Shown here in pieces: positions 1-64,000 of a DNA stretch of 64,000 nucleotides; position 1 is the stretch's first letter, and the number at the start of each line of letters is the position of its first letter. The translations under genes and the position numbers were made by a program. The notes under the pieces are model-generated. The model ran no database searches. It saw only the letters and a list, made by a program, of their open reading frames with translations, and had not been told where the DNA came from. The DNA comes from Geothrix sp. 21YS21S-4 (GTDB taxonomy: Bacteria; Acidobacteriota; Holophagae; Holophagales; Holophagaceae), in assembly GCF_030845995.1 (NCBI RefSeq), contig NZ_CP132719.1, positions 2,170,001 through 2,234,000 of the forward strand, given 5' to 3'.

Positions 1-605
1 ACAACTACTTTCCCGCCGGCCGGAACGACGTGGCCCTGGTGCTGCACGACCGGTTCCGGCGGTCGGTGGTGGCGGATTTCTCGCGCCATTGCCGCGCCCT
101 GGACTGGTCAGCGCTCTCCGACAGCCAGGACACGACGCACGCCCTCAGCGCCTCGCTCGCCCAGACCGCCTTCAGCTGCCTGTCCCAGGACTTTTGCCTC
201 CAGTCGGCGCTGTTCCACTACCTGCTGGCGCATCGGCTGGTGGCGCCGGCCTCGCATTTCCGGGAATTGGAGGAAGTCCTCGCGCAGCAGATCGTCCTTC
301 GGTACGGCGAGCGGTTCCAGAAGCAGCAGTTGGCCCTGACGACGAGCCTGAGCGTGGCCTGCCTGGTGTGCACCGTGGAGGTCGCGCTGGGAAACCCCGA
401 GTTCCCTCTGGACACCCTGGAATCCAGCGCCCGCAAGCTCGTGCAGACCCTCCTGCTATCGGGAATCCACGAAAACGGCTCCAGCGGCGGAAGCCACCCC
501 GCCCTGCTCTATCCTCCCTCCGTCGCCGTGGTGGGCGCGCCCATCAGCCCCCTCAAAAGACAGGTTCTCCTGGCCCGGATGTTCAAGCGGAAGCGGCTGC
601 CCTGA
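1..605 (+). CDS. C-terminal part of an unrecognised protein
   Basis: The reading frame is open from the window edge to a TGA at 603-605, so the true start probably lies outside. About 200 residues are visible. A GTG at position 30 is possible but has no ribosome site in front of it. The visible part is mostly helical, with several Cys residues in the middle and a basic tail ending in KRKRLP. I recognise no family. It is not TolQ/ExbB-like (no long membrane helices), although tolR follows 67 bases later. Coding use matches the neighbours. Confidence 0.6.
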   Translation, partial: NYFPAGRNDVALVLHDRFRRSVVADFSRHCRALDWSALSDSQDTTHALSASLAQTAFSCLSQDFCLQSALFHYLLAHRLVAPASHFRELEEVLAQQIVLRYGERFQKQQLALTTSLSVACLVCTVEVALGNPEFPLDTLESSARKLVQTLLLSGIHENGSSGGSHPALLYPPSVAVVGAPISPLKRQVLLARMFKRKRLP

Positions 606-672
606 AGCGATCGAACGCAGCCGCGCCGCAGCCCGCTCCGCCCCGCGCTAGACTGGAACTCTTTCGTTCGAG

Positions 673-1107
673 GTGCCCGTGGCGTTCACTCCAGGCAGCA
701 GGCGCGGCGCGATGGCCGACATCAACATGACGCCGCTCATCGACGTGATGCTGGTGCTGCTGATCATCTTCATGATCGCGGCCCCCATGATGACCACCGG
801 CGTGGACGTGAAGCTGCCCGAGAGCCGCACAGGGCGGAACCTGGAGAGCGAGGCGCTGACCGTCACGGTCACCTTCGACGGGCGGCTCCAGTTCGACAAG
901 GCCTTCGTGGCCCTCCCCGTGCTCGCCAACCAGCTGAAGGCCCGCGCCCAGAGCGGCGGCAAGCGGCCGGTCCTGGTCCGTGCCGACCACAACGTCCCCT
1001 ACGGCCGCGTCATCCAGGTGGTGGATGCCATCCGGGACGCGGGCTTCACCCAGGTGGGCTTCGTCACCGCGGCGGCCCCCGCCGTTCCCATCGCCGACGC
1101 CAAATGA
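673..1107 (+). CDS. tolR: ExbD/TolR-type biopolymer transport protein
   Basis: A 144-residue inner-membrane protein of the ExbD/TolR family, which couples the proton motive force through a TolQ/ExbB channel to TolA/TonB. It has a short cytoplasmic N-terminus, then [20 protein letters not shown], the single helix with the family's conserved Asp (in PLIDV), and a periplasmic domain. The GTG start at 673 follows a TAGACTGG box at 649-656. The stop overlaps the next gene by 4 bases (ATGA), indicating coupling to a TonB/TolA-like partner. No TolQ/ExbB gene is adjacent in the window. Calling it TolR rather than ExbD rests on the partner and is tentative. Confidence 0.85.
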
Positions 1108-1919
1108 GCCAGGACCTCCAGGCCTACCTCCGCAGCCGCGCCCACCTGGGCGAACTGCGCTGGGGCGCCGGGCTGGGACTGAGCCTTGGGCTGCACCTGG
1201 CCGTGGGCCTGGCCTTCTTCTGGCCCCGCGGCGGTGGCGCGGACAAGGTCGAGGAAGCCAAGGTCACCTGGGTGAACCTGCCGGCGGCCATGGCCGGCGC
1301 CTCCGGGGGCTCCGAAGCCATGGAAGTGGGCAAGACCGGCGAGCGCCTGCGGCGGGTGGAGGAAGTGGCCCCCGTCCGCGAAACGACCCCTTCCGCGACG
1401 GCGCCCGATCCGTTCGCCGCCAAGACCACCAAAGCCGCGGCCAAGGGCGACAGCAAGGACACGGCCAGCCAGGGGACGGGAACCACCGCCGCCAAGGGCA
1501 AGACCGCGGCTCCCAACCCCGTGGCGGGGGCCGTGGGATCCGGGAACGGCGCCGCGTTCGGGGCGGGCAGCGGCATTCCCGGACTCAACCCCAGCTCCGG
1601 CGTCCAGGGCGGCGTGGGGCTGGTGGGCGGAGTCGACGGCGATTTCCCGTTCGTGTGGTATCTCCAGCAGGTCCAGGCCCGGATCACGTCCAACTGGAAC
1701 CGCGTCTCCAGCACCCAGGGCCGCGTCCAGATCTACTTCCGCATCGGCCGGGACGGCACCGTGGACCGCGTCCGGATCGAGGTCCCCAGCGGGAACGCCG
1801 CCATGGACGAGAGCGCCCGGATGGCCGTCCTCCGCGCCGCCCCGCTCCAGCGCCTGCCGGAGGGCTACGAGGGGGCCTACCTCGGCGTCCGCTTCTGGTT
1901 CACGTACCTGGGCAACTGA
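1104..1919 (+). CDS. TonB/TolA-like energy transducer
   Basis: 271 residues. One N-terminal membrane helix at about residues 20-40 is followed by a long Ala/Lys/Gly-rich spacer (about 60-185) and a C-terminal domain (about 190-271) with the TonB-family pattern: [11 protein letters not shown], then a beta strand, [14 protein letters not shown], and the alternating hydrophobic end. Such proteins span the periplasm and pass energy from the TolQR/ExbBD motor to outer-membrane partners. The 4-base overlap with tolR supports the pairing. TolA and TonB cannot be separated from sequence alone. The low-complexity spacer is typical of the family. Confidence 0.8.
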
Positions 1920-1935
1920 ACGGTACACTTCAGGG

Positions 1936-3117
1936 ATGCTTCCTCTTCTGCCCTTGGTTGCCGCCCTCGTCCAGGTCCAGACGGCGCCTCCGTGCACCGT
2001 CACGGCGGAGCCGCGCGAGGTCCGGCCCGGCGACTCGGTGCTCCTGACCTGGAGCTGCCCCCAGGTTTCCCGCGTGCGGCTGGAACCCGGCGGAATGATC
2101 CTTCCCGGAGGCTCCCAGGTGACGCTGCGGCCCTCCTACACCACCACCTACCGGGTCTTCGACGCAGCCCCCGGCGGATCCGAGTTGGGCCACGCGGAAG
2201 TCCGCATCGTGCCCGGCCTGCCCCTGGGCGAGCCCGCGCGGGTGTGCGCCTTCGACGCCAGCGCGCAGTCGGTCCTGCCCGGCGATCCCGTGGTCCTGAA
2301 GTGGGAGTGCGCGGGAAGCGCCAAGGTCCGACTGGAGCCCGGCGGCCTTGAACTGGACGGCAAGAGCGAAGTCACCGTCACGCCGCTGGAGAGCACCCGC
2401 TACACCCTGACGGCCACCAACGCAGCCGGCGGCCAGAGCCGCACCGTCGAAGTGGCCGTTCTGGGCAAGTTGGCGAAGGCCGCCACACCGATGGTGTGCA
2501 CCTTCGACGCGAGTGCGCCCGTGGTGAAGCCCGGCGAACAGGTGGAACTCCGCTGGGTCTGCCAGGGGGACGCCAAGGTGCGGCTGGAACCCGGCGGTCT
2601 GGAACTGGACGGCCAGTCCGCCATCGCGGTGGTGCCCGACAGGACCACCGTCTACACCCTCAGCGTCAGCAACCTGATGGGCGGCTCCTCCCGGAGCCTG
2701 GAAGTCCGCGTGGAAGCCCCGCGCCGCGTGCTGACGGAAAAGGACCTGAGCGATCCGGAGGAGGCCGTCAAGCCGCTGGAGCGCATGGATCTCCAGGAAG
2801 CCCTCAATCGCGGCGCCGCCCAGCGCGCCGCCGCGCCCGAAGGCGCCTGGACTCTGCGGCTGGTGGTCTCCGGCCACGCGCCTGGCCTCAAGCAGGTGGC
2901 CCGCGCCGCTGGCTCCAGGACGCCGGACATCCTCGTCCTGCCCTACCTGCGGCCGGATGGCTTCCGCTGGTGGCAGGCCTGCTACGGCACCTTCGCCTCC
3001 CGAGCGGAGGCCCAACGGGCATGGAAGCAGGCGCCGGCTCCCCTGCGGAAGGCTTTCCACGACGCCCTTCCCCTGCGCCTTCAGAAGCTGCCGGGCGACC
3101 CGCCAAAAGCGATGTAG
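1936..3117 (+). CDS. Secreted protein with three Ig-like repeats and a SPOR-like end
   Basis: 393 residues with a short hydrophobic N-terminus that could be a signal peptide. Three homologous beta-rich repeats follow (about residues 20-98, 108-178 and 190-258). Each opens with a C-x-F/V-x-A segment, has V-x-PGDxVxLxW and a Cys after the Trp, then KVRLEPGG, and ends YTLxxxN. Repeats 2 and 3 are nearly the same. The last about 90 residues resemble a SPOR (peptidoglycan-binding) domain, with WTLRLVVSG, a Trp-rich middle and YGTFASRAEAQRA. It is 16 bases after the TonB/TolA-like gene, so an envelope role is likely. TACACT lies only 6 bases before the ATG. Confidence 0.65.
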   Translation: MLPLLPLVAALVQVQTAPPCTVTAEPREVRPGDSVLLTWSCPQVSRVRLEPGGMILPGGSQVTLRPSYTTTYRVFDAAPGGSELGHAEVRIVPGLPLGEPARVCAFDASAQSVLPGDPVVLKWECAGSAKVRLEPGGLELDGKSEVTVTPLESTRYTLTATNAAGGQSRTVEVAVLGKLAKAATPMVCTFDASAPVVKPGEQVELRWVCQGDAKVRLEPGGLELDGQSAIAVVPDRTTVYTLSVSNLMGGSSRSLEVRVEAPRRVLTEKDLSDPEEAVKPLERMDLQEALNRGAAQRAAAPEGAWTLRLVVSGHAPGLKQVARAAGSRTPDILVLPYLRPDGFRWWQACYGTFASRAEAQRAWKQAPAPLRKAFHDALPLRLQKLPGDPPKAM

Positions 3118-3195
3118 ACCCCGCCTGAAGTGAGCACCACCCCTCTACCCGTGAAGGCTCCACTTCCCCGCTGATCGTCTTGGCGCTGGCTCTTT

Positions 3196-3714
3196 TCAGC
3201 TCCGGATGACTTCCACCTCGAAGACCTCGCCCACCATGTCCGGATCGAGGGTGTCCACGATGAAGTAGATGGTGTGGGGCTCGCCGTCGGGATTTCGGTA
3301 GGTGGCCCGCGGTTCTCCGCTGGGGATGCGGTTCTGCAGGAGGCCGGGCTCCTCACGGCCCCAGGCGTTCACGCCCAGGACGCGGAACCAGGCCTTTCGG
3401 CCCTCGACCACCTGGACTGCGACCTTCCCTCCGGCAGGAACCTCGATGGCGTAGGCTCGCCATCCGCTGATGTCGGGAATCTTGTCGCGGACCCGCACGC
3501 TGCCCGCCGGCAATTGCAGGGCCGGGATGGAGGGCCCCTGCCGGGCGTTCCTCCGCATCTGTCCCTGGAGATCGCCGCCCGCCCCAGCATCCGGAACACG
3601 GGGGACCATCGGCCCGCGGGCCGCGCGGGGCAGATCCTTGGCGTCCACCACCCGAAGCGGCGCCGCAGGCGACTGGAACAGAAGTGCGGGAACGGAGAGC
3701 AGCCAGGGAATCAA
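3196..3714 (-). CDS. Secreted hypothetical protein
   Basis: 172 residues starting from TTG; a GGAGG box 5 bases upstream decides this start. The N-terminus MIPWLLSVPALLFQSPAAP looks like a signal peptide. The mature part begins with a Gly/Arg/Gln-rich stretch and then a compact, beta-rich domain with no Cys. I recognise no family. It stands alone between a converging envelope gene and a reductase-like gene, and is probably periplasmic. Confidence 0.65.
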   Translation of the reverse strand: MIPWLLSVPALLFQSPAAPLRVVDAKDLPRAARGPMVPRVPDAGAGGDLQGQMRRNARQGPSIPALQLPAGSVRVRDKIPDISGWRAYAIEVPAGGKVAVQVVEGRKAWFRVLGVNAWGREEPGLLQNRIPSGEPRATYRNPDGEPHTIYFIVDTLDPDMVGEVFEVEVIRS

Positions 3715-3766
3715 GGGAACCTCCGACGTTTAGATGCCGCGATAAGAAGGAAGGATCACCGGAAGG

Positions 3767-4291
3767 TCAGGGGAGCACGCGGTACTCGCTCTGGACCAGT
3801 CCGCTCGGGAAGGCCCGGGTGGCGACGTGGCGGAGAGCCATATCGTGGGGCAGGGCGCCGAAGAGCGGGATGCCTTCGCCGATCAGCACGGGGACCCGGG
3901 TGATGATCAGACGGTCGATCAGCCCCGCCCGCAGAAAGCGCTGGATCGTGATACCGCCGTCCACGTAGAGATTCATGACACCGCGTTCCGCCAGCCGGGC
4001 CACGATCTCCGCCGGCAATCCGGCCATCTGTTCGACTGCGCTTCCCGTGGAACTCGGCAACTGGAGGGGACGGCTGCTGAGCACCACCACCCGCTTGGAA
4101 CCGTAGGGCCAGGGATCGAAGGTCAGCACCTTGTCGAAAGTGTTGCGGCCGATGATCAGCGCATCGACACTCGCCATGAATTCGTCGTAGCCGTGGGGCT
4201 CCCCGCCTTCATCCGGCAGCCAATCCAGGTCGTGGTTCCCCCGCGCGAGGAACCCGTCCACGCTGACGCCCACAAACACGGACACAGTCAT
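3767..4291 (-). CDS. Dihydrofolate reductase family protein (RibD C-terminal-like)
   Basis: 174 residues. The order of motifs matches the RibD-C/dihydrofolate-reductase-like family: VFVGVSVDGFLA at the start, DALIIGRNTFD for the nucleotide-binding part, VVVLSSRPL, NLYVDGGITIQRFL and a C-terminal LIITRVPVLIGEG. Members are NAD(P)H-dependent reductases. The substrate cannot be read from the sequence, and a true folate role is unlikely. ATG with a GGAGG box 6 bases upstream. It ends 52 bases from the start of the previous minus-strand gene. Confidence 0.8.
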   Translation of the reverse strand: MTVSVFVGVSVDGFLARGNHDLDWLPDEGGEPHGYDEFMASVDALIIGRNTFDKVLTFDPWPYGSKRVVVLSSRPLQLPSSTGSAVEQMAGLPAEIVARLAERGVMNLYVDGGITIQRFLRAGLIDRLIITRVPVLIGEGIPLFGALPHDMALRHVATRAFPSGLVQSEYRVLP

Positions 4292-4354
4292 GCAACCTCC
4301 CCGTCTTGGGTACCTCGAGGAATGAAAATAACCGAGCCTATCGCTTCCGGGGCG

Positions 4355-5488
4355 CTACTCCCCCAACTTCCGGAGGAGGTCGTCGGCGACGCGCCCTGCA
4401 GCGCCCGGCTGGCCCAGGTGGCCGCGCACCTCGGCCAGATCGGCGCGGATCTGGGCGGCTTCGGCGGGATCCAGCAGCCGCGCGAGCTCCTGGCCCAGCC
4501 GCTCCGCGTTGACGTCCCCCTGCACCAGCTCGGTGGCCACTTCGCGCCGCGCGACGACGTTGGCCAGGCCGAAGTGGGGCAGCTTCACGACGTGCCGCGC
4601 CACCTGGTAGGTGAGGGCGTTCAGCTTGTAGACGATGGCGAAGGGCGTTCCCAGGAGGGCGGTCTCCAGGGTGGCGGTGCCGGAGGCCACCAGCGCCGCG
4701 TCCGCGTAGGCCCGGGCGGCGTAGGCGCGCCCCTGGACCAGCGTCACCGGCGCCTCGCCGAGATGGGCGCGCACGAAGCCGGATTCCAGCGTGGGTGCGA
4801 TGGGCAGGACCCACTGGACCTCCGGCCGTGAACTCCGCCAGTTCCGCGCCAACTCCGCCATGGGCGGAAGGAGCCGCTGGATCTCGCCCCGCCGGCTGCC
4901 CGGGAGGAGGGCCACCAGGGGCCGCGCGGGGTCCAGGCCCGTCTCCGCGAAGAAGGCCGCGCGATCGCACTCGGGCTTCACCACTTCCACCAGGGGGTGG
5001 CCCACGAACCGGGCATCCACCGGATAGCCGCGGAACAGCTCCGGCTCGAAATCGAACAGGCAGTAGAGGGTGTCCAGGGTGCGCCCCAGATCGGGAATGC
5101 GCCCCTTCTTCCAGGCCCACACCTGGGGGCAGACGTACTGGTGCAGCGTCACCGCCGGCGCCTGTTTGCGGAGGGCCTTGGCCAGGCGGAGGTTGAAGCC
5201 GGGGTAGTCGATGAGCAGGGCGCCGGAGACGGCCTCCTCTCCAGCGGCGGCCAGGATCTCGCCGAACAGCCGGTTCAGCCGCGGGAGGTGGCGGATCACC
5301 TCCACGAAGCCCACCACGGCGAGGTCCTTCACGTCCGCCAGCTTGCGATCGAGGAAGGGCGTCATCCGCGGCCCTCCCACCCCGATGACGCGGAGGTCGG
5401 GGCGGCGGGCCTTCAGCTCCCGCAGGAGTTCCGCGCCATGCAGGTCCCCGGAATCCTCCCCCGCCACCACCAGCAGCGGACCCGTCAC
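4355..5488 (-). CDS. lpxB: Lipid-A-disaccharide synthase
   Basis: 377 residues, the normal LpxB length. LpxB joins UDP-2,3-diacylglucosamine to lipid X to make the lipid A disaccharide at the inner membrane. Family marks seen: LLVVAGEDSGDLHGA at the N-terminus, LIDYPGFNLRLA, CPQVWAWKKGRI, CLFDFEPELF, FVGHPLV, ALLPGSRRGEIQRLLP and ASGTATLETALLGTP. The GTG start at 5488 overlaps the stop of the upstream gene by 4 bases (GTGA). Open frame continues upstream but has no homology, so the GTG is preferred. This gene shows the cell makes lipid A. Confidence 0.95.
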   Translation of the reverse strand: MTGPLLVVAGEDSGDLHGAELLRELKARRPDLRVIGVGGPRMTPFLDRKLADVKDLAVVGFVEVIRHLPRLNRLFGEILAAAGEEAVSGALLIDYPGFNLRLAKALRKQAPAVTLHQYVCPQVWAWKKGRIPDLGRTLDTLYCLFDFEPELFRGYPVDARFVGHPLVEVVKPECDRAAFFAETGLDPARPLVALLPGSRRGEIQRLLPPMAELARNWRSSRPEVQWVLPIAPTLESGFVRAHLGEAPVTLVQGRAYAARAYADAALVASGTATLETALLGTPFAIVYKLNALTYQVARHVVKLPHFGLANVVARREVATELVQGDVNAERLGQELARLLDPAEAAQIRADLAEVRGHLGQPGAAGRVADDLLRKLGE

Positions 5489-6162
5489 GGGCGGCCCTCG
5501 GAGTTCCAGTGCCGTCCGAACACCAGCTCGCCCTCGGGGCCCGCGGGGCGCGCCACAGGGGGCAGATCCGCGGGAAACAGCACGGGCGGATGGGCGACTT
5601 CCAGAACGGTCGCTTCGCGGCGGAAGGCCTCCGGATCCCGCGCGGGAAGGGCCATGTCCCAGCGGTAGCCCAGGCGCTGGAGGGGCCGGAGGTCGGAGGA
5701 GGGCTCGCACACGCCGCACCACAAGCGATCCACGAGGGCGTCCACGTCGGCCGTCGCCGGATGCCAGCAGAACCCCACGGCCTCGGCGCGGGCCTGCCGC
5801 AGGAGATCGGCCACCTCGGCTTCGGCGCCCCCTTCGATCCGCAGGGCCAGCTTGGTTCCGCGGCCCGACGCGGCCTCCAGCAGGGCCTCCAGGCGGCCCA
5901 GCAGGCGGAAGCCTTCTTCCCGGGTCGCGGGCCGGGGCGCGCAAAGGACGAGGAAATCGGGGTTCAGTCCCCAGCCGAGAGCCTCCACGCCCTCTTCGAG
6001 GGTTCCGTTCTGGGGCAGATGGATGGCGGGGATGGCCATGCCGCGTCGGACGGCCTGTCCCCATCCACCGTGGACGTCCCCATCCCAGGCGAGGGCCACG
6101 GCGCCCGCCGCGACCCACTCTCCGGGGTCGGAACGGGAGGAAATCAGGGGCACGAACCGCAT
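5485..6162 (-). CDS. Unrecognised protein translationally coupled to lpxB
   Basis: 225 residues, starting MRFVPLISSRSDPGEW and ending in TGA that overlaps the lpxB GTG. The pattern of alternating hydrophobic strands and helices (LVLCAPRP, LALRIEGG, AVGFCWHPA) suggests an alpha/beta, perhaps TIM-barrel fold, but no family motif is clear. There is no signal peptide. The overlap implies shared translation with lpxB, so a lipid A or envelope-linked role is possible but unproven. An in-frame start further upstream would run into the divergent DUF2203 gene and is less likely. Confidence 0.7.
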   Translation of the reverse strand: MRFVPLISSRSDPGEWVAAGAVALAWDGDVHGGWGQAVRRGMAIPAIHLPQNGTLEEGVEALGWGLNPDFLVLCAPRPATREEGFRLLGRLEALLEAASGRGTKLALRIEGGAEAEVADLLRQARAEAVGFCWHPATADVDALVDRLWCGVCEPSSDLRPLQRLGYRWDMALPARDPEAFRREATVLEVAHPPVLFPADLPPVARPAGPEGELVFGRHWNSEGRP

Positions 6163-6190
6163 GGGTTTATCATGGAGCAACGGAGGCACC

Positions 6191-6553
6191 ATGGGCCGCA
6201 TTTTCACCCTGGACGAAGCGCGGGCCATGATGCCGCAGGTGAAGGCGGTCACAGAACCTGTCTACACACTCGCTGCGAGCCTCGCCGAAGAACTCAGCCA
6301 GGCGGAGGACGCCAAGGACGAACCCCGGGCCGACGCCCTGCGGGAACGGCTCCAGACCCTCGTCCAGAGCTGGCAGCAGAGCATGCAGGACCTGGAGGCC
6401 GAAGTGAAGGGTCTCTGGCTGGTGGACTTCGATTCGGGCGACGGCTACTGGTGCTGGGCCTATCCCGAGGACGAGCTGGGCCATTGGCACAGCTATGAAG
6501 GCGGGTTCCGTTCCCGCGTTCCCGTGGACCAGCGGCCCGGCGTCCAGGCCTGA
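6191..6553 (+). CDS. DUF2203 family protein
   Basis: 120 residues. It has the DUF2203 layout: FTLDEARAMMPQVKAV at the N-terminus, a helical middle, then VKGLWLVDFDSGDGYWCWAYPEDELGHWH and GFRSRVPVD. The function of the family is unknown. ATG with GGAGG at 6183-6187. Divergent from the lpxB-coupled gene. The next gene starts directly after its stop (TGAATG), so the two are probably cotranscribed. Confidence 0.85.
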   Translation: MGRIFTLDEARAMMPQVKAVTEPVYTLAASLAEELSQAEDAKDEPRADALRERLQTLVQSWQQSMQDLEAEVKGLWLVDFDSGDGYWCWAYPEDELGHWHSYEGGFRSRVPVDQRPGVQA

Positions 6554-6934
6554 ATGCCGAAGCCCCAGAAGCGCATCGAGCCCGGCGCCCCGCCCCAGGA
6601 TTTTCGGGCGGCGGTTCTCGCGGTGGTGGCGCGGATCCCGCGCGGCCAGTTGGCGTCCTACGGCCAGGTGGCGCTCCTGGCGGGCTTCCCCCAGCGCCCG
6701 CGCCAGGTGGGGATGGTGCTGTCGGGCCTGCCGGAGGGCACGGATCTGCCCTGGCACCGCGTGGTGAACACCCAGGGCTACGTCCCCAGCCGGGGCCGGT
6801 GGTGGGGCGCCTTCGAGCAGATCGGGCGGCTGCGGGAAGAGGGCATCGAGGTGGACGACGAAGGCAATCTGGACCTGGAAGCGCACCGCTGGAGCGGAAC
6901 GCCGACCAAGCCAAAGGCCCGTCGCCGCCCTTAG
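6554..6934 (+). CDS. Alkyltransferase-like protein (ATL), MGMT family
   Basis: 126 residues. It matches the DNA-binding domain of O6-methylguanine-DNA methyltransferase: ARIPRGQLASYGQVALLAGFP, RQVGMVLSGLP, then PWHRVVNTQGYV. The active-site Cys of the usual PCHRV motif is Trp67 here. This is the hallmark of ATL proteins, which bind O6-alkylguanine lesions and flag them for nucleotide excision repair instead of repairing them. Starts immediately after the DUF2203 stop. The tail is basic (PTKPKARRRP). Confidence 0.88.
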   Translation: MPKPQKRIEPGAPPQDFRAAVLAVVARIPRGQLASYGQVALLAGFPQRPRQVGMVLSGLPEGTDLPWHRVVNTQGYVPSRGRWWGAFEQIGRLREEGIEVDDEGNLDLEAHRWSGTPTKPKARRRP

Positions 6935-6967
6935 GTTCCGTCAGGTACACTGGAGGCGGAGGGGCCC

Positions 6968-7203
6968 ATGAAGGTTCGCGTATCGGTGCAGTTGAAGCCC
7001 GGAATCCTGGATCCCCAGGGCAAGGCAGTGGAACAGGGCCTCCACGGCTTCGGCTTCGCGGTTGAGCACGTGCGCATCGGCCGCCTCATCGAGCTGGAGA
7101 TCCCCGGCGACGATCCCGCCGAGGTGAAGGCCAAGGCCCAGGCCATGTGCGACAAGCTGCTGGTCAATCCGGTGATGGAGAAGGCCTCCATCGAGGTGGT
7201 CTG

Positions 7204-7204
<1 letters not shown>
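6968..7204 (+). CDS. purS: Phosphoribosylformylglycinamidine synthase subunit PurS
   Basis: 78 residues, the usual size. KVRVSVQLKPGILDPQGKAV and VRIGRLIELEI are PurS marks. PurS, PurQ and small PurL together make formylglycinamidine ribonucleotide from FGAR in purine synthesis; PurS bridges the other two. TACACTGG at 6946-6953 and a GGAGG-rich leader precede the ATG. The TGA overlaps the purQ ATG by one base. Confidence 0.95.
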
Positions 7205-7902
<698 letters not shown>

Positions 7903-8019
7903 GAGGCCATTTGGCCCCCGTCCCGGGGCTTGTGAAAATTCCATCCCCGCAAATTGGATTTCCTGTCATCCTTCCTGGGACGCCCCGGTGGGCATATCTA
8001 TTTATTCCCGAGCCGAGCC

Positions 8020-8877
8020 ATGAGCGAATCGGAAGCGAAGAACCTCCAGAACTTCACCAGCGGCCCCCTCCGCCTGGCGATCCTCAAACGGGACCCGGTC
8101 CCCTCCAAGCTGCTGCCCGCCCGGGACGCCTGGACGCTGCTGCAGCCCACCCACGCGGTGCGCGTCTGCACCAACGAGGACCGGGAAGAGGGCGTGATCC
8201 GCTCCGGCGACCTGGCCCTGCTGCTGCCGGGCTTCGGGCACACGCTGAAGCGCCACCACGCCAACACGCCCTTCGGCTTCACGGCGCTGTTCCTGGAAGG
8301 CCCCTTCCCCGAGCCGCTCCTGTCGTCGCTCCAGAATCCGCCGCGGAAGTGGCAGGAATCCAGCTTCGCGGTGCTCCGCAGCCTCAGCCTCAAGCAGCTG
8401 TTCAGCATTTTCAGCCAGGAGCTGTCGAATCCCGACGGCGTGCAGCTGATGACGCGCGAGCTGTTCCTCATCCTCCTGGGCGCCGAGCTGTCCCGCCTCA
8501 CGGAGAAGGAGGACCGGGGCCGCTTTCCGTACCGCCTCAACCGCTCGACGCTACAGCTGGTCCTGGACCACATGGAAGCCCACATCGGCTCCAAGAACAG
8601 CGTGCCCGAGCTGGCCACCATGGCCCGCTGCACGCCGGATCACTTCATCCGCCTGTTCCGCGAAGCCACCAGCACCACGCCCCACCAGTACCTCATCGAG
8701 CGCCGCCTCCAGCGCGCGGTGACCCTCCTCGCCAACGGCGAGCGGCCGAGCGACGTGGCGCGGATCCTCGGCTTCTACGACGCCAGCGCCTTCACCCGCG
8801 CCTTCAAGCGCCGGTTCGGCGTGCCGCCGAGCGAATACGCCCAGGAGGCGTACGAGCGGCAGTTCCCCAAGAGGTAG
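8020..8877 (+). CDS. AraC-family transcriptional regulator
   Basis: 285 residues from the ATG at 8020 (MSESEAKNL); a TTG 66 bases upstream in frame is less likely. The first about 170 residues form an unrecognised cupin-like sensing region (RSGDLALLLPGFGH). The last 100 carry the two helix-turn-helix motifs of AraC proteins: VPELATMARCTPDHFIRLFREATSTTP, then a linker and VARILGFYDASAFTRAFKRRFGVPPSEY. The target is unknown; no metabolic gene is paired with it. A strong bidirectional terminator follows. Confidence 0.88.
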   Translation: MSESEAKNLQNFTSGPLRLAILKRDPVPSKLLPARDAWTLLQPTHAVRVCTNEDREEGVIRSGDLALLLPGFGHTLKRHHANTPFGFTALFLEGPFPEPLLSSLQNPPRKWQESSFAVLRSLSLKQLFSIFSQELSNPDGVQLMTRELFLILLGAELSRLTEKEDRGRFPYRLNRSTLQLVLDHMEAHIGSKNSVPELATMARCTPDHFIRLFREATSTTPHQYLIERRLQRAVTLLANGERPSDVARILGFYDASAFTRAFKRRFGVPPSEYAQEAYERQFPKR

Positions 8878-8883
8878 CGAAAA

Positions 8884-8906
8884 AAAGGGCGCCCGCGGCG
8901 CCCTTT
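8884..8906. terminator. Bidirectional intrinsic terminator
   Basis: Perfect stem GGGCGCC (8887-8893), loop CGC, GGCGCCC (8897-8903), flanked by A-run on one side and TTT on the other, so that it works in both directions. It lies between the converging AraC gene and the Lys/Ala-rich protein gene. Confidence 0.8.
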
Positions 8907-8924
8907 CACTTGATGCGGAAACGC

Positions 8925-9284
8925 CTACTTGGCGGCCTTCGCGGTGAGGTCCTTGGCCTTGGCCGCGCCCTTGCCCGAGCCCGACTTCCCCTTGGCTTTC
9001 GCCTTGTCGCTCCCCGCCTTGGCGGCGCTCTCACCCTCGGCCGTGGCAGCCTTCACCTTGTCGCCGGCCACCGGAACGCCGCCGGCCTTGGCGTCCACCT
9101 TGGTCTTGGCGGAGGAGGCCTTCTGATCGGCCTTCGCCTTGGCCTGGTCCGCCTTGTCGTCGGCCTTGGCCTTGCCCTTGTCGACGGCCGCGTCCGCGGC
9201 GCCCTTCAGGTCCGCCTTCGAGGGGATCTGGGCGACCAGCGCGAGGGAAGCAGTCATGAGCAGGACGATCGGGAAACGTTTCAT
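8925..9284 (-). CDS. Secreted Lys/Ala-rich low-complexity protein
   Basis: 119 residues. Signal peptide MKRFPIVLLMTASLALVAQ, then about 100 residues made almost only of Lys, Ala, Asp, Gly, Ser and Thr in repeats such as KAKADDKADQAKAKADQKA, with no aromatic residue and no Cys. It resembles LEA-like or histone-H1-like tails and is predicted to be disordered or loosely helical. ATG with GGAG 7 bases upstream. A TTGACA at 9337-9332 on this strand may be its -35. Function unknown. Confidence 0.75.
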   Translation of the reverse strand: MKRFPIVLLMTASLALVAQIPSKADLKGAADAAVDKGKAKADDKADQAKAKADQKASSAKTKVDAKAGGVPVAGDKVKAATAEGESAAKAGSDKAKAKGKSGSGKGAAKAKDLTAKAAK

Positions 9285-9438
9285 CGGATCTCCTTGAAGG
9301 GGTGAACCAGCGTGCTCTGGGCGCCCGAACGCTGTCAACGGCCCGGGAGCCGCCTTCCGCCGATGGCCGGGCACCGTTCGCCGATCCCCGATTCCACGGT
9401 CCTGGAGGGCCGCCCACGCTGATCCCGGAGGTTCCCGC

Positions 9439-9624
9439 ATGGCCGCATTCCTGCTCTGGCTCATCCTGCTGGCGGTCTGCTGGCCCCTGGCTCTCCTCGC
9501 GCTGATCCTCTATCCCCTGATCTGGCTGGTCCTCCTCCCCTTCCGCATCCTCGGATTCGCGGTAGAGGGGACCTTCGGGCTGGTGAAGGGGCTCTTCCTG
9601 CTGCCCGGGCGGCTGCTTCGCTGA
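9439..9624 (+). CDS. Small hydrophobic membrane protein
   Basis: 61 residues, nearly all hydrophobic (LLWLILLAVCWPLALLALIL, then further Leu/Val/Phe-rich segments) and ending in a basic GRLLR. It would form two membrane helices. GGAGG 8 bases before the ATG supports it as a real gene. It sits 82 bases before glutamine synthetase. Function unknown. Confidence 0.65.
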   Translation: MAAFLLWLILLAVCWPLALLALILYPLIWLVLLPFRILGFAVEGTFGLVKGLFLLPGRLLR

Positions 9625-9705
9625 CTGCCGTTTTGACAGAACGGCAAGGTGGCCCTGTTTTGTTGATCTCTCGATCTAGAATGGCCGGGTCCCGTGGGAG
9701 GCCCC

Positions 9706-11124
9706 GTGTTCAACGGTTTCGAGCAGGCCCGGCAGTTCATCCAGGCGAAAGCGATCCGGATGATCGACCTGATCTTCAGCGACCTGTGGGGCCGCTGGCA
9801 CCACGTCAGCATTCCCGCCTCCCAGTTCAACGAGCAGCTGATGCGCGACGGCGTGGGCTTCGACGGCTCCAGCGTGGGATTGAAATCCGTCAAGTCCGGC
9901 GACATGGTGCTCATCCCCGACCTGGCCACCGGGTTCCTGGATCCCTTCTGGGAAACACCCGCCCTCGGCTTCATCTGCTCCGCCTTCGAGGCCGACACCA
10001 AGGCTCCCTTCTCCGTGGACCCGCGGAACATTGCCATCCGCGCGGAGGCGTACCTGAAGGAGACGGGGATCGCCGACGGCAGCATCTGGGGACCGGAGTA
10101 CGAGTTCTACGTCTTCGACAAGGTGAGCTACGAGAACGGCGTGAACACCGCCTCCTACCGCGTGGACAGCCGCGAGGCGGACTGGCACAGCGGCGAGGGC
10201 GGCCACGGCCACTTCATCCCCCTCCACGGCGGGTACCACGCCATGCCGCCCAAGGACCAGCTCTACAACCTCCGCGCGGAGATGTGCGCCGAACTGGAGC
10301 GCATGGGCATCGACGTGAAGTACCACCACCACGAGGTGGGCGGCCCCGGCCAGTGCGAGATCGAGACGCCCCTCTTCCCCCTGCTGAAGGCCGGCGACGC
10401 CACGCAGATCGTCAAGTACGTGGTGAAGATGGTGGCCCACCGCCGGGGCCAGACGGCCACCTTCATGCCCAAGCCGCTCTACGGCGAGGCGGGCAGCGGG
10501 ATGCACTTCCACCAGATGCTGATGAAGGGCGGCAAGAACCTCTTCTACGACGAGCAGGGCTATGGCCGGATGAGCCAGGAGGCCCTCTGGTACATCGGCG
10601 GGATCCTCGCGCACGGCCCCGCGCTCCTGGCCCTCACCAATCCCAGCACCAACAGCTACCGCCGCCTGGTGCCGGGCTTCGAAGCTCCCGTCAGCGCGTT
10701 CTTCTCCCTCGGCAACCGCTCCGCCGCCATCCGCGTGCCCAAGTACGCGGACCAGCCCGAGACCGCCCGCTTCGAATTCCGCCCGCCCGACGCCACCTGC
10801 AACGTCTACCTCGCCCTCGCCGCCCAGCTCCTGGCGGGCATCGACGGCATCCAGAAGAAGATGGATCCCACCGCCCTCGGCTTCGGGCCCATCGATCAGA
10901 ACATCTTCAGCTGGGACGAGGAGCAGCGGAAGAAGATCAAAAGCCTGCCCACGAGCCTCACCGAAGCCTGCGACGCGCTGGAAGGCGACATGGACTTCCT
11001 GCTGGCCGGCGGCGTCTTCGATAGGCTCCAGTTGGAGGATCTGCTCCGCCACCTGCGGAACCAGGAAGCCGCCGTCCGCAACCGGCCCCACCCCTACGAG
11101 ATGGCGCTCTATTTCGAGGCCTGA
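9706..11124 (+). CDS. glnA: Glutamine synthetase, type I
   Basis: 472 residues, close to GSI length. It makes glutamine from glutamate, ammonia and ATP. Seen: VGFDGSSVGLK, WGPEYEFYVFD, the long GGPGQCEIE, the ATP/metal motif GEAGSGMHFHQ, NPSTNSYRRLVPGFEAP and FEFRPPDATCNVYLA. The usual adenylylation Tyr site is NIFSWDEE here, with Phe401 in its place. The GTG at 9706 is chosen because GGGAGG lies 5 bases upstream; a GTG at 9694 overlaps that box. TAGAATGG at 9677-9684 is a possible -10. Confidence 0.95.
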   Translation: MFNGFEQARQFIQAKAIRMIDLIFSDLWGRWHHVSIPASQFNEQLMRDGVGFDGSSVGLKSVKSGDMVLIPDLATGFLDPFWETPALGFICSAFEADTKAPFSVDPRNIAIRAEAYLKETGIADGSIWGPEYEFYVFDKVSYENGVNTASYRVDSREADWHSGEGGHGHFIPLHGGYHAMPPKDQLYNLRAEMCAELERMGIDVKYHHHEVGGPGQCEIETPLFPLLKAGDATQIVKYVVKMVAHRRGQTATFMPKPLYGEAGSGMHFHQMLMKGGKNLFYDEQGYGRMSQEALWYIGGILAHGPALLALTNPSTNSYRRLVPGFEAPVSAFFSLGNRSAAIRVPKYADQPETARFEFRPPDATCNVYLALAAQLLAGIDGIQKKMDPTALGFGPIDQNIFSWDEEQRKKIKSLPTSLTEACDALEGDMDFLLAGGVFDRLQLEDLLRHLRNQEAAVRNRPHPYEMALYFEA

Positions 11125-11164
11125 GGCCACCGCCCCCGAGCGGCGCCCGCCGCTAGGATGAGGG

Positions 11165-12151
11165 ATGGCCTCCCCATCCTCGGAATCACGCTCCCGCGGC
11201 TTTCGGCGCGCCCTGCTGGCGCTGCCTCTGGCCCTGTGGATGGGCCTAGCGTTGGCCCTGCGCCTGCCCCTTCCCCCGCTCCTGGCGGGGGCCGTGGGCC
11301 TGCTGGTGCCCTCGGGAGGGCTCGCGCTTTTGGCGCGGGGCCCCCGCGGCCGGGGCTGGGCCTGTTTCCTGGGCCTCTTCGCGGCGGTGTTGGGGGGTTA
11401 CCTGGCGCTGCGCCCCTCCAATCACCGAGACTGGATGCCCGACGTAGCCCAGATTCCCTCCGGCACGATCAACGGCGACCGCCTCACCGTGCGCCACGTG
11501 CGGAACTGCCTCTACCGTTCGGAATTCGAGTACGAGCCCCGCTTCGAGGACCGCACCTACGACCTCAGGCGGCTCCAAGGGATGGATCTCTTCCTGGTGT
11601 CCTGGGGGCCCCGCCACATCGCCCACACCATCCTCTCCTTCGACTTCGGCGCGGGCGAGCACCTGGCTTTCTCCATCGAAACCCGCAAGGAGCGCCACGA
11701 AACCTACTCGGCCCTGCGGAGCTTCTTCCGGGAGTACGAGGTGTGCATCGTGGCGGGAGACGAGCGCGACCTCATCCGCCTCCGCACCAACCACCGCCAT
11801 GAGCAGGTGCGGCTCTACCGCCTGGTCACGCCGCCCCAAGGCCCCCGCCTGCTGCTGGAGGACTACCTCGCGCGCCTCAATGGGCTGGCCGAGCGTCCCG
11901 AATGGTACAACGCCCTCACGGCCAACTGCACCACAGCCATCCTCGGCCCCGTCCGCCGGCACACCCGGCGGCTGCCCTGGAGCTGGAAGCTAGTGGCCAG
12001 CGGCCATCTGGACGAGTACCTCTACGACCAGGGCTTCCTGGACCGCAGCCTTCCCTTCCCGCAGCTGCGCGAGCGGGCCCTCATCAATGAGCAGGCTGAA
12101 AGGGCCGATCAGGATCCGGCCTTCAGCCTCCGGATCCGCGAGGGACGCTAG
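11165..12151 (+). CDS. DUF4105 membrane-anchored protein
   Basis: 328 residues. Three hydrophobic segments in the first about 85 residues, then a DUF4105 (Lnb N-terminal periplasmic type) domain: LTVRHVRNCLYRSEFEYEP, YDLRRLQGMDLFLVSW, IAHTILSFDFG, LAFSIETRKERHE, and the conserved Asn/Cys segment YNALTANCTT. The family's role is not settled; the periplasmic face is inferred. The ATG at 11165 is only 5 bases after TAGGAT. It converges on purL. Confidence 0.82.
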   Translation: MASPSSESRSRGFRRALLALPLALWMGLALALRLPLPPLLAGAVGLLVPSGGLALLARGPRGRGWACFLGLFAAVLGGYLALRPSNHRDWMPDVAQIPSGTINGDRLTVRHVRNCLYRSEFEYEPRFEDRTYDLRRLQGMDLFLVSWGPRHIAHTILSFDFGAGEHLAFSIETRKERHETYSALRSFFREYEVCIVAGDERDLIRLRTNHRHEQVRLYRLVTPPQGPRLLLEDYLARLNGLAERPEWYNALTANCTTAILGPVRRHTRRLPWSWKLVASGHLDEYLYDQGFLDRSLPFPQLRERALINEQAERADQDPAFSLRIREGR

Positions 12152-12164
12152 GGCCGTTTCGGGG

Positions 12165-14465
12165 TCAGCCCAGGGCCGTTTCCAGAGCTTCGGCGTGGAT
12201 CGCCTTCAGGTCCGCGGCGGCGGCGTCCAGCAGGGGCTGGCCGTCCACGGCGAGGGTGACGCGGGCGCCGCCGGTGGTGCCGATCTTGGCGAAAGGCACG
12301 CGGTGGGCAGCGCAGAGGGTGGCGAGGCTGCCCTCGCCCTCGGGCCCGACGCTCACCACGATGCGCCCGACGCTCTCGCCGAACAGGAGGCTATCCAAGC
12401 GGAGAGTCCCCTTGGTCAGCATCAGCTGGCAGCCCATGTCTCCGCCAAACCCGCTTTCGAGCACCGCCGTCAGCAGGCCGCCCTCGCTGGTGTCGTGGGC
12501 GCTGCGGATCAGGCCCAGGCGGATGCCCTCGCGCACGCAGGCCTGGAGCCGCAGTTCCTCGTCGAGGCGCAGCTCGGGACAGGCCCCTTCGACCCTGCCG
12601 GTCCGCACTTTGAGGTACTCGCTGCCGCCCAGTTCGTCGCGGGTCTCGCCCAGAAGGAAGATCCCGTCGTGGGCCGCCCGGAACGCCGATCCGCAGATGC
12701 GGTTGCCGACCTTCGACAGGGCCGTGGCATCCGGCGCGTCCACGGCCACCTGCCCGGCGCAGTCCTCCACCAGGCCAACCGCCGCGATCATCGGTGTCGG
12801 GAAGATGCTCTGGCCTTCGGTGTCGTTGTAGAGGCTCACGTTGCCGCTGACGATGGGCACGTCGAGGGCGAGGCAGGCCTGGCGGATGCCCAGACAGCCC
12901 TGCTCGAAGGTCCACATGTTCTCGGGCTTCTCGGGATTGCCGTAGTTCAGGCAGTCCGTGAGGCCGATGGGCTCCGCCCCCACGCAGGCGAGGTTGCGGC
13001 AGGCCTCGGCCACGGCGTGGGCCGCGCCCCAGAAGGGATCCAGGTAGCAGAAGCGGCTGTTGCAGTCGCTGCTCATCGCCACGGCCTTGCCGGTGTCCTT
13101 CCCGGTTTCGTCCTTCACGCGGATGATGCCGGCGTCGCCCCGGCCCATGCCCAGCAGGGTGTTGCTCCGCACGGTGCCGTCGTACTGCTCGAAGATCCAC
13201 CGATTGCTCGCGACGGTGGGCGCCTGGAGCACCTGACGGAGCGTCCGCTCCACTTCGGCGGGCTTCAGGTCCGCCGGCAGCGGCGCGGCGTTCACCGCAT
13301 CCAGGTAGCCGGGCCGCTCGCGGGGCCGGTCGTATTTGGGGGCGGCGTCCACCAGGGGCTGGATGGGGAGGTTGATGACGGGCGCGCCGTGCCAGCTGCC
13401 GATGAAGCGGCCGCTGTCCGTGACCTCGCCCACCACACAGGCGTCCAGACCCCACTTGTGGAGGACGGCGATGATGTGGGGCTCGCAGCCCGGCCGGGCC
13501 ACCAGCAGCATGCGCTCCTGGCTCTCGCTGAGCATCAGCTCGAAGGGCGTCATGCCCTCCTCGCGCTGGGGCACCTGGTCCAGGCGGATCTCCAGGCCCG
13601 TGCCGGCGCGGCTGGCCATCTCGAAGCTGCTGGAGGTGAGGCCCGCGGCGCCCATGTCCTGGATGCCGATGACCCAGTCCGTCTGGAAGATCTCCAGGCA
13701 GGCTTCGAGCAGCAGCTTCTCCGTGAAGGGATCGCCCACCTGCACCGTGGGGCGCTTCTCCTCGCTGCCCTCGCCGAATTCCGCCGACGCCATGCTGGCG
13801 CCGTGGATGCCGTCGCGGCCGGTCTTGGAGCCGATGTACATCACCTTGTTGCCGACGCCGGAGGCGAAGCCCTTGAAGATCTTGTCCGAGCGCAGCACGC
13901 CCAGCGTGAACGCGTTCACCAGGATGTTGCCGTTGTAGCTGGCGTCGAAGGCGGCGTCGCCGCCCAGCATGGGGATTCCCATGCAGTTGCCGTAGCCCGA
14001 GATCCCCGCCGCCACGCCCTTGACGAGGCCCTTCATCCGCGGCGCGTCCAGCTCTCCGAAGCGCAGGGAGTTCAGGTTGGCCAGGGGCCGGGCGCCCATG
14101 GTGAACACGTCGCGCAGGATCCCACCCACGCCCGTGGCCGCGCCCTGGTAGGGCTCGATGAAGCTGGGGTGGTTGTGGCTCTCCATCTTGAAGGCCACGG
14201 CCCAACCGTCGCCGATGTCCACCACGCCCGCGTTCTCGCCGGGCCCCTGGATGACGCGGGGGCCCTCCGTGGGCAGGTTCTTCAGGTGGATGCGGCTGGA
14301 CTTGTAGGAGCAGTGCTCGCTCCACATGGCGCTGAACACGCCCAGTTCCGAATACGTCGGCAGGCGGCCGTCCAGGAGGCGCAGGATGACCTGCCATTCG
14401 TCCTTCGACAGGCCCAGCTCCAGAGCCAGGGATTCGGTGACGGCCGGTTCGTGCGCAGCGGACAT
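12165..14465 (-). CDS. purL: Phosphoribosylformylglycinamidine synthase subunit PurL
   Basis: 766 residues: the small, bacterial PurL that works with PurS and PurQ. It starts with the typical [12 protein letters not shown], then [54 protein letters not shown] and later [11 protein letters not shown] and HDTSEGGL. All three FGAM synthase subunits are thus in the window, but purL is on the opposite strand from purSQ. The ATG has GGAG upstream and TAGAAT at 14490-14485 as a possible -10. Confidence 0.97.
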
Positions 14466-14526
14466 GGAGGCTCCGGAAGCCTTGATTCTAGCGATTCCAC
14501 GCCCTCCAAAGGAGGCTTGACTTCCC

Positions 14527-15669
14527 TCAGGGCGCCTCGGATTCCACCGGCGCCATCGGCGATTCGCCCCCCTCGTAGGTGCGGCGGAGCACGCCCTGGA
14601 CCAGCCGCTGGAAGAAGGTCCCCCGCTCGGGATTGAACACGATGGAGACCGCCGCCTTGTGTTCGCCGCCCAGCTCCAGCAGCGGACCGCCCTCCACCCC
14701 CGCGGTGCCCAGCAGAAGGAGGGGCACCCGCCCCTGGGTCAATTCCGCCATGGCCTTCAGGCGCCGCCGCTCGTCCAGGCCCAGCGTGGGGAGGTGGTAC
14801 AGGATCAGCGCCGGATTCTGGCCCAGAGCCTCCTTGAGGGCGGAGACCGTGGATGCCACCCGGCGGAGGGGCTGGAGGCCGCCGAGGAGGTTCTGCAGGC
14901 AGGTTTCCAGCGCGCCGTCGCCCGAGACCAGCACCAGGCCCTTGGGCCGGGGAGGCTCCGCCTTGCCGCCTTCTCCGGGGGCGGCGGTCTCCACGCCGCG
15001 GCGGGCGATCCGCTCCAGATCCTCCTCCCGCCGCTCGAAGACCCACCGGGACAGGGGATGGAGCACCCGCTCGTCCAGCTGCGGGCGGTATTCCACGCCG
15101 AAGGTCCGGCCGTGGACGTGGCGGACCTTCACGCGGGTGTTGATCCGGATGGCTTCGGTGAGGGGAATGGTCACCGCCATGTCGTCCCCGGGCTGGAGCT
15201 CCCCCTGGCCGAAGTCGCGGGTGCTGAAGACCCGCGCGCCGGTGGTGCTGATGTCCACCAGGGTGCCGGTCACCAGGTCGTACTTGGGGGTGCTGAAGGT
15301 GACGGGAACGCGGCCCACCCGCTCCACCCGGTAGGCCTTGCGGTGATCCTCCTCCTGCAGGAGCTCCGGGATCGCCAGGCGGAGGCTACGCCGGCCCTCG
15401 GCGATCCCGAACCCCTTGAGCTGAGTCGCGCCTTCCAGGAAGCTCACCCCGTGGGGGAAGCGCATCCGCAGGTCGGCGTTGCGCAGCCCGTAGGTGGCGT
15501 CCTCCCGGCCCATGGTGGCCGCGGCCTGAAGGTCCCCGCCCTCCAGCCTCAGGAAGGAGGATTCGAAACGGAGGTAGGGCGTCACGAGGATCAGCAGCTC
15601 CCGCCGGTCGCAGGCGCGCTTGAAGATCTCCTCGATGGTTTCAGGGTTGCGGATCAGATGGCCGGTCAA
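14527..15669 (-). CDS. PilZ-domain protein with receiver-like C-terminal domain
   Basis: 380 residues from a TTG start with GGAGGG directly upstream. An N-terminal region (about 1-105) is followed by a PilZ domain (about 110-220: [17 protein letters not shown], then [12 protein letters not shown]), which usually binds cyclic di-GMP through an RxxxR and D/NxSxxG. Here the second motif is DISTTG. Residues about 250-345 look like a CheY fold: [29 protein letters not shown]. The phospho-acceptor Asp is missing (His in YHLP). Divergent from the radical SAM gene. Confidence 0.8.
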
Positions 15670-15694
15670 ACCCCCTCCGTCGCAGCAATGATCG

Positions 15695-15723
15695 TTTTCA
15701 TCCCAGCCTTCAGCCCGTACACT
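15695..15723 (+). promoter_or_regulatory. Candidate sigma-70 promoter for the radical SAM gene
   Basis: TTTTCA (15695-15700), 17-base spacer, TACACT (15718-15723), then GG. The ATG follows 23 bases later. The spacing and the recurrent TACACTGG box support it. It overlaps the start of the divergent PilZ gene. Confidence 0.5.
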
Positions 15724-15746
15724 GGAAAGCTGCGCCTTTGGATCCC

Positions 15747-17402
15747 ATGACGCCACCCCGAACTCTGCTTGCCTACAGCGCCCCCCGGAGCGGGTTTGGG
15801 GACGAGTGGATGACGTTTCTTCCCATTGGTCTCGGCTATTTGCAGGCGATGCTGAAGTCCAGGGACCTTCCCTGCCGCGTGGCGAACCTCAGCGGGAAGG
15901 GGCGGAAGGAGGTCGTCGCCTACTTCAAGGCCCAGGATCCGGCGGTGGTGGGGGTGTCGATGTTCACCTTCAACCGCAAGCGTTCCTATGAGTTGCTCGC
16001 CTGGGCGCGGGAGGCCTGCCCCGGCGCGATCCTCCTGACGGGAGGCCCCCACCCCACCCATCTGGCGGAGGAAGTCTTCGAAGATTGCCCGGCCCTGGAC
16101 GCCATCGTGGAGGGCGAGGGCGAGACCATCCTGCTGGGCGTGGCCGAGCGCCTGAAGGCCGCGCCGGGGTCCCACCTGTGGAAGCGGACGCCCGGGCTGA
16201 TCCTCCGGGACGGCCGCACCCCGGCCCAGCCGCCGCTGGAGGACCTGGACTCCGTGGGGATCCCCGCCGAACACCTGGAGGCGGACTTCCTGAACGACGT
16301 GGGGCAGTTGGCCTACCTCAGCACCAGCCGGGGCTGCCCGGCCACCTGCAACTTCTGCAACACGCCCGAGTTCTGGGGCGCCTCCATCCGCTTCCGTAGC
16401 GCGCCCTCGGTGCTGCGGGAAATGCGCCTGCTGCGCGAGCGGCACGGCTTAACCTACTTCAGCTTCCGGGACGACACCTTCACCGCCAACCGCGGGCGGG
16501 TGCTGGAACTGATGGACGGCATCCGCGCCAGCGGGCTCCACCCGCTCTGGAACTGCCAGAGCCGGGTGAACCTCGTGGACGAGGACCGCCTGGTGGCCAT
16601 GAAGCGCGCGGGCTGCGAGTTCATGCAGTTCGGCGTGGAGCACGGCAGCGAGCGCGTCCTCGCCCTCCTCGACAAAGGCACCAACCTGCGCCACGCGCGC
16701 CGAGCCCTCAGCCTGGTGCGGAAAGTGGGCATGAACCTGGGGATCTACCTCATCACCGGCATTCCGGGCGAGACCTGGGCCGACGTGGAGGAGACCGCCG
16801 GCTTCATCCGCGATACCCGGCCCCAGGACTGCCAGATCAGCCCCCTGGCCCTCTATCCCGGCACCCGGATGTTCGACCAGTACCGCGCCGAGGGGCGCAT
16901 CCGGAAGGACTTCTACCGCGCTTCGGGCGACGCCGAGATCTTCGCCCGCGTGGACGCCCACACGGAGAAGGCCCTCCGCCACCTCGACCGCGAGGCCCAG
17001 CAGGCGAAAGCGAAATCCAGGTTCACCCCCGCCGAGTTCGCCGACCAAAAGCGCTGGCTGGGCTTCTGCGCCGTCACCAACCTGCTCTGCGGTGAGGCTG
17101 CCGAAGAAGAAGGACGGTTCACGGAAGCCGAAGTCGAGTACGCCGAGATCATCGCCCAGGAACCCGCCAACCCCTGGGGGTTCATGAAGCGGGCCCTCCT
17201 GCGGGAGAAGCTGGGCCAGGCCGACCGCGCCCGCGCCGACCTCGCCGAAGTCCTCGCCCTCGCGCCCGGCAACCCCGAAGCCACCGAACTGGCCGCCCTC
17301 TGGGGCCTCAAGCGCGGGAAAACCCGCGCCAAAAAGCCCGCCCACGGACCCACCGCCGAGATGAAGGGCGCCGAAACCTACCTCGGCCGATCCAAACCGT
17401 AG
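15747..17402 (+). CDS. B12-binding radical SAM protein with C-terminal TPR region
   Basis: 551 residues. The N-terminal about 150 residues look like a cobalamin-binding domain (FLPIGLGYLQAML, VGVSMFTFN, ILLTGGPHPT, AIVEGEGE). The radical SAM core has the 4Fe-4S motif C197-x3-C201-x2-C204 in SRGCPATCNFC, followed by YFSFRDDTFTAN and FGVEHGSERVLALLDKG. The last about 110 residues contain a TPR pair (AEVEYAEIIAQEPANPWGF, ADLAEVLALAPGNPEA) and a basic tail. The substrate is unknown; related proteins methylate or rearrange unactivated carbons. ATG chosen over an in-frame TTG 9 bases upstream. Confidence 0.85.
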   Translation: MTPPRTLLAYSAPRSGFGDEWMTFLPIGLGYLQAMLKSRDLPCRVANLSGKGRKEVVAYFKAQDPAVVGVSMFTFNRKRSYELLAWAREACPGAILLTGGPHPTHLAEEVFEDCPALDAIVEGEGETILLGVAERLKAAPGSHLWKRTPGLILRDGRTPAQPPLEDLDSVGIPAEHLEADFLNDVGQLAYLSTSRGCPATCNFCNTPEFWGASIRFRSAPSVLREMRLLRERHGLTYFSFRDDTFTANRGRVLELMDGIRASGLHPLWNCQSRVNLVDEDRLVAMKRAGCEFMQFGVEHGSERVLALLDKGTNLRHARRALSLVRKVGMNLGIYLITGIPGETWADVEETAGFIRDTRPQDCQISPLALYPGTRMFDQYRAEGRIRKDFYRASGDAEIFARVDAHTEKALRHLDREAQQAKAKSRFTPAEFADQKRWLGFCAVTNLLCGEAAEEEGRFTEAEVEYAEIIAQEPANPWGFMKRALLREKLGQADRARADLAEVLALAPGNPEATELAALWGLKRGKTRAKKPAHGPTAEMKGAETYLGRSKP

Positions 17403-17476
17403 AACGAATCAGCCGGACTTTCCCGTGGGGGTCCGGGGGTATGCGCGCAGCGCGGAACCCCTGGAGGATGAGGAAA

Positions 17477-18034
17477 TCACTCGTGCTTCAGGTTCGGGCT
17501 GCGCTCCAGGATCATCGTGACCAGCCGCTCCAGCTGGTCCACGAGGAGGAACCGGAGGACGGGATCGGGAATCTCGCGACTCGCGCCTTCGCGGCGGGCG
17601 GGATCGCCGCCCCCGCGCACCACGAAAAAGAACAGGCCGGAGCGCTCCATGCGGGAGACCTGCTTCCACAGCAGGCGCCCGGAACCCAGGCGCCGCGCCA
17701 GGGGCGCGGGAAGGGCGTTGTGCTCCACGGACAGCCCGAGGTCGTCCACCAGCACCTGGGAGCCCTCCACCAGAAGCACGCCCAGGAGGGTGCCCACCAG
17801 CAGCAGGCTGCCCACCACCACCGCCCCGATGGCGGCGATGACGGCCACCCAGAAGGACCAGGTGGGTTCCCCCGCGGCGGCGGCCACCTTGAGGGAGGCC
17901 CGCAGTAAAGGCAGCCGCTCGGAGATCTGCGCCAGGGCCCGGACCCCCACCATCCAGGAGCCGGCGAACAGCAGGACCGCCATGGCCCGCTGGGCGAAGG
18001 AGGGACGGAAGACGAGGGGCGTGCTGACGGACAT
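17477..18034 (-). CDS. Two-helix membrane protein, PH-like tail
   Basis: 185 residues. Two long membrane helices (about 14-35 and 62-92) are followed by a soluble part that could be a bacterial PH-like domain (VLVDDLGLSVEHNALPAPL, LLWKQVSRMERSGLFFFVVRG). Such domains follow helices in DUF304-type proteins, but the match is weak. The ATG overlaps the pyrF TGA by one base (TGATG), so it is cotranslated with pyrF. No link in function is evident. Confidence 0.65.
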   Translation of the reverse strand: MSVSTPLVFRPSFAQRAMAVLLFAGSWMVGVRALAQISERLPLLRASLKVAAAAGEPTWSFWVAVIAAIGAVVVGSLLLVGTLLGVLLVEGSQVLVDDLGLSVEHNALPAPLARRLGSGRLLWKQVSRMERSGLFFFVVRGGGDPARREGASREIPDPVLRFLLVDQLERLVTMILERSPNLKHE

Positions 18035-18759
18035 CAGGGTCGCATCTCCGCAAGAATGGCCTGGACCGCCCCGGCGGGATCCGGGGCGTGGGTGATGGGG
18101 CGGCCCACCACGAGCCACGTGGCGCCCTGCTGCAGCGCCTGGGCGGGCGTCATCACCCGCGCCTGGTCCTGCGCCGCCGCTCCCGCGGGGCGGATCCCGG
18201 GCGTCAATCGGTGGAACGTGTCGCCGCAGGCTTCGCGAATCCGCGCCGCCTCCCACGCGGAGCACACCACGCCGCCGCAGCCCGCCTCCCGGGCCAGCTT
18301 GGCGTAGGCGAGGGCCAGATCCTCGGGCCGGCCCGCATGGCCGAGGGCGGCCAGGGCCTGCTGATCCAGACTGGTGAGCACCGTCACCGCCAGCAGCTCC
18401 GTCCGGCCGCCCGCGGCCCGGTGGACGCGCACCGCTTCCGCCGCCGCTTCGAGCATGGCCACGCCCCCCTGGGCGTGGACGTTGACGAGCCGCGGATCCA
18501 GCCGCAGCACGGCCTGCAGCGCCCGCTGCACGGTGGTGGGGATGTCGTGGAACTTGAGGTCGAGGAAGACGGGCGCCCGCTTCTGGAGTTCTCCCACGAA
18601 CGCGGGCCCCTCCGCGCAGAACAGCTCCAGCCCCACCTTCAGCATCCCTACCCGCCCCGCCAGCCGATCCGCCATGGCCAGGGCTTCCCGCGCCGTGGGC
18701 AGGTCCAGCGCGACGACGAGTCGCTCCCGCGGCGTGAGGTCGGCTGGGGCTGCGCTCAA
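18034..18759 (-). CDS. pyrF: Orotidine 5'-phosphate decarboxylase
   Basis: 241 residues. It makes UMP from OMP, the last step of pyrimidine synthesis. RLVVALDLPTAREAL, KVGLELFCAEGP, the catalytic VFLDLKFHDIPTTV (Asp-x-Lys-x2-Asp), VNVHAQGG, TPGIRP and VVGRPITHA are all present. The TTG start is supported by GGGAG 6 bases upstream and by the length; the first internal Met is about 30 residues in. Confidence 0.96.
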   Translation of the reverse strand: MSAAPADLTPRERLVVALDLPTAREALAMADRLAGRVGMLKVGLELFCAEGPAFVGELQKRAPVFLDLKFHDIPTTVQRALQAVLRLDPRLVNVHAQGGVAMLEAAAEAVRVHRAAGGRTELLAVTVLTSLDQQALAALGHAGRPEDLALAYAKLAREAGCGGVVCSAWEAARIREACGDTFHRLTPGIRPAGAAAQDQARVMTPAQALQQGATWLVVGRPITHAPDPAGAVQAILAEMRP

Positions 18760-18808
18760 GGAGACTCCCGTATGATGCTGAGAATTATTCTGCCATCAAG
18801 GGACCCCC

Positions 18809-19768
18809 GTGCCACCGACCGCGCCTCCCCCCGTTCCGCCCGCCGAGATCCGCCCCGCCCCGATGCCTGCCGCCGCCGAGCAGGAGCTGCGGTTCCTGGA
18901 AGCCTACGACTGGGAGCAGCCGCTCCCGGAGGCGCCCAAGGGCCCGCGGCACGCTTCTCTCCAATGGCTGCGCGTGGCCGCCGCCTTCGATCCCGAAGCG
19001 GGCCTGCCGCCCGATCCCTTTCCTTCGGGGGCGGCCCATCGGGAAGCGGGGGCCCTCCGGATGCTCCTGGCCGCCGGCAAAGAGGAGTGGGCGGGCCGCC
19101 TCGCCACCCAGCCCCTCCGCCAGTCCGGAACGGCCCTGGCCCTGTGGCGATGGGGACAGCGGCAGGTCCGGAACGGCCGCTTCCCAGCCGACATGCGCCG
19201 CCTATGGGAAGACCGTCTCCTGGCGGCGGGCCCGGCTCTTACGCGGGGCTATGCCCTGCGCCACGCTCTCTGCTGGGCGCTGGCCGAACGCGACGAGGCC
19301 CGGTTCGCCGCGATCAAGGACCGCGCCCCGGCCGGATCGGAGGCCGTCGTCGGCGGCTTCCAGCGGCTGTTCGGCCTGCTGGATGCCCCTTCGCCGGACC
19401 TGCGGCTGTGGGATCTGGCGGGCCTGGATTACGCCGACCTCCGCCTGGACCAGCTCGGTGCGGCGCGGGTGTGGATCTGTCCCGCGGACGACGCGCTGCC
19501 CGACCTACCCCCCGACGTGGCCTGGATCATCCCCAGCGCCGGGGCCGATCTGGACGAGCGGGGCGCCAGCCTGACCGAGGGCGTGGCTCAGGAAGCTGCA
19601 GGCCTCGCCGCGCGGCTGCGGGCCGCGGGCAAGAGCGCCCGGTTCGCCCCCAGCCGCGTCGCCTTTGAAACCCTGGGCCTGAGCTGGTTTCCCATCCTGA
19701 TCGAGCTGGATTCCCGCGGGAACGTCCGCTCCATCCGGATGGGGGACGCCGCGCCCCGCCGTCCCTAG
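18809..19768 (+). CDS. Hypothetical protein
   Basis: 319 residues from a GTG with AAGGGA 6 bases upstream; an ATG at 18863 is the alternative. The start is Pro-rich (PPTAPPPVPPAEIRPAPMP) and soluble, with no signal peptide. A helical middle rich in Trp, Arg and Ala is followed by LDSRGNVRSIRMG, and a strand near the end (WFPILIELDSRG). I recognise no family. TATGAT (18771-18776) and TATTCT (18786-18791) could serve as -10 boxes. Confidence 0.65.
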   Translation: MPPTAPPPVPPAEIRPAPMPAAAEQELRFLEAYDWEQPLPEAPKGPRHASLQWLRVAAAFDPEAGLPPDPFPSGAAHREAGALRMLLAAGKEEWAGRLATQPLRQSGTALALWRWGQRQVRNGRFPADMRRLWEDRLLAAGPALTRGYALRHALCWALAERDEARFAAIKDRAPAGSEAVVGGFQRLFGLLDAPSPDLRLWDLAGLDYADLRLDQLGAARVWICPADDALPDLPPDVAWIIPSAGADLDERGASLTEGVAQEAAGLAARLRAAGKSARFAPSRVAFETLGLSWFPILIELDSRGNVRSIRMGDAAPRRP

Positions 19769-19778
19769 CGCCGACTTT

Positions 19779-21725
19779 CTAGCCGATTCCGCAGCCCTGC
19801 AGCCAGCTCGCCACCGTGCCCCACACCATCTGGGACCAGTAGTAGAGCCCGCGGCGGATCGGACGGGCGGTGTAGCTGGCGTGGAGGCGGTCCTTCAGCA
19901 TCGGGTAGTTGCCGTCGGGATCCAGGACGGCCGCCACCACCGGCGAGTCGAACTCGTAGGTGATCCAGCGGTCCTGCCCATCCCACACCAGGCGCTGCTC
20001 CTCCCGGTTCTCCAGGCGCACCCAGAGCGTGATGGGCACGCGCAGGCCGCCCTTCCGCTCCAGGGTGATGGAGCCCACCCGCCCCGGGGCCGCGGGCTGG
20101 GGAACGGCGAACACCGGATCCTTGTCCGAGAACAGCCATCCGCCCTGCGTCACCTCCGCGGCCTTCACCGTGCGGATGGCGTAATCGAGGACGTCGGTCC
20201 CCTCCACGAAATCGCGCCAGAAGCCTGACAGGTCGCGACCCGACATGCGCTCGGCGATCCGCTTGAAGTCCTGGCGGGTGGGGTGCTTGAACGCCATCTC
20301 CTGCGCGTAGGCCCGGACGATCTGCTCCATCACGGGCCGTCCCAGCAGCGCCTCCAGCTGATCCAGGACCAGCGTGGCCTTGCCGTAGGCGGTGACGGAG
20401 TAGCTCTGGATGTTGAGGGTACGGAAGCCCTCCCGCGTCAGGGGATCCGCCGAAGGCAGGCTCCAGTAGCCCACCCAGTCCAGGATCCCCACGGGCGCCT
20501 GGAACCGCCGGCCGCTGAACAGGCTGTGGTAGCTGCGCTCCAGCGCCTTCTGCGTGAACCAGCTGGTGAAGCCCTCATCCAGCCACGGCTCCTCGACCTC
20601 ATTGCTGGCCACCATCCCGTAGAAGAACTGATGGCCGAATTCGTGGATGGTCACCAGCTCGGGCATGCCCCGCTGCTGGAGCGGATCGAAGCCCACCGAG
20701 CCTGCGGTGATCAGCGTCGGATATTCCATCCCATCCGCCCCGGCGGCTTCCTTGGGCGTGTCGATCACCATCAGCGTCGGGTAGGGGTACTTGAAGCACC
20801 ACTCCTCGCTCCACCGCAGCGCGTTCTCCACGGCGCGGCGCTGGCGCGGGAGGTTCCCGCGGTTGCGGTCGTCCACGAAGTAGAAGACCTGGACGCCGCG
20901 GTACTCGAACATCGCGGGCTTCCGCCAGCTCTCGTTGGGCATCACCGCCCACGCGAAATCGTGGACGTCCTCGGCGTGCAGCCGCCAGATCACGTTGAGC
21001 GGGCGCTTGGGGTCCTGCTCGATCTCCGTCACGAAGTTCGTCTGCGTCCCCGTGTGAGCGAGCCCCAGCGCGTTGGGCAGGGACAGGGCCACGTCGTAGA
21101 CGCCAAAGTCGGCGAAGAACTCCGTATTCGCGTGGTAGGCGTGGCAGTTCCAACGGTCCCCCTGGTAGACGCCCACCTTGGGAAACCACTGGCCGGACAT
21201 CAGGAAATCCCCCGCCCACCCGCTGCGGGCGAAGACCTTCGGATAGCGGTTCTCCCAGGCGATCTCCAGGTGGATCGTCTCGCCCGGCGCCACCGCCCGC
21301 GGCAGTTTCAGCCAGTGGACGGTCTCATCCTCCCCCGCGTGGCCCGTCAGCTCGTGCCCTTCCATCCGCGCACTGCGCAGTCGGCAGTAACCCCACGAAT
21401 CCGCCTCGTTGGGGCGATCCAGCCGATCGTTCCGCAACCGTCCGCCGCTCTCCTTCACGAACAAGCTCTGGGGGCCCTTGAAGGCGTTGAGGTAGAGGTG
21501 CAGCGGCAGCTCCTGCGTGGGCGCCGTCCCCGTGTTCCGCCAGGACAGGACCTCCGTCCCCTCCAGCGTCTTGTGCTGGAAATCCAGCACCGCCTCGATC
21601 CGGTAGTTGGCGATGCGCGGCGACTTTGGCTTGTCGAACCACTTCTCCGTCGTCCAGGACCGCGGCGAAGCCCCCAGCCCCATGGCCGCGAACAGCACCA
21701 GCGCAGCCATCATGCGGCGTCCCAT
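19779..21725 (-). CDS. M1-family zinc metallopeptidase (aminopeptidase)
   Basis: 648 residues with a short signal peptide (LVLFAAMGLGA). Gluzincin marks: HEFGHQFFYGMV (HExxH) and the third zinc ligand in WLDEGFTSWF. The exopeptidase GxMEN is replaced by DGMEYPTL, a form common in bacterial secreted M1 proteins. The protein is likely periplasmic and cleaves peptides at the N-terminus. ATG with GGGAGGG upstream; a TATGCT box with extended -10 TG lies about 30 bases upstream. It is divergent from tRNA-fMet. Confidence 0.9.
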   Translation of the reverse strand: MGRRMMAALVLFAAMGLGASPRSWTTEKWFDKPKSPRIANYRIEAVLDFQHKTLEGTEVLSWRNTGTAPTQELPLHLYLNAFKGPQSLFVKESGGRLRNDRLDRPNEADSWGYCRLRSARMEGHELTGHAGEDETVHWLKLPRAVAPGETIHLEIAWENRYPKVFARSGWAGDFLMSGQWFPKVGVYQGDRWNCHAYHANTEFFADFGVYDVALSLPNALGLAHTGTQTNFVTEIEQDPKRPLNVIWRLHAEDVHDFAWAVMPNESWRKPAMFEYRGVQVFYFVDDRNRGNLPRQRRAVENALRWSEEWCFKYPYPTLMVIDTPKEAAGADGMEYPTLITAGSVGFDPLQQRGMPELVTIHEFGHQFFYGMVASNEVEEPWLDEGFTSWFTQKALERSYHSLFSGRRFQAPVGILDWVGYWSLPSADPLTREGFRTLNIQSYSVTAYGKATLVLDQLEALLGRPVMEQIVRAYAQEMAFKHPTRQDFKRIAERMSGRDLSGFWRDFVEGTDVLDYAIRTVKAAEVTQGGWLFSDKDPVFAVPQPAAPGRVGSITLERKGGLRVPITLWVRLENREEQRLVWDGQDRWITYEFDSPVVAAVLDPDGNYPMLKDRLHASYTARPIRRGLYYWSQMVWGTVASWLQGCGIG

Positions 21726-21778
21726 CGGACCCTCCCGAGCGTCCGTCGAGCATACCAACACCCGCGCCACATGCGGCC

Positions 21779-21806
21779 TTGCCTTCCCCCCCAAGCCTGC
21801 TACACT
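21779..21806 (+). promoter_or_regulatory. Promoter of the initiator tRNA
   Basis: TTGCCT (21779-21784), 16-base spacer, TACACT (21801-21806). The tRNA begins 10 bases after the -10, as expected for a stable RNA. This anchors TACACT as a real -10 in this genome. Confidence 0.65.
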
Positions 21807-21816
21807 CAAGCTCTAC

Positions 21817-21893
<77 letters not shown>

Positions 21894-21903
21894 ATCAGTG
21901 ACG

Positions 21904-21928
21904 ACCGGAGCCGAGCGCTCCGGTTTTT
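21904..21928 (+). terminator. Intrinsic terminator after tRNA-fMet
   Basis: Stem ACCGGAGC / GCTCCGGT (8 pairs, 5-base loop) followed by TTTTT. It starts 11 bases after the tRNA CCA. Confidence 0.85.
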
Positions 21929-21980
21929 ACGTACGTCCAAAACATTTCAGCAGGATTTGGATCTGCGAGTGGGATGTGGA

Positions 21981-22003
21981 GGACGCGACTTGATGTCGCG
22001 TCC
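21981..22003. repeat. Perfect inverted repeat
   Basis: GGACGCGAC, loop TTGAT, GTCGCGTCC: nine perfect pairs. It lies in the 155-base stretch between the tRNA terminator and the IS200-like element, where no gene is visible. No T-run follows, so it is not a typical terminator. Confidence 0.6.
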
Positions 22004-22083
22004 GGAGCAGACCGGGGACGGCGGAGCCGGCCCAGTTCAAATCCCGATTGGGTGGGTCGCCTTCCATGTGAAGAAGTAAATAT

Positions 22084-22715
22084 CCCCCGGCAGAGCCGGG
22101 GGCTTTATCAAGTGAGCCGCTCAAAGCGGCTAAGAGGGGTCGCTAACGCGGCCCCATTTCATCGGTGCCACCTCATGGTGGCCACCCCTACCAAGGCAAC
22201 ATCTGCTCCAAGCGCTGGTCCTCCCTTTCTTGTCGACGGATGTATTCCCGCACTGTTGCTTCGTCGCGCCCCACGGTCGATACGAAATATCCTCGGGCCC
22301 AGAAATGCTGCCCAACAAAGTTCCGCTTCCTCTCTCCGTAGACTCGAGCCAGGTGAATGGCGCTCTTCCCCTTGATGAATCCGATCACCTGCGATACCGA
22401 ATACTTCGGTGGAATTGAAATCAGCATATGGACATGGTCACCCATCAGGTGCCCCTCAATGATTCGGCTTTCCTTCTGCTCTGCCAGCTTCTTCAGGACT
22501 TCTCCAAGGTGCGGCCTCAACTTCTCGTAGATCGTCTTCCTCCGACACTTCGGCACAAAGACCACGTGGTACTTACACTCCCATCTGGAGTGGCTTAGAC
22601 TTTCTTCTGAGTCCATCTCAGTTCTCCTCATGTGTGCTTGGCGGCTCACATGAAGATTTCTGCGGTGGACTCCTGTATATGTCAAACATCTACTGCCTCC
22701 CCGGCACAGCCGGGG
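22084..22715 (-). mobile_element. IS200-type insertion element with end hairpins
   Basis: One transposase gene is flanked by two nearly identical hairpins in the same orientation: CCCCCGGC-AGA-GCCGGGGG at 22084-22102 and CCCCGGC-ACA-GCCGGGG at 22699-22715, both followed by GGGCTTT or GCTTT. IS200/IS605 elements carry such subterminal hairpins, recognised by TnpA, and make no target duplication. The exact tips are not resolved; the limits given are the outer edges of the hairpins. Two further stems (22115-22131 and about 22166-22186) lie in the 3' part. It sits just downstream of tRNA-fMet. Confidence 0.75.
22188..22616 (-). CDS. tnpA: IS200/IS605-family transposase TnpA
   Basis: 142 residues, a full-length Y1 single-strand transposase. 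The HUH motif is in GDHVHMLISIP, and the catalytic Tyr is in DEATVREYIRRQ. KYHVVFVPKCRRK near the start and FIKGKSAIHLA in the middle are typical. The ATG at 22616 has AGGAG 7 bases upstream; an ATG at 22631 is the alternative. No TnpB accessory gene is present. The gene appears intact, so the element may still be mobile. Confidence 0.93.
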   Translation of the reverse strand: MDSEESLSHSRWECKYHVVFVPKCRRKTIYEKLRPHLGEVLKKLAEQKESRIIEGHLMGDHVHMLISIPPKYSVSQVIGFIKGKSAIHLARVYGERKRNFVGQHFWARGYFVSTVGRDEATVREYIRRQEREDQRLEQMLPW

Positions 22716-22758
22716 GCTTTCCTATGAGTTGGTAAGGAGCGACCGATCCTCGCGATAG

Positions 22759-23121
22759 CTAACGACCGGAAAGCCCTATCCCGCGGCAGGCCTCTTCCTT
22801 CAACATCCGCCGCCACTCCGCCACTTTTGCCTTGAGCGTCTCCTTCAGGACGAATGGGCTCAACTCCTCTTCGATGATTTCGAGGATGACGTAGTCAAAC
22901 GCGGCTTCTCCGTACGTGCGCCACGCCTCCTGAAGGGCCTTATCCAGATGCCGTCCCTGGTTCAGTTGGATCCACAGTCCATTCCGGGTGGTGTCGAGGT
23001 TGAGGGAGGAGCCGGGCCAGGACTCGCCCGTCTCGATCCGCCGGACGGCGTAGATTCCCGGCCGCGGTTTCCGCTCCTTGTAGGCCCGGAGGGCCGCTTT
23101 TCGGTCGAACGCTTCACTCAT
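22759..23121 (-). CDS. GIY-YIG nuclease-like protein
   Basis: 120 residues. PRPGIYAVRRIETG gives the GIY motif, then WPGSSLNLDTTRNGLWIQLN, the spaced Arg and Asn, and RTYGEAAFDYVILEII, which fits a compact GIY-YIG domain with its Glu. The YIG strand is altered (GESWPG). The ATG overlaps the stop of the DUF2239 gene by 4 bases and has GGAGG upstream, so the pair is coupled. A nuclease activity is likely by family but not shown. Confidence 0.75.
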   Translation of the reverse strand: MSEAFDRKAALRAYKERKPRPGIYAVRRIETGESWPGSSLNLDTTRNGLWIQLNQGRHLDKALQEAWRTYGEAAFDYVILEIIEEELSPFVLKETLKAKVAEWRRMLKEEACRGIGLSGR

Positions 23122-23717
23122 TCCAAACCTCCGGTGATGCGATCCGTCGGCTCCGCCTCGAACGCGGGCTGGGCCAGTTTTCGGGCGTGATCCCGCACGT
23201 CCGGGGGCCAGATCGCGATCCTCGCCTCGAAGGCGTCCTGAGTGCCTGCGTAGAGCGCCCGGAGCGCTTCCTCGTAGCCGGGTTCGTCGCCCGCCAGGGC
23301 GGACATGAACCGATAGGCGCGTTCCTGGGCCAAGCGCTTGCGCTCGCCTGCGCCTCCGTGGCGGCGGGCCTCCTCCACCAATTTGCGCAGGGTGACCGAA
23401 GCCCCGCCAGGCTGGGTGTTCAGCCATTCCCAATGGCGGGGGAGGAGCGTTACTTCCCGCGGTACCACGCCCAATTTCGGGCGCCCTCTTCCCCGGGATT
23501 CCGCGGTGGGGGCAGGCGGAGCAACCCCTTCCTGTCCGCTTTCGCGCGGGTCGAGGTCGATCACCCGGCCCGTCCGATCGTCGAATACCAGCACGCTCGC
23601 CTGGGGCGCCTTCGCCAGGTGGGATCTCACCGCGGCGCCGACCTCCCGAAGCGCTCCGGAGGCAATCCGCCGAGAGCCATCGAACGCGGTGCAGGGAAGG
23701 AGGGAGGGATCGTCCAT
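23118..23717 (-). CDS. DUF2239 family protein
   Basis: 199 residues with the family's layout: CTAFDGSRRIASGALREVG, VLVFDDRTGRVIDLD, GRPKLGVVPREVTLLPRHWE, GGASVTLRKLVEEARR, ERAYRFMSALAGDEPGYEEAL and a C-terminal WPPDVRDHARKLA. Function unknown; the GRPKLGVVPREVTLLPRHW core is strongly conserved in the family. It overlaps the GIY-YIG gene (ATGA). GGAG 8 bases upstream of the ATG. Confidence 0.9.
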   Translation of the reverse strand: MDDPSLLPCTAFDGSRRIASGALREVGAAVRSHLAKAPQASVLVFDDRTGRVIDLDPRESGQEGVAPPAPTAESRGRGRPKLGVVPREVTLLPRHWEWLNTQPGGASVTLRKLVEEARRHGGAGERKRLAQERAYRFMSALAGDEPGYEEALRALYAGTQDAFEARIAIWPPDVRDHARKLAQPAFEAEPTDRITGGLE

Positions 23718-23747
23718 GAAGCGGCTCCGAAAGGTGACCTTTGAACC

Positions 23748-23777
23748 GTTTTACCCGGATTAAAATTCGCCCGTCAA
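23748..23777 (-). promoter_or_regulatory. Candidate promoter of the DUF2239/GIY-YIG operon
   Basis: On the minus strand: TTGACG (23777-23772), 18-base spacer, TAAAAC (23753-23748). It lies in an AT-rich island unlike its surroundings. ATCCGGAT palindromes at about 23782 overlap the same island and could be an operator. Confidence 0.5.
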
Positions 23778-23981
23778 TAATATCCGGATAAATAATTACG
23801 CCCCGCGCGGTGCTCCGCTCGAAAGCGTTCCACGGAACTTCCCTCAGCAGGCTGGGTCCAAGTGGCGACCCGTTCTTCAGCGCCGGATCGGCCCCCCACC
23901 TCAAAACCCATCCCTTTTCGATTCCCGCCGATAGGAAGGAGATTGCAAGGATTCTCGTTCTTTCGTAAGCGAGGGGAGAGC

Positions 23982-25562
23982 ATGTTCAAACGGTTTCGCA
24001 TCGGCCAGCGGTTGAGCCTGACATTCGGCCTCGTGCTGGGGTTGCTCCTTCTGGCGAGCGGGTTCGCGATCTACCAGATGAACCGGATCGGAGACGACCT
24101 GACCCAGGTGGTGACGGTCTACGGACAGGAGAACGACCTGGCGGACGGGCTCCAGTTCAAGGTCCAGAGCGTCCAGCGCTACATCCGCACCCTCATCCTC
24201 ACGGAGGACCCGGCGGAGGTGGCGACGAATCGGCAGCTCATCGCGGATGCGCGGAAGGCCTACGACCAGGCATCCGACGAGTTGCAGCGGCTCCTGCGCT
24301 CGCCGGAGGCCAAGGCGATCATGGGGCGGATCGTGGCCGAGGAGGCCAAGGGCCGCGCCTCCAACAACCAGATCCTGGCGCTGGTGAACCAGGGCCGCAA
24401 GAAGGAGGCCGTCGCCCTCCTGCTGGGCGCGGCGCGCGAAGAGAACCGCGTGTGGATGGCCGAGCTGAAGAGCATGTCCGAGTTCACCAACGCGCAGTCG
24501 CAGAAGGGCTACGAGGACGCCAAGAACGCGCAGCGGTTCGCCCTGAACGCCCTCGTGATCCTCAGCCTAGCGGCGCTGGCGGTGGGAATCGCCGCGGCCA
24601 TCCTGATCACGCGCGGCATCACGCAGCCCCTCGACACCTTCGGGACGCTCCTCACGGAAGTGAGCCGGGGCAACCTCCGCGTCCAGGCCACCGTGGACTC
24701 CGAGGATGAGATCGGCCACCTGGGCCAGGCTTTGAACCGGACCGTGGAGTCCCTGCGGACCACCCTGCGGAAGGTGGCTGATTCGGCGGCTTCGGTGGCC
24801 AGCGGCGCCACGCAGTTGTCCGCCTCGTCGGACGAGATGTCCGCTACCACGGACCAGATCGCCAAGAGCGGCGAGACCATCCACGCCTCGGCCGAATCCA
24901 TGGCCGCGGCCATCGCCCAGTTCTCGGCCAGCGTTCAGGAGGTGGCCACCAACGTGCGCACTTCCGTCGGCCACTCGGACGCGGCGGTGAAGGCCGCGGA
25001 GGAAGGCACCCGCGGCGGCCAGCAGATGGCTCAGGGCATGGGCCGCATCAAGGATTCGATGGGCAACATCGGAAAGGCCATCCAGGTCATCCAGGAGATC
25101 GCCCGCCAGACGAACCTGCTGTCTCTGAACGCCGCCATCGAGGCCGCCAAGGCGGGGTCGCTGGGAAAGGGCTTCGCCGTGGTGGCGGAGGAGGTGCGGA
25201 AGCTGGCCGAGCGCAGCCGTCAGGCGGCCATCGAGATCGAGGGCCTGCTGGTGGAGAGCCGGGATTCGGTGGAAGGCGGCGAGGCCGCGGTGCAGCACAC
25301 GGCCCAGTTCCTGACGAACATCCAGGACGCCATCACCTCCATGTCGAGCATGGTTCTGGAGATCGGCTCCGCCACGGACGAGCAGGCCAACACCTCCGAG
25401 GAGGTCGCCAAGCAGGTGGAGGATGTCAACCGCGAGATCGGCCAGAACGCGGCCGCCACTCAGGAGATGTCGGCCACGGTCCAGGAGATCGCCCGCACCG
25501 CGAACGCCCTGGCCCTGATCTCCGAAGAGCTGTCGGCGGTGATGCAGCAGTTCAAGATCTGA
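23982..25562 (+). CDS. Methyl-accepting chemotaxis protein
   Basis: 526 residues. TM1 at about 12-30 ([19 protein letters not shown]), a four-helix-type periplasmic sensing domain (about 35-185), TM2 (about 188-210), HAMP, then the signalling coiled coil. Its tip reads [20 protein letters not shown] followed by [18 protein letters not shown], close to the canonical one. It signals through CheW/CheA; no che genes are nearby. The ATG at 23982 has GAGGGGAGAG in front and is preferred to an upstream in-frame GTG at 23862. Confidence 0.93.
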
Positions 25563-25570
25563 CGGGGGCT

Positions 25571-25738
25571 TCAGCGCTCCTTGCGCGCAGCCGGACAAGT
25601 GCCTGCGGAATCGCACGTTCCGCAGGCCTTGCCCTGCCCTTCCTTCCCGCCGCCACGGAGGCCGCGGAAGGCGCCCCGCAGGAAGTAGAGGGCGGCGAGG
25701 CCGGCGGCGGACGCTGCGATGAGGGACTGGGCGCTCAC
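25571..25738 (-). CDS. FeoB-associated Cys-rich membrane protein
   Basis: A 55-residue gene just after feoB (7 bases between). It starts from GTG: one membrane helix (SLIAASAAGLAALYFL), a basic Gly/Arg stretch, then CGTCDSAGTC near the C-terminus, and a basic end. This is the layout of the FeoB-associated Cys-rich proteins that often replace FeoC. The Cys motif may bind iron or a cluster near the channel. It converges on the chemoreceptor gene. It is short enough to be missed by length filters. Confidence 0.8.
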   Translation of the reverse strand: MSAQSLIAASAAGLAALYFLRGAFRGLRGGGKEGQGKACGTCDSAGTCPAARKER

Positions 25739-25745
25739 GGCTGCC

Positions 25746-27917
25746 TCACCGGAACCCGAGCAGGCGACCGACGACGACGGTGCCCCAGGCCAGGCCCCAG
25801 CCCAGGACGAGGCCGTAGGCCACAGTGAAGCCCGCCCATCCCCAGGTGCCCGCTTCCCGGCGGATCATGGCGATGGTGCCCACGCAGGGGGTGTAGATCA
25901 GCGTGAACACCATGAAGGCGAGCGCCGACAGCGGCGTCAGGCCCGACTGGTCGCGGAGGGCGACCTGCAGCGGGCTGAGGCGCTCTCCTTCCTTCGGCTC
26001 CTCGCTGGCCTGGTGGATGACGGCCATGGTGGAGACGACGATCTCCTTCGCGACGAACCCGGCCGTGAGGGCGATGACGTCCTTCCAGGCCTCGGGGCGC
26101 TTGTGGTCGGGATCGAAGATGGGGCGCAAGAGCGGCTCCACCTTCTGCCCCATCCGCGCGGCCAGGCTGGTGTTCACGATCCGGCTCTCATGGGCGAGCT
26201 GGAGGTCCTTGAGCCGCTCCTCCGATTCGGCGGCGGAGAGGTTCAGGGTCGCCACGGCCTGGCGCTGCTGCTGGTACTCGGCGGTCCATTCCCGGTTGGC
26301 GATTCCTGGATAGCGGGACAGGAACCACACCAGCGTGGCGCCGGCGAAGATCGTCGTCCCCGCGCGGGTGAGGAACACGGAGCCCTTCTCCCACATGTGG
26401 ATGAGGGTGGCCTTCAGCACGGGCAGGCGGTAGGGCGGCAGTTCCATCACGAAGGGCGAGCTGGGGCCGTGGAAGAGGGCGCTGCGCAGCAGGCGGCCCA
26501 GGAGCACCGCGAGGGCCAGCCCCAGGAAGTGCATGGCGATGATCGCGAAGGCGGCCTTCACCGGCGTGAAGAAGGTGCCGGCCAGAACGATGTAGACCTG
26601 GAGGCGCGCGGAACAGCTCACCAGCGGCGTCACGAGGATGGTGATCAGCCGGTCCTGGGGGCTCTCGATGGTGCGGGCCGCCTGGATGGCCGGGACATTG
26701 CAGCCGCTGCCCATGATCAGGGGGATGAAGCTCTTCCCGTGGAGCCCCATGACATGCATCAGGCGGTCCATGATGAAGGCCGCCCGCGCCATGTAGCCGG
26801 TGTCCTCCAGGAAGGCGATGCAGCCCATCAGGATCATGATCACGGGCAGGAACACGATCACCGCGCTCACGCCGGGGATCACACCATCGACCAGGAGGCT
26901 CGTCAATTCGCCCGCCGGCAGATGGCTCGCGGCGAAGGTGGAGAGCGCCTTGAAGGCATCGCCGATCCAGTCCTGCGGGTACTTCCCGATGATGAAGGAG
27001 AGCGAATACACCAGCGCCAGGATCGCCACGAAAATCGGGAAGCCCAGGACGCGGTGGGTGAGGACGGCGTCGAGGCGCGCCGTCGGGGTCTTGCGGTCAT
27101 CGGGGGCGGTGGCGGTTTCCTTCACCAGGCCGTGGGCGAACCCGTAGCGGCGCTCGGCCACCAGCGTGGCGCCGTCGGTGCCCAGGTGGGGTTCCAGAAA
27201 GGCGAAGCTGTCCGCCAATTGTTTCTGGATCGCCCCGGCGGCGTGGCTCTCCGCCACCGCGCGCTTGGCGTCGGCGTTGTTCTCCAGGAGCTGGAGGGCC
27301 AGCCAACGGGGAGGTTTCGCTGCGGCCAGGGGCTCGTCGCGGCGGATCTCCGTTTCCAGCTTCGCGAGTTCCCCTTCGATGTCGTGCCCGTAGTCCACGG
27401 GGACGCGCCGGCAGCGGCCGGCTTCGCCCCGGGCCAGCGAAGCGAGCAGGGCCTTGAGGTCGTCGACGCCCTGCGCCCGATTGCCCACGGTGGGAATCAC
27501 GGGCCCGCCCAAGAGGGCCTCCAGGGCCGGAACGTCGATCCGGATCCCGCGGTTCTCGGCGTCGTCCACCATGTTGAGGACGAAGGCCATGGGCTTGCCC
27601 AGTTCGAGGAGCTGGGTGGTCAGGTAGAGGTTCCGCTCCAGGTTGGAGGCGTCGAGGACGTTCAGGATCAGGTCCACGTCCGGCGCCACCAGGAACCGGG
27701 CCGCCACGCGCTCATCCTCGCTGCGGGCGGACAGGGAATAGATTCCGGGCAGATCCACCACTTCCAGCGTCTGGCCGTCCTGGTCGAAGGTGCCGCTCCG
27801 CCGCTCGACAGTGACACCCGGCCAGTTGCCCACGTGGTGGCGCGCGCCCGTGAGGGCGTTGAACAGCGTGGTCTTCCCGCAGTTGGGGTTCCCCGCCAGG
27901 GCGATGGTGAGCGGCAT
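25746..27917 (-). CDS. feoB: Ferrous iron transport protein FeoB
   Basis: 723 residues. An N-terminal G domain (GNPNCGKTTLFNALTG, NWPGVTVERRSG, DLPGIYSLSARSEDE, NVLDASNLERNLYL) is followed by a spacer and a polytopic core with GSGCNVPAI and VTPLVSCSARLQVY. It imports Fe(II) through the inner membrane. The start overlaps the feoA stop by one base (TGATG). Confidence 0.97.
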   Translation of the reverse strand: MPLTIALAGNPNCGKTTLFNALTGARHHVGNWPGVTVERRSGTFDQDGQTLEVVDLPGIYSLSARSEDERVAARFLVAPDVDLILNVLDASNLERNLYLTTQLLELGKPMAFVLNMVDDAENRGIRIDVPALEALLGGPVIPTVGNRAQGVDDLKALLASLARGEAGRCRRVPVDYGHDIEGELAKLETEIRRDEPLAAAKPPRWLALQLLENNADAKRAVAESHAAGAIQKQLADSFAFLEPHLGTDGATLVAERRYGFAHGLVKETATAPDDRKTPTARLDAVLTHRVLGFPIFVAILALVYSLSFIIGKYPQDWIGDAFKALSTFAASHLPAGELTSLLVDGVIPGVSAVIVFLPVIMILMGCIAFLEDTGYMARAAFIMDRLMHVMGLHGKSFIPLIMGSGCNVPAIQAARTIESPQDRLITILVTPLVSCSARLQVYIVLAGTFFTPVKAAFAIIAMHFLGLALAVLLGRLLRSALFHGPSSPFVMELPPYRLPVLKATLIHMWEKGSVFLTRAGTTIFAGATLVWFLSRYPGIANREWTAEYQQQRQAVATLNLSAAESEERLKDLQLAHESRIVNTSLAARMGQKVEPLLRPIFDPDHKRPEAWKDVIALTAGFVAKEIVVSTMAVIHQASEEPKEGERLSPLQVALRDQSGLTPLSALAFMVFTLIYTPCVGTIAMIRREAGTWGWAGFTVAYGLVLGWGLAWGTVVVGRLLGFR

Positions 27918-28162
27918 CAGGCGATGGGCTGGACGAGGATGCAGGCGCTCTCGTCGCGGCGAAGGGACAGGTGATAGCCCTTGATCACCAGTTCCATGGG
28001 ATCGCCCAGGGGCGCCAGGCGCTCCACCCGCAGGTGGGCGCCCCGGATGAAGCCCATCTCCAGGAGGCGCTGGCGGATCTGGCCCTGGGCCTGGACCTGC
28101 ACCACCTCCCCCTGATCCCCCGGCTGAAGTTGGCTGAGGGGAACGGAAAGATTTTGAGTCAT
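27917..28162 (-). CDS. feoA: Ferrous iron transport protein FeoA
   Basis: 81 residues, SH3-like: VPLSQLQPGDQGEVVQV, IRQRLLEMGFIRGAHLRVERLAPLGDPMEL and GYHLSLRRDES. It supports FeoB function. ATG at 28162; TACACTGG (28187-28180) lies 19 bases upstream and the palindrome 28154-28170 covers the start. Confidence 0.95.
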   Translation of the reverse strand: MTQNLSVPLSQLQPGDQGEVVQVQAQGQIRQRLLEMGFIRGAHLRVERLAPLGDPMELVIKGYHLSLRRDESACILVQPIA

Positions 28163-28170
28163 AATCTCAA
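28154..28170. promoter_or_regulatory. Palindrome over the feoA start codon
   Basis: TTGAG-TCATAAT-CTCAA: 5-base arms around a 7-base AT-rich core, covering the start codon. Its place suggests an operator for an iron regulator, but it is not a clear Fur box. Confidence 0.4.
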
Positions 28171-28181
28171 CTCCAACTTCC

Positions 28182-28187
28182 AGTGTA
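28182..28187 (-). promoter_or_regulatory. Candidate -10 box for feoAB
   Basis: TACACT on the minus strand followed by GG, 19 bases before the feoA ATG. TTGCTC (28211-28206) with an 18-base spacer could be the -35. Confidence 0.45.
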
Positions 28188-28284
28188 GCCGGGCCCAACG
28201 ACCCCGAGCAAAGGAACCCAATCCAAGACAAGCGCTAAAGGTACCGGCCGCAGCGTGTGATCTCCGTCTAAACTGGAGCCCGAC

Positions 28285-28854
28285 ATGACCGTCTCCAGCC
28301 CCCTGACAGTGCCCAATCTGCTGACCCTGCTGCGGATCCTGGCGATCCCCTTCTTCGCCATCGCGGTGTGGTACGGCCACTACTGGCAGGCGTTCGTCCT
28401 GTTCGCCGCGGCGGGCTTCACGGATCTCCTCGACGGCCTCATCGCCCGGGTGTTCGACCAGCGCTCGGATCTGGGCGCCCTGCTGGATCCGGCGGCGGAC
28501 AAGCTACTGATGACCACCGCCTTCATCCTGATGGCCTGGCGCACCCAGGGAATGGTCGCGCCCATTCCCGTGTGGGTGGCCATCCTCGCGATCATGCGGG
28601 ATCTGGTGATCTCGTTCTACGCCTTCGCCTCAGTGGATCGCCTCAGCGAGACCACCTTCCATCCGAGCCTGCTCGGAAAGCTGAGCACCGCCATGCAGCT
28701 GATCGCGGTCTCGGCGGGCCTGCTGTTCAATGCCCTCGGGCACCGCCCCTGGATGGACCCCTTCGTGCCCGGGATGTACTGGGCGGTGGCGGCGCTGGTC
28801 CTGGCCTCGGGCATCCACTACTTCCTCCGCGCCACCGCCACCCCGGCCCGCTGA
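28285..28854 (+). CDS. pgsA: CDP-alcohol phosphatidyltransferase, probable PGP synthase
   Basis: 189 residues with several membrane helices. The CDP-alcohol motif D-G-x2-A-R-x8-G-x3-D-x3-D is seen as LLDGLIARVFDQRSDLGALL followed by DPAADK. It probably makes phosphatidylglycerophosphate from CDP-diacylglycerol and glycerol-3-phosphate. TAAACTGG (28269-28276) precedes it. The TGA overlaps the next ATG by one base. Confidence 0.87.
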   Translation: MTVSSPLTVPNLLTLLRILAIPFFAIAVWYGHYWQAFVLFAAAGFTDLLDGLIARVFDQRSDLGALLDPAADKLLMTTAFILMAWRTQGMVAPIPVWVAILAIMRDLVISFYAFASVDRLSETTFHPSLLGKLSTAMQLIAVSAGLLFNALGHRPWMDPFVPGMYWAVAALVLASGIHYFLRATATPAR

Positions 28855-29888
28855 TGGAAGCCCCGGGCCGGATCCCCCTCCGGTTCGCCCTGGTCGCGGC
28901 GGCGGGCCTGCTGTCGCTGTGGCTGCTCCGCCGGGCCCTGGCGCCCTTCTTCCTGGCGATGGTCCTGGCGTACCTCCTGGGCCCGCTGGTGGAGCTGCTC
29001 GCCCGCCGCCTGGGGCGCCCCTGGAGCGTGGTGGCGGTGCTTACGGGCTTCGTCGCCGCCATCGCGGGCGCCCTCCTGGTCCTTCTGCCGTGGCTGGCAG
29101 GTCAGGGAGACCGGCTGGTGGCCTCCCTGCCCCGGTGGCGCCAGGCCCTGGAAGCCAAGCTCCTCCCCTGGCTGCAGGATCATCCCGCCTGGCAACTCCG
29201 CCTGGAGAACGGGCTGGAGAGCCTGGATCCGGCGCTCCTGTTCCAGGGCCTCCGGGCCACGGGCGGCGGCGTGCTGGGGTGTTTTCTCAACCTCCTGGCC
29301 CTCATCCTCGTCCCCCTGATCCTGTACTACCTCCTGCTGGAGGGCCCCGGCTTCGTCCCCACCCTCCGGAGCCTGGCTCCGCCCCGCTACCGGCCCCGGC
29401 TGGACCGGATGGCGAAGGGAATCCACCAGCGCCTGGGCGGCTACATCCGCGGCCAGGCCGCCGTGGCCGCCGCCATGGCGGTTCTCCAGGCCCTGGGCTT
29501 CGCCATCCTGGGCGTTCCCTACGCGTGGCTCCTGGGACTCGTCGCGGGGATCTCCAATGTGGTGCCCTATTCCCCGTATTTCACCGCCCTCCCCCCGGCG
29601 CTGATCCTGGCCTACCTGGACGGCGGGCGGGGCGGGCACCTCGCCGCGGTGGCCGCCACGTTCATCGCCGTCCAGAAGGCGGAGGCCTTCTACTTCACCC
29701 CGGTGTGGGTGGGCCGGGCCAGCCGCCTCCATCCGCTGGAAGTGCTGCTGGCGCTCACGGCCTTCGGATTCTGGTTCGGCGTGCTGGGCCTGATCTTCGC
29801 CGTGCCCCTGGCCGTGATCCTCAAGGTGCTGCTGGAGGAGATCCTGGCCGACTACCGCGCCCATCCCTGGTTCGGGGAGGAAGGCTGA
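28854..29888 (+). CDS. AI-2E family transporter (PerM/TqsA-like)
   Basis: 344 residues with about seven to eight hydrophobic segments. Family marks: LAPFFLAMVLAYLLGPLVE at the start, ILYYLLLEGP in the middle, the Gly/Gln-rich GGYIRGQAAVAAAMAV, and YAWLLGLVAGISNVVPY. The family exports small molecules; real AI-2 export is not implied. The start overlaps pgsA (TGATG), so the two are cotranslated. Confidence 0.87.
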   Translation: MEAPGRIPLRFALVAAAGLLSLWLLRRALAPFFLAMVLAYLLGPLVELLARRLGRPWSVVAVLTGFVAAIAGALLVLLPWLAGQGDRLVASLPRWRQALEAKLLPWLQDHPAWQLRLENGLESLDPALLFQGLRATGGGVLGCFLNLLALILVPLILYYLLLEGPGFVPTLRSLAPPRYRPRLDRMAKGIHQRLGGYIRGQAAVAAAMAVLQALGFAILGVPYAWLLGLVAGISNVVPYSPYFTALPPALILAYLDGGRGGHLAAVAATFIAVQKAEAFYFTPVWVGRASRLHPLEVLLALTAFGFWFGVLGLIFAVPLAVILKVLLEEILADYRAHPWFGEEG

Positions 29889-29930
29889 TAGACTGGTCAA
29901 TTCGCGTCGGGAGACGCCGAAGGAGCCGCC

Positions 29931-30788
29931 ATGAGAAAGCCCGCCCCGAAGGGGCCGCGACCCGCGCCCGCCCACCCCAAGAAAACCGCCGCCCGACCCG
30001 CGAGGCCCGCCAAGCCGGCCGAAAAGCGCGCACCGGGCGCCAAGCCCGGGCCGAGGTCCGCACCCCGCGCGGCGGCCCCCGGCCAGGAGCGCCTCCAGAA
30101 GATCCTGGCCGCGGCGGGGATCGCCAGCCGCCGGGCCTGCGAAGAGGTGATCCTCGAAGGCCGCGTCCAGGTGAACGGGAAGACCGTCACGGAACTGGGC
30201 ACCCGCGCGGATCCGCGCCGGGACGAGATCACCGTGGACCTGATGCCCATCCACCGGGAGGCGCCGGTCTACATCCTGATGAACAAGCCCAAGGGCTACG
30301 TCACCACGGTGAAGGACGACCAGGGCCGCCCCACGGTCATGGCCCTTCTCAAGGGCGTCCCGGGCCGCGTCTATCCGGTGGGCCGCCTCGATTTCAATTC
30401 CGAGGGGCTGCTGCTGATGACCAACGACGGGGCCCTGGCCCAGGTGCTGATGGGACCCGAGCACGAGATCCCCAAGGTCTACCTGGTGAAGGTCCATCGC
30501 ACGCCGCGTCCCGAACTGCTGAAGGAGCTGCAGGAGGGCTTTCTCCTCAGCGGGCGGCGGCTGCGGCCCTGCCACATCGAGATCGCCGAGAAGGGCGACA
30601 ATCCGTGGCTGAAGGTCACCCTCACCGAAGGCAAGAACCAGCAGATCCGCAAGATGTTCGCCGCCGTGGGCCATCCCGTCAGCAAACTCCGCCGCGTCCA
30701 GTTCGGGCCCTTGTCCGATCCCTTCCTCAAGCCCGGAGCCTGGCGGTTTCTCAGCCCCCAGGAGCTCGCCGCGGTGAAGAGCCTCTGA
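29931..30788 (+). CDS. rluB: 23S rRNA pseudouridine synthase (RluB-type)
   Basis: 285 residues. The first about 50 are a Lys/Pro/Ala tail, then an S4 domain (ERLQKILAAAGIASRRACEE, VQVNGKTV) and the catalytic domain: YILMNKPKGYVTT, PVGRLDFNSEGLLLMTNDG with the active-site Asp in GRLDF, and LTEGKNQQIRKMFAAVGHPV. It modifies 23S rRNA. AAGGAG upstream of the ATG. The N-terminal tail is typical for some RluB proteins. Confidence 0.92.
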   Translation: MRKPAPKGPRPAPAHPKKTAARPARPAKPAEKRAPGAKPGPRSAPRAAAPGQERLQKILAAAGIASRRACEEVILEGRVQVNGKTVTELGTRADPRRDEITVDLMPIHREAPVYILMNKPKGYVTTVKDDQGRPTVMALLKGVPGRVYPVGRLDFNSEGLLLMTNDGALAQVLMGPEHEIPKVYLVKVHRTPRPELLKELQEGFLLSGRRLRPCHIEIAEKGDNPWLKVTLTEGKNQQIRKMFAAVGHPVSKLRRVQFGPLSDPFLKPGAWRFLSPQELAAVKSL

Positions 30789-30847
30789 TCCGCCGTTGAC
30801 GGCCCGTCCTCCGCGACTTAAAGTTCCTCCTCATAGCCCCCAGGTTT

Positions 30848-30883
30848 TTTGGACCCTCGGAACGCGGTTCCGGCGGGTCCAAA
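30848..30883. promoter_or_regulatory. Long nested hairpin upstream of amtB
   Basis: Outer arms TTTGGACCC (30848-30856) and GGGTCCAAA (30875-30883), nine perfect pairs; inner arms CGGAAC (30858-30863) and GTTCCG (30867-30872) around loop GCG. A T against GC gives a small internal bulge. It lies 35 bases before the amtB GTG. No T-run follows it, so a terminator for rluB is unlikely. Confidence 0.6.
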
Positions 30884-30918
30884 TCCTTATATCCCGAACC
30901 GACTTTCGAGGAGCTCCG

Positions 30919-32271
30919 GTGTCGAAACAGTGGCTGGTCCCTTTCCTGATCCTGGCGGCAGTCGCCCTGGCGGGCATCGTGATCCCGCCCCAGGCCCAGG
31001 CGCTCCAGGGAGGCCCCGTGAACGCCGGCGACACGGCCTGGATGCTGACGGCCTCGGGGCTGGTGCTGCTGATGACGCCGGGCCTCTCGTTCTTCTACGG
31101 CGGGATGGTGCGGCGGAAGAACATGATCTCCACCATGCTCCAGAGCTTCATCACCATGGGCGCTGTCAGTCTCGTGTGGGTGGTGGTGGGCTTCAGCCTC
31201 GCCTTCGGCACGAGCATCGGCGCCAAGGGCCTGGGATTCATCGGGAATCCCGCGACGTTCTTCATGTTCCGGGGCGTGGGCACGGCCACCCATCCGGACC
31301 TCGCGCCCACCATCCCCCTGCTGCTGTTCGCCATCTTCCAGATGAAGTTCGCCATCATCACGCCCGCCCTGGTGACGGGCTCCTTCGCCGAGCGGGTGCG
31401 GTTCACCGCCTACCTCGTGTTCATGATCCTGTTCACGGTGTTCGTGTACTGTCCCGTCGCCCACTGGACCTGGCATCCCAATGGATTCCTCCGCAACCTC
31501 GGCATCCTGGACTTCGCGGGCGGCTCCGTGGTGCACATGACCGCCGGGCTGGCCGCCCTCGTCGGCGCCTACGTGCTCGGCCCCCGCCGGGACTTCGACT
31601 CGGGCGCGGCCCATCCGCCCGCCAACATCCCCTACGTGATCCTCGGAACGGGGATGCTGTGGTTCGGCTGGTTCGGCTTCAACGCCGGATCGGCGCTGTC
31701 CGCCGGTTCCGCCGCCGCCACGGCCTTCATCACCACCAACACCGCCTCGGCCGCGGCCATGCTCGCCTGGGTATTCCTGGACGGCCTGCTGGGCCGCAAG
31801 CCCACCGCCCTCGGCGCCTGCGTGGCGGCGGTGGTGGGGCTGGTGGCCATCACGCCCGCGGCGGGCTTCGTCTCCACGGGATCGAGCATCGCCATCGGCG
31901 CCGTGGCGGCGGTTCTCAGCAACTTCGCCGTGTTCTACAAGGGCAAGGCCGGCCTGGACGACACCCTGGACGTGTTCCCCTGCCACGGCGTGGGCGGGAT
32001 GTTCGGGATGGTCGCCACGGCCCTCTTCGCAAGCAAGCTGATCAATCCCGACGGCGCCGACGGCCTGATCCACGGCCACGCCCTCCTGCTGGGAAAGCAC
32101 CTTCTGGGGCTCGTCGTGGTGGCCGCCTACTCCGTGGGCATGTCGTGGATCCTGTACAAGGTCACCGCCTGGCTCGTCCCCCTGCGCGTCTCCGCGGAGC
32201 AGGAAGCCGAAGGCCTGGATCTCAGCCAGCACGGCGAACGGATGCTGCCCATGGGCCCCCAGGCGGACTGA
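30919..32271 (+). CDS. amtB: Ammonium transporter AmtB
   Basis: 450 residues, about 11-12 membrane helices after a signal-like N-terminus (WLVPFLILAAVALAGIV). Amt marks: DTAWMLTASGLVLLMTPG, FFYGGMVRRKN, DFAGGSVVHMTAGLAALVGA, GTGMLWFGWFGFNAGSA and the twin His with HGVGGMFG. It passes ammonium/ammonia inward. GTG start with AGGAG 5 bases upstream. No glnK is adjacent, which is unusual, and no sigma-54 site was seen. Confidence 0.95.
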   Translation: MSKQWLVPFLILAAVALAGIVIPPQAQALQGGPVNAGDTAWMLTASGLVLLMTPGLSFFYGGMVRRKNMISTMLQSFITMGAVSLVWVVVGFSLAFGTSIGAKGLGFIGNPATFFMFRGVGTATHPDLAPTIPLLLFAIFQMKFAIITPALVTGSFAERVRFTAYLVFMILFTVFVYCPVAHWTWHPNGFLRNLGILDFAGGSVVHMTAGLAALVGAYVLGPRRDFDSGAAHPPANIPYVILGTGMLWFGWFGFNAGSALSAGSAAATAFITTNTASAAAMLAWVFLDGLLGRKPTALGACVAAVVGLVAITPAAGFVSTGSSIAIGAVAAVLSNFAVFYKGKAGLDDTLDVFPCHGVGGMFGMVATALFASKLINPDGADGLIHGHALLLGKHLLGLVVVAAYSVGMSWILYKVTAWLVPLRVSAEQEAEGLDLSQHGERMLPMGPQAD

Positions 32272-32294
32272 TCCCAATGGGCGATCAGGACCCA

Positions 32295-32390
32295 AGATTT
32301 CCTTTTCACCACCAAGACGCCAAGGCACCAAGAAAAACGCTACCCACTACGGATGCGGTTCTTGGTGCCTTGGTGGTGATCCTTATCTTT
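32295..32390. repeat. Palindromic CACCAAG element, copy 1
   Basis: Left arm of repeated CACCAAGA / CGCCAAGG / CACCAAGAA (about 32305-32334) and right arm TTCTTGGTGCCTTGGTGGTG (32360-32379), with a short loop ending GATGCGG (32352-32358). It fills the gap between amtB and the DUF2721 gene. It shares GATGCGGTTCTTGG with the copy at 59150. Confidence 0.75.
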
Positions 32391-32425
32391 TGAATGCAAA
32401 GCGGTACGACATGCCCTCGCCCGCC

Positions 32426-32869
32426 TCAGGCCAGGTGGAGGCTCCGCACCGCCAGCAGGATCTCCCGCAGGAAGAACACCAGGGCGGCGACGAAGGCCGC
32501 CATCGCGAGGATGAACAGCGACGCCACGGCCCCGGCGACGCTGGTCTTCGTGATGGCGCCTACGAAGACCGTGGCGATGCTGACGCACACCAGGAGCGCC
32601 GCCACGGTGCCCGAGGTGATGGCCATGTTCACCAGTTGCCGCCGCCGGCCGAGGGTGTGCATCTCGCCGTGGATGCCCGCGATCCGGTGCTCCGGCGGAT
32701 CCTCCAGCAGGTCCTTCAGCACCCGCGCCCGGTCCACGATCCGCGCCAGCCGGAGCGACAGGACGCTCAGGATCGTCCCGATGGACGTCAAGAGGAACAC
32801 CGGCGCCACCGACAGCTGGATGACGTGGGAGATGTCGTGGATGGCCTGGGTCGAGGCTGGATCGGGCAT
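32426..32869 (-). CDS. DUF2721 membrane protein
   Basis: 147 residues with three membrane helices: VAPVFLLTSIGTILSVLSLR near the N-terminus, then VNMAITSGTVAALLVCVSIA and ILAMAAFVAALVFFL. The first segment with ARIVDRARVL is typical of DUF2721. Function unknown. It is 45 bases downstream of ribA on the same strand and may be cotranscribed. Confidence 0.87.
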   Translation of the reverse strand: MPDPASTQAIHDISHVIQLSVAPVFLLTSIGTILSVLSLRLARIVDRARVLKDLLEDPPEHRIAGIHGEMHTLGRRRQLVNMAITSGTVAALLVCVSIATVFVGAITKTSVAGAVASLFILAMAAFVAALVFFLREILLAVRSLHLA

Positions 32870-32914
32870 GGATCTATAGGTACCAGTGCCGATGGCCCGC
32901 GGTCAGCAAAAAAA

Positions 32915-33574
32915 CTAGAGGACTTCCTCTTCCAGGTCCAGCATGTGGCCGCTCTTGCGGGCCTTGGTCTGCAGGTAGCGCAGGTTGTGGGGATTGGCGG
33001 CGAGCTGGTGGCGCTCCCGCTCCACCTCGATCCCGGCGGATTCCAGGGCCCCGATCTTGCGCGGGTTGTTGGTGAGCAGCTTGACCTTGGTGATCCCGAA
33101 GAACTTCAGCATCTCCACCGCGGATTCGTAGGTCCGCAGGTCGTCGGGGAAGCCGAGGGAGTGGTTGGCCTCCACGGTGTCGAGCCCCTGCTCTTGCAGC
33201 GCGTAGGCCTTGAGCTTGTTCAGGAGGCCGATCCCGCGGCCCTCCTGGCGGAGGTAGAGCACCATCCCCCCCTGCCGGGCCACGTGGCGGAGGGCCTCCT
33301 CCAGCTGCTCGCGGCAGTCGCACTTGAGGCTGCCCAGGACGTCGCCGGTCCAGCACTCGGAGTGGATGCGGACGGGGATCCGGCGGCGGGCGTCGATCTC
33401 CCCGCTGACGATGGCCAGGTGCTCCTTGCCGGTGGCGTGCTCCAGAAAGCCGTAGACCATGAACTTCCCGAAGATGGACGGGACGTTGGCCTTGGCGATG
33501 AAGGGGACCTTCTCCGCCTGCAGCTTGCAGAAGAGTTCGAGCTTGGGGGCGCTGCTGGGTTCTTTGGAGGACAT
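32915..33574 (-). CDS. ribA: GTP cyclohydrolase II
   Basis: 219 residues: the stand-alone RibA. It opens GTP in the first step of riboflavin synthesis. The zinc Cys are in HSECWTGDVLGSLKCDCREQL; catalytic segment YLRQEGRGIGLLNKLKAYAL, then LTNNPRKIGALESAGI. No DHBP synthase (RibB) part is fused. ATG with GGAGG-like TTTGGAGGAC inside; GGATTCCC is upstream. No FMN riboswitch is seen in front. Confidence 0.95.
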   Translation of the reverse strand: MSSKEPSSAPKLELFCKLQAEKVPFIAKANVPSIFGKFMVYGFLEHATGKEHLAIVSGEIDARRRIPVRIHSECWTGDVLGSLKCDCREQLEEALRHVARQGGMVLYLRQEGRGIGLLNKLKAYALQEQGLDTVEANHSLGFPDDLRTYESAVEMLKFFGITKVKLLTNNPRKIGALESAGIEVERERHQLAANPHNLRYLQTKARKSGHMLDLEEEVL

Positions 33575-33664
33575 GGGAATCCGGGAAGTGTGCGGCCTTC
33601 GGTTGGATGCCGCCCGGGGGACAAAAGCAGTCTGGAACCTGCGGAAGGACGGAGCAACCCGCCG

Positions 33665-34660
33665 CTAGCCGAGATCCTGCCGCATCTGCGCCAGGACCGC
33701 CGCCTCCACCTGGGAGACGAAGGCCTCCAACGATTCGGAGACCTTGGCGCCGGAGGCAAGGCGATGGCCCCCGCCGCCGAACTGCCGACAGACGGCGTTC
33801 ACGTCCACCGCCTCCCGGGAGCGGAGGCTGACCTTGGCGCGGCCGTCCGCGGTCTCGGAGAACAGGGCCGCCACTTCCACGCCCTTGAGCTTGCGGGGCT
33901 CCTCCACCAGTTCGTCCAGATCCTCGTGGGTGGCGCCGCAATCGGCGAGGTCGGCCCGGCTGACGCTCACGTAGGCGAACCGGCCGCCGTCGCGGAGCTG
34001 CAGGCCGCCCATGGCGCGGCCGAACAACTTGAGCTTCGCGGGCGTGGCGGTCTGGTAGAGCGCGTTGTAGGTGCGCGACGGGTGGACGCCCAGGGCGATG
34101 AGATCCGCCGCTGCCCGGTGGATCTTGGGGGTGCTGTTGGAATGGCGGAAGTTGCCTGTGTCGCTCACCAGCCCGGCGTAGAGGGCCTGGGCGGCGAGGG
34201 GGGACAGGTCGTCGCCCGAGCGGCTCCGGACCAGGTCGTAGACCAGCTCAGCGCTGGCGCTGGCGGCCGGATCGGTGAACTCCGCGTCGAACCCCTTGGG
34301 CGCGTCTTTCAGGTGGTGATCCAGGCAGGCGCGCACCGCGGTGGTCGCCTGGAAGGCCCCAAAAAGCGGCCCCATCCGGTGCGGTTCCGATGCGTCGATG
34401 AGCAGCCAGGCGTCGGGCCACGCCGCCAAATCCGCATGGGCGCCCTGCGGATCGTAGGCCTCGATCCAGCCTTCGGGATCCAGAAAGCGGAGGTTCTCGG
34501 GGAGGGAGGGCGTCACGACGATGCGGACGGTCTTCCCGCGCCCCTTCAGATGCGCGGCCAAACCCACCGCGGCGCCCACGCCATCCCCATCCGGATTCTC
34601 GTGGGTGGCGAGAAGCACCTTGGCGTGTCGGTCCAGAAAGTCGGCGAGCCGTTCCAGCAT
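33665..34660 (-). CDS. nrnA: DHH-family phosphoesterase, NrnA-like
   Basis: 331 residues. The DHH domain carries LLATHENPDGDGVGAAVGLA, LLIDASEPHRMG and the signature LDHH in RACLDHHLKDAP, then GLVSDTGNFRHSNST. The DHHA1 domain ends with FGGGGHRLASGAKV. NrnA degrades short RNA and removes the 3' phosphate of pAp. ATG at 34660; AGGA lies 7 bases upstream. A palindrome in the short gap to add (34664-34686) may form a hairpin. Confidence 0.9.
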   Translation of the reverse strand: MLERLADFLDRHAKVLLATHENPDGDGVGAAVGLAAHLKGRGKTVRIVVTPSLPENLRFLDPEGWIEAYDPQGAHADLAAWPDAWLLIDASEPHRMGPLFGAFQATTAVRACLDHHLKDAPKGFDAEFTDPAASASAELVYDLVRSRSGDDLSPLAAQALYAGLVSDTGNFRHSNSTPKIHRAAADLIALGVHPSRTYNALYQTATPAKLKLFGRAMGGLQLRDGGRFAYVSVSRADLADCGATHEDLDELVEEPRKLKGVEVAALFSETADGRAKVSLRSREAVDVNAVCRQFGGGGHRLASGAKVSESLEAFVSQVEAAVLAQMRQDLG

Positions 34661-34663
34661 TGA

Positions 34664-34686
34664 ATCCTGACCTCGGAAGTCAGGAT
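34664..34686. repeat. Hairpin between add and nrnA
   Basis: ATCCTGAC (34664-34671), loop CTCGGAA, GTCAGGAT (34679-34686): eight perfect pairs that contain the nrnA ribosome site. It could mask that site. Confidence 0.5.
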
Positions 34687-34692
34687 AACACC

Positions 34693-35760
34693 CTACAGTT
34701 GCTCGCGCTTGCTCTCCAGGCTGCCCGGCTTGAAGGCCTTCAGCTCGTGGACCACTTCCGCCAGCAAGGCCCGCTTCAGGGCGTAGGGCAGGAAGGCGCT
34801 CTTGAAGCCCATGATGATGACTTCCTTGATCTCCTCGAGGTTGAAGCCCAGCTCGTCGTGGATCACCTGGAATTCGCGGCTGACGGTGGTGCCCGTGACC
34901 ATGCGGTTGTCGGTGTTCACCGTGACGCGCAGGCCCAGGTCGTAGAACAGGCGGATGGGGTGGTCCGCCATCTTCTTCACGGCCTTGGTCTGGACGTTGC
35001 TCGACGGGCAGCACTCCAGCGGGATGCGGTGGTCGTTCACGTAGTTCAGCAGGTCGCCGTCCTCGATGAGCCGCACGCCGTGGCCGATGCGGTGGGCGCC
35101 GCACAGGTGGATGGCCTGGTGGATGCTCTCGGGCCCGTAGGCTTCGCCCGCGTGAAGCGTGCAGTTGATGTTGTTCTGGAGCACGCGCCCGAAGGCGTCC
35201 TTGTGGCGCTTGGCGGGGAAGTTCTCCTCGGCGCCCGCCAGGTCGAAGCCCACCACGCCCTTGTTCTTGAAGGCCACGGTGAGGTCCGCCAGCCGCAGCG
35301 AGATGTCCGGCGAGATGTGGCGCATCCCGCAGAGGATGACGCCGGTCTTGATGTTGTACTTCCGCTCGGCCTGGGCCAGGCCCTCCAGCACCGCCTGGAC
35401 GATGGCGTGGAGTGTGAGCCCCTTCTGCTGGTGGAGGATGGGGCTGTAGCGCACTTCCATGTAGCGGACGTTCTCCTTCGCCGCGTCCTCCGCCAGCTCG
35501 AAGGCCGTGCGGACGAGGCTGTCGTAGGTCTGCATCACGGAGAGCGTCACGTCGAAGGCCCGCAGGTACTCGACGAGGGACTTGCACTCCTCGCCCACTT
35601 CCACGAAGGGCTTGAGCCCCTCCGCGGTGTCGGCGGGCAGCTTCACCTTCTGCTGTTCGGCGAGGTCGAGGATGGTGGAGATCCGGAGGCTGCCGTCCAG
35701 GTGGACGTGCAGATCCGTCTTCGGCAGACGCTGGAGATCCTGAATCGAAAGTTTCGGCAT
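34693..35760 (-). CDS. add: Adenosine deaminase
   Basis: 355 residues. Zinc and catalytic marks in order: TDLHVHLDGSLR, TLHAGEAYGP, CGAHRIGHGVRLIED, and VTVNTDNRMVTGT. It converts adenosine to inosine for purine salvage. ATG at 35760. It heads a run of minus-strand genes with nrnA, ribA and DUF2721. Confidence 0.95.
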   Translation of the reverse strand: MPKLSIQDLQRLPKTDLHVHLDGSLRISTILDLAEQQKVKLPADTAEGLKPFVEVGEECKSLVEYLRAFDVTLSVMQTYDSLVRTAFELAEDAAKENVRYMEVRYSPILHQQKGLTLHAIVQAVLEGLAQAERKYNIKTGVILCGMRHISPDISLRLADLTVAFKNKGVVGFDLAGAEENFPAKRHKDAFGRVLQNNINCTLHAGEAYGPESIHQAIHLCGAHRIGHGVRLIEDGDLLNYVNDHRIPLECCPSSNVQTKAVKKMADHPIRLFYDLGLRVTVNTDNRMVTGTTVSREFQVIHDELGFNLEEIKEVIIMGFKSAFLPYALKRALLAEVVHELKAFKPGSLESKREQL

Positions 35761-35816
35761 GGCCTAGCCTAGCGCCTTGCCGGACCTCGGGGCTACGTCC
35801 TGACGATCCGGAAAGG

Positions 35817-35841
35817 AGAAGCCCGGCTCAGCCGGGCTTCT
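35817..35841. terminator. Terminator of fur
   Basis: Perfect stem AGAAGCCCGGC / GCCGGGCTTCT (11 pairs) with loop TCA. It follows the fur stop and ends toward add; the T-run is short (TTCTCCTTTCC on the minus strand). Confidence 0.7.
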
Positions 35842-35860
35842 GCGCGGGGGCTCCTCGATC

Positions 35861-36361
35861 TCAGACGTTCAGCTGGCTCAAGCGGTGGGCGAGGGTCGGC
35901 GCGTCCGTCTCCAGGGACTGGCAGTCCTTGCACAGCCCGAAGATCTGGTGGCTGTGGTGCATGGGCTTGAAGCCGTACTCGCGGCAGATCGCGTCCTGGA
36001 GCGCCTCCAGCTTGGGCCGGTAGAACTCGATGATGGCGTCGCAGTTGAGGCAGATCAGATGGTCGTGGTGCTCGTCGCTGCGGACGGCCTCGTAGTGGGC
36101 GTGCTGGTCCCCGAAGCTGCTCTTCCGCACCAGGCCGCACTGCACCAGCAGGTCCAGGGTCCGGTAGACCGTTGCGCGGCTGATGGCCTTGCCCTTCTGC
36201 TTCAGGGCCATGTGCAACTGATCCGCGTCGAAATGATGCGGCTGGCCGAACACTTCCTCCACCAGTTCCAGGCGCTCGCCGGTCAGCTTGAGCTGGCGGG
36301 AGCGGAGGAAGGTTTCAAAGCGCTGCTGTTCTTCGGGACGATCGCTCTTGGGCTTACGCAT
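35861..36361 (-). CDS. fur: Fur-family transcriptional regulator
   Basis: 166 residues from the ATG at 36361, which has GAGG 6 bases upstream. Winged helix: LKLTGERLELVEEVF, AISRATVYRTLDLLVQCGLV. Metal sites: HHDHLICLNCDAIIEF with one CxxC, then HSHQIFGLCKDCQ with the second. It matches Fur more than Zur or PerR, though the subgroup is not certain. It controls iron genes such as feoAB. Divergent from the tautomerase-fusion gene with an AT-rich 119-base gap. Confidence 0.92.
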   Translation of the reverse strand: MRKPKSDRPEEQQRFETFLRSRQLKLTGERLELVEEVFGQPHHFDADQLHMALKQKGKAISRATVYRTLDLLVQCGLVRKSSFGDQHAHYEAVRSDEHHDHLICLNCDAIIEFYRPKLEALQDAICREYGFKPMHHSHQIFGLCKDCQSLETDAPTLAHRLSQLNV

Positions 36362-36438
36362 GAGGGCCTCGGTGGGGAAGTCTATCCACATCCAACCGGC
36401 TAATCGTATTTTACAGATCGCGTTTTACGTCAAACTTT

Positions 36439-36467
36439 TTGGGCGTAAGATGGACAGATCGTATACA
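36439..36467 (+). promoter_or_regulatory. Promoter of the tautomerase-fusion gene, fur intergenic region
   Basis: TTGGGC (36439-36444), 17-base spacer, TATACA (36462-36467); the ATG is 13 bases on. In the opposite direction TTGACG (36433-36428) with TACGAT (36408-36403) could serve fur, though the 19-base spacer is long. ACAGATCG occurs twice (36413 and 36454), spanning both. Confidence 0.5.
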
Positions 36468-36480
36468 TAACGGAGTCTTC

Positions 36481-37071
36481 ATGCCGATCGTCACTATCCA
36501 GTCCCCCAAGTTGTCGCCGGACCAGAAAACCCGTATCGGGGAACGGATCATCACCGCGCTGCAACAGGAAGGACTGGCCCCTGGTTCCGTGGTGGTGATG
36601 TTCGAGCCCGAGCGGGCGGACCTCTACCTGGACGGCCTGCTGGTGGAGATGGAAACGCCCCTCCAGGCCTCCGTCCCCGCGCCCCTTTCCCCGGCCGCCC
36701 CCGCGCCCGTCGCGCCCAAGGCCGTCGCGCCCGTCGCTCCGGAGCCCCCCGCCTACAAGACCAAGGCCCGCCGCTCCAAGCCCGAGCTGGAGGACCTCAA
36801 GAAGAACCTCATGCGCGCCCTCCAGGACCGCGGCTCCCTCAGCAGCTTCGAGGCCCAGGTCGCCCTGGATCTCAAGGACTGCGATTGGGCGCCCGCCACC
36901 CTCCGCCGCCTGTTCACCGAACTGGAGGAGGAGAAGCTCATCGTCAAGAGCGGCCAGAAGCGCGGCACCCGCTACGGCTGGAAGGGCATCGTGAACGCCC
37001 CCCAGATCACGCCGCCGTCCGTCAAGCTCGTGAAGGCCGACGCGGAAGCGGAGACGGAAGAGGAAGGCTGA
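36481..37071 (+). CDS. Tautomerase-like / winged-helix fusion protein
   Basis: 196 residues. The N-terminus MPIVTIQSPKLSPDQKTRI with Pro2 and a following VVVMFEPE strand resembles the 4-oxalocrotonate tautomerase fold, in which Pro1 (after Met removal) is the catalytic base. A Pro/Ala linker (about 63-102) leads to a winged-helix-like domain (about 108-175: LEDLKKNLMRALQDRGSL, WAPATLRRLFTELEEEKLIV, KRGTRYGWKG). The acidic tail is short. The combination suggests a sensor or DNA-linked protein. Divergent from fur. Confidence 0.65.
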   Translation: MPIVTIQSPKLSPDQKTRIGERIITALQQEGLAPGSVVVMFEPERADLYLDGLLVEMETPLQASVPAPLSPAAPAPVAPKAVAPVAPEPPAYKTKARRSKPELEDLKKNLMRALQDRGSLSSFEAQVALDLKDCDWAPATLRRLFTELEEEKLIVKSGQKRGTRYGWKGIVNAPQITPPSVKLVKADAEAETEEEG

Positions 37072-37085
37072 GCCCTTTCCTTCCG

Positions 37086-37802
37086 ATGGATTGGTTCGCC
37101 TGGGATTTCGACCATCCCGCCTATTTCAGGATCTACGCCGACAAGGCCGCGGACGCCGCCCTCGAGGGACCGGCGCTCGCGGCCTTGCTGGCGTTGCCCC
37201 CGGACAGCCGCGTCCTGGACCTCCCGTGCGGATGGGGGCGGCTCCATCCCTACCTGAGGGCCCAGGGACTGGAGGTGGTCGGCGGGGACCTGAGCGCCCT
37301 CAATCTGGCGCGCCACGCGGCGGAACATCCCGCGCCCCTGGCCCGCCTGGACCTGCGCGCCCTGCCCTTCCGCGACGGCTGCGTCGACGGGGTCTTCTGC
37401 GCCTTCACCAGCTGGGGCTACTTCGCCACCGAGGCGGAGAACCTGCGCCAGCTCTCCGAAGCCGCCCGGGTCCTGCGCCCCGGCGGATGCCTGCTGTTGG
37501 ACCTCGCGGGCCGCGCATTCCTGAGGGCCGCCGTGGCGGAGGTGGAAGGGCTGTGGCTGGATTTCGAGGCGGAGGGCTACCAAGAGCGCGTCACCTGGAG
37601 CCCCGACGGATTCCGCATCCGAACGGAGCGCCAGTGCGAAGGCGCGACCTTCCGGCACGACATCTGGATCCCCACGGACGCGGAGGTCCGGGCGGCGCTG
37701 GCCTCCGCCGGATTCGGTCCTCCCGCGGCCTACGGCGGCCTCGACGGCAGCCCCTGGGACCCCGGGGCCGACCGGTGGCTCTACCGGGCCGTCAGGCCCT
37801 GA
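37086..37802 (+). CDS. Class I SAM-dependent methyltransferase
   Basis: 238 residues. SAM motif I VLDLPCGWGRLHPYL, motif II VVGGDLSALNLA, then LPFRDGCVDGVFCAF and AARVLRPGGCLLLDLAG. The substrate is unknown. It follows the tautomerase-fusion gene by 14 bases and is likely cotranscribed. The last 11 bases overlap the end of the converging MFS gene. Confidence 0.87.
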   Translation: MDWFAWDFDHPAYFRIYADKAADAALEGPALAALLALPPDSRVLDLPCGWGRLHPYLRAQGLEVVGGDLSALNLARHAAEHPAPLARLDLRALPFRDGCVDGVFCAFTSWGYFATEAENLRQLSEAARVLRPGGCLLLDLAGRAFLRAAVAEVEGLWLDFEAEGYQERVTWSPDGFRIRTERQCEGATFRHDIWIPTDAEVRAALASAGFGPPAAYGGLDGSPWDPGADRWLYRAVRP

Positions 37803-38946
37803 TTCCGCGCGTCGGCAGGAGGAAGGCCGCGAAAGCGAGCGCGGACAGCGCGAGGGCCACCCGAAGGCCGAGGGCCTGCACCAGCGCGCCTCCCACCAGC
37901 GGTCCCGCCATGAGGCCCACCGAATAGGCCAGGTTGAGGATCGAGAACGCCGAGGCGAAGCTCTGGCTCCCCTCGCGCTCCACCTGATCGGCCACCGCGG
38001 GACTGCACGGGCTCATCACGAAGCTGGCCGCGCTCCCCAACCCCATCATCACGAGCACCACCATCCACGGCCGCGGCATCACGACCGCCAGCGGCAGGAG
38101 AACGCACACCAGGACGAGCCCCATGCGGAGGACCTTCACCCGCCCGATGCGGTCGGACAGGCGCCCCATCAGCGGGGACGTGAGGGTGTGGGTAAGGGCC
38201 GAGGCGGCGAAGCACAGGCCGATGCCGGCGGCGCTCAGGCCCAGCCGCGCATCGAGGTCCAGGGGAAGGGTGGATTCCAGGAGCGCCCACAGGCCCGATC
38301 CCATGGCCATCGCGCCCGCGAACAGACGCACCACCGGATTCGCCAGCAGCTGTCGAAAGGGCAGGCGCTCGCCCCGCTCGGTCTCGCCCGCGGGCAGGAG
38401 GAAGGCCCGCCCCGCCGCGTCCAGCGCCACGAGCGCCGCGCCCACCAGGAAGGGCGCCGACGGACCGGCGTGCTGATCCAGGAAGCCCGACAATGGCGGG
38501 CCAATCAGCACGCCCAGGTTGGCGGCGGCGAAGGCGGTGCCCATGGCCTTGCCGCGGGATTCCGAGGGGAAGTGGTCCGCCAGCAGCGCCATCCCCGGCA
38601 GCCAGGTGGCCGCCCCCGCCGCTCCCTGGAGGAACCGCGCCACCACCAGCAGCCAGTAATGCGTCGAGACCGCGAACACCAGGGTGGTGACCCCGAGCCC
38701 CGCCAAGCCCCACAGCATGGGCGTCCGCCGGCCGTAGCGGTCCGTGAGCACGGCCACCGGAAAGGTCGCCAGGAGCAGCGCCACCGCGTAGCTCCCGAAG
38801 AGGATGCCCACCTGCATGGGATTGAGGTCCAGGGCGCGGGCGTAGCGGGGGAGCAGCGGCACCAGCAGGTAGTACAGGAGCATGTCCACGTGGAAGGCGA
38901 GCGCCGTGACGAGGAGCGCGGCGGTGGAGGGAGCGAGGCGGCGCAT
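37792..38946 (-). CDS. MFS transporter
   Basis: 384 residues, about 12 membrane helices in two halves. The loop-2 motif FPVAVLTDRYGRRTPMLWG and its repeat LMGRLSDRIGRVKVLRMGL identify the major facilitator family. The drug-efflux type is likely from RFLQGAAGAATWLPG, but the substrate is unknown. GGGGGG lies in front of the ATG. It follows the GNAT gene on the same strand. Confidence 0.9.
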   Translation of the reverse strand: MRRLAPSTAALLVTALAFHVDMLLYYLLVPLLPRYARALDLNPMQVGILFGSYAVALLLATFPVAVLTDRYGRRTPMLWGLAGLGVTTLVFAVSTHYWLLVVARFLQGAAGAATWLPGMALLADHFPSESRGKAMGTAFAAANLGVLIGPPLSGFLDQHAGPSAPFLVGAALVALDAAGRAFLLPAGETERGERLPFRQLLANPVVRLFAGAMAMGSGLWALLESTLPLDLDARLGLSAAGIGLCFAASALTHTLTSPLMGRLSDRIGRVKVLRMGLVLVCVLLPLAVVMPRPWMVVLVMMGLGSAASFVMSPCSPAVADQVEREGSQSFASAFSILNLAYSVGLMAGPLVGGALVQALGLRVALALSALAFAAFLLPTRGIRA

Positions 38947-38975
38947 CCCCCCACTATCGCATCCGGTCGCGGGGC

Positions 38976-39734
38976 TCAGCCGCGCGCCATCTCCACCTTG
39001 GGATAGGCGACGCGGAAACCGCACGCCTCGTAGGCGCGCTGGCTGGGGGTGCCCGGGGCGGTGGAGGCGCACGCCACATCGCAGCCCCGCTCCGCGGCGA
39101 AGGCCAGCCGCGCGCGGATGAGGGCCTTCTGCAGGCCCCGTCCCCGGTATCGCGGGATCACCCCGTCACCCGAGAGAAGAGCCACGCCGTCCACGATCCC
39201 CAGCGTTCCGCCTCCGGCGGGCTCGCCTTCGACGAAGGCCAGGAAACCCCACGCACCGCTCCCGTCCAGCGATACCTCGAAGGGCGGTTCCACCTCCCGC
39301 CAGTCGTCGCGCTCCAGGAAGCCCGCGGCCACCACCTGGTTGAAGACCCGGATTTCCGCCGGGCCGACGGGGTGGATCTCCACGCCCGAAGCGGGTGGCA
39401 GAGGATCGGCCAAGGATCTTGCCCAAAGCTGCTGGAACGCGTGGACGCGATAGCCGCGGCGGGCGAGGAGCGCCCACAGGGCGGGATCGGCGGCGGGGCT
39501 CAGCTCCAGCACGACGGGCGCGCCGAGAAAAGCCTCGACGGCCTTGAGGTCGGCCTCGGAAAGGGGATCGACGAGACCCAGGGCCTGGTTGAGCGGATGG
39601 GCCTCTCCGCGGAAGTGGGCGAAGCCGCCCCCTGCGGGAAGGCTGCGGCCTCCGGCAGCGTGGTTGAAGCGCTCATTCTGAAGGGCCTGGGCGCGCTCCA
39701 GACGGCGCGCCAGCGAAAACAGATCGAAGAACAT
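38976..39734 (-). CDS. GNAT-family acetyltransferase
   Basis: 252 residues. The C-terminal half has the GNAT core: AFVEGEPAGGGTLGIVDGVALL, then VIPRYRGRGLQKALIRARLAF for acetyl-CoA binding, and PSQRAYEACGFRVAY. The N-terminal half is longer than in a single GNAT domain and may be a second, weaker one. Substrate unknown. ATG at 39734 with GGAG upstream. Its stop lies 29 bases before the MFS start. Confidence 0.82.
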   Translation of the reverse strand: MFFDLFSLARRLERAQALQNERFNHAAGGRSLPAGGGFAHFRGEAHPLNQALGLVDPLSEADLKAVEAFLGAPVVLELSPAADPALWALLARRGYRVHAFQQLWARSLADPLPPASGVEIHPVGPAEIRVFNQVVAAGFLERDDWREVEPPFEVSLDGSGAWGFLAFVEGEPAGGGTLGIVDGVALLSGDGVIPRYRGRGLQKALIRARLAFAAERGCDVACASTAPGTPSQRAYEACGFRVAYPKVEMARG

Positions 39735-39941
39735 CGGAAGCTCCAGAAGGAAAGGTCCAGCCGACCGGCTCCCGCACAGCGGGGACGGCCCTGCGCGATG
39801 CTGCGCCCTTGGGTCAGCCCAGGCGCGCGGCTTCCCCGCCAAGTCCCGGCGTGCCGCGGTGGGGATGGAGAGGGGAGCTCAGAGGCCTATCCGAAGAAGG
39901 CTCCAGCGTAGCGGATCGGCGGCAGGACGCACGCGAAGCGA

Positions 39942-39959
39942 AGCCCCCTTGCGGGGGCT
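39942..39959 (-). terminator. Hairpin at the 3' end of rnpB
   Basis: AGCCCCC / GGGGGCT with loop GCAA on the minus strand, directly after RNase P RNA. The following T-run is poor. The 207 bases between this and the GNAT gene hold nothing else I can support. Confidence 0.6.
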
Positions 39960-40318
39960 CCGGTGGACCGGTAAGCCGGGTTCTGTCGTGGAGCGTCATT
40001 CCTCTGGGATGGATGTCGCCATCCACCTCGTGCAACCTACCCGCCGGCTCGGCCGGGTCGACCCTCGCCGCTTGCGCGGTGCGCCGGCCTATTTGGTCTT
40101 GCTCCCTGGGGGGTTTACCGTGCCCGTCCTGTTGCCAGTCCGGCGGTGGGCTCTTACCCCACCGTTTCACCCTTACCTGTGATCCGAGGATCCATCGGCG
40201 GTCTGTTCTCTGTTGCACTTTCCGTCGGGTCACCCCGCCCTGGTGTTACCAGGCCCAGTACCCTGCGGAGCCCGGACTTTCCTCTGCCCTCGCGGACAGC
40301 GACGCCCTGATCCACAAG
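39960..40318 (-). ncRNA. rnpB: RNase P RNA, class A
   Basis: Read on the minus strand it has the universal core: GAGGAAAGTCCGGGCTCC near the 5' end, GCAGGGTACTGGGC, the AAGGGTGAAACGGTGGGGTA segment, GCAAGACCAAATAGG, and near the 3' end CGACAGAACCCGGCTTACCG. GTGGATC at the 5' end pairs with GGTCCAC at the 3' end as helix P1. The ends are estimated to within about 5 bases. It follows the exbD gene by only a few bases. Function: the catalytic RNA of tRNA 5' maturation. Confidence 0.95.
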
Positions 40319-40322
40319 GGGC

Positions 40323-40328
40323 AGGCTA
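40323..40328 (-). promoter_or_regulatory. Candidate -10 of rnpB inside the exbD stop codon
   Basis: TAGCCT on the minus strand; its TAG is the exbD stop codon. It lies about 5 bases before the inferred RNA 5' end. No good -35 was found, so readthrough from exbD is the alternative. Confidence 0.3.
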
Positions 40329-40706
40329 GCACGGTCCAGGCTCCTCCCGTGCCGCGGTGAGCGAGATGGCGGCATCCGGCCGGGCCCCCTTCACCGCGTC
40401 CAGGACGGAAGCGGCGCGCTGGAAGGGAAGCGACGGATGGACGTCGATCCGCACCCGGCCCGAAGACGCACAGACCCTCTCCGCCAGTTCCGCAGCGGAG
40501 ATCGGCGCGCCTTCGAATCGCAATCCGCCGTCCGCGCCCAGCGCCAGCCTGAGCAGCGATCCGCCGCCGCTTCCGCCTTCCCGCGGCAAGGTCGCGGCCA
40601 AAGCGCGGGGCAGCGCCGGAACGAGGGTGATGAACACGATCAGCAGGACCAGAACGATGTCGATGAGGGGCGTGATGTTGATGTCGCTGCGCAATCCGGC
40701 TGTCAT
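40326..40706 (-). CDS. exbD: ExbD/TolR-type biopolymer transport protein
   Basis: 126 residues. MTAGLRSDINITPLIDIVLV and LLIVFITLVPALP give the single membrane helix with the conserved Asp. The C-terminal periplasmic domain is short (RIDVHPSLPFQRAASVLDAV). It starts 9 bases after the tonB gene. Together they form a TonB-ExbD pair, but no ExbB is adjacent. Downstream is rnpB. Confidence 0.86.
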   Translation of the reverse strand: MTAGLRSDINITPLIDIVLVLLIVFITLVPALPRALAATLPREGGSGGGSLLRLALGADGGLRFEGAPISAAELAERVCASSGRVRIDVHPSLPFQRAASVLDAVKGARPDAAISLTAAREEPGPC

Positions 40707-40714
40707 GGCGCGCC

Positions 40715-41464
40715 TCACTTCAGCCGGAAGTTGAGCGTGAGGCGGAAGCTCGCCTGGACGGGCCGATCCCCGACGCGGGCCGGCTCGAAGCGCCACTGCC
40801 GCGCCGCCTGCAGGGCGGCCTCCCGAAGGAGGGGATGACCCTCCAGCGCCTGCACCTGAATGGGCGCGCCGGCTTCATCCACGACCATCATCAGGATCAC
40901 CGTCCCCTGGATCCGCGCGCGGCGGGCGAAATCGGGATACGCCGGTTCCACCCGGCGGAGGGCGACGAGGCCCGTGGAGGAGAAGTCGTGGATCTGCGCG
41001 GGACCCGCGGCCGCCGATCCCGACGACGCAACTCCGGGCACGGCGGGAAGCAGGCCACTCCCGACGAACCCGTCGCCGCTGTGATCCTCCGTCGGCAGGG
41101 TGCCCGCCGGAACCTGGGGGTCCGCGGTCGAGGCCACCCGAACTCCTTCGGCACTGGGAGCGGCCATCCCGCCGCTGCCCGCGCCCAGAGCCAGACGCAC
41201 GGTCGATCGAGCAGTCACGGGCTCTCCGAATTCGAAGATCCGCTCGGGCTGCGTGGGGGGCGCTGGACGCGAGACCAGGGGCGGCGCGAGCGACGCGAAG
41301 CCGAAGGTCACGCCGGCCAGGGCGAGGTAGATCAGGCCGGAAAAGAGGGCCGACCGCGCGGCGTCGGAGGGGGGAGCCGAGGCCGCGACGGCGCAGGGCT
41401 GGAGGGTGGGCGGCAGGTCCGGGAAGACAGGCCCCCGGCCGTGCCGGAGCGCGAAGTTGGACAT
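40715..41464 (-). CDS. tonB: TonB-family energy transducer
   Basis: 249 residues. Membrane helix at about 38-58 (ALFSGLIYLALAGVTFGFA), a Pro/Ala/Gly spacer with no long Lys stretch, and a classic TonB C-terminal domain: VALRRVEPAYPDFARRARIQG, VVDEAGAPIQVQALEGHPLL, AALQAARQWRFEPARVGDRP. It drives outer-membrane receptors with ExbD. ATG with AGGAGG upstream. This is the second TonB-like locus in the window. Confidence 0.9.
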   Translation of the reverse strand: MSNFALRHGRGPVFPDLPPTLQPCAVAASAPPSDAARSALFSGLIYLALAGVTFGFASLAPPLVSRPAPPTQPERIFEFGEPVTARSTVRLALGAGSGGMAAPSAEGVRVASTADPQVPAGTLPTEDHSGDGFVGSGLLPAVPGVASSGSAAAGPAQIHDFSSTGLVALRRVEPAYPDFARRARIQGTVILMMVVDEAGAPIQVQALEGHPLLREAALQAARQWRFEPARVGDRPVQASFRLTLNFRLK

Positions 41465-41669
41465 GGTGCCTCCTGAGGGATCGGCGGCCGTGGCCTCCCG
41501 CAGGCTCCCCGCCCCGCACGGCGCGGAGGGGGATCGGAGGCGATCCCGGGCCCTGGATCACGCACCGTCTGGGGAGGGCCAAAGATCGCTTGGAACAGGT
41601 ATCGGCGCCGCGCGGAAAATGTCAACCGCCCGGCGATGAATTTGCGGCCTCACGCCCAGGATCGATCAA

Positions 41670-41770
41670 GGACCAAAATTCTTCTGACCACCAAAACGCC
41701 AAGAACAGAACGGGGGCTGGACGTGGCTTTTCCTGGTGTCTTCGCGCGCTGGTGGTGATCCTTCCGGGCT
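41670..41770. repeat. Palindromic CACCAAG element, copy 2 (degenerate)
   Basis: Left arm GACCACCAAAACGCCAAGAA and right arm CTGGTGGTGATCCTT at about 41750-41764 match copy 1, with a changed centre. It fills the 306-base gap between tonB and the 855-aa gene; the rest of the gap shows no gene. Confidence 0.6.
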
Positions 41771-44337
41771 CAGGCCGGAGGCAGGGGCAGCGCCCAGCCC
41801 TTCCGCTGCATGTCCTCCAACAGCCGCCACGCGGCCACGTAGGGATCCCCCGTATCGCCGCCCAACACCTCGTCCCGCAGCCGCACCTGGAGCGGCACCA
41901 ACTCGGGATGGAAGCTTCCGGCGAGCCCCGCGTCGGCCTGGAAGAGGCGCAGCAGCAGGGCCTCGGGATGGGCGTGGGCGAGGGCCGTGGCGCATAGGAC
42001 CGCGCCGCCCTCCCCTTCCACGGCCCCCGCCTCCAGAAGCCGATCCCTCAGCGGATGGAGCACCGCAGGATCCACGTCCAGGCCCACGCAGCGGAACACG
42101 GGGCTGCCTTCCAGGCGGTCGGGCACTTCCCCTTCGGCCAGCCAGGGGCACGGCGGGCGGTGGCCATCGTAGGGGAGCCACGGCATGAAGACTTCGTGCC
42201 GGTGGTCGTCGCGCACCCAGGCATGGATCAGGCGCATGAGGTCCACGCGGTGTGCCGGATTGGCCTCGGGGCCGATCCACACCAATCGCTGGACGGCGCG
42301 GGGCACGGGTTCCACGGGACGGAACCGATCCCGCCAGGGTTCCGTCTCCACGGGCATCCCGAGTCCCAGCCCGCCGAGGAAGGCGGGGAAACCGGGGTAG
42401 GGCGTGGGCAGGAGGAGGTTCGCCCCCTCGGGCGAGATCCGCAGGTCCAGCCCCGGGAAGCAGGCCTCCAGGGGGCTCTCCTTCAGCGTCTCCAGGAGCG
42501 AGAGGCGGTGGTCCTCGGTCCGCAGGGGCTCGATGAGCTTCAGGTGCCACATCCGCGCGTCCTCGTCGCAGGACCACGCCTCCAGCGCCGAGGGCTCGGG
42601 CTGGTCGAGGGCGTCCAGCCCCGCGAGCAGCAGGCGGATCTCCCCCGAGGCATGGCGCCACCCCGCGGGCGGCTGGGCGGGAATGCCCGCCAGGAGCCGA
42701 GGGCGACGCTGGGCGCGGGCCCAGGCCAGGCGATCCCAGGAGGCGCTGGACACGTCCTCGGAGACCTTAAGGAGACCGGAGAGATCGCCGGCAGCGATCT
42801 GGAGGTAGGCGTCGCTCCGCCGGATCTCCTGGTGGCCGACGAGGATCTCCCACGTCTCGTCCAGGTTCTTCTGGCCGATGCGGGCGAACTCGTCGCCCAC
42901 TTCCATCAGCCGCTTGCCGATGCGGACCAGGCGCTCCCGCTCCGGCGAGATCTTCGCCTCCACGCCCCACTGGCGACCCAGGGCCGATTCGATGGCCGCG
43001 GAGCGCTCGCGGACCTCGTGCAGGGACAACTCCGCCCGGTCGGCGGCCTGCCGCACCTGATCCACCAGGCCGAGGTGCGCTTCCAGCGCCCGCTCCAGAT
43101 CCTGCCCCTGGTGGTCCAGGTGGCCCGCCACGCGAAGCAACTCGTGAAGGCCCGCGCGAAGGTGATGGGTCACTTCCTGCAGATCCCACAGCCCGTTGGT
43201 CTCCCGCTCCAGCTCGCGCTGGTGCTGGTCCAGGGAGCGCTCGAGATCCGACGCGCCTTCGGAAGTCTGGTTCGCCAGGCTCCGCAGGCGCCCGCCGATG
43301 GCCTGGATGCCCGCGCTGCCCCCGCCCTTCTGGGCGAGGATGGCGGCGTTCACCGCGAGCAGCCCGGTCTGCTGGGCGGCCTGATCGATGATCCGCAGGG
43401 AACCGTGCGCCACGCCCAGAGAGCGGATCCGCTGCTGGGACTCGTCGCGGAAGGCATCGATCCGCCGGGCCAGGGCCTCGGCCTGGTCCCGCACTTCGTC
43501 GGCGGAATGGCGGAAGCGCTGGAGCTGTTCCGTGCGGCCCTTGGTCTCCTCCAGCAGGCGCGGGGTATGGGCCACCAGCCCCTTCACTGCCAGCCCCAGG
43601 CGGGCGCCCTGCCGGATGCTGGAATCGGCGAGGCGGCCAAGGATGTCCTCCTCCCGCCGCAGGCGGGGGAAGGTGGACTGGAGTTCCTCGAGGAGGTTCT
43701 CGAACTGATCCATCCCGGCCTGGGCCTGCTCCAGGGAGGTGCGGAGGGCCTGGCCCTGCAGCCGGTGCTGATCGGCCCGCAGGCGATGGTTCAGCTCGAT
43801 CTGGTCGAAGCGGAGGGGACCGTCGATGGCGCTCTTGAGATTCCGGCCGAAGGCGGAGAGGCGCTCCTGGGCCGAGGTGCGGGCGGCCATCTCCCGGCCG
43901 CGGCGCTTGTGGGCCTGGTCGAGGAGGTGATCCAGCTCCTCCCATTCGCGCCCGACGGCCTTCCGCAGGCGGTCCAGTTCCGTCTGCGTGCGGAGGTCCT
44001 CCTCCAGCAGGACGTTGAGGGCGGAGGCCGCCAGGACCAGCTCGCGGCGCAGTCCCGCCGGCGGCTCCTGGGGCGTGCGGTCCCCTTCCACGATGCGGCG
44101 CGACCAATCGGCGATGAATCCGTCCGGCGCCAGGCGGCGCTGCCAGAAGAACCACCGCCGCCCCACGAGCACCAACCCCGCGGCGGCCCCCATCAGGAGC
44201 GTGCCCTCCAGCGGCCGGAGCGCGGGCGAGGCCCGGAAGAGCAGGTAGGCCGAGGCGCCGAGGACCAGCAGCGTCACCGCGTCCCCCACCCAGCGGCGGA
44301 TCCCGATGCGTTTCCAGAAGGAGCCGTTCCGACCCAT
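41770..44337 (-). CDS. Large chemoreceptor-like protein with unknown C-terminal region
   Basis: 855 residues. Two membrane helices at about 18-36 and 44-62 with no periplasmic domain between, a long coiled coil, then a signalling-like hairpin (about 310-380): QAAQQTGLLAVNAAILAQKG then GGRLRSLANQTS. It follows the MCP tip pattern but lacks several conserved residues (the usual NAAIEAARAGE). After more coiled coil, the last about 300 residues form an alpha/beta region (VQRLVWIGPEANPAHRVDLM, HEVFMPWLPYDG) I cannot assign. Chemotaxis output is doubtful. Confidence 0.75.
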   Translation of the reverse strand: MGRNGSFWKRIGIRRWVGDAVTLLVLGASAYLLFRASPALRPLEGTLLMGAAAGLVLVGRRWFFWQRRLAPDGFIADWSRRIVEGDRTPQEPPAGLRRELVLAASALNVLLEEDLRTQTELDRLRKAVGREWEELDHLLDQAHKRRGREMAARTSAQERLSAFGRNLKSAIDGPLRFDQIELNHRLRADQHRLQGQALRTSLEQAQAGMDQFENLLEELQSTFPRLRREEDILGRLADSSIRQGARLGLAVKGLVAHTPRLLEETKGRTEQLQRFRHSADEVRDQAEALARRIDAFRDESQQRIRSLGVAHGSLRIIDQAAQQTGLLAVNAAILAQKGGGSAGIQAIGGRLRSLANQTSEGASDLERSLDQHQRELERETNGLWDLQEVTHHLRAGLHELLRVAGHLDHQGQDLERALEAHLGLVDQVRQAADRAELSLHEVRERSAAIESALGRQWGVEAKISPERERLVRIGKRLMEVGDEFARIGQKNLDETWEILVGHQEIRRSDAYLQIAAGDLSGLLKVSEDVSSASWDRLAWARAQRRPRLLAGIPAQPPAGWRHASGEIRLLLAGLDALDQPEPSALEAWSCDEDARMWHLKLIEPLRTEDHRLSLLETLKESPLEACFPGLDLRISPEGANLLLPTPYPGFPAFLGGLGLGMPVETEPWRDRFRPVEPVPRAVQRLVWIGPEANPAHRVDLMRLIHAWVRDDHRHEVFMPWLPYDGHRPPCPWLAEGEVPDRLEGSPVFRCVGLDVDPAVLHPLRDRLLEAGAVEGEGGAVLCATALAHAHPEALLLRLFQADAGLAGSFHPELVPLQVRLRDEVLGGDTGDPYVAAWRLLEDMQRKGWALPLPPA

Positions 44338-44397
44338 CGCCCGCCCTCAAACCATTGGTATTTCCATCGGCACGGGACCGCCCCGGGCCAAGTTTGG

Positions 44398-45132
44398 TCA
44401 GACCGTCCGCCACAACACGTCGTAGCTGCGGAGGCCGCCGCCCAACTCCTGGAGGAGCCGGGCCCGCAGCAGGCCCGTCACCATCGTCTGGGCCTGATCA
44501 GCCGGATCGGGCCGAGGCGCGGCATCGGCGCCTCCGGTCCGCAGTCGGCGGAGGTGCTCCCGCGCGCCGGCTGGCAGCGCTTCCGCCGGATCGACCGGGG
44601 TACAGGCCGCGCAGCACCAGCCTTCTTCCCCCAGCAGCACCAGCGCCGCGGTGTCGTTCCCGCACCGCCCACAGGCCCGCGGATGGGGAAGGAGCCCCAG
44701 GCAGTGGAGCAGCCAATGCTCGGCGTAGGCCAGGATGCCCAGGGCGTTGTCGGGATCGGCCCTGAGCGCCCGGCCGCAGGCGCTCAGCAGGCGGTACAGC
44801 CGGTCGTCCTCCACCCCTTCCCGGGCCACCCGGTCGAAGAGGTCCGCCAAGCACGCCATCACGAGGCTGGACTCCAGATGACCCAGGGTCAGCGGACTGA
44901 ACGCCAGCTCGCAGCGCGTGACGCGCTTCAACTCCGTGTGCTCCTTCCCGAAGAAACTGACCCGCACCATCCCCAAGGGCTCGAAGGCCGCCACCCACTT
45001 GGCGGTGGGCTTCTTCACGCCTTTGGCCAGACCGGTGAGGCGCTCCCCGTGCTCCGAGAGGAAGGACACCACCGCCCCCCCCTCGGCGAAGGGCACGGCC
45101 TTGAGGACGATGGCGGCGTGGGTCCGGATCAC
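44398..45132 (-). CDS. recO: DNA repair protein RecO
   Basis: 244 residues. OB-fold start (RTHAAIVLKAVPFAEGGAVV, LTGLAKGVKK), then the helical domain and a zinc site CGRCG ... CCAAC. RecO helps load RecA on gapped DNA with RecR. The GTG at 45132 is preceded by AGACTGGAAAC, giving a weak ribosome site. Upstream open frame shows no homology. Confidence 0.9.
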   Translation of the reverse strand: MIRTHAAIVLKAVPFAEGGAVVSFLSEHGERLTGLAKGVKKPTAKWVAAFEPLGMVRVSFFGKEHTELKRVTRCELAFSPLTLGHLESSLVMACLADLFDRVAREGVEDDRLYRLLSACGRALRADPDNALGILAYAEHWLLHCLGLLPHPRACGRCGNDTAALVLLGEEGWCCAACTPVDPAEALPAGAREHLRRLRTGGADAAPRPDPADQAQTMVTGLLRARLLQELGGGLRSYDVLWRTV

Positions 45133-45187
45133 GTTTCCAGTCTGCCCGGATTCAACCCGCGCCCTGCCGCCGGGTCTCACATGACGA

Positions 45188-45202
45188 GGCCCCTGCGGGG
45201 CC
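45188..45202. repeat. Hairpin between recO and the Spy-like gene
   Basis: GGCCCC (45188-45193), loop TGC, GGGGCC (45197-45202). Lies between divergent genes; it may affect either leader. Confidence 0.3.
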
Positions 45203-45220
45203 CTTCACCAGGAGGTGGCC

Positions 45221-45688
45221 ATGAATTTCCTGTCCCGATCCGCCGCGATCCTCGCCCTCACCGTCCTGCCGGCTCTGGCCCAGACGGCGCCCGAAGCGCC
45301 TGCCCGCCCGGCCCCCGAACCGAGCCGCCTCGCCCGGGTCCTGGGCCTGACGGAAACCCAGCGGGCGAGCATCCGTGCCATCCGCGAAAAGCACCAGCCG
45401 GCGATGGCCGCCCTCCGCGCCTCCGCCCGCCAGGCCCAGGGCGCTTTCCGCGCCGCCCTTCGGGATGGCGCCACGGCCGACGCCCAGCTCCGCACCCTCC
45501 ACGACCAGGCGTCTTCGGCCCGGTTCGAGCTGCTGCTGGCGGGACGGTCCCTCCGGCAGGAGATGCGGGCGGTCCTCACCCCCGAGCAGCGGGCCAAGGC
45601 CGCCGAACTGCGGGACCTCGCGCGGGTCCACCACCGCGAACACACGCGGCGTTTCCACGCCCGGATGGGCTTCGCGGCGGAACCTTGA
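45221..45688 (+). CDS. Spy/CpxP-like periplasmic protein
   Basis: 155 residues. Signal peptide NFLSRSAAILALTVLPALAQ, then a helical protein with two LTxxQ motifs typical of Spy/CpxP (LGLTETQRASIRAIR, VLTPEQRAKAAEL). Such proteins bind unfolded periplasmic proteins or metals. His/Arg-rich end. ATG at 45221 with AGGAGG 6 bases upstream. Confidence 0.75.
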   Translation: MNFLSRSAAILALTVLPALAQTAPEAPARPAPEPSRLARVLGLTETQRASIRAIREKHQPAMAALRASARQAQGAFRAALRDGATADAQLRTLHDQASSARFELLLAGRSLRQEMRAVLTPEQRAKAAELRDLARVHHREHTRRFHARMGFAAEP

Positions 45689-45714
45689 AGGAGAACCCCG
45701 CCTAAACTGGGAAA

Positions 45715-47475
45715 ATGCGAGCTTCTTCCCTTTTCGTCATCGTCCTGGGCGGGCTGGTTCTCGCCGCCCAGGAGGCGCCCATTCGCACCTTCCGCCAGTG
45801 GATGGGCGGGCAGGAGGTGGGCGGAGCCTCCCGGCAGGTCGTCGCGGCCCCCGGCCAGCGCGAAGTGCGGACTCGCGAATGGATGGCGGTGACGCGCCTG
45901 GGCCAGGAGATCCGGCAGGAAGTGGCCGAAACCGCCGTCCGGAAGGCGGATGGCTCCGTGGTGTTCACGTGGCGATTGCAGCTCTCCCGCGAGCCCTTCG
46001 AGGGCCGGGCGGAATGGTCGCCTGCGGAACCGGGCGTCCTCCGCCTCCAGCCGGCCAACGGCGCGCCCGTGAAGAAGGACGTTCCCGAAGGCGCGCTCCT
46101 GTGGCCCGAGGAGCAGGAAGCCCGGCTGATGGAAGCGGCCCGCCTCCGCAGGCCCGTGAAGACCCTCACCTTCGCCTTCCCCCTCCAGCAGTGGAACACC
46201 CTCGATCTCGCGCCCGCGGGCCCGGATCCCCTCCCTGGCTTTCCCGACGCCGTGCGGTTCACGGGGCGGGAGGTCCAGGGCGAGGCGGCCCTGCCCGTGG
46301 AGGCCTGGATCTCGCCCACCGCGGGGGAACTGCGCCAGACCACGGATCTCGGCGGCCTCACCGTCCTCACCCAGCGGGCCGACCTGCCCCCGCCCGCGTC
46401 GCTCCCGACCACCGGGCAGGGATTCTTCGAGCGGAGCCTCCAGCGGCTTCCGCCCCATCCCTTCCTGCCGTGGCTGAAGGAACTAACGCTCCGAACTGAA
46501 GGCCCCGCCCCGGTCCTTCCGTCGGACGCCCAGCAGTCCCGGCTTCCGGACGGCCGCTGGCGGGTGCGCCGCGCCCTTCCCCCCACGCCCGCCGAAGCCG
46601 CCCAGCCGCCGGTGAGCGGCAAGCCCGTGTCCGACGAAGCCACCTACCTTCTTCCCAGTCCTCTGGTGCCCTTCCGGGATCCCGCCTTCGACGGCCTCCT
46701 CCGCCGGCTGAATCCGCCCGCGGGCCTCTCCCGGTGGGAGCTGACCCAGCGGGTGACGACCTTCGTGTTTGAGTGGATCGCGGACAAGGACTACACCGTG
46801 GGATTCGCCTCGGCCCTGGAGGTCTGCCGCTCTCCGCGGGGCGACTGCACGGAGCACGGCGTCCTGGCGGTGGCGCTTCTCCGCCGCCTCGGGGTGCCCG
46901 CCCGCGGCGTCACCGGCTGGGTGGGCCTCGGGGAGACCCTGGGCCTGCACTTCTGGGTGGAAGTGAAGCTGCGGGACCGCTGGATTCCCGTGGATCCCAC
47001 CTTCGACCAGGCACCCGCGTCCGCCTTCCGCATCAAGCTCGGGGACACGGACCTCGCGGATCTCGGCGGGGTGGGCTGGGAAGGCGCGGCTTCGGCCTTC
47101 GCCGGCGTCCGGTGGATCCCCGAACGGGACGGCGCAGGTCCCTGGGGCAGCGGCGTCCGCCTGGACGGCGACCGGCTCACGGCGCCGGACGGCACGGTGC
47201 TCCGGCTGCCCGGACAGCGCTGGAACCTGGAGGAGGGTTCCCTCGCCGTCGGCGGGTGGAACGTCGAGGCCGTGACCCGGCCCACGGAGGCCCAACTCAA
47301 GGGCGCCCGGCGGGTGGCCGGAGCGAAGAGCCTGCGCGAGGGCTGGTGGGACGCCCCTTCGCGGCAGCTGTGGATGGATCTGGGCGGGAACCGATGGCTG
47401 CGCCTGGAGGGCGTGTCCGAAGGGCAGGCCTACGCGATCCTCGATCAGTTGATGGCGACCGCCAGTTCCTCGTGA
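45715..47475 (+). CDS. Secreted transglutaminase-like protein
   Basis: 586 residues. Signal peptide SSLFVIVLGGLVLAAQ. A long N-terminal beta-rich region is followed by a transglutaminase-like core at about 345-440: LSRWELTQRVTTFVFEWI, the catalytic Cys in SPRGDCTEHGVLAVALLR, His in LGLHFWVEV and Asp in IPVDPTFDQ. It may act on proteins or peptidoglycan in the periplasm. TAAACTGG is 7 bases before the ATG. The 3' end overlaps the converging MarR gene by 31 bases. Confidence 0.87.
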   Translation: MRASSLFVIVLGGLVLAAQEAPIRTFRQWMGGQEVGGASRQVVAAPGQREVRTREWMAVTRLGQEIRQEVAETAVRKADGSVVFTWRLQLSREPFEGRAEWSPAEPGVLRLQPANGAPVKKDVPEGALLWPEEQEARLMEAARLRRPVKTLTFAFPLQQWNTLDLAPAGPDPLPGFPDAVRFTGREVQGEAALPVEAWISPTAGELRQTTDLGGLTVLTQRADLPPPASLPTTGQGFFERSLQRLPPHPFLPWLKELTLRTEGPAPVLPSDAQQSRLPDGRWRVRRALPPTPAEAAQPPVSGKPVSDEATYLLPSPLVPFRDPAFDGLLRRLNPPAGLSRWELTQRVTTFVFEWIADKDYTVGFASALEVCRSPRGDCTEHGVLAVALLRRLGVPARGVTGWVGLGETLGLHFWVEVKLRDRWIPVDPTFDQAPASAFRIKLGDTDLADLGGVGWEGAASAFAGVRWIPERDGAGPWGSGVRLDGDRLTAPDGTVLRLPGQRWNLEEGSLAVGGWNVEAVTRPTEAQLKGARRVAGAKSLREGWWDAPSRQLWMDLGGNRWLRLEGVSEGQAYAILDQLMATASSS

Positions 47476-47948
47476 AGCGATTCCTGCCCCTGGCAGTGCT
47501 CCCGGAGCCGCTCCAGCTGGCCGGCCAGCGCCAGGCACTCGCCCTCGTCACAGCAGCTGGTCATCCGCATGGCCATGGTCTGGACGGGATCGTCGAGGCG
47601 CTCCATCAGCCGCTTTCCCTTGGGGCTGATCACCACGCGGCTCACGCGGCGGTCCTTGGGATCCGCCACGCGCTTGAGGAGCCCCTGGACTTCGAGGCGA
47701 TCCACCAGCCGGGTGACGTTGGCGAAGCGGTAGATCATCCGCCGTTCGATCTCGTAGATGGGATGGCCCTTGGCCGGCCCGCCGCGGACGATGCGCAGGA
47801 CGTTGTACTGCTGGATGGTGAGGCCGTGGGCCTCGAACAGCCGCTCCTGCACCCGCACCACCGCCTCTCGGGTGAGCATCAGCTGGAGCACGAGCTGAAC
47901 CCCGGGCTCCGGGAGTTTCGACATCTGGAGTTCTTCCTGGAGCGTCAT
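47445..47948 (-). CDS. MarR-family transcriptional regulator
   Basis: 167 residues. Winged-helix core: LTIQQYNVLRIVRGGP, YEIERRMIYRFANVTRLVDRL, LLKRVADPKDRRVSRVVISPKGKRLM with the typical DxRxxxV wing. The start at 47948 (MTLQEELQM) is chosen; a Met at 47924 also has a plausible site. Divergent from the ABC-F gene, so it may regulate that gene. Confidence 0.9.
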   Translation of the reverse strand: MTLQEELQMSKLPEPGVQLVLQLMLTREAVVRVQERLFEAHGLTIQQYNVLRIVRGGPAKGHPIYEIERRMIYRFANVTRLVDRLEVQGLLKRVADPKDRRVSRVVISPKGKRLMERLDDPVQTMAMRMTSCCDEGECLALAGQLERLREHCQGQESLHEELAVAIN

Positions 47949-48018
47949 GGAGGCCTCGGAATCTTCGGGCCAAGGATTACTCCAACCATGGGAATCTGAA
48001 AGGTCCGAGGAGCCTTTC

Positions 48019-49944
48019 TTGCCATCCATCGCCCTGAGTTTGATCAATGTCACGAAACGCTATGGTGCGACACCCATCCTGGACCGTCTGAATCTCGGTT
48101 TGTTCCAGGGCGAGAAAGTGGGCCTCATCGGCCGGAACGGCGCTGGGAAAAGCACGTTGTTCCGGCTCCTGTCGGGCGACGAGACCCCCGACGAGGGCGA
48201 GGTGATCGTCACCCAGGGGCTGCGCATCGCCCGCCTCAGCCAGGAGCCGCATTTCGCCACGGGAGCCTCCGTCCGGCAGGCCCTGGAAGCAGCACTGGCG
48301 GACCATGCGGCCCTGCTGGAGCGCCATCAGGCGATCCACGAGCGCCTCCACGGAGCGAAAAGTTCCGAAGAAGGCCGTTTGCTTGACGAACTGCAAAGCG
48401 TGGAACACCAGCTCGAACGATGGGGCTGGGACCTGACGCCCCGGCTCAAAGCGGCCGCCACAACGTGGGGGTTGGACGACCTGGACGCCGAAGTGGAATC
48501 CCTGTCCGGTGGGTGGAGAAAGCGGGTGGCCCTGGCCCAGGCCTGGCTGAAGGAGCCCGACGTGCTCGTCCTGGACGAGCCCACCAACCACCTGGATCCC
48601 GACCAGGTGGAGAAGCTCGAAGCTTGGCTTCAGGCCTACGGCGGCGCCCTGCTCCTGATCACCCACGACCGCCATCTCCTGGACGGGGTGGTGACCCGGA
48701 TGCTGGAACTCGAGGAGGGCGCGCTCCGGAGCTACGAGGGCGGCTACAGCGACTACCTCCTGGAGAGGTCCGATCGGGAGTTCCGCGAGGCCCGCCTCAC
48801 CGAGCACATGCAGAACCGCCTCCGCCGGGAGATGGCCTGGCTGCGCCGCGGTGCCAAGGCCCGCACCCGCAAGTCCAAGCTGCGCATCCAGGACGTGCTG
48901 GACCTGAAAGACGAAGTGGGGGAGCGCACCCGCCTGGAAATCCGCCAGGGCCTGGCCTTCGCCGCAGGCGGCAACCGCAGCGACGCCCTGATCCGCGCCG
49001 AGGGCCTCCGGTTCGCCTATCCGGGCGCTCCCGAACTTCTGGAAGGCCTGGACGTGAACCTCCAGCGGGGGATGCGCATCGCCCTCCTGGGGCCCAACGG
49101 CTGCGGCAAATCCACCCTGCTCAAGCTGCTGCTGGGCGAGCTGGAGCCGAACTCCGGCGAGGTGGTCCGGCATCCCAAGCTGGCCGCCACGGTCATCTCC
49201 CAGGGCCGGGGCGAACTGGACGGGACCCGCAGCATCCTGGACAACCTGGCGGACCGCGCCGCCCTGGTGGACACGGGCAACGGCACGGTGCTCGCGCACG
49301 TCTACCTCACCCGCTTCGGGTTCCCCGTGGACCAGCAGGCGCGGAGCGCGGCCACCCTCAGCGGCGGCGAGCGCAACCGGCTGCTGCTCGCCAAAGCCAT
49401 GCTCAGCCCCGCGGATCTACTGGTCCTCGACGAACCCACCAACGACCTGGACATTCCCACCCTCCAGAACCTGGAAGAGGCCCTGACGGGGTTCGGCGGC
49501 ACGCTGCTGCTGGTGAGCCACGACCGCTTCTTCCTGGATCAGGTGGCCACCCACACCCTGGCCTGGAACGGAGAGGGGACGCCGCGCTGGGAGTGGTACG
49601 AAGGCCCGCCCTCCACGGTGCGGACCCTTCGGGAAGCCCGGGCCGGGGAGCAGGCCGCCGCGCGCATCGAGGCCCGCCCCGCTCCGAAATCCGAAGCCCC
49701 CCGGGCCCGCAAGCCCGGCCTCTCCCAGAAGGAACAGCGCCGCCTCGCGGAGGTGGAGGGGGCCATGGAGGACCTTCATGCCCGACTAGCGGATCTGGAG
49801 GTCCAGTTGGCCGATCCCAAGGCCTTCCTGAGCGCCGAGGCCCCCGGCCACCGGGCTTTGAAGGACCGGGACGCCGCCAAAGCCGACCTGGAACGCCTCG
49901 AACTGGAATGGCTGGAGCTGGAAGAAAAGCGAAGCGAAGGCTGA
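48019..49944 (+). CDS. uup: ABC-F family ATPase (Uup-like)
   Basis: 641 residues from a TTG with AGGAG 6 bases upstream. Two ABC domains: GRNGAGKST, LSGGWRKRVALAQA, LDEPTNHLD; then GPNGCGKST, LSGGERNRLLLAKA, LDEPTNDLD. A linker rich in Arg/Lys (LRRGAKARTRKSKL) and a C-terminal coiled coil (QKEQRRLAEVEGAMEDL) match Uup, which acts on ribosomes or DNA junctions. Not a membrane transporter. Confidence 0.9.
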   Translation: MPSIALSLINVTKRYGATPILDRLNLGLFQGEKVGLIGRNGAGKSTLFRLLSGDETPDEGEVIVTQGLRIARLSQEPHFATGASVRQALEAALADHAALLERHQAIHERLHGAKSSEEGRLLDELQSVEHQLERWGWDLTPRLKAAATTWGLDDLDAEVESLSGGWRKRVALAQAWLKEPDVLVLDEPTNHLDPDQVEKLEAWLQAYGGALLLITHDRHLLDGVVTRMLELEEGALRSYEGGYSDYLLERSDREFREARLTEHMQNRLRREMAWLRRGAKARTRKSKLRIQDVLDLKDEVGERTRLEIRQGLAFAAGGNRSDALIRAEGLRFAYPGAPELLEGLDVNLQRGMRIALLGPNGCGKSTLLKLLLGELEPNSGEVVRHPKLAATVISQGRGELDGTRSILDNLADRAALVDTGNGTVLAHVYLTRFGFPVDQQARSAATLSGGERNRLLLAKAMLSPADLLVLDEPTNDLDIPTLQNLEEALTGFGGTLLLVSHDRFFLDQVATHTLAWNGEGTPRWEWYEGPPSTVRTLREARAGEQAAARIEARPAPKSEAPRARKPGLSQKEQRRLAEVEGAMEDLHARLADLEVQLADPKAFLSAEAPGHRALKDRDAAKADLERLELEWLELEEKRSEG

Positions 49945-50033
49945 GGCATCACAAGTTGTCACCCGGCCGGGCGGTCCGGGAGGCTTTTCGCTACCCTGGA
50001 GCCTGGACTTTGTCTTTTCCCCGTGGAGCGCCC

Positions 50034-51041
50034 ATGCGTGCGATGTCTTTCGCCCTCCTTCCCGCCGTCGCCCTGGTCGCCCAGGCCCCGGCCAACGCCG
50101 ACCTCGCCCAGCGGTTCAATTCCGAGCTGCCGGGCCTCAACCAGATGCTGAAGGAGCTGAAGGCCCAGGAGGCTCTCGTCAAGGTGGAGACCCTCATCCC
50201 CGCCCAGCGCCCCGCCTTCGACGCCTCCTCCTCCCAGGCCATCGGGAAGAGCCTCGACAACGCCCAGGGCCTGATGTCCCTCTACCGCCTCCACGCCAAC
50301 ATCGCCTCCGAGGCCGGGCAGTGGGAAAAGGCGATCGAGATCCAGGAGCGCCGCGCCCGCGATGCCCGCGCCATCCTGGCGGACCTCGAGAAGGCCCAGT
50401 CGCCCCTGGCCGCCCAGTGGAAGAAGGCCACCCAGGATTCCACCGACTACGTCGCCAAGAACGAGGCCCGGAAGCTCGAGCTGGAGCCCAAGGTGAACGC
50501 CTTCAAGGCGGAGTACGACGAGATCAAGGCCGGCAAGAAGAAGCTGAGCCGCAAGGAGGCCGACGAGTTCAACGCCCGCGCCGCCGAGATCCAGAACGAC
50601 GAGCAGGAGCTGGCCCAGATCACCGCCGCCCTGCCCGTGCACAAGCAGAACCTGATCACCGCCCCCAAGGTCACCAAGCTGCTGAACGACAACCGCAAGG
50701 AAGTCGAAGGCATGATCCAGGCGGCGGACGAGGCCGTGGCCAAGGCCAAGCAGGCCGTGAGCACTCAGAACGACGAGATCACCAAGTTCAACACCGACCA
50801 GGTGCTGAAGAAGGTGAAGATCGTGGGCAAGAAGAACTGGGTGGACGCCGTCCTCCGCAATCCCGAGAACGTGACCAAGCTCAGCGGCGCCCAGGCCCAG
50901 GCCGGTTTCCTCAACCGCCTGCTGGTCCTGGATCCGGGAAACGCCGCCGCCCAGAAGGCCCTGGACAACCTGAAGCAGGGGAAGGAGCCCTTCCCCAAGG
51001 ACGCCAAGGGCGCGAAGAAGGGCGGCGCCAAGAAGAAGTAA
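50034..51041 (+). CDS. Secreted coiled-coil protein A
   Basis: 335 residues. Signal peptide (MSFALLPAVALVAQAPANA), then long heptad-rich helices (about 40-300) and a Gly/Lys tail ending GAKKGGAKKK. LLVLDPGNAAAQKALDNL near the end recalls a TPR-like repeat. No family recognised; it probably lies in the periplasm. The next gene shares the layout. Confidence 0.7.
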   Translation: MRAMSFALLPAVALVAQAPANADLAQRFNSELPGLNQMLKELKAQEALVKVETLIPAQRPAFDASSSQAIGKSLDNAQGLMSLYRLHANIASEAGQWEKAIEIQERRARDARAILADLEKAQSPLAAQWKKATQDSTDYVAKNEARKLELEPKVNAFKAEYDEIKAGKKKLSRKEADEFNARAAEIQNDEQELAQITAALPVHKQNLITAPKVTKLLNDNRKEVEGMIQAADEAVAKAKQAVSTQNDEITKFNTDQVLKKVKIVGKKNWVDAVLRNPENVTKLSGAQAQAGFLNRLLVLDPGNAAAQKALDNLKQGKEPFPKDAKGAKKGGAKKK

Positions 51042-51072
51042 TGGCGCCAGTCCCCACTTGGAAGGAGCGACC

Positions 51073-51930
51073 ATGAGCCGCCTCGGATGCCTGCTTGCCT
51101 TCGCCCTGGTCGCCCATCTGGGCGCCCAGAGCCTCACCGACCGCTTCAAGGAAGTGCGCGGCCCGTGGGAGGTCCAGCTCGAGCGAGGCGATGCGGCCAC
51201 CGTCCGCCGCGGCGTCGAGGCCCTTCTCGGCCGCGAGGGGCTGACGGTCAATCCCTCGGATTACAACGACATGCACGCCCTGGTGGCCCTCCGCAGCCTG
51301 GCCGCCCGGGCCTGCGTGGCCGAAGGGAGCTGGGAGGAGGCCGTCGTCCACCTCCAGAAGGCCCAGGCGGTGGCGGAAGAGAACCTCCGCACCGCCGAGC
51401 CGCTCCTGGCCAAGACCCGCATGGAACATGAGCTGAAGCTGCGGGAATTCCGCGAGGCCATGGAGAAGCAGGCGCCCCGGGCGAAGGAACTGGAGGAGGC
51501 CCCCGGCCTCTCCCAGGACCAGATGAAGCTCCGGCAGCAGCTGAAGATCTTCATGGACGAGCAGAAGGCCGCCATCGCCCACAGCGAGCGCGCGCTGAAG
51601 GACATCGAGGCGATCCTGGACCGCCTGCGCCAGACCAAGGACAGCACCGCCAAGGCCTCGGCGGATTGGCAGGCCTTCCTCGCCCGCGAAAAGGCCGAAC
51701 TGGCCGAAGCCGGCGGAACGGCCCCCTACGTCGCCGAAAAACTGGAACAGGTGAAGGCGGATGACGCCCGCCCGCGCCCCGAGCGCCTCACCTACGCCCG
51801 CCGCCTCCAGAAGCTCGATCCCGGCAACAAGGACGTGGTCCGGCTGGTGAACGGCCTCCTGGGCCAGGATGAAGCCGCCTCCGAAGCTCCCAAGCCGGCG
51901 AAGAAGCGCAAGGCCGCCGCCAAAAAGTAA
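51073..51930 (+). CDS. Secreted coiled-coil protein B
   Basis: 285 residues. Signal peptide (CLLAFALVAHLGAQ), helices with heptad pattern, LQKLDPGNKDVVRLVNGLL near the end and a Lys/Ala tail. The ATG has AAGGAG upstream. It is 31 bases after the previous gene and looks like a diverged paralogue of it. Function unknown. Confidence 0.7.
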   Translation: MSRLGCLLAFALVAHLGAQSLTDRFKEVRGPWEVQLERGDAATVRRGVEALLGREGLTVNPSDYNDMHALVALRSLAARACVAEGSWEEAVVHLQKAQAVAEENLRTAEPLLAKTRMEHELKLREFREAMEKQAPRAKELEEAPGLSQDQMKLRQQLKIFMDEQKAAIAHSERALKDIEAILDRLRQTKDSTAKASADWQAFLAREKAELAEAGGTAPYVAEKLEQVKADDARPRPERLTYARRLQKLDPGNKDVVRLVNGLLGQDEAASEAPKPAKKRKAAAKK

Positions 51931-51947
51931 GGGGCGAGTCTCCCATG

Positions 51948-51983
51948 AAACGAAAAGCGGCCCCGCGAGGCCGCTTTTCGTTT
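51948..51983. terminator. Bidirectional terminator
   Basis: Fifteen perfect pairs: AAACGAAAAGCGGCC and GGCCGCTTTTCGTTT with loop CCGCGA, between two converging genes. Confidence 0.88.
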
Positions 51984-51994
51984 GCTGAAGATTC

Positions 51995-52645
51995 CTAGAA
52001 CACGAAGCCGAAGCCCACCTTCAGGAAGTCGGTGCTGGGCGGATCGCCCGCGTCCACGTCGTGGCCCGTGAGCGTCTTGTGGTAGGAAGCCTCCAGGGTG
52101 AACCGCATGCCTGCGTCGTAGCCGAAGCTGTGGCCGACGCCGATGGTCCCCCCCATGCGGCTCTTCCGGGTCGTGTCGGTGTAGTCGTAGAGCGGATCGC
52201 CGAAGCTCCGGTCGAACTGCTCGAAATCCGCGGACAGCCCCGCCAGCAGGTACAGCCCGCGGTGCCGGAACGCCGTCCCCTGGGGGAAGATCTGGAGGTC
52301 GCCGCCCACGTTGAACTGGGAGTGGCGGAGGTTGATGGTGGCCTCCCCGGCGGCGCGGTTGGTGCCGTTCTCTCCGGAGCCGCTGAGGTTCAGGCGGATG
52401 GCGAGGTTGCGGTCCATGGGAAAGCTGACCGTGAAACTGCCGCCCAGGCCCACGTCGTAGGTCTCCTTCTGGGGCGCGATGACGTAGCCGGCGGAAGGGC
52501 TGAAATAGGCCGGATAGGTCTTGCTGGAAAAATCACCCGTCGGGGAGATCAGGTTCAGGCTGAACCCGAAGTGGGGGCTCTGGGCGCCGAGGGTGGCGCC
52601 GGAAGCGAGGAGCAGGGGAAGCAGGAGCAGCGGGGTACGGCGCAT
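51995..52645 (-). CDS. Outer-membrane beta-barrel protein
   Basis: 216 residues. Signal peptide (LLLLPLLLASGATLGA), then alternating hydrophobic strands with aromatic ends (FGFSLNLISPTGDF, GLGGSFTVSF, FTLEASYHKTLTGH, FLKVGFGFVF) and a terminal Phe, as in porin-like barrels of the OmpW/opacity type. A small barrel with no clear ligand. GGAGG upstream of the ATG. Confidence 0.72.
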   Translation of the reverse strand: MRRTPLLLLPLLLASGATLGAQSPHFGFSLNLISPTGDFSSKTYPAYFSPSAGYVIAPQKETYDVGLGGSFTVSFPMDRNLAIRLNLSGSGENGTNRAAGEATINLRHSQFNVGGDLQIFPQGTAFRHRGLYLLAGLSADFEQFDRSFGDPLYDYTDTTRKSRMGGTIGVGHSFGYDAGMRFTLEASYHKTLTGHDVDAGDPPSTDFLKVGFGFVF

Positions 52646-52802
52646 GGGACCTCCGAGGGGAAACGTGCGGGCTACGCAGCGAAGGGTATGCCAGGTTACG
52701 GCGCACGCTACGAATCGTTGGATGCCGCCACTGCGGGGAAAGTTGAGGGGGCGCGCCGCCGCGGCGTTTTGCCTCGGTCCGCTGAGGTTTGCAACAGCGG
52801 GC

Positions 52803-52831
52803 TTTGGCGCGGGGCGGCGATGGCCTACTCT
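52803..52831 (+). promoter_or_regulatory. Candidate promoter of the Smr-like gene
   Basis: TTTGGC (52803-52808), 17-base spacer, TACTCT (52826-52831), then GG. The ATG follows at 52851. The 206-base gap here holds no other feature I can support. Confidence 0.45.
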
Positions 52832-52850
52832 GGTTCAAACGGGATGGTTC

Positions 52851-53591
52851 ATGGCGTGGAAGCAGGATCTGGCAAAGTTGAAACAGCAGTTGGGCCCGGA
52901 AACCGCCCAGCCGCCCAAGGCCCGGCCCAAGCCCGCCCCTCGGCCTGAAAAGACCGGCAGCCTGGACGACGAGGATGCCGTGTTCCTGTCGGCCATGGGC
53001 TTGAAGCCCAGTGAGCGCAAATCGGCTCCTGCGGCCGATAGGCCCGCGCCCCTCGCCTCGGCGGATCCTACCCCGCCCCCTCCTCCCACCCCGGAGACCT
53101 TCGAAGCCGCGCTGCTGGACCTCAAGGGGCTCCGGCCCCTTTCCAAGGGATTCCAGGGGACTCCCACGCCGGTTCCCGCCAAGGAAGCGCCGGCCCTCCC
53201 CGTCGCGGTCGAACCCGCGCCTGTTGTTCTCCCTCCGCCGGAAGCTCCGGTGCCAGAACCCGAAGTGCCGGTCGCAGCCGCGGAATCCGCGGCCGTGCCT
53301 ACGCGGTTCCAGTTGGCGGCGGGAATGGCCATCGACGTGGACGGAATGCTGGACCTGCGGGGCCACACCGTGCCCGACGCCGTGGAGCGGCTGAAGGACC
53401 GGCTGGGCGACGGGCAAGTTCTGGGCTGGCGGAGCATCCAGGTCATGCTGGGCCCCGATCCGAAATTGCACGAGGGACTCCTGGAGCTCCTCGCCTCCGG
53501 CCAGGCCCCGATGGTGGCGCGCTACGCCCAGGCGCCGGTCCCCATGGGGGGCACCCAGGCGTGGCTGCTGTACTTCGTCTCCCAGCCCTGA
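52851..53591 (+). CDS. Smr-like domain protein
   Basis: 246 residues. The N-terminal part (WKQDLAKLKQQLG) and a Pro/Ala-rich linker lead to a C-terminal domain with LDLRGHTVPDAVERLKDRLG, the LDxxG start of Smr domains. The second Smr block (usually GxGxG) is not clear here (SIQVMLGPDPKLHEG), so nuclease activity is doubtful. Cytoplasmic. It precedes the PfkB gene by 34 bases. Confidence 0.6.
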   Translation: MAWKQDLAKLKQQLGPETAQPPKARPKPAPRPEKTGSLDDEDAVFLSAMGLKPSERKSAPAADRPAPLASADPTPPPPPTPETFEAALLDLKGLRPLSKGFQGTPTPVPAKEAPALPVAVEPAPVVLPPPEAPVPEPEVPVAAAESAAVPTRFQLAAGMAIDVDGMLDLRGHTVPDAVERLKDRLGDGQVLGWRSIQVMLGPDPKLHEGLLELLASGQAPMVARYAQAPVPMGGTQAWLLYFVSQP

Positions 53592-53625
53592 TCCGGACGC
53601 GTCCCAATCCGATGGAGAATGCCTG

Positions 53626-54537
53626 ATGAGCTTGCTGGTGGTCGGCAGTGTGGCCTTCGACGACCTGGAAACCCCCTTCGGGAGCCGCGAGCGCGCCCTG
53701 GGCGGGTCGGCGACCTACTTTTCCCTGAGCGCCAGCCGCTTCCATCCGGTGCGGATCGTGGCGGTGGTGGGCGAGGACTTCGGTCCCGACCAGATGCGCG
53801 TCTTCGAGAATCGGCCCATCGACCTGACGGGCCTGTCCAAGGTGAAGGGGCTCAGCTTCCACTGGAAGGGCGCCTACGGCTACGACCTGAACGAGGCCAA
53901 GACCCTGGCCACGGATCTGAACGTCTTCGCGGATTTCCGCCCCGACCTGCCGGCGCCCTACCGCGAATCGCCCTACCTGTTCCTGGGGAACATCGATCCC
54001 GTCCTCCAGCTCGACGTGGTGCGCCAGATGGCCCAGCGGCCCCGCTGGATCGCCCTGGACACCATGAACTACTGGATCCGGGGCGCCCGCCCCGCTCTGG
54101 AAGCCGTCCTGAAGGAAGTGGACATCCTCCTGGTGAACGACGCGGAAGTGCGGGAACTCACCCAGGAGCACAACCTGATCAAGGCCTACCGCCGGATCCA
54201 GGAACTGGGCCCCCGCATCCTGGTGGTGAAGCGCGGGGAATACGGCGTGGCTCTCTTCACGCCCGAAGGCATCTTCGCGGCGCCCGCCTATCCCCTGGAG
54301 GACGTGTTCGATCCCACCGGCGCGGGCGACACCTTCGCGGGCGGATTCCTGGGCTACCTCGCCTCCATCAACCGGATGGACACCACCGCGCTGAAGCACG
54401 CCGCCCTCACCGGATCGGTCATGGCCAGTTTCACGGTGGAACGGTTTTCTACCGAACGCCTGGAGCAGATCGGACAGGACGAAGTCCGCAACCGCTTGGC
54501 ATTATTTTCAGATATGATCCGCGTCGAAGACCTATAA
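53626..54537 (+). CDS. PfkB-family sugar/nucleoside kinase
   Basis: 303 residues. GSVAFDDLETPFG at the start, GGSATYFSLSASRF (substrate binding), LFLGNIDPVLQ, VNDAEVRELT and the signature DPTGAGDTFAGGFLGYLA with the catalytic Asp. Substrate not known: it could be ribokinase-like or an adenosine/ADP-sugar kinase. Confidence 0.86.
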   Translation: MSLLVVGSVAFDDLETPFGSRERALGGSATYFSLSASRFHPVRIVAVVGEDFGPDQMRVFENRPIDLTGLSKVKGLSFHWKGAYGYDLNEAKTLATDLNVFADFRPDLPAPYRESPYLFLGNIDPVLQLDVVRQMAQRPRWIALDTMNYWIRGARPALEAVLKEVDILLVNDAEVRELTQEHNLIKAYRRIQELGPRILVVKRGEYGVALFTPEGIFAAPAYPLEDVFDPTGAGDTFAGGFLGYLASINRMDTTALKHAALTGSVMASFTVERFSTERLEQIGQDEVRNRLALFSDMIRVEDL

Positions 54538-54570
54538 TCAGCACCACCTAATCTCTCCCGGGGGTTCCTG

Positions 54571-55716
54571 ATGCATCAGCCCAATCGCGTGCGTGTCGGT
54601 CGGCTGCGCTCCCTCCTTGCGGCTGCCGTGGTCGCGGCCTCGGGACTGGGCGCTCAGGAACCGGCGGCGATCCAGGTGCAGGCCCATGCGTCGAAATGGG
54701 ATTATCCCAAGGAACTGAAGGTGCCCGAGGGTTCCCGCACCCATCTGGTGGAAAAGGGCGACACCCTGTGGGACCTGGCCGGCAAATACCTCGGCAATTC
54801 CTACGCCTGGCCCCAGATCTGGGAGCTGAACCAGTGGGTGAAGGATCCCCATTGGATCTACCCCGGCGATCCCCTCGTCATCGACCTCACCCGGGCGGTC
54901 GCCACCCCCGACTCCCTGCCTGAAGGGGTCGCCAACCTCCTTCCCGATCAGCACCGCGCCGACCCCAGCGCCGTCCGCCGGCCGGAACTGGGCTTCAGTT
55001 TCCAGGATTTCATCCAGCTGCCTTTCCTGGCGCCCCAGGGCGCCGAGGCCCACTACAAGAGCCAGGGGGCTTTCGTCCTCACCTCCAACCGGCGCGAGGA
55101 CCGGCGCTTCCTCGCCGAGGGCGAGACGGTCTACCTCAACGGGGGAGCGGACCAGGGCGTGAAGGGCGGGGACCGCTTCCTGGTCCTGAAGACCGTGGCC
55201 CGCAAGGTGAGCCATCCCCTTCATCCGCGCCAACACCTCGGCGACGTCATCCAGCAGGTGGGCGTGATCCGGGTGTTGACCGTCCAATCCAAGGGCTCGG
55301 TGGCCATCATCGAGCGGTGCATGGACACCGTCGAGGCCGGCGACCATCTCGTGCGGTTCGTCGAACCCGCCAACCTGCCGGCCCAGTTGCGGACGGACAC
55401 CGCCGATCCCATCAAGATCGCGCCGGACGCCGCCGCCGTGGTCTATGCCCGCGAAGGGCGCCTCAACATCGGCGGCGGGGACATGGTGATCGTGGACAAG
55501 GGGAGCGCCAACGGGTTGAAGGTGGGCGACGTCCTGCTGGGCGTCCGCCTCCGGCCCTATCCCGTGGGCCCCGAGGGCGACCGGCACCCGGCCACGGAGA
55601 CCGCCGTCCACTACCTGGGCCAGGCCCTCGTGGTGCGGGCCGACGCCCAGACCGCCACGTGCCGGATCCTCCGCTCCACCGAAGAGGTGCGGATGGGGGA
55701 CGTGCTCACCCGCTAG
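54571..55716 (+). CDS. LysM-domain secreted protein
   Basis: 381 residues. Signal peptide (SLLAAAVVAASGLGAQ). A LysM domain at about 58-107 (HLVEKGDTLWDLAGKYLGN, WELNQWVKDPHWIYPGDPL), then about 270 residues of beta-rich repeats around GGDRFLVLKTVARKV and LNIGGGDMVIVDKG. It should bind peptidoglycan. A TATAAT at 54533-54538 overlaps the end of the previous gene. Confidence 0.83.
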   Translation: MHQPNRVRVGRLRSLLAAAVVAASGLGAQEPAAIQVQAHASKWDYPKELKVPEGSRTHLVEKGDTLWDLAGKYLGNSYAWPQIWELNQWVKDPHWIYPGDPLVIDLTRAVATPDSLPEGVANLLPDQHRADPSAVRRPELGFSFQDFIQLPFLAPQGAEAHYKSQGAFVLTSNRREDRRFLAEGETVYLNGGADQGVKGGDRFLVLKTVARKVSHPLHPRQHLGDVIQQVGVIRVLTVQSKGSVAIIERCMDTVEAGDHLVRFVEPANLPAQLRTDTADPIKIAPDAAAVVYAREGRLNIGGGDMVIVDKGSANGLKVGDVLLGVRLRPYPVGPEGDRHPATETAVHYLGQALVVRADAQTATCRILRSTEEVRMGDVLTR

Positions 55717-55719
55717 GGC

Positions 55720-56298
55720 TCACCTCCGGCTGAGCGCGACCACCACCCGCCGCCCCCGGGTCGGCAACGTGTAGGGCGTGGGCGACGCAGTCCAGTCCCC
55801 GGGGAGGGATTCCCGTTCCCAATCCGGCCCCTTGAGGGCGAGGAACGGCGCGCCCGGCCGGCCGTGCCGCGCCCACCAGCCCGCCAACTGCTCCAGCGAA
55901 CCCAGGGCCTTGGCGGTTCCCAGATCCGCGCCCAGCGGCGCCAGGTCTTCCAGGCGGCCGTGCAGCGGACGGAGGTTGGGGAGGGGCAACTCCAGGGCGG
56001 CCTGGCGGACGAAGGCGAGCTTCTTGGCGGAGGCGTCCACCGCGAGGATCTCCAAATCCGGCCGGGCGAGGGCCAGGACCACCGCCGGACACCCCATTCC
56101 CGTCCCCAGGTCCGCCACCCGGGCCCCGGCCGGAAGCGCTTCCAGGAAGGGCAGCAGGACGGCGGCATCCAGCAGCAATTCCTCGTAGCGCTCGGACTTG
56201 GCCAGGGCCGTGAGCGCGTGGGTGCGATTCCAGCGGTCGAGAAGCGCCAAGTAGCGCTCCAACGGAGATTCCAACGTGGAGGGAAGGCGCGGTTCCAT
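55720..56298 (-). CDS. rsmG: 16S rRNA (guanine-527-N7)-methyltransferase
   Basis: 192 residues. LLDRWNRTHALTALA at the start, SAM motif RVADLGTGMGCPAVVLAL, ILAVDASAKKLAFVRQAA. The length and motif order fit RsmG, which methylates G527 of 16S rRNA. It converges on the LysM gene with a 3-base gap. Confidence 0.85.
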   Translation of the reverse strand: MEPRLPSTLESPLERYLALLDRWNRTHALTALAKSERYEELLLDAAVLLPFLEALPAGARVADLGTGMGCPAVVLALARPDLEILAVDASAKKLAFVRQAALELPLPNLRPLHGRLEDLAPLGADLGTAKALGSLEQLAGWWARHGRPGAPFLALKGPDWERESLPGDWTASPTPYTLPTRGRRVVVALSRR

Positions 56299-56468
56299 CC
56301 CTTCAGGATGCCAGCCGGGGAAAAGGGGGCATTGATTTTTTGCAGATGCAACCTATTTCATGGTCGCATTCAGGATCTCGCAGCTTTTTTGGAACCCCTT
56401 CCACACTTCGCGGCATTTACACCCAGGGGATCGGCATCGACTGATTTCGTGCAATTATCATATCTCCA

Positions 56469-56497
56469 TTGACCAATGCATTCATTCACCTGATAAT
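56469..56497 (+). promoter_or_regulatory. Promoter of ybeY
   Basis: TTGACC (56469-56474), 17-base spacer, GATAAT (56492-56497). The ATG is 36 bases on. It is the best sigma-70 match in the window and lies in an AT-rich 235-base gap between rsmG and ybeY. Confidence 0.7.
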
Positions 56498-56533
56498 GCT
56501 TTTTCTCTGATTGATCTTCTACAGGAGCCGGCT

Positions 56534-57265
56534 ATGAATGCGAACCATCCGCCCTTCCAGGTCGACTGGTCCAGCCGGAGCAAAATGCGCGGTCCCGGCG
56601 AGCAGTCCCTCGGGAAACTCCTGCAGAGCCTGCGAGATCGCCTTGCCCCTGAAGCCCAGGGGGTATCTTTGACTTATGTCGATGATCGCGGCATGAGAAA
56701 ACTCAACCGCGAGCATCGCGGGAAAAACATGACGACGGACGTGCTGAGCTTCCCGTCGAGCACGGAGCAGGGCGCCTTCCCGCATCTCGGCGACATCGTC
56801 ATCAGCCTTCCCACCGCGGAAAAGATGGCGAAAAAATTCGGCGTCAGCCGGCGCCGAGAGGTGGAAACCCTGGTCATCCACGGTTTTCTCCACCTCTGCG
56901 GCCTCGATCACGAAAAGGATCGGGGCGAGATGATGGAAATCCAGGCCCAGCTCGAGCGGGAGTTGCTGGAAGACGAGCCGCTGGCCATGAGCCTCAAGCG
57001 CGGCCGCAAGCCGGGCAGCAAGGTGAAGAAGCTGAAGGACGGCACCCGCGTGGTGGTCACCGGCCGCGCCGCCGCCGCCCTCGTCCGCCGCGAGCGGGTG
57101 AAGAAGGAAAAGAAGGTCAAGCCGCGCAAGCCGGCCAAGGCCAAGGAGGCCGCCCCCAAGCGGGGCCCCGGCCGTCCGCGGAAGGAAGCCGCCGTCGCCG
57201 TTCCGGCCAAGCGCGTGGCGCGGCGCCGCAAGGTGGCCCCTTCCCGCAGCGGCGTCATCGCGTAG
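56534..57265 (+). CDS. ybeY: Endoribonuclease YbeY with basic C-terminal extension
   Basis: 243 residues; normal YbeY is about 150-165. The catalytic domain ends near residue 155: SLTYVDDRGMRKLNREHRGK, TDVLSFPS, LGDIVISLP, and the zinc site HGFLHLCGLDH. The last about 85 residues are Lys/Arg/Pro-rich, with KRGPGRPRKE, an AT-hook-like motif. YbeY helps 16S rRNA maturation. ATG with CAGGAG upstream. The tail may bind RNA or DNA. Confidence 0.93.
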   Translation: MNANHPPFQVDWSSRSKMRGPGEQSLGKLLQSLRDRLAPEAQGVSLTYVDDRGMRKLNREHRGKNMTTDVLSFPSSTEQGAFPHLGDIVISLPTAEKMAKKFGVSRRREVETLVIHGFLHLCGLDHEKDRGEMMEIQAQLERELLEDEPLAMSLKRGRKPGSKVKKLKDGTRVVVTGRAAAALVRRERVKKEKKVKPRKPAKAKEAAPKRGPGRPRKEAAVAVPAKRVARRRKVAPSRSGVIA

Positions 57266-57353
57266 AGCCCCGAAAGCTCCGCGTGGCAAACGGGCCTGAA
57301 GCCCGATAAAATGGCCCTTTGGCCCGGTCCCGGGCCGCGCCGTCGGAGCCTTT

Positions 57354-58073
57354 GTGATCAACCTTCTCCTCGGCCTGGGCACTGCCCTCGCCGTGATCCT
57401 GCTCGCCACCCTGTTGAGCATCAAGCTGTGGATCAGCGTCCCCATCGGCATCCTGGCCGGCGGGGCGCTGTTCATCTGGCAGGGCCGGAAGGTCCAGCAG
57501 GAACTGGAAAAGATCTTCACTCGCGCCGGCGACCTGCTGAAGAAGCAGCAGTTCGACAAGGCCATCGAGGCCATGAAGGAGGGCTACCGCTTCGCCCCCC
57601 GGCAGTTCCTGGTGAAGGGCAGCATCGACGGGCAAATCGGCGTGGTGCAGTACCTCCGCAAGAAGAACGACGAGGCCGAACCCCTGCTGGCCGCCGCCTC
57701 CATGCAGCACTACATCGCCAAGGCCATGCTGGGAGTCCTCCAGTGGAAGCGCGGCGAGAAGAAGAAGGCCAAGGAGACCTTCGAGCTGGCCCTCAAGTCC
57801 GGCAAGAAGGAGAGCCTGCTGTACGCCGTCTACGCCTACGTCCTGGTGGAGATGGGCGAGCGGGACAAGGCCATCGACGCGCTGAACCGCGGCCTCGGCA
57901 TCTGCAAGGGCGACGAGCGCCTCATCACCAACCGCAACCTGCTGCAGAACGGCAAGGCCCTCAAGATGAAGGTCTACGGCGAGCAGTGGTACCAGTTCCT
58001 CCTCGAGCGGCCCATGATCCGCCAGGACGCCCCGCCCTTCGCCCGCGTCTCCCGGCGCGCGCTCCGCGGCTGA
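57354..58073 (+). CDS. Membrane-anchored TPR protein
   Basis: 239 residues. Two membrane helices at about 2-24 and 26-44, then a cytoplasmic region with TPR-like helices ([60 protein letters not shown]). GTG start with GGAG upstream. Precedes yebC by 43 bases. Function unknown. Confidence 0.75.
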
Positions 58074-58116
58074 ATTCCCACCCGACCCGTTCCCGTCCCC
58101 ACCTCTGGAGCAAGCC

Positions 58117-58848
58117 ATGTCCGGCCACAATAAATGGTCCACCATCAAGCACAAGAAGGGCGCCGCGGACGCCAAGCGCGGCAAGATCTTCACCAAGATC
58201 CTGAAGGAAATCACCGTCGCCGCGCGCCTGGGCGGCGGTGACGTCGCCAGCAATCCCCGGCTGCGGCTCGCCGTGGATCAGGCCAAGGGCAGCAACATGC
58301 CCAAGGACAACTGGGAGCGCGCCATCAAGAAGGGCACCGGCGAACTCGAAGGCGTCACCTACGAGGAAGTGGTCTACGAAGGCTACGGCCCCGGCGGCGT
58401 GGCCCTCCTCATCGAGGCCATGACCGACAACAAGAACCGCACCACCCCGGAAGTCCGCAGCTACTTCGCCAAGTTCGGCGGCGACCTCGGCGCCCAGGGC
58501 TCCGTGGCCTACCTGTTCTCCAAGCAGGGCCAGATCGTGGTGGAGCCCGAAGTCTCCGAGGACAAGGTGATGGAAATCGCCCTGGAGGCCGGCGCCGACG
58601 ACGTGGCCAACGAGGGCGAGGCCTGGGTCATCAAGACCAGCCCCGAGGCCTACCAGGCCGTCAAGGACGCTGTCGACGCCGCCAAGCTCCCCGTGATCGA
58701 GGCCAAGCTCATCATGGACCCCAGCACCAGCACCGCCCTCGAAGGCTCGAAGCTCACCAGCTTCCTCAAGCTCGTGGACCTGCTGGAGGACAACGACGAC
58801 GTGCAGAACGTGTGGCACAACGGCGACTACGAGGAACCCGAAGACTGA
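58117..58848 (+). CDS. yebC: YebC/TACO1-family protein
   Basis: 243 residues. Opening [20 protein letters not shown] and [20 protein letters not shown] are family-defining. YebC proteins act as transcription or translation regulators; ribosome-linked translation of proline stretches has been reported for the family. The 3' end is duplicated downstream (58990-59096). Confidence 0.95.
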
Positions 58849-59150
58849 GGTTCCGTGCCCCACGCCCTCCGGGCGAACGCTGAGCGACCGACGTTGTCGG
58901 TCGCATGCGTTTCTGGCTGCCCGCGATCGCACGGCGCACCACGCCGTGCTCCCACTCGCCGTTTCGCGGACTCGCGGAGCGGGGCCCCCGGCACAACGGC
59001 GACTACGAGGAACCCGAAGACTGAGGTTCCGCGCCCCACGCCCTCCGGGCGAATGCTGAGCGGCCGGCATTCTCGGCCGGTTATGTTTTTGGCCGCCTCC
59101 GGGCTGGAGCGGGGATCCGCCTCAAAAGGAACTACGAGGAACGTAAAGAC
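58814..59150 (+). repeat. Duplicated 3' end of yebC with hairpins
   Basis: Bases 58814-58920 (the last 11 codons plus downstream) recur at 58990-59096. In both, the coding end is followed by a hairpin: GCGACCGAC-GTT-GTCGGTCGC in copy 1, and a CGGCCG ... CGGCCG form in copy 2, with different bases but the same pairing. A third short match, ACTACGAGGAAC, is at 59131. The 391-base gap to the carboxypeptidase contains only this and a palindromic element. Confidence 0.75.
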
Positions 59151-59230
59151 AGATAAGGATCACCACCAAGACACGAAGACACCAAGAAGAGCTGGGATGA
59201 AATCCTGATGCGGTTCTTGGCGTGCTCGAT
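59150..59230. repeat. Palindromic CACCAAG element, copy 3
   Basis: Left arm GATAAGGATCACCACCA (59152-59168) is the exact complement of the right end of copy 1 (32371-32387). GATGCGGTTCTTGG (59207-59220) is also shared. It ends at the carboxypeptidase stop codon. Confidence 0.7.
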
Positions 59231-59238
59231 GTCTAGGG

Positions 59239-60888
59239 TCATTCCTGGGCCAGGGGCGCGGACAGGGAGTGGGGGCCCGTGGGAGCGGATTCTCCTCCTC
59301 CCACCGCCAGGATGGGGAACCTCGGGGGTTCGCCCCACATGCCGTCGCCCCGCAGGAGGGCGGGATGGAACAGGCCCCAGAACGCCAGGCTGTCGGTGCT
59401 CCGCGGGTCGAGCAGGTAGAAGGCCAGGCGGCCCAGCGGCTGATCCATGGGCACGTAGAGGGCGCGGTCCAGGTCGGCAGGGGTCCAGGCCGCCTGCAAT
59501 TTCTGGGGCTGGAGATCGGCCTTCCAGGCTCCCCGCAGTTCGAGGGTAAACGTCCCCTGATAGGCCGACGTCGCCAACTTCCGGGCCGTTTCCTGGAAGA
59601 AGAGAAGAGGCAGGCCCTTCGGCCGCCGGCGCCCTTCCAGCACCTGCACGCCGTGGGCGCGGAGAAGGGGCAGAACCGCGGGAGCGAAGGCGGGATCCAC
59701 CAGGTAGCCCCGGGGCACGGGCACGAAGTCCTGCCCCTCGAAGCCCACGAAGCTGGGCAGTTCCAGGCGGGTGCGGCTCTTCTCGCCCACCAGGCGGCCC
59801 TTTGCGTCGCGGATGGGATCCACCCATTCGAAGGCGTAGCGCTCCACCTCCTTCAGCTTCGCCGACAGCGGAAGGGAGACCTGGCCATTCGCCCAGCCCT
59901 CGCTCCAGCGGCGCTGGGCCTGGCGGAGTTCCGAGCGGATTTCGTTGCGATGGGCGACCATCCAGCGGAAACACGCCAGGACGAAGCGGCGGGTATCGGA
60001 GATCCGGTCGGGCCAGGCGCGGTAGACGTAGCTTTCGGACAGGACCGCGAGGCGGTTCCGCAGCGCAGGGTAGTTGGTGAGCAGCCGCGGATGAGCGTCG
60101 TAGGTCTCCCAGGCGGTGGGCGGCTTGTCGGGCGTGGGGCGGTAGGGCGCGAAGTTGCCGTAGTCGTAGGTCGGCATCCCCTCGGCCTTCAGCTCCTCGC
60201 GCACCTCCACCAGCATCCGGCGGTTGAAGGCCAGGAGCCCCTCGTCCGCGCCCAGGGTGCAGGCGGGGCCGTGGGTCAGGTGGAATCCGTGGGTGCTGCC
60301 GTTGGTGGTGTGGAGGTCCAGGACGGCGGCGGGATCGAAGTCCTGGAGCATCGCCAGCAACCAGCGGGTGTTGGGCGCCGCGGCCTTCATCAGGTCCCGG
60401 TTCAGGTCGAGGCCCTGGGCGTTCTCGCGCCGTCCCACGCCACTTTCCGATGGGTTCGGCTGCCAGGGGCGGATGGCGGGGTCCAGCGCGTCCGTGCCGT
60501 CGGCGTTGTAGGCGGGCATCACCACCAGGTCGAGGTTCCGGCGCAGGTCGGGATGCTTTCCCTGCAGCAGTTCCCGCACCACCTGCTGGATGGCTTCCTT
60601 GCCCTCCACTTCCCCCGCGTGGATGTTGGCGTTCACGTAGACCCGCAGGGCGTCGGGGCTCGTCCCCTTCAGCCGCCAGGCCAGAAGCGGCTTGCCCGTC
60701 TCGGTGGCGCGGGGAGCGCCCGCGGGGCGGTAGGGCTCCAGCCCCGGCGCGCGCTTCCGGAGGGCCTCCATGAAGCCGCGCACCTCCGCCACGGTGGAGG
60801 TGCGCGCGAACTGCGTGCGTTCAGGGATGGTCTCGGGCCACTGGGCGAGCAGCCCCGTCGCCGCCAGCCCCACCAGAAGGGACCGCAC
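59239..60888 (-). CDS. M14-family zinc carboxypeptidase
   Basis: 549 residues. Signal-like start (LLVGLAATGLLA). Zinc site NIHAGEVEGKE with HxxE, second His in LDLHTTNGS, and catalytic Glu in AVLSESYVYR. It is likely periplasmic and removes C-terminal amino acids or acts on muropeptides. The GTG at 60888 is 5 bases after the previous stop; no strong ribosome site. A long open frame further upstream is not part of it. Confidence 0.87.
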   Translation of the reverse strand: MRSLLVGLAATGLLAQWPETIPERTQFARTSTVAEVRGFMEALRKRAPGLEPYRPAGAPRATETGKPLLAWRLKGTSPDALRVYVNANIHAGEVEGKEAIQQVVRELLQGKHPDLRRNLDLVVMPAYNADGTDALDPAIRPWQPNPSESGVGRRENAQGLDLNRDLMKAAAPNTRWLLAMLQDFDPAAVLDLHTTNGSTHGFHLTHGPACTLGADEGLLAFNRRMLVEVREELKAEGMPTYDYGNFAPYRPTPDKPPTAWETYDAHPRLLTNYPALRNRLAVLSESYVYRAWPDRISDTRRFVLACFRWMVAHRNEIRSELRQAQRRWSEGWANGQVSLPLSAKLKEVERYAFEWVDPIRDAKGRLVGEKSRTRLELPSFVGFEGQDFVPVPRGYLVDPAFAPAVLPLLRAHGVQVLEGRRRPKGLPLLFFQETARKLATSAYQGTFTLELRGAWKADLQPQKLQAAWTPADLDRALYVPMDQPLGRLAFYLLDPRSTDSLAFWGLFHPALLRGDGMWGEPPRFPILAVGGGESAPTGPHSLSAPLAQE

Positions 60889-60893
60889 GGCGG

Positions 60894-61364
60894 CTACCGC
60901 GCCGAGAGGGTGGCGCCCGCCGCCAGCGGCATCTCCGGAGCCGGCGCGGGCCGGGCGCCGAACAGCCCCTTGTTGAAGGCCACGAAGCTGGCGGCGAGGA
61001 ACAGCACCAGGGCGAGCAGGGCTGCGCCCCGCTTCCCCACGGCCAGGGCCTTGGGCGCCATCTCCGCCATCCCCACGAGGATGAAGACCAGCAGCAGCTT
61101 GATGTGGAAATAGGTCCCGTTCTTGAAAGGGTTCTGGCCGCCCTGCAGCTTCAGGAACAGCAGGCCGATGCCCGCGATGAGGGCCACCCGGAAGCCCCAG
61201 GCGGCGACCTTGGACCACACCGCGGCGGCGAGTCCGCGCAGCTCCCCGCGCCCTTCCTCGAAGCCCGACAGCAACAGCGCCACCACGCCGGCGCCACCGC
61301 CCACGGCAAGGGCGACGAAGTGCAGCCAACGGACGAGATTCAGGGCCTCGAGCTTGAGGTTCAT
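60894..61364 (-). CDS. Four-helix membrane protein
   Basis: 156 residues with four membrane helices. LVRWLHFVALAVGGGAGVVA and FHIKLLLVFILVGMAEM resemble CopD/DUF2269-type integral proteins with His in helices, which may bind heme. Function unknown. It is coupled to the M14 gene (5-base gap). Confidence 0.65.
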   Translation of the reverse strand: MNLKLEALNLVRWLHFVALAVGGGAGVVALLLSGFEEGRGELRGLAAAVWSKVAAWGFRVALIAGIGLLFLKLQGGQNPFKNGTYFHIKLLLVFILVGMAEMAPKALAVGKRGAALLALVLFLAASFVAFNKGLFGARPAPAPEMPLAAGATLSAR

Positions 61365-61430
61365 GCGCGCCTCGCGAAGAAGACCCCCAGGGTAGCAGCC
61401 CTGCTAGGCTCGACTGACCGGAGGAAAGCC

Positions 61431-62396
61431 ATGGCCAAGCTGCGCGTCGCCGTCGTCGGCGTAGGACATCTCGGGCAGCACCATGCCCGCATCGCGGCTT
61501 CGGCACCCGACGCGATCCTGGCGGCGGTGGTGGATCCCGATCCCGCGCGGGGCCCGGAAATCGCCGGGAAATTCAGCGCGCCGTGGGCCGCCTCCCTCGG
61601 CGAGGTTCTCGCCGACGTGGACGCCGTCCAGATCGCCGCGCCCACGGGCTTCCACCACGCCCTGGGAACCGCCGCTCTGGCCGCCGGGAAGCACGTCCTC
61701 ATGGAGAAGCCCCTCGCCGCGTCGCTCGACGAAGGCACGGCGCTGCTCCAGGCGCTCCACGCGGCGCGGATCGCGAATCCCGGAATCGTGGCCCAGGTGG
61801 GCCATCTCGAGCGCTTCAATCCCGCGGTGGTGGCGCTTCGCAGCCGCGGGTTCAAGCCGCGCTTCCTGGAGGCCGTGCGGGTCTCGCCCTTCCCCGCCCG
61901 CAGCCTGGAAGTGGACGTGGTGATGGACGTGATGATCCACGACCTGGACCTCCTCCGCGCCCTGGTGGGCCGGCCCGTGCTGGACGTGGAAGCCGTGGGC
62001 GTCCCCGTCCTCACGCCCTACGCGGACCTGGTGAACGCGCGCCTAAAGTTCGAGGGCGGCGCCTTCGCCACCGTCACCGCCAGCCGCGTGGCGCGCAAGA
62101 AGGAGCGCACCCTGCGGGCCTTCGGCGACAAGGAATACGCCAGCCTCGACTTCGCCGCCCAGAAGCTGGAGCTGCTCCGCCTGGTGATGGGCCCCGACGG
62201 CCCCGAAGTCCAGCCCGAAACCGCCGGCATTGAGGAAGGCGAACCGCTGCGCCTGGAGATCGAGGCCTTCCACGCGGCGTGCCTGGGCCGGTCCGCGGAG
62301 GGCGTCACCTGGGAGGAGGGCCAGGAGGCCATGCGTGTGGCCGACCAGGTCCAGAAGGCCGTCGCCAAGAGCCTCGCCGACCTCCAGCAGGGATGA
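61431..62396 (+). CDS. Gfo/Idh/MocA-family oxidoreductase
   Basis: 321 residues. N-terminal Rossmann fold: RVAVVGVGHLGQHHARI, then AAPTGFHHALGTAAL, and HVLMEKPLA, the substrate Lys motif. C-terminal dimer domain with MDVMIHDLDLLRALVG. The substrate is unknown; some members act in lipid A sugar synthesis. GAGG upstream of ATG. The stop overlaps the next ATG by 4 bases. Confidence 0.87.
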   Translation: MAKLRVAVVGVGHLGQHHARIAASAPDAILAAVVDPDPARGPEIAGKFSAPWAASLGEVLADVDAVQIAAPTGFHHALGTAALAAGKHVLMEKPLAASLDEGTALLQALHAARIANPGIVAQVGHLERFNPAVVALRSRGFKPRFLEAVRVSPFPARSLEVDVVMDVMIHDLDLLRALVGRPVLDVEAVGVPVLTPYADLVNARLKFEGGAFATVTASRVARKKERTLRAFGDKEYASLDFAAQKLELLRLVMGPDGPEVQPETAGIEEGEPLRLEIEAFHAACLGRSAEGVTWEEGQEAMRVADQVQKAVAKSLADLQQG

Positions 62397-63337
62397 ACCA
62401 GCTCTACGACCTCGCCTCCCTCGCCAAGCCCCTGGTGACGGCGCCGCTAGCGCTCGCTTTCCTGGATCTGGACGCGGATCGGCGCTGGGCGCTGGGGTTC
62501 TCCGATCGCGAAGCGCCCCTGACGGTGCGACAGTTGCTGTCGCACAGCTCGGGCCTTCCGCCGTGGCGGCCTTTCACGGGCGAATCCGTGGCGGTCCAAC
62601 TGCGCCGCGGCGTTCCGGATCATCCCCTGCTGCGGACGCCCCCCGGCCCAGTGGTCTACTCCGACCTCAACTACCGGCTGCTGACGGAACTGCTGGAGGC
62701 CGAGACCGGCGTTCCCTTCGCGCGCCTGGGCGCGGCCTCGGGGCTCAGCCCCGCGCCGTGGCCGGCGGAACCCGCGTCCGTCCCCGACGCCCCCGACGCC
62801 GAAGCCTGGCGGCTGGCCACGGACCGGCCCCTCCCTCCCCGCGCGCCCCACGAGCCCCAGGACGTCAACGCGCGCGCCGGCATGCGCGGCCACGCGGGCT
62901 TCGGAGCCACGCGTCCGCAGTTGGAACAGGCCCTCCAACGGTGGGTGGCCTCCGGGTGGGCGGACCGCATGGCCGTTCCCACGGCCACGGCGGACAGCGG
63001 CACGGTGTGGGGCCTGGGGCTCCAAGCGGCGGGCTCGGCTCCCGGTCATTGGGGCGCGCTCCTGGCGGAAGTGCCGCAGGGGCGGGGCGTCGTCGTGGTG
63101 GAGGATTCCACCGAGGAGGAGCCCCTTCCCTGCCCCGACGCGGAACCCGCTCCCGGCCCTGCTTCGGGCTGGTGGTTTCACCTCGGCTACACGGGTCCCC
63201 TGCTCGCCTACCGCCCTTCGGACAGCACCTGCATCGGCCTGCTCGTCCACCGGCGCGGCCCCGCGGGCGACCTGCTCTCCGCCACCGCCCTCCGCGCCCG
63301 GCGCTGGACCATTCTTCGCCGCTGGCTGGACGCGTAA
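62393..63337 (+). CDS. Serine hydrolase (beta-lactamase-like) lacking its N-terminal segment
   Basis: 314 residues. Ser9-x-x-Lys12 in DLASLAKPLVT, LRQLLSHSSGLPPW-like VRQLLSHSSGLPPWR, YxN in VVYSDLNYRLL and HLGYTG near the end. Other members have about 40-60 residues of strands before the SxxK motif, but here the ATG leaves only eight. It overlaps the previous stop (ATGA). The enzyme may be inactive or have an upstream start, which I could not support. Confidence 0.75.
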   Translation: MNQLYDLASLAKPLVTAPLALAFLDLDADRRWALGFSDREAPLTVRQLLSHSSGLPPWRPFTGESVAVQLRRGVPDHPLLRTPPGPVVYSDLNYRLLTELLEAETGVPFARLGAASGLSPAPWPAEPASVPDAPDAEAWRLATDRPLPPRAPHEPQDVNARAGMRGHAGFGATRPQLEQALQRWVASGWADRMAVPTATADSGTVWGLGLQAAGSAPGHWGALLAEVPQGRGVVVVEDSTEEEPLPCPDAEPAPGPASGWWFHLGYTGPLLAYRPSDSTCIGLLVHRRGPAGDLLSATALRARRWTILRRWLDA

Positions 63338-63410
63338 CGGGAATTTCCAGCATGCGCCCACGGAGCGCTGGAGTTGCATCCAGCCGCGGAAGGCCATGGT
63401 CAAATAGGGC

Positions 63411-64000
63411 ATGGTCCGCCTCCTTCCCCTGCTGATCCTCCCCGCCACGATCATTTCGGCCGCCGCGCCCCCGCTGAGGATCGGGCTCGACACCCAGGCC
63501 ACCGAATGGATCGTCTCCCTGGAGGGAGGCGGCGACGTCTGCGATCGGAAAGGGACGCCGCTGCTGAAGCTGGCCCCCGACGAGAAGCTGCGCCTGTGGT
63601 GGGACAGCCGGGGAGCCGCCGATGCCACCACGGAGTACCGCATCCAGGTGGGCCGCCCCCAGACGGAGTCCGAAGCCGCGGCCTTGATGGCCCGCCTGAC
63701 GCGGATCGGGGAAATACCGGAACGGGTGAAGGTCCCCGACGCGGACACGTGGCGGATCCTCACGGGCCATTTCCCCACGGCGGCCCAGGCGGAACCCACC
63801 CTCCAGAAGCTCCAGGATCTGGGCTTCGACGAGCTGTGGGTCGCCTCCGAGGCTCGCGACGCCGCGCCGCGCAAGGGCCGGGCCCTGTATGCCGTCACCG
63901 ACCGCTACGAGCGCCGCCCCCTTCCCGTGGACGGCGTGTGGCTGCGCCCCGCGGGCGAACTGACGTTCCTCCAGGGCAAGGGCCGCTACCGGGGCAAGGT
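63411..64000 (+). CDS. Partial SpoIID/LytB-like secreted protein
   Basis: Runs off the window: 196 codons visible. Signal peptide (LLPLLILPATIISAAA), then LRIGLDTQATEWIVSLEGGG, a region with SPOR-like AQAEPTLQKLQDLGFDELWV, and VDGVWLRPAGELTFLQGKG, the start of a SpoIID-type domain. Such proteins act on peptidoglycan. The assignment is tentative because the catalytic part is missing. Confidence 0.55.
   Translation, partial: MVRLLPLLILPATIISAAAPPLRIGLDTQATEWIVSLEGGGDVCDRKGTPLLKLAPDEKLRLWWDSRGAADATTEYRIQVGRPQTESEAAALMARLTRIGEIPERVKVPDADTWRILTGHFPTAAQAEPTLQKLQDLGFDELWVASEARDAAPRKGRALYAVTDRYERRPLPVDGVWLRPAGELTFLQGKGRYRGK

Follow-up and report, generated by a model that had tools for sequence, protein, structure and literature searches.

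X is an 855-residue protein encoded on the minus strand (41770-44337, ATG start) of a 64,000-nucleotide stretch of the Geothrix sp. 21YS21S-4 genome, hereafter the window. There is an even chance, in our estimate, that X is a divergent membrane-anchored transducer with a cytosolic sensor resembling a solute-binding protein (SBP), working within the CheA3-CheW3-MCP3 system as an accessory receptor or a modifier of its arrays. The open reading frame, proposed in a first-pass annotation of the window, is a real gene that is kept in 46 of the 93 genomes of the class (E<=1e-10), comprising 45 of 47 Geothrix genomes and one genome of another genus (G076). The X alignment holds 42 of these 46 genomes, leaving out G010, in which the gene is broken, and G031, G035 and G069, in which it meets contig ends; each of these 42 full-length rows has an ATG at -4 to +1 residues from the aligned start. 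A decaying pseudogene was rejected on the grounds of this near-universal presence in Geothrix and of the tip being the best-conserved part of the protein, and the break in G010, between residues 467 and 491, is the only one. The features of the locus are as follows.

41770-44337, minus strand: whole gene X, chemoreceptor-like with a C-terminal SBP-like domain (46/93 class genomes).
44131-44322, minus strand: membrane hairpin of two predicted helices and a short loop, residues 6-69 (AlphaFold2; hydrophobicity and K/R distribution across 42 rows).
43993-44133, minus strand: residues 69-115, weakly HAMP-like (15% probability at an hhalign score of 19.4).
43345-44046, minus strand: predicted N-terminal arm of the coiled-coil hairpin, residues 98-331 (helices 98-172 and 177-331; AlphaFold2).
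43258-43401, minus strand: altered chemoreceptor tip, residues 313-360 (MCPsignal match to 313-402, 30.3 bits; position counts; conservation).
42817-43308, minus strand: predicted C-terminal arm of the hairpin, residues 344-507 (AlphaFold2; the canonical-MCP profile match spans residues 245-439).
41773-42666, minus strand: predicted shortened SBP family 5-like domain, residues 558-855 (AlphaFold2; Foldseek; VIA; hhalign with nulls).
44398-45180, minus strand: recO, the upstream neighbour, 60 bases off (Pfam RecO_N and RecO_C; synteny).
40715-41464, minus strand: TonB_C protein downstream, adjoining X in some loci only (Pfam; synteny).

Like the methyl-accepting chemotaxis proteins (MCPs) Tsr, McpB of B. 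subtilis and the T. maritima receptors, X combines a membrane anchor with a long antiparallel coiled-coil hairpin, an LLAxNAAI tip core and a weak HAMP-like entry, but it has no extracytoplasmic sensor, its tip contacts are replaced and it ends in the SBP-like domain. The two membrane helices are predicted at residues 6-35 and 42-69, and lysine and arginine residues average 3.1 before them (1-18), 0.6 between them (36-44) and 2.6 after them (59-75) across the 42 rows, a charge pattern which suggests that the C-terminal domain faces the cytoplasm. The first-pass view of closely spaced membrane helices without an outside sensing domain is borne out by both lines of evidence. Residues 69-115 align to 20 HAMP domains of MCP reading frames with an hhalign score of 19.4, compared to a mean of 9.1 and a maximum of 15.5 for 40 column shuffles; Pfam HAMP was not found in the 42 members at E<=0.01, and a single-sequence HMM search of X gave no HAMP above 5 bits. 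The tip itself is flanked by predicted helices of 155 and 164 residues.

Judged from sequence profiles, the signalling hairpin is homologous to MCPs. It aligns to 23 canonical MCPs over 185 columns (hhalign E 2.2e-12), and 40 of 42 orthologues match the Pfam MCPsignal family at E<=0.01, with scores on either side of the gathering cut-off of 34.6 bits (30.3 for the window protein and 28.7 in G032; 34.9 in G015, 39.3 in G025 and 39.9 in G007). A profile of the X tip, searched against the reading frames of 26 loci, recovers the other 20 MCPs of the same genome at E-values of 9e-12 to 1e-5 before the next reading frame appears at 0.17. A Foldseek search with the full-length model lists chemoreceptors from E 6.9e-5 together with further coiled-coil proteins, including Rad50 (E 1.5e-4), and this list alone is therefore insufficient to establish the kinship.

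The tip had been described as degenerate, which holds in so far as it is altered, keeping the NAAI core and losing contact residues; it is not decaying, since residues 321-340 form the best-conserved 20-residue window of the protein (93%). N330 and I333 are invariant (42/42 each). Further positions were read from an alignment to Tsr that is weak as a match (i-Evalue 0.12) and was used for residue columns only; it makes the tip loop one residue shorter than that of Tsr, and residues 333-340 of this loop are modelled with a pLDDT below 50. X has Gln at Tsr F373 (36/42), Leu at E385 (42/42), Gln at R388 (39/42; Lys in the window protein, with Arg lost in 41/42), Gly at E391 (41/42), Ala at V398 (37/42) and Arg at E402 (38/42). 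Among the Tsr trimer-contact positions F373, N381, E385, R388 and V398, the window protein keeps N381 alone. Since 16 of the 17 canonical tips tallied in the same genome also lack Phe at 373, the contact-residue test is carried by E385, R388 and V398; L015 and L020, two MCPs outside this tally, have Glu at 385 and His at 388 by eye.

The C-terminus of X is, by structure prediction and profile comparison, a shortened form of the SBP family 5 fold found in NikA, DppA and OppA. AlphaFold2 models residues 536-855 with a pLDDT of 88.7 and a pTM of 0.89, and with this model the best 50 Foldseek rows are all described as solute-binding proteins or transporter complexes containing one (best E 1.7e-7), while VIA returns a Z score of 15.2 over 276 residues at an rmsd of 4.3. 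The full-length model matches NikA unaided (Foldseek E 7.9e-7). At the profile level, a stretch of 83 columns aligns with a set of 21 SBPs (hhalign score 40.4, probability 42.6%, E 0.00026), a score that none of 100 column shuffles (maximum 25.8) and none of nine neighbouring gene families (maximum 21.1) reaches; the score against a short Holophagaceae SBP set, 22.6, is reached by 4 of 100 shuffles. In sequence searches, among 42 members PF00496 was not matched at E<=1 and Pfam gave nothing better than E 0.059 on the C-terminus, NCBIfam had no match beyond residue 494, and a PDB sequence search with the C-terminus gave two weak matches only (E 0.071 and 1.7). The roughly 300 C-terminal residues left unassigned in the first-pass annotation thus match no sequence family, but their predicted fold is recognisable and the region can no longer be called unknown. 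Of 396 genomes searched across the phylum, 29 match the domain, namely 26 Geothrix, G076 and two weak cases (E 0.002 and 0.003), with no convincing relatives among these 396 beyond Geothrix and G076; a contig scan gave 34 loci, whose titles name Geothrix, Holophagaceae or, in one case, Acidobacteria bacterium.

The resemblance to SBP_bac_5 (PF00496; NikA, DppA, OppA, SapA) extends over model residues 24-320. X differs from this family in its length (about 300 residues rather than about 500, and about 200 fewer than NikA or DppA), in its fusion behind an MCP hairpin, in being missed by the Pfam model and in its probable cytosolic location, as the charge pattern suggests. Family 5 proteins normally lie outside the cell; the model and the charge pattern suggest that the N-terminus of X is a membrane anchor followed by the hairpin. 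No ABC importer was found among nine window reading frames scanned. The N-terminal HTH of SgrR-type regulators was not found in X, which begins with a membrane hairpin and a coiled coil; DsvR, one such regulator, is not known to have a membrane anchor. This protein, which is homologous to the transcription factor SgrR and joins an HTH to a C-terminal SBP_bac5 domain, is described in a preprint (PMC13060122) and offers a precedent for such a domain at the C-terminus of an intracellular regulator, as is proposed for X, although its output is a DNA-binding domain and that of X would be a chemoreceptor hairpin. A second parallel is found in TlpD-type receptors, in which, according to another preprint (PMC12871147), a C-terminal cytosolic CZB sensor is linked through an extended coiled coil to a kinase interface far away; X has a predicted cytosolic domain in the same position, but is membrane-anchored unlike TlpD and would carry a different type of sensor. 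TlpD interacts with CheW (PMC13001251). No chemoreceptor with an SBP family 5 domain was found in a literature search of limited extent covering titles and abstract openings. By eye, C-terminal extensions are also seen on L010, L015 and L016, MCPs of the same genome with canonical tips.

The distribution of X points to a role with the third chemosensory system. MCP3 (L178:10522-13158 in the same genome) is the receptor of the divergent CheA3/CheW3 locus, and of the 93 genomes 46 have both X and MCP3 (the latter at E<=1e-60), 46 have neither, one incomplete genome has MCP3 only and none has X only. As for a CheA/CheW partner, raised in the first-pass annotation, X co-occurs with the CheA/CheW/MCP3 locus. 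Three near-complete Geothrix genomes (G025, G015 and G007) have exactly two MCPsignal matches, MCP3 and X, together with two CheW-domain matches each and a CheA3-CheW3-MCP3-HK-RR locus, and X is missing from those genomes outside Geothrix that have numerous CheW domains and no MCP3. The X gene is not part of the che3 locus and adjoins recO instead. Common descent could also yield this co-occurrence, which involves one clade, Geothrix, and one genome of another genus.

MCP3 resembles X in occurring in the same genomes but one, in having Gln at position 373 and in the loss of the E385/R388 pair, which is missing from both tips. It reads Q/I/Q at Tsr positions 373/385/388 in 36 of 36 rows (genome repeats included), and in G076 MCP3 reads Q/V/Q and X K/L/E. 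The distance from the HAMP end to the tip Asn is 215 residues in 42 of 42 MCP3 rows (genome repeats included) and 124 in 17 of 20 canonical MCP rows with a HAMP score above 5; X would share the value of 215 only if its weak HAMP register is right, and counting from an ALN motif gives 222 residues to the X tip in 35 of 42 rows, the remaining rows having taken other LN pairs. On the N-terminal side of the tip X is nearest to Geothrix MCP3 (21.9-24.3 bits, against 18.0 for the best canonical MCP), with the G076 MCP3 at 17.1 bits falling below the latter. On the C-terminal side MCP3 keeps the canonical GFSVVADEI, residues that X has lost, and is not nearest. Over the whole tip profile MCP3 (35.7 bits) is not the closest either, following L016 (40.0), L010 (37.3) and L017 (36.0), and the hairpin profile scores 98.1 with canonical MCPs and 78.4 with the MCP3 set, which is low in diversity. 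MCP3 further differs from X in matching Pfam HAMP and MCPsignal above cut-off, in a longer hydrophobic N-terminus (by eye) and in having no visible SBP-like domain.

A rather unlikely explanation, foreshadowed by the non-chemotaxis scaffold of the first-pass annotation, is that X is a chemoreceptor-derived, membrane-tethered structural coiled coil outside CheA/CheW signalling, whose tip self-associates and whose SBP-like domain binds a protein. The retention of a single trimer-contact residue, the shortness of the SBP-like domain and the position of the gene beside recO rather than che genes are all in its favour, as is the absence of matches to the methylation consensus ([AGST][AGST]xx[EQ][EQ]xx[AGST][AGST]) from the window protein and from 38 of 42 rows. 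Several canonical MCPs of the same genome likewise have no such match, however, and F373 is kept in just one of their tallied tips. X does persist without ordinary arrays in the three near-complete genomes, but its co-occurrence with the CheA/CheW/MCP3 locus, and its presence there beside MCP3 alone, would be unexpected of a free scaffold.

Less probable still is that X and MCP3 merely share ancestry and that X acts elsewhere, for instance by sensing peptides in the cytosol for envelope turnover or in some recO-related function. X directly follows recO in every compared locus holding both genes, starting 55-91 bases past it in 38 of 44 loci (genome repeats included), and SBP family 5 members are predicted in PMC9602780 to bind peptides for the most part. 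Against this, recO is the sole neighbour gene compared that adjoins X throughout, and recO and tonB hold their positions in several non-Geothrix genomes that lack X; the roughly 2 kb separating the two genes in G088 have no match to X. A TonB/ExbD link was rejected, as several loci (L063, L067, L082, L091, L096-L098, L102, L103 and L106) have no tonB match in the interval from X to the following conserved gene. A canonical MCP found between recO and tonB in G093 (L159:3647-5239) was rejected as the direct parent of X because its 32.9 bits with the X tip profile lie mid-range of other MCPs. A promoter and terminator scan gave results at chance level. Finally, it is very unlikely that X belongs to the canonical Geothrix arrays as a normal, if divergent, receptor, a reading that would suit its MCPsignal scores near the cut-off (28.7-39.9) and the extensions of L010, L015 and L016, but not its presence in genomes with MCP3 as sole other MCPsignal match and two CheW domains, its absence from many-CheW genomes of other genera that lack MCP3, or the loss of Glu at 385 in all rows and of Arg at 388 in all but one.

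If X is instead an accessory receptor or array modifier of the CheA3-CheW3-MCP3 system, a putative X dimer would stand on the inner membrane via its short helical hairpin, with the tip held out into the cytoplasm by a long four-helix rod. Placed after the returning helix, the SBP-like domain may open or close around a peptide or small molecule of the cytosol, or clamp a protein, and the change would travel down the rod to a tip that may pack with MCP3 tips, which also lack the E385/R388 pair, and so bias CheA3. More tentatively, it is possible that such a non-canonical receptor with a cytosolic SBP domain co-assembles with one dedicated receptor by a rewritten tip code, here the loss of the E385/R388 lock, allowing CheA3 to combine information on an internal metabolite with a signal from outside or from the membrane. 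If true, a family 5 solute-binding fold that normally operates outside the cell would have become part of a chemoreceptor at its inner end. The three Geothrix genomes that have a single CheA/CheW locus and two MCP-signal proteins also offer a small natural system, suited to asking what takes the place of the E385/R388 lock in chemoreceptor trimers and how the receptors of different systems stay apart.

The chemoreceptor-like protein X is encoded by an 855-aa reading frame (41770-44337, minus strand, ATG start) in a genome that consists of one contig of 3.08 Mb. Its AlphaFold2 model, built with 42 orthologues (mean pLDDT 76.4, pTM 0.45), contains helices at residues 6-35 and 42-69, a short helix at 73-84 and long helices at 98-172, 177-331 and 344-507; an alpha/beta domain begins around residue 558. 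The window protein scores 30.3 bits against MCPsignal, under the cut-off of 34.6 which three of four orthologues exceed and one does not; at E<=0.01 the match is found in 40 of 42 orthologues. Among the ORFs of 26 fetched loci, a profile of the X tip recovers the other 20 MCPs of its own genome with E values between 9e-12 and 1e-5 (next ORF, E 0.17), and hhalign aligns the X hairpin with 23 canonical MCPs (ordinary chemoreceptors) over 185 columns at E 2.2e-12. On these matches, X is a genuine descendant of a chemoreceptor.

In an alignment to Tsr (PDB 1qu7), X retains N381 (N330 in X) and R404 (R352), while F373 is replaced by Q, E385 by L, E391 by G, V398 by A and E402 by R. R388 is K in the window protein and Q in 39 of 42 rows, F396 is I in the window protein and M or L in most family members, and the tip loop is one residue shorter. 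PMC8144572 describes E385-R388' as an ionic lock between dimers at which F396 stacks, and by our own mapping F373, N381, E385, R388 and V398 match in spacing the trimer-contact residues chosen in PMC8466855. In those canonical tips that fit the pattern (17 from the own genome, 10 from genome G032) E occupies position 385, and K, R or H stands at 388; position 373 is variable in canonical tips of both genomes too. The first-pass annotation had called this tip degenerate, which is true of the replaced contact residues but not in the sense of erosion, since residues 321-340 are the most conserved 20-residue stretch of X (93% against a protein mean of 68%). The reading frame, anatomy and altered tip are otherwise as it described them, and its interpretation is supported in part.

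The C-terminal region had been left unassigned, and sequence searches with it likewise return nothing convincing, but structure prediction does provide an assignment. Residues 536-855 are modelled with a pLDDT of 88.7 and pTM of 0.89 (AlphaFold2, 42 orthologues), and all 50 PDB matches listed by Foldseek are solute-binding proteins (SBPs) or transporter complexes containing one. The best of these is NikA (3mvw, E 1.7e-7), which also comes first for the full-length model (E 7.9e-7). VIA aligns model residues 24-320 with residues 57-506 of DppA (4qfl) over 276 residues (Z 15.2, rmsd 4.3). NikA and DppA are about 200 residues longer than the domain. A profile of the domain gives support without recourse to structure. 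Against 21 SBPs of family 5 (the family of NikA, DppA and OppA) it scores 40.4 (probability 42.6%) over 83 columns around PEPSALExW, compared to maxima of 25.8 in 100 column shuffles and 21.1 for nine neighbouring gene families; against eight short Holophagaceae SBPs it scores 22.6, a value reached by 4 of 100 shuffles. The modelled domain thus almost certainly has a family 5 SBP-like fold, and ligand binding in its cleft is putative. A short family 5-like protein is also encoded elsewhere in the own genome (C1:815070-815504; L182, L184), with relatives in several Holophagaceae (L197, L202-L204, L206, L209, L210) and open frames of 460-579 aa; its match to the Pfam profile covers only the profile's first half.

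On average, 3.1 K/R residues precede the two membrane helices, 0.6 lie in the loop between them and 2.6 follow them, and the loop count reaches that of the following stretch in only one of 42 rows. By the positive-inside rule both ends of the helix pair, and hence the remainder of X, would lie in the cytoplasm, and the C-terminal domain is very probably cytosolic. Residues 69-115 are weakly HAMP-like (hhalign score 19.4 at a probability of 15%, against a mean of 9.1 and a maximum of 15.5 in 40 shuffles); neither Pfam nor a single-sequence HMM search detects a HAMP domain.

A protein search of the class (93 genomes, E<=1e-10) finds X in 46, comprising 45 of 47 Geothrix genomes and G076, a genome of another genus whose X is 33% identical. 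The two Geothrix genomes without X (G005 and G011) are 85% and 72% complete and lack the recO match as well, so that the locus itself seems to be missing from these assemblies. The C-terminal domain occurs on 34 public contigs (Geothrix, Holophagaceae and one Acidobacteria bacterium). X follows recO in every compared locus holding both. In 38 of 44 loci, some genomes being counted more than once, the two hits are separated by 55-91 bases. In other genera, several genomes (e.g. G077, G089) have recO and tonB close together and no X, and in G093 a canonical 530-aa MCP (L159:3647-5239, minus strand) occupies the slot between them, where X lies in Geothrix. In some Geothrix relatives (L063, L091, L096-L098, L102, L103) the tonB/exbD match is absent between X and an MFS gene. 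In the draft genome G010 (C86, L058) a break between residues 467 and 491 divides X into two open frames, either through an assembly error or because it is a pseudogene. Just past the ExbD-like ORF of the window lies a bacterial RNase P class A RNA (39956-40318, minus strand, 281.8 bits).

CheW domains are present in 80 of the 93 genomes and X in 46, and the distribution of X is therefore not simply that of chemotaxis. Counting X, there are 21 MCPsignal matches in the own genome. Its nine CheW domains are spread over three places, the third being a divergent chemosensory locus (che3):

L178 (own genome C1:1505000-1524000), 6591-16856: CheA3 (kinase; Hpt, HATPase_c and CheW domains), CheW3 (coupling protein), two ORFs, MCP3 (receptor, 878 aa), a histidine kinase and a response-regulator-looking ORF.

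The two ORFs between CheW3 and MCP3 are presumably fabH and rsmD. MCP3, whose tip carries a loop insertion of variable length, is found (E<=1e-60) in 47 of the 93 genomes, restricted to Geothrix and G076: 46 have both proteins, G011 has MCP3 only, none has X only and 46 have neither. Most telling are G025, G015 and G007 (98-99% complete; L265-L267), each with two CheW matches, a CheA3-CheW3-MCP3-histidine kinase-regulator locus and no MCPsignal matches but the two of MCP3 and X. A candidate CheA/CheW partner co-occurs with X. At Tsr positions 373/385/388 MCP3 has Q/I/Q in all 36 rows (which include repeats) and X has Q/L/Q in most, and the N-side of the X tip scores nearest to Geothrix MCP3. 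The distance from HAMP end to tip Asn is 215 residues in 42 of 42 MCP3 rows and 124 in 17 of 20 canonical rows; that of X is 215 only if the weak HAMP register (end at 115) is correct, an equality which would be relevant to the postulate that length class determines how receptors sort (PMC2577667).

Against this tie, the X gene lies outside che3, MCP3 is not favoured by the whole-tip score, canonical MCPs outscore it on the hairpin profile and the C-side of the tip is unlike it. In G076, the N-side score of MCP3 is exceeded by that of the best canonical MCP, and X and MCP3 differ at positions 373 and 388. The co-occurrence (Fisher P 6e-26) is phylogenetically confounded, so that P overstates the association. 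A role of X in the third chemosensory system is about as likely as not.

Chemoreceptors with cytosolic sensors are known, such as TlpD with its CZB domain (PMC12871147). By eye, own-genome MCPs L010, L015 and L016 also have C-terminal extensions, and L010 and L015 combine canonical tips with a similar-looking domain behind the hairpin. Titles and abstract openings in a limited literature collection yielded no chemoreceptor-like protein with the combination seen in X: an altered but conserved tip, no outside sensor and a predicted C-terminal family 5 SBP-like domain.
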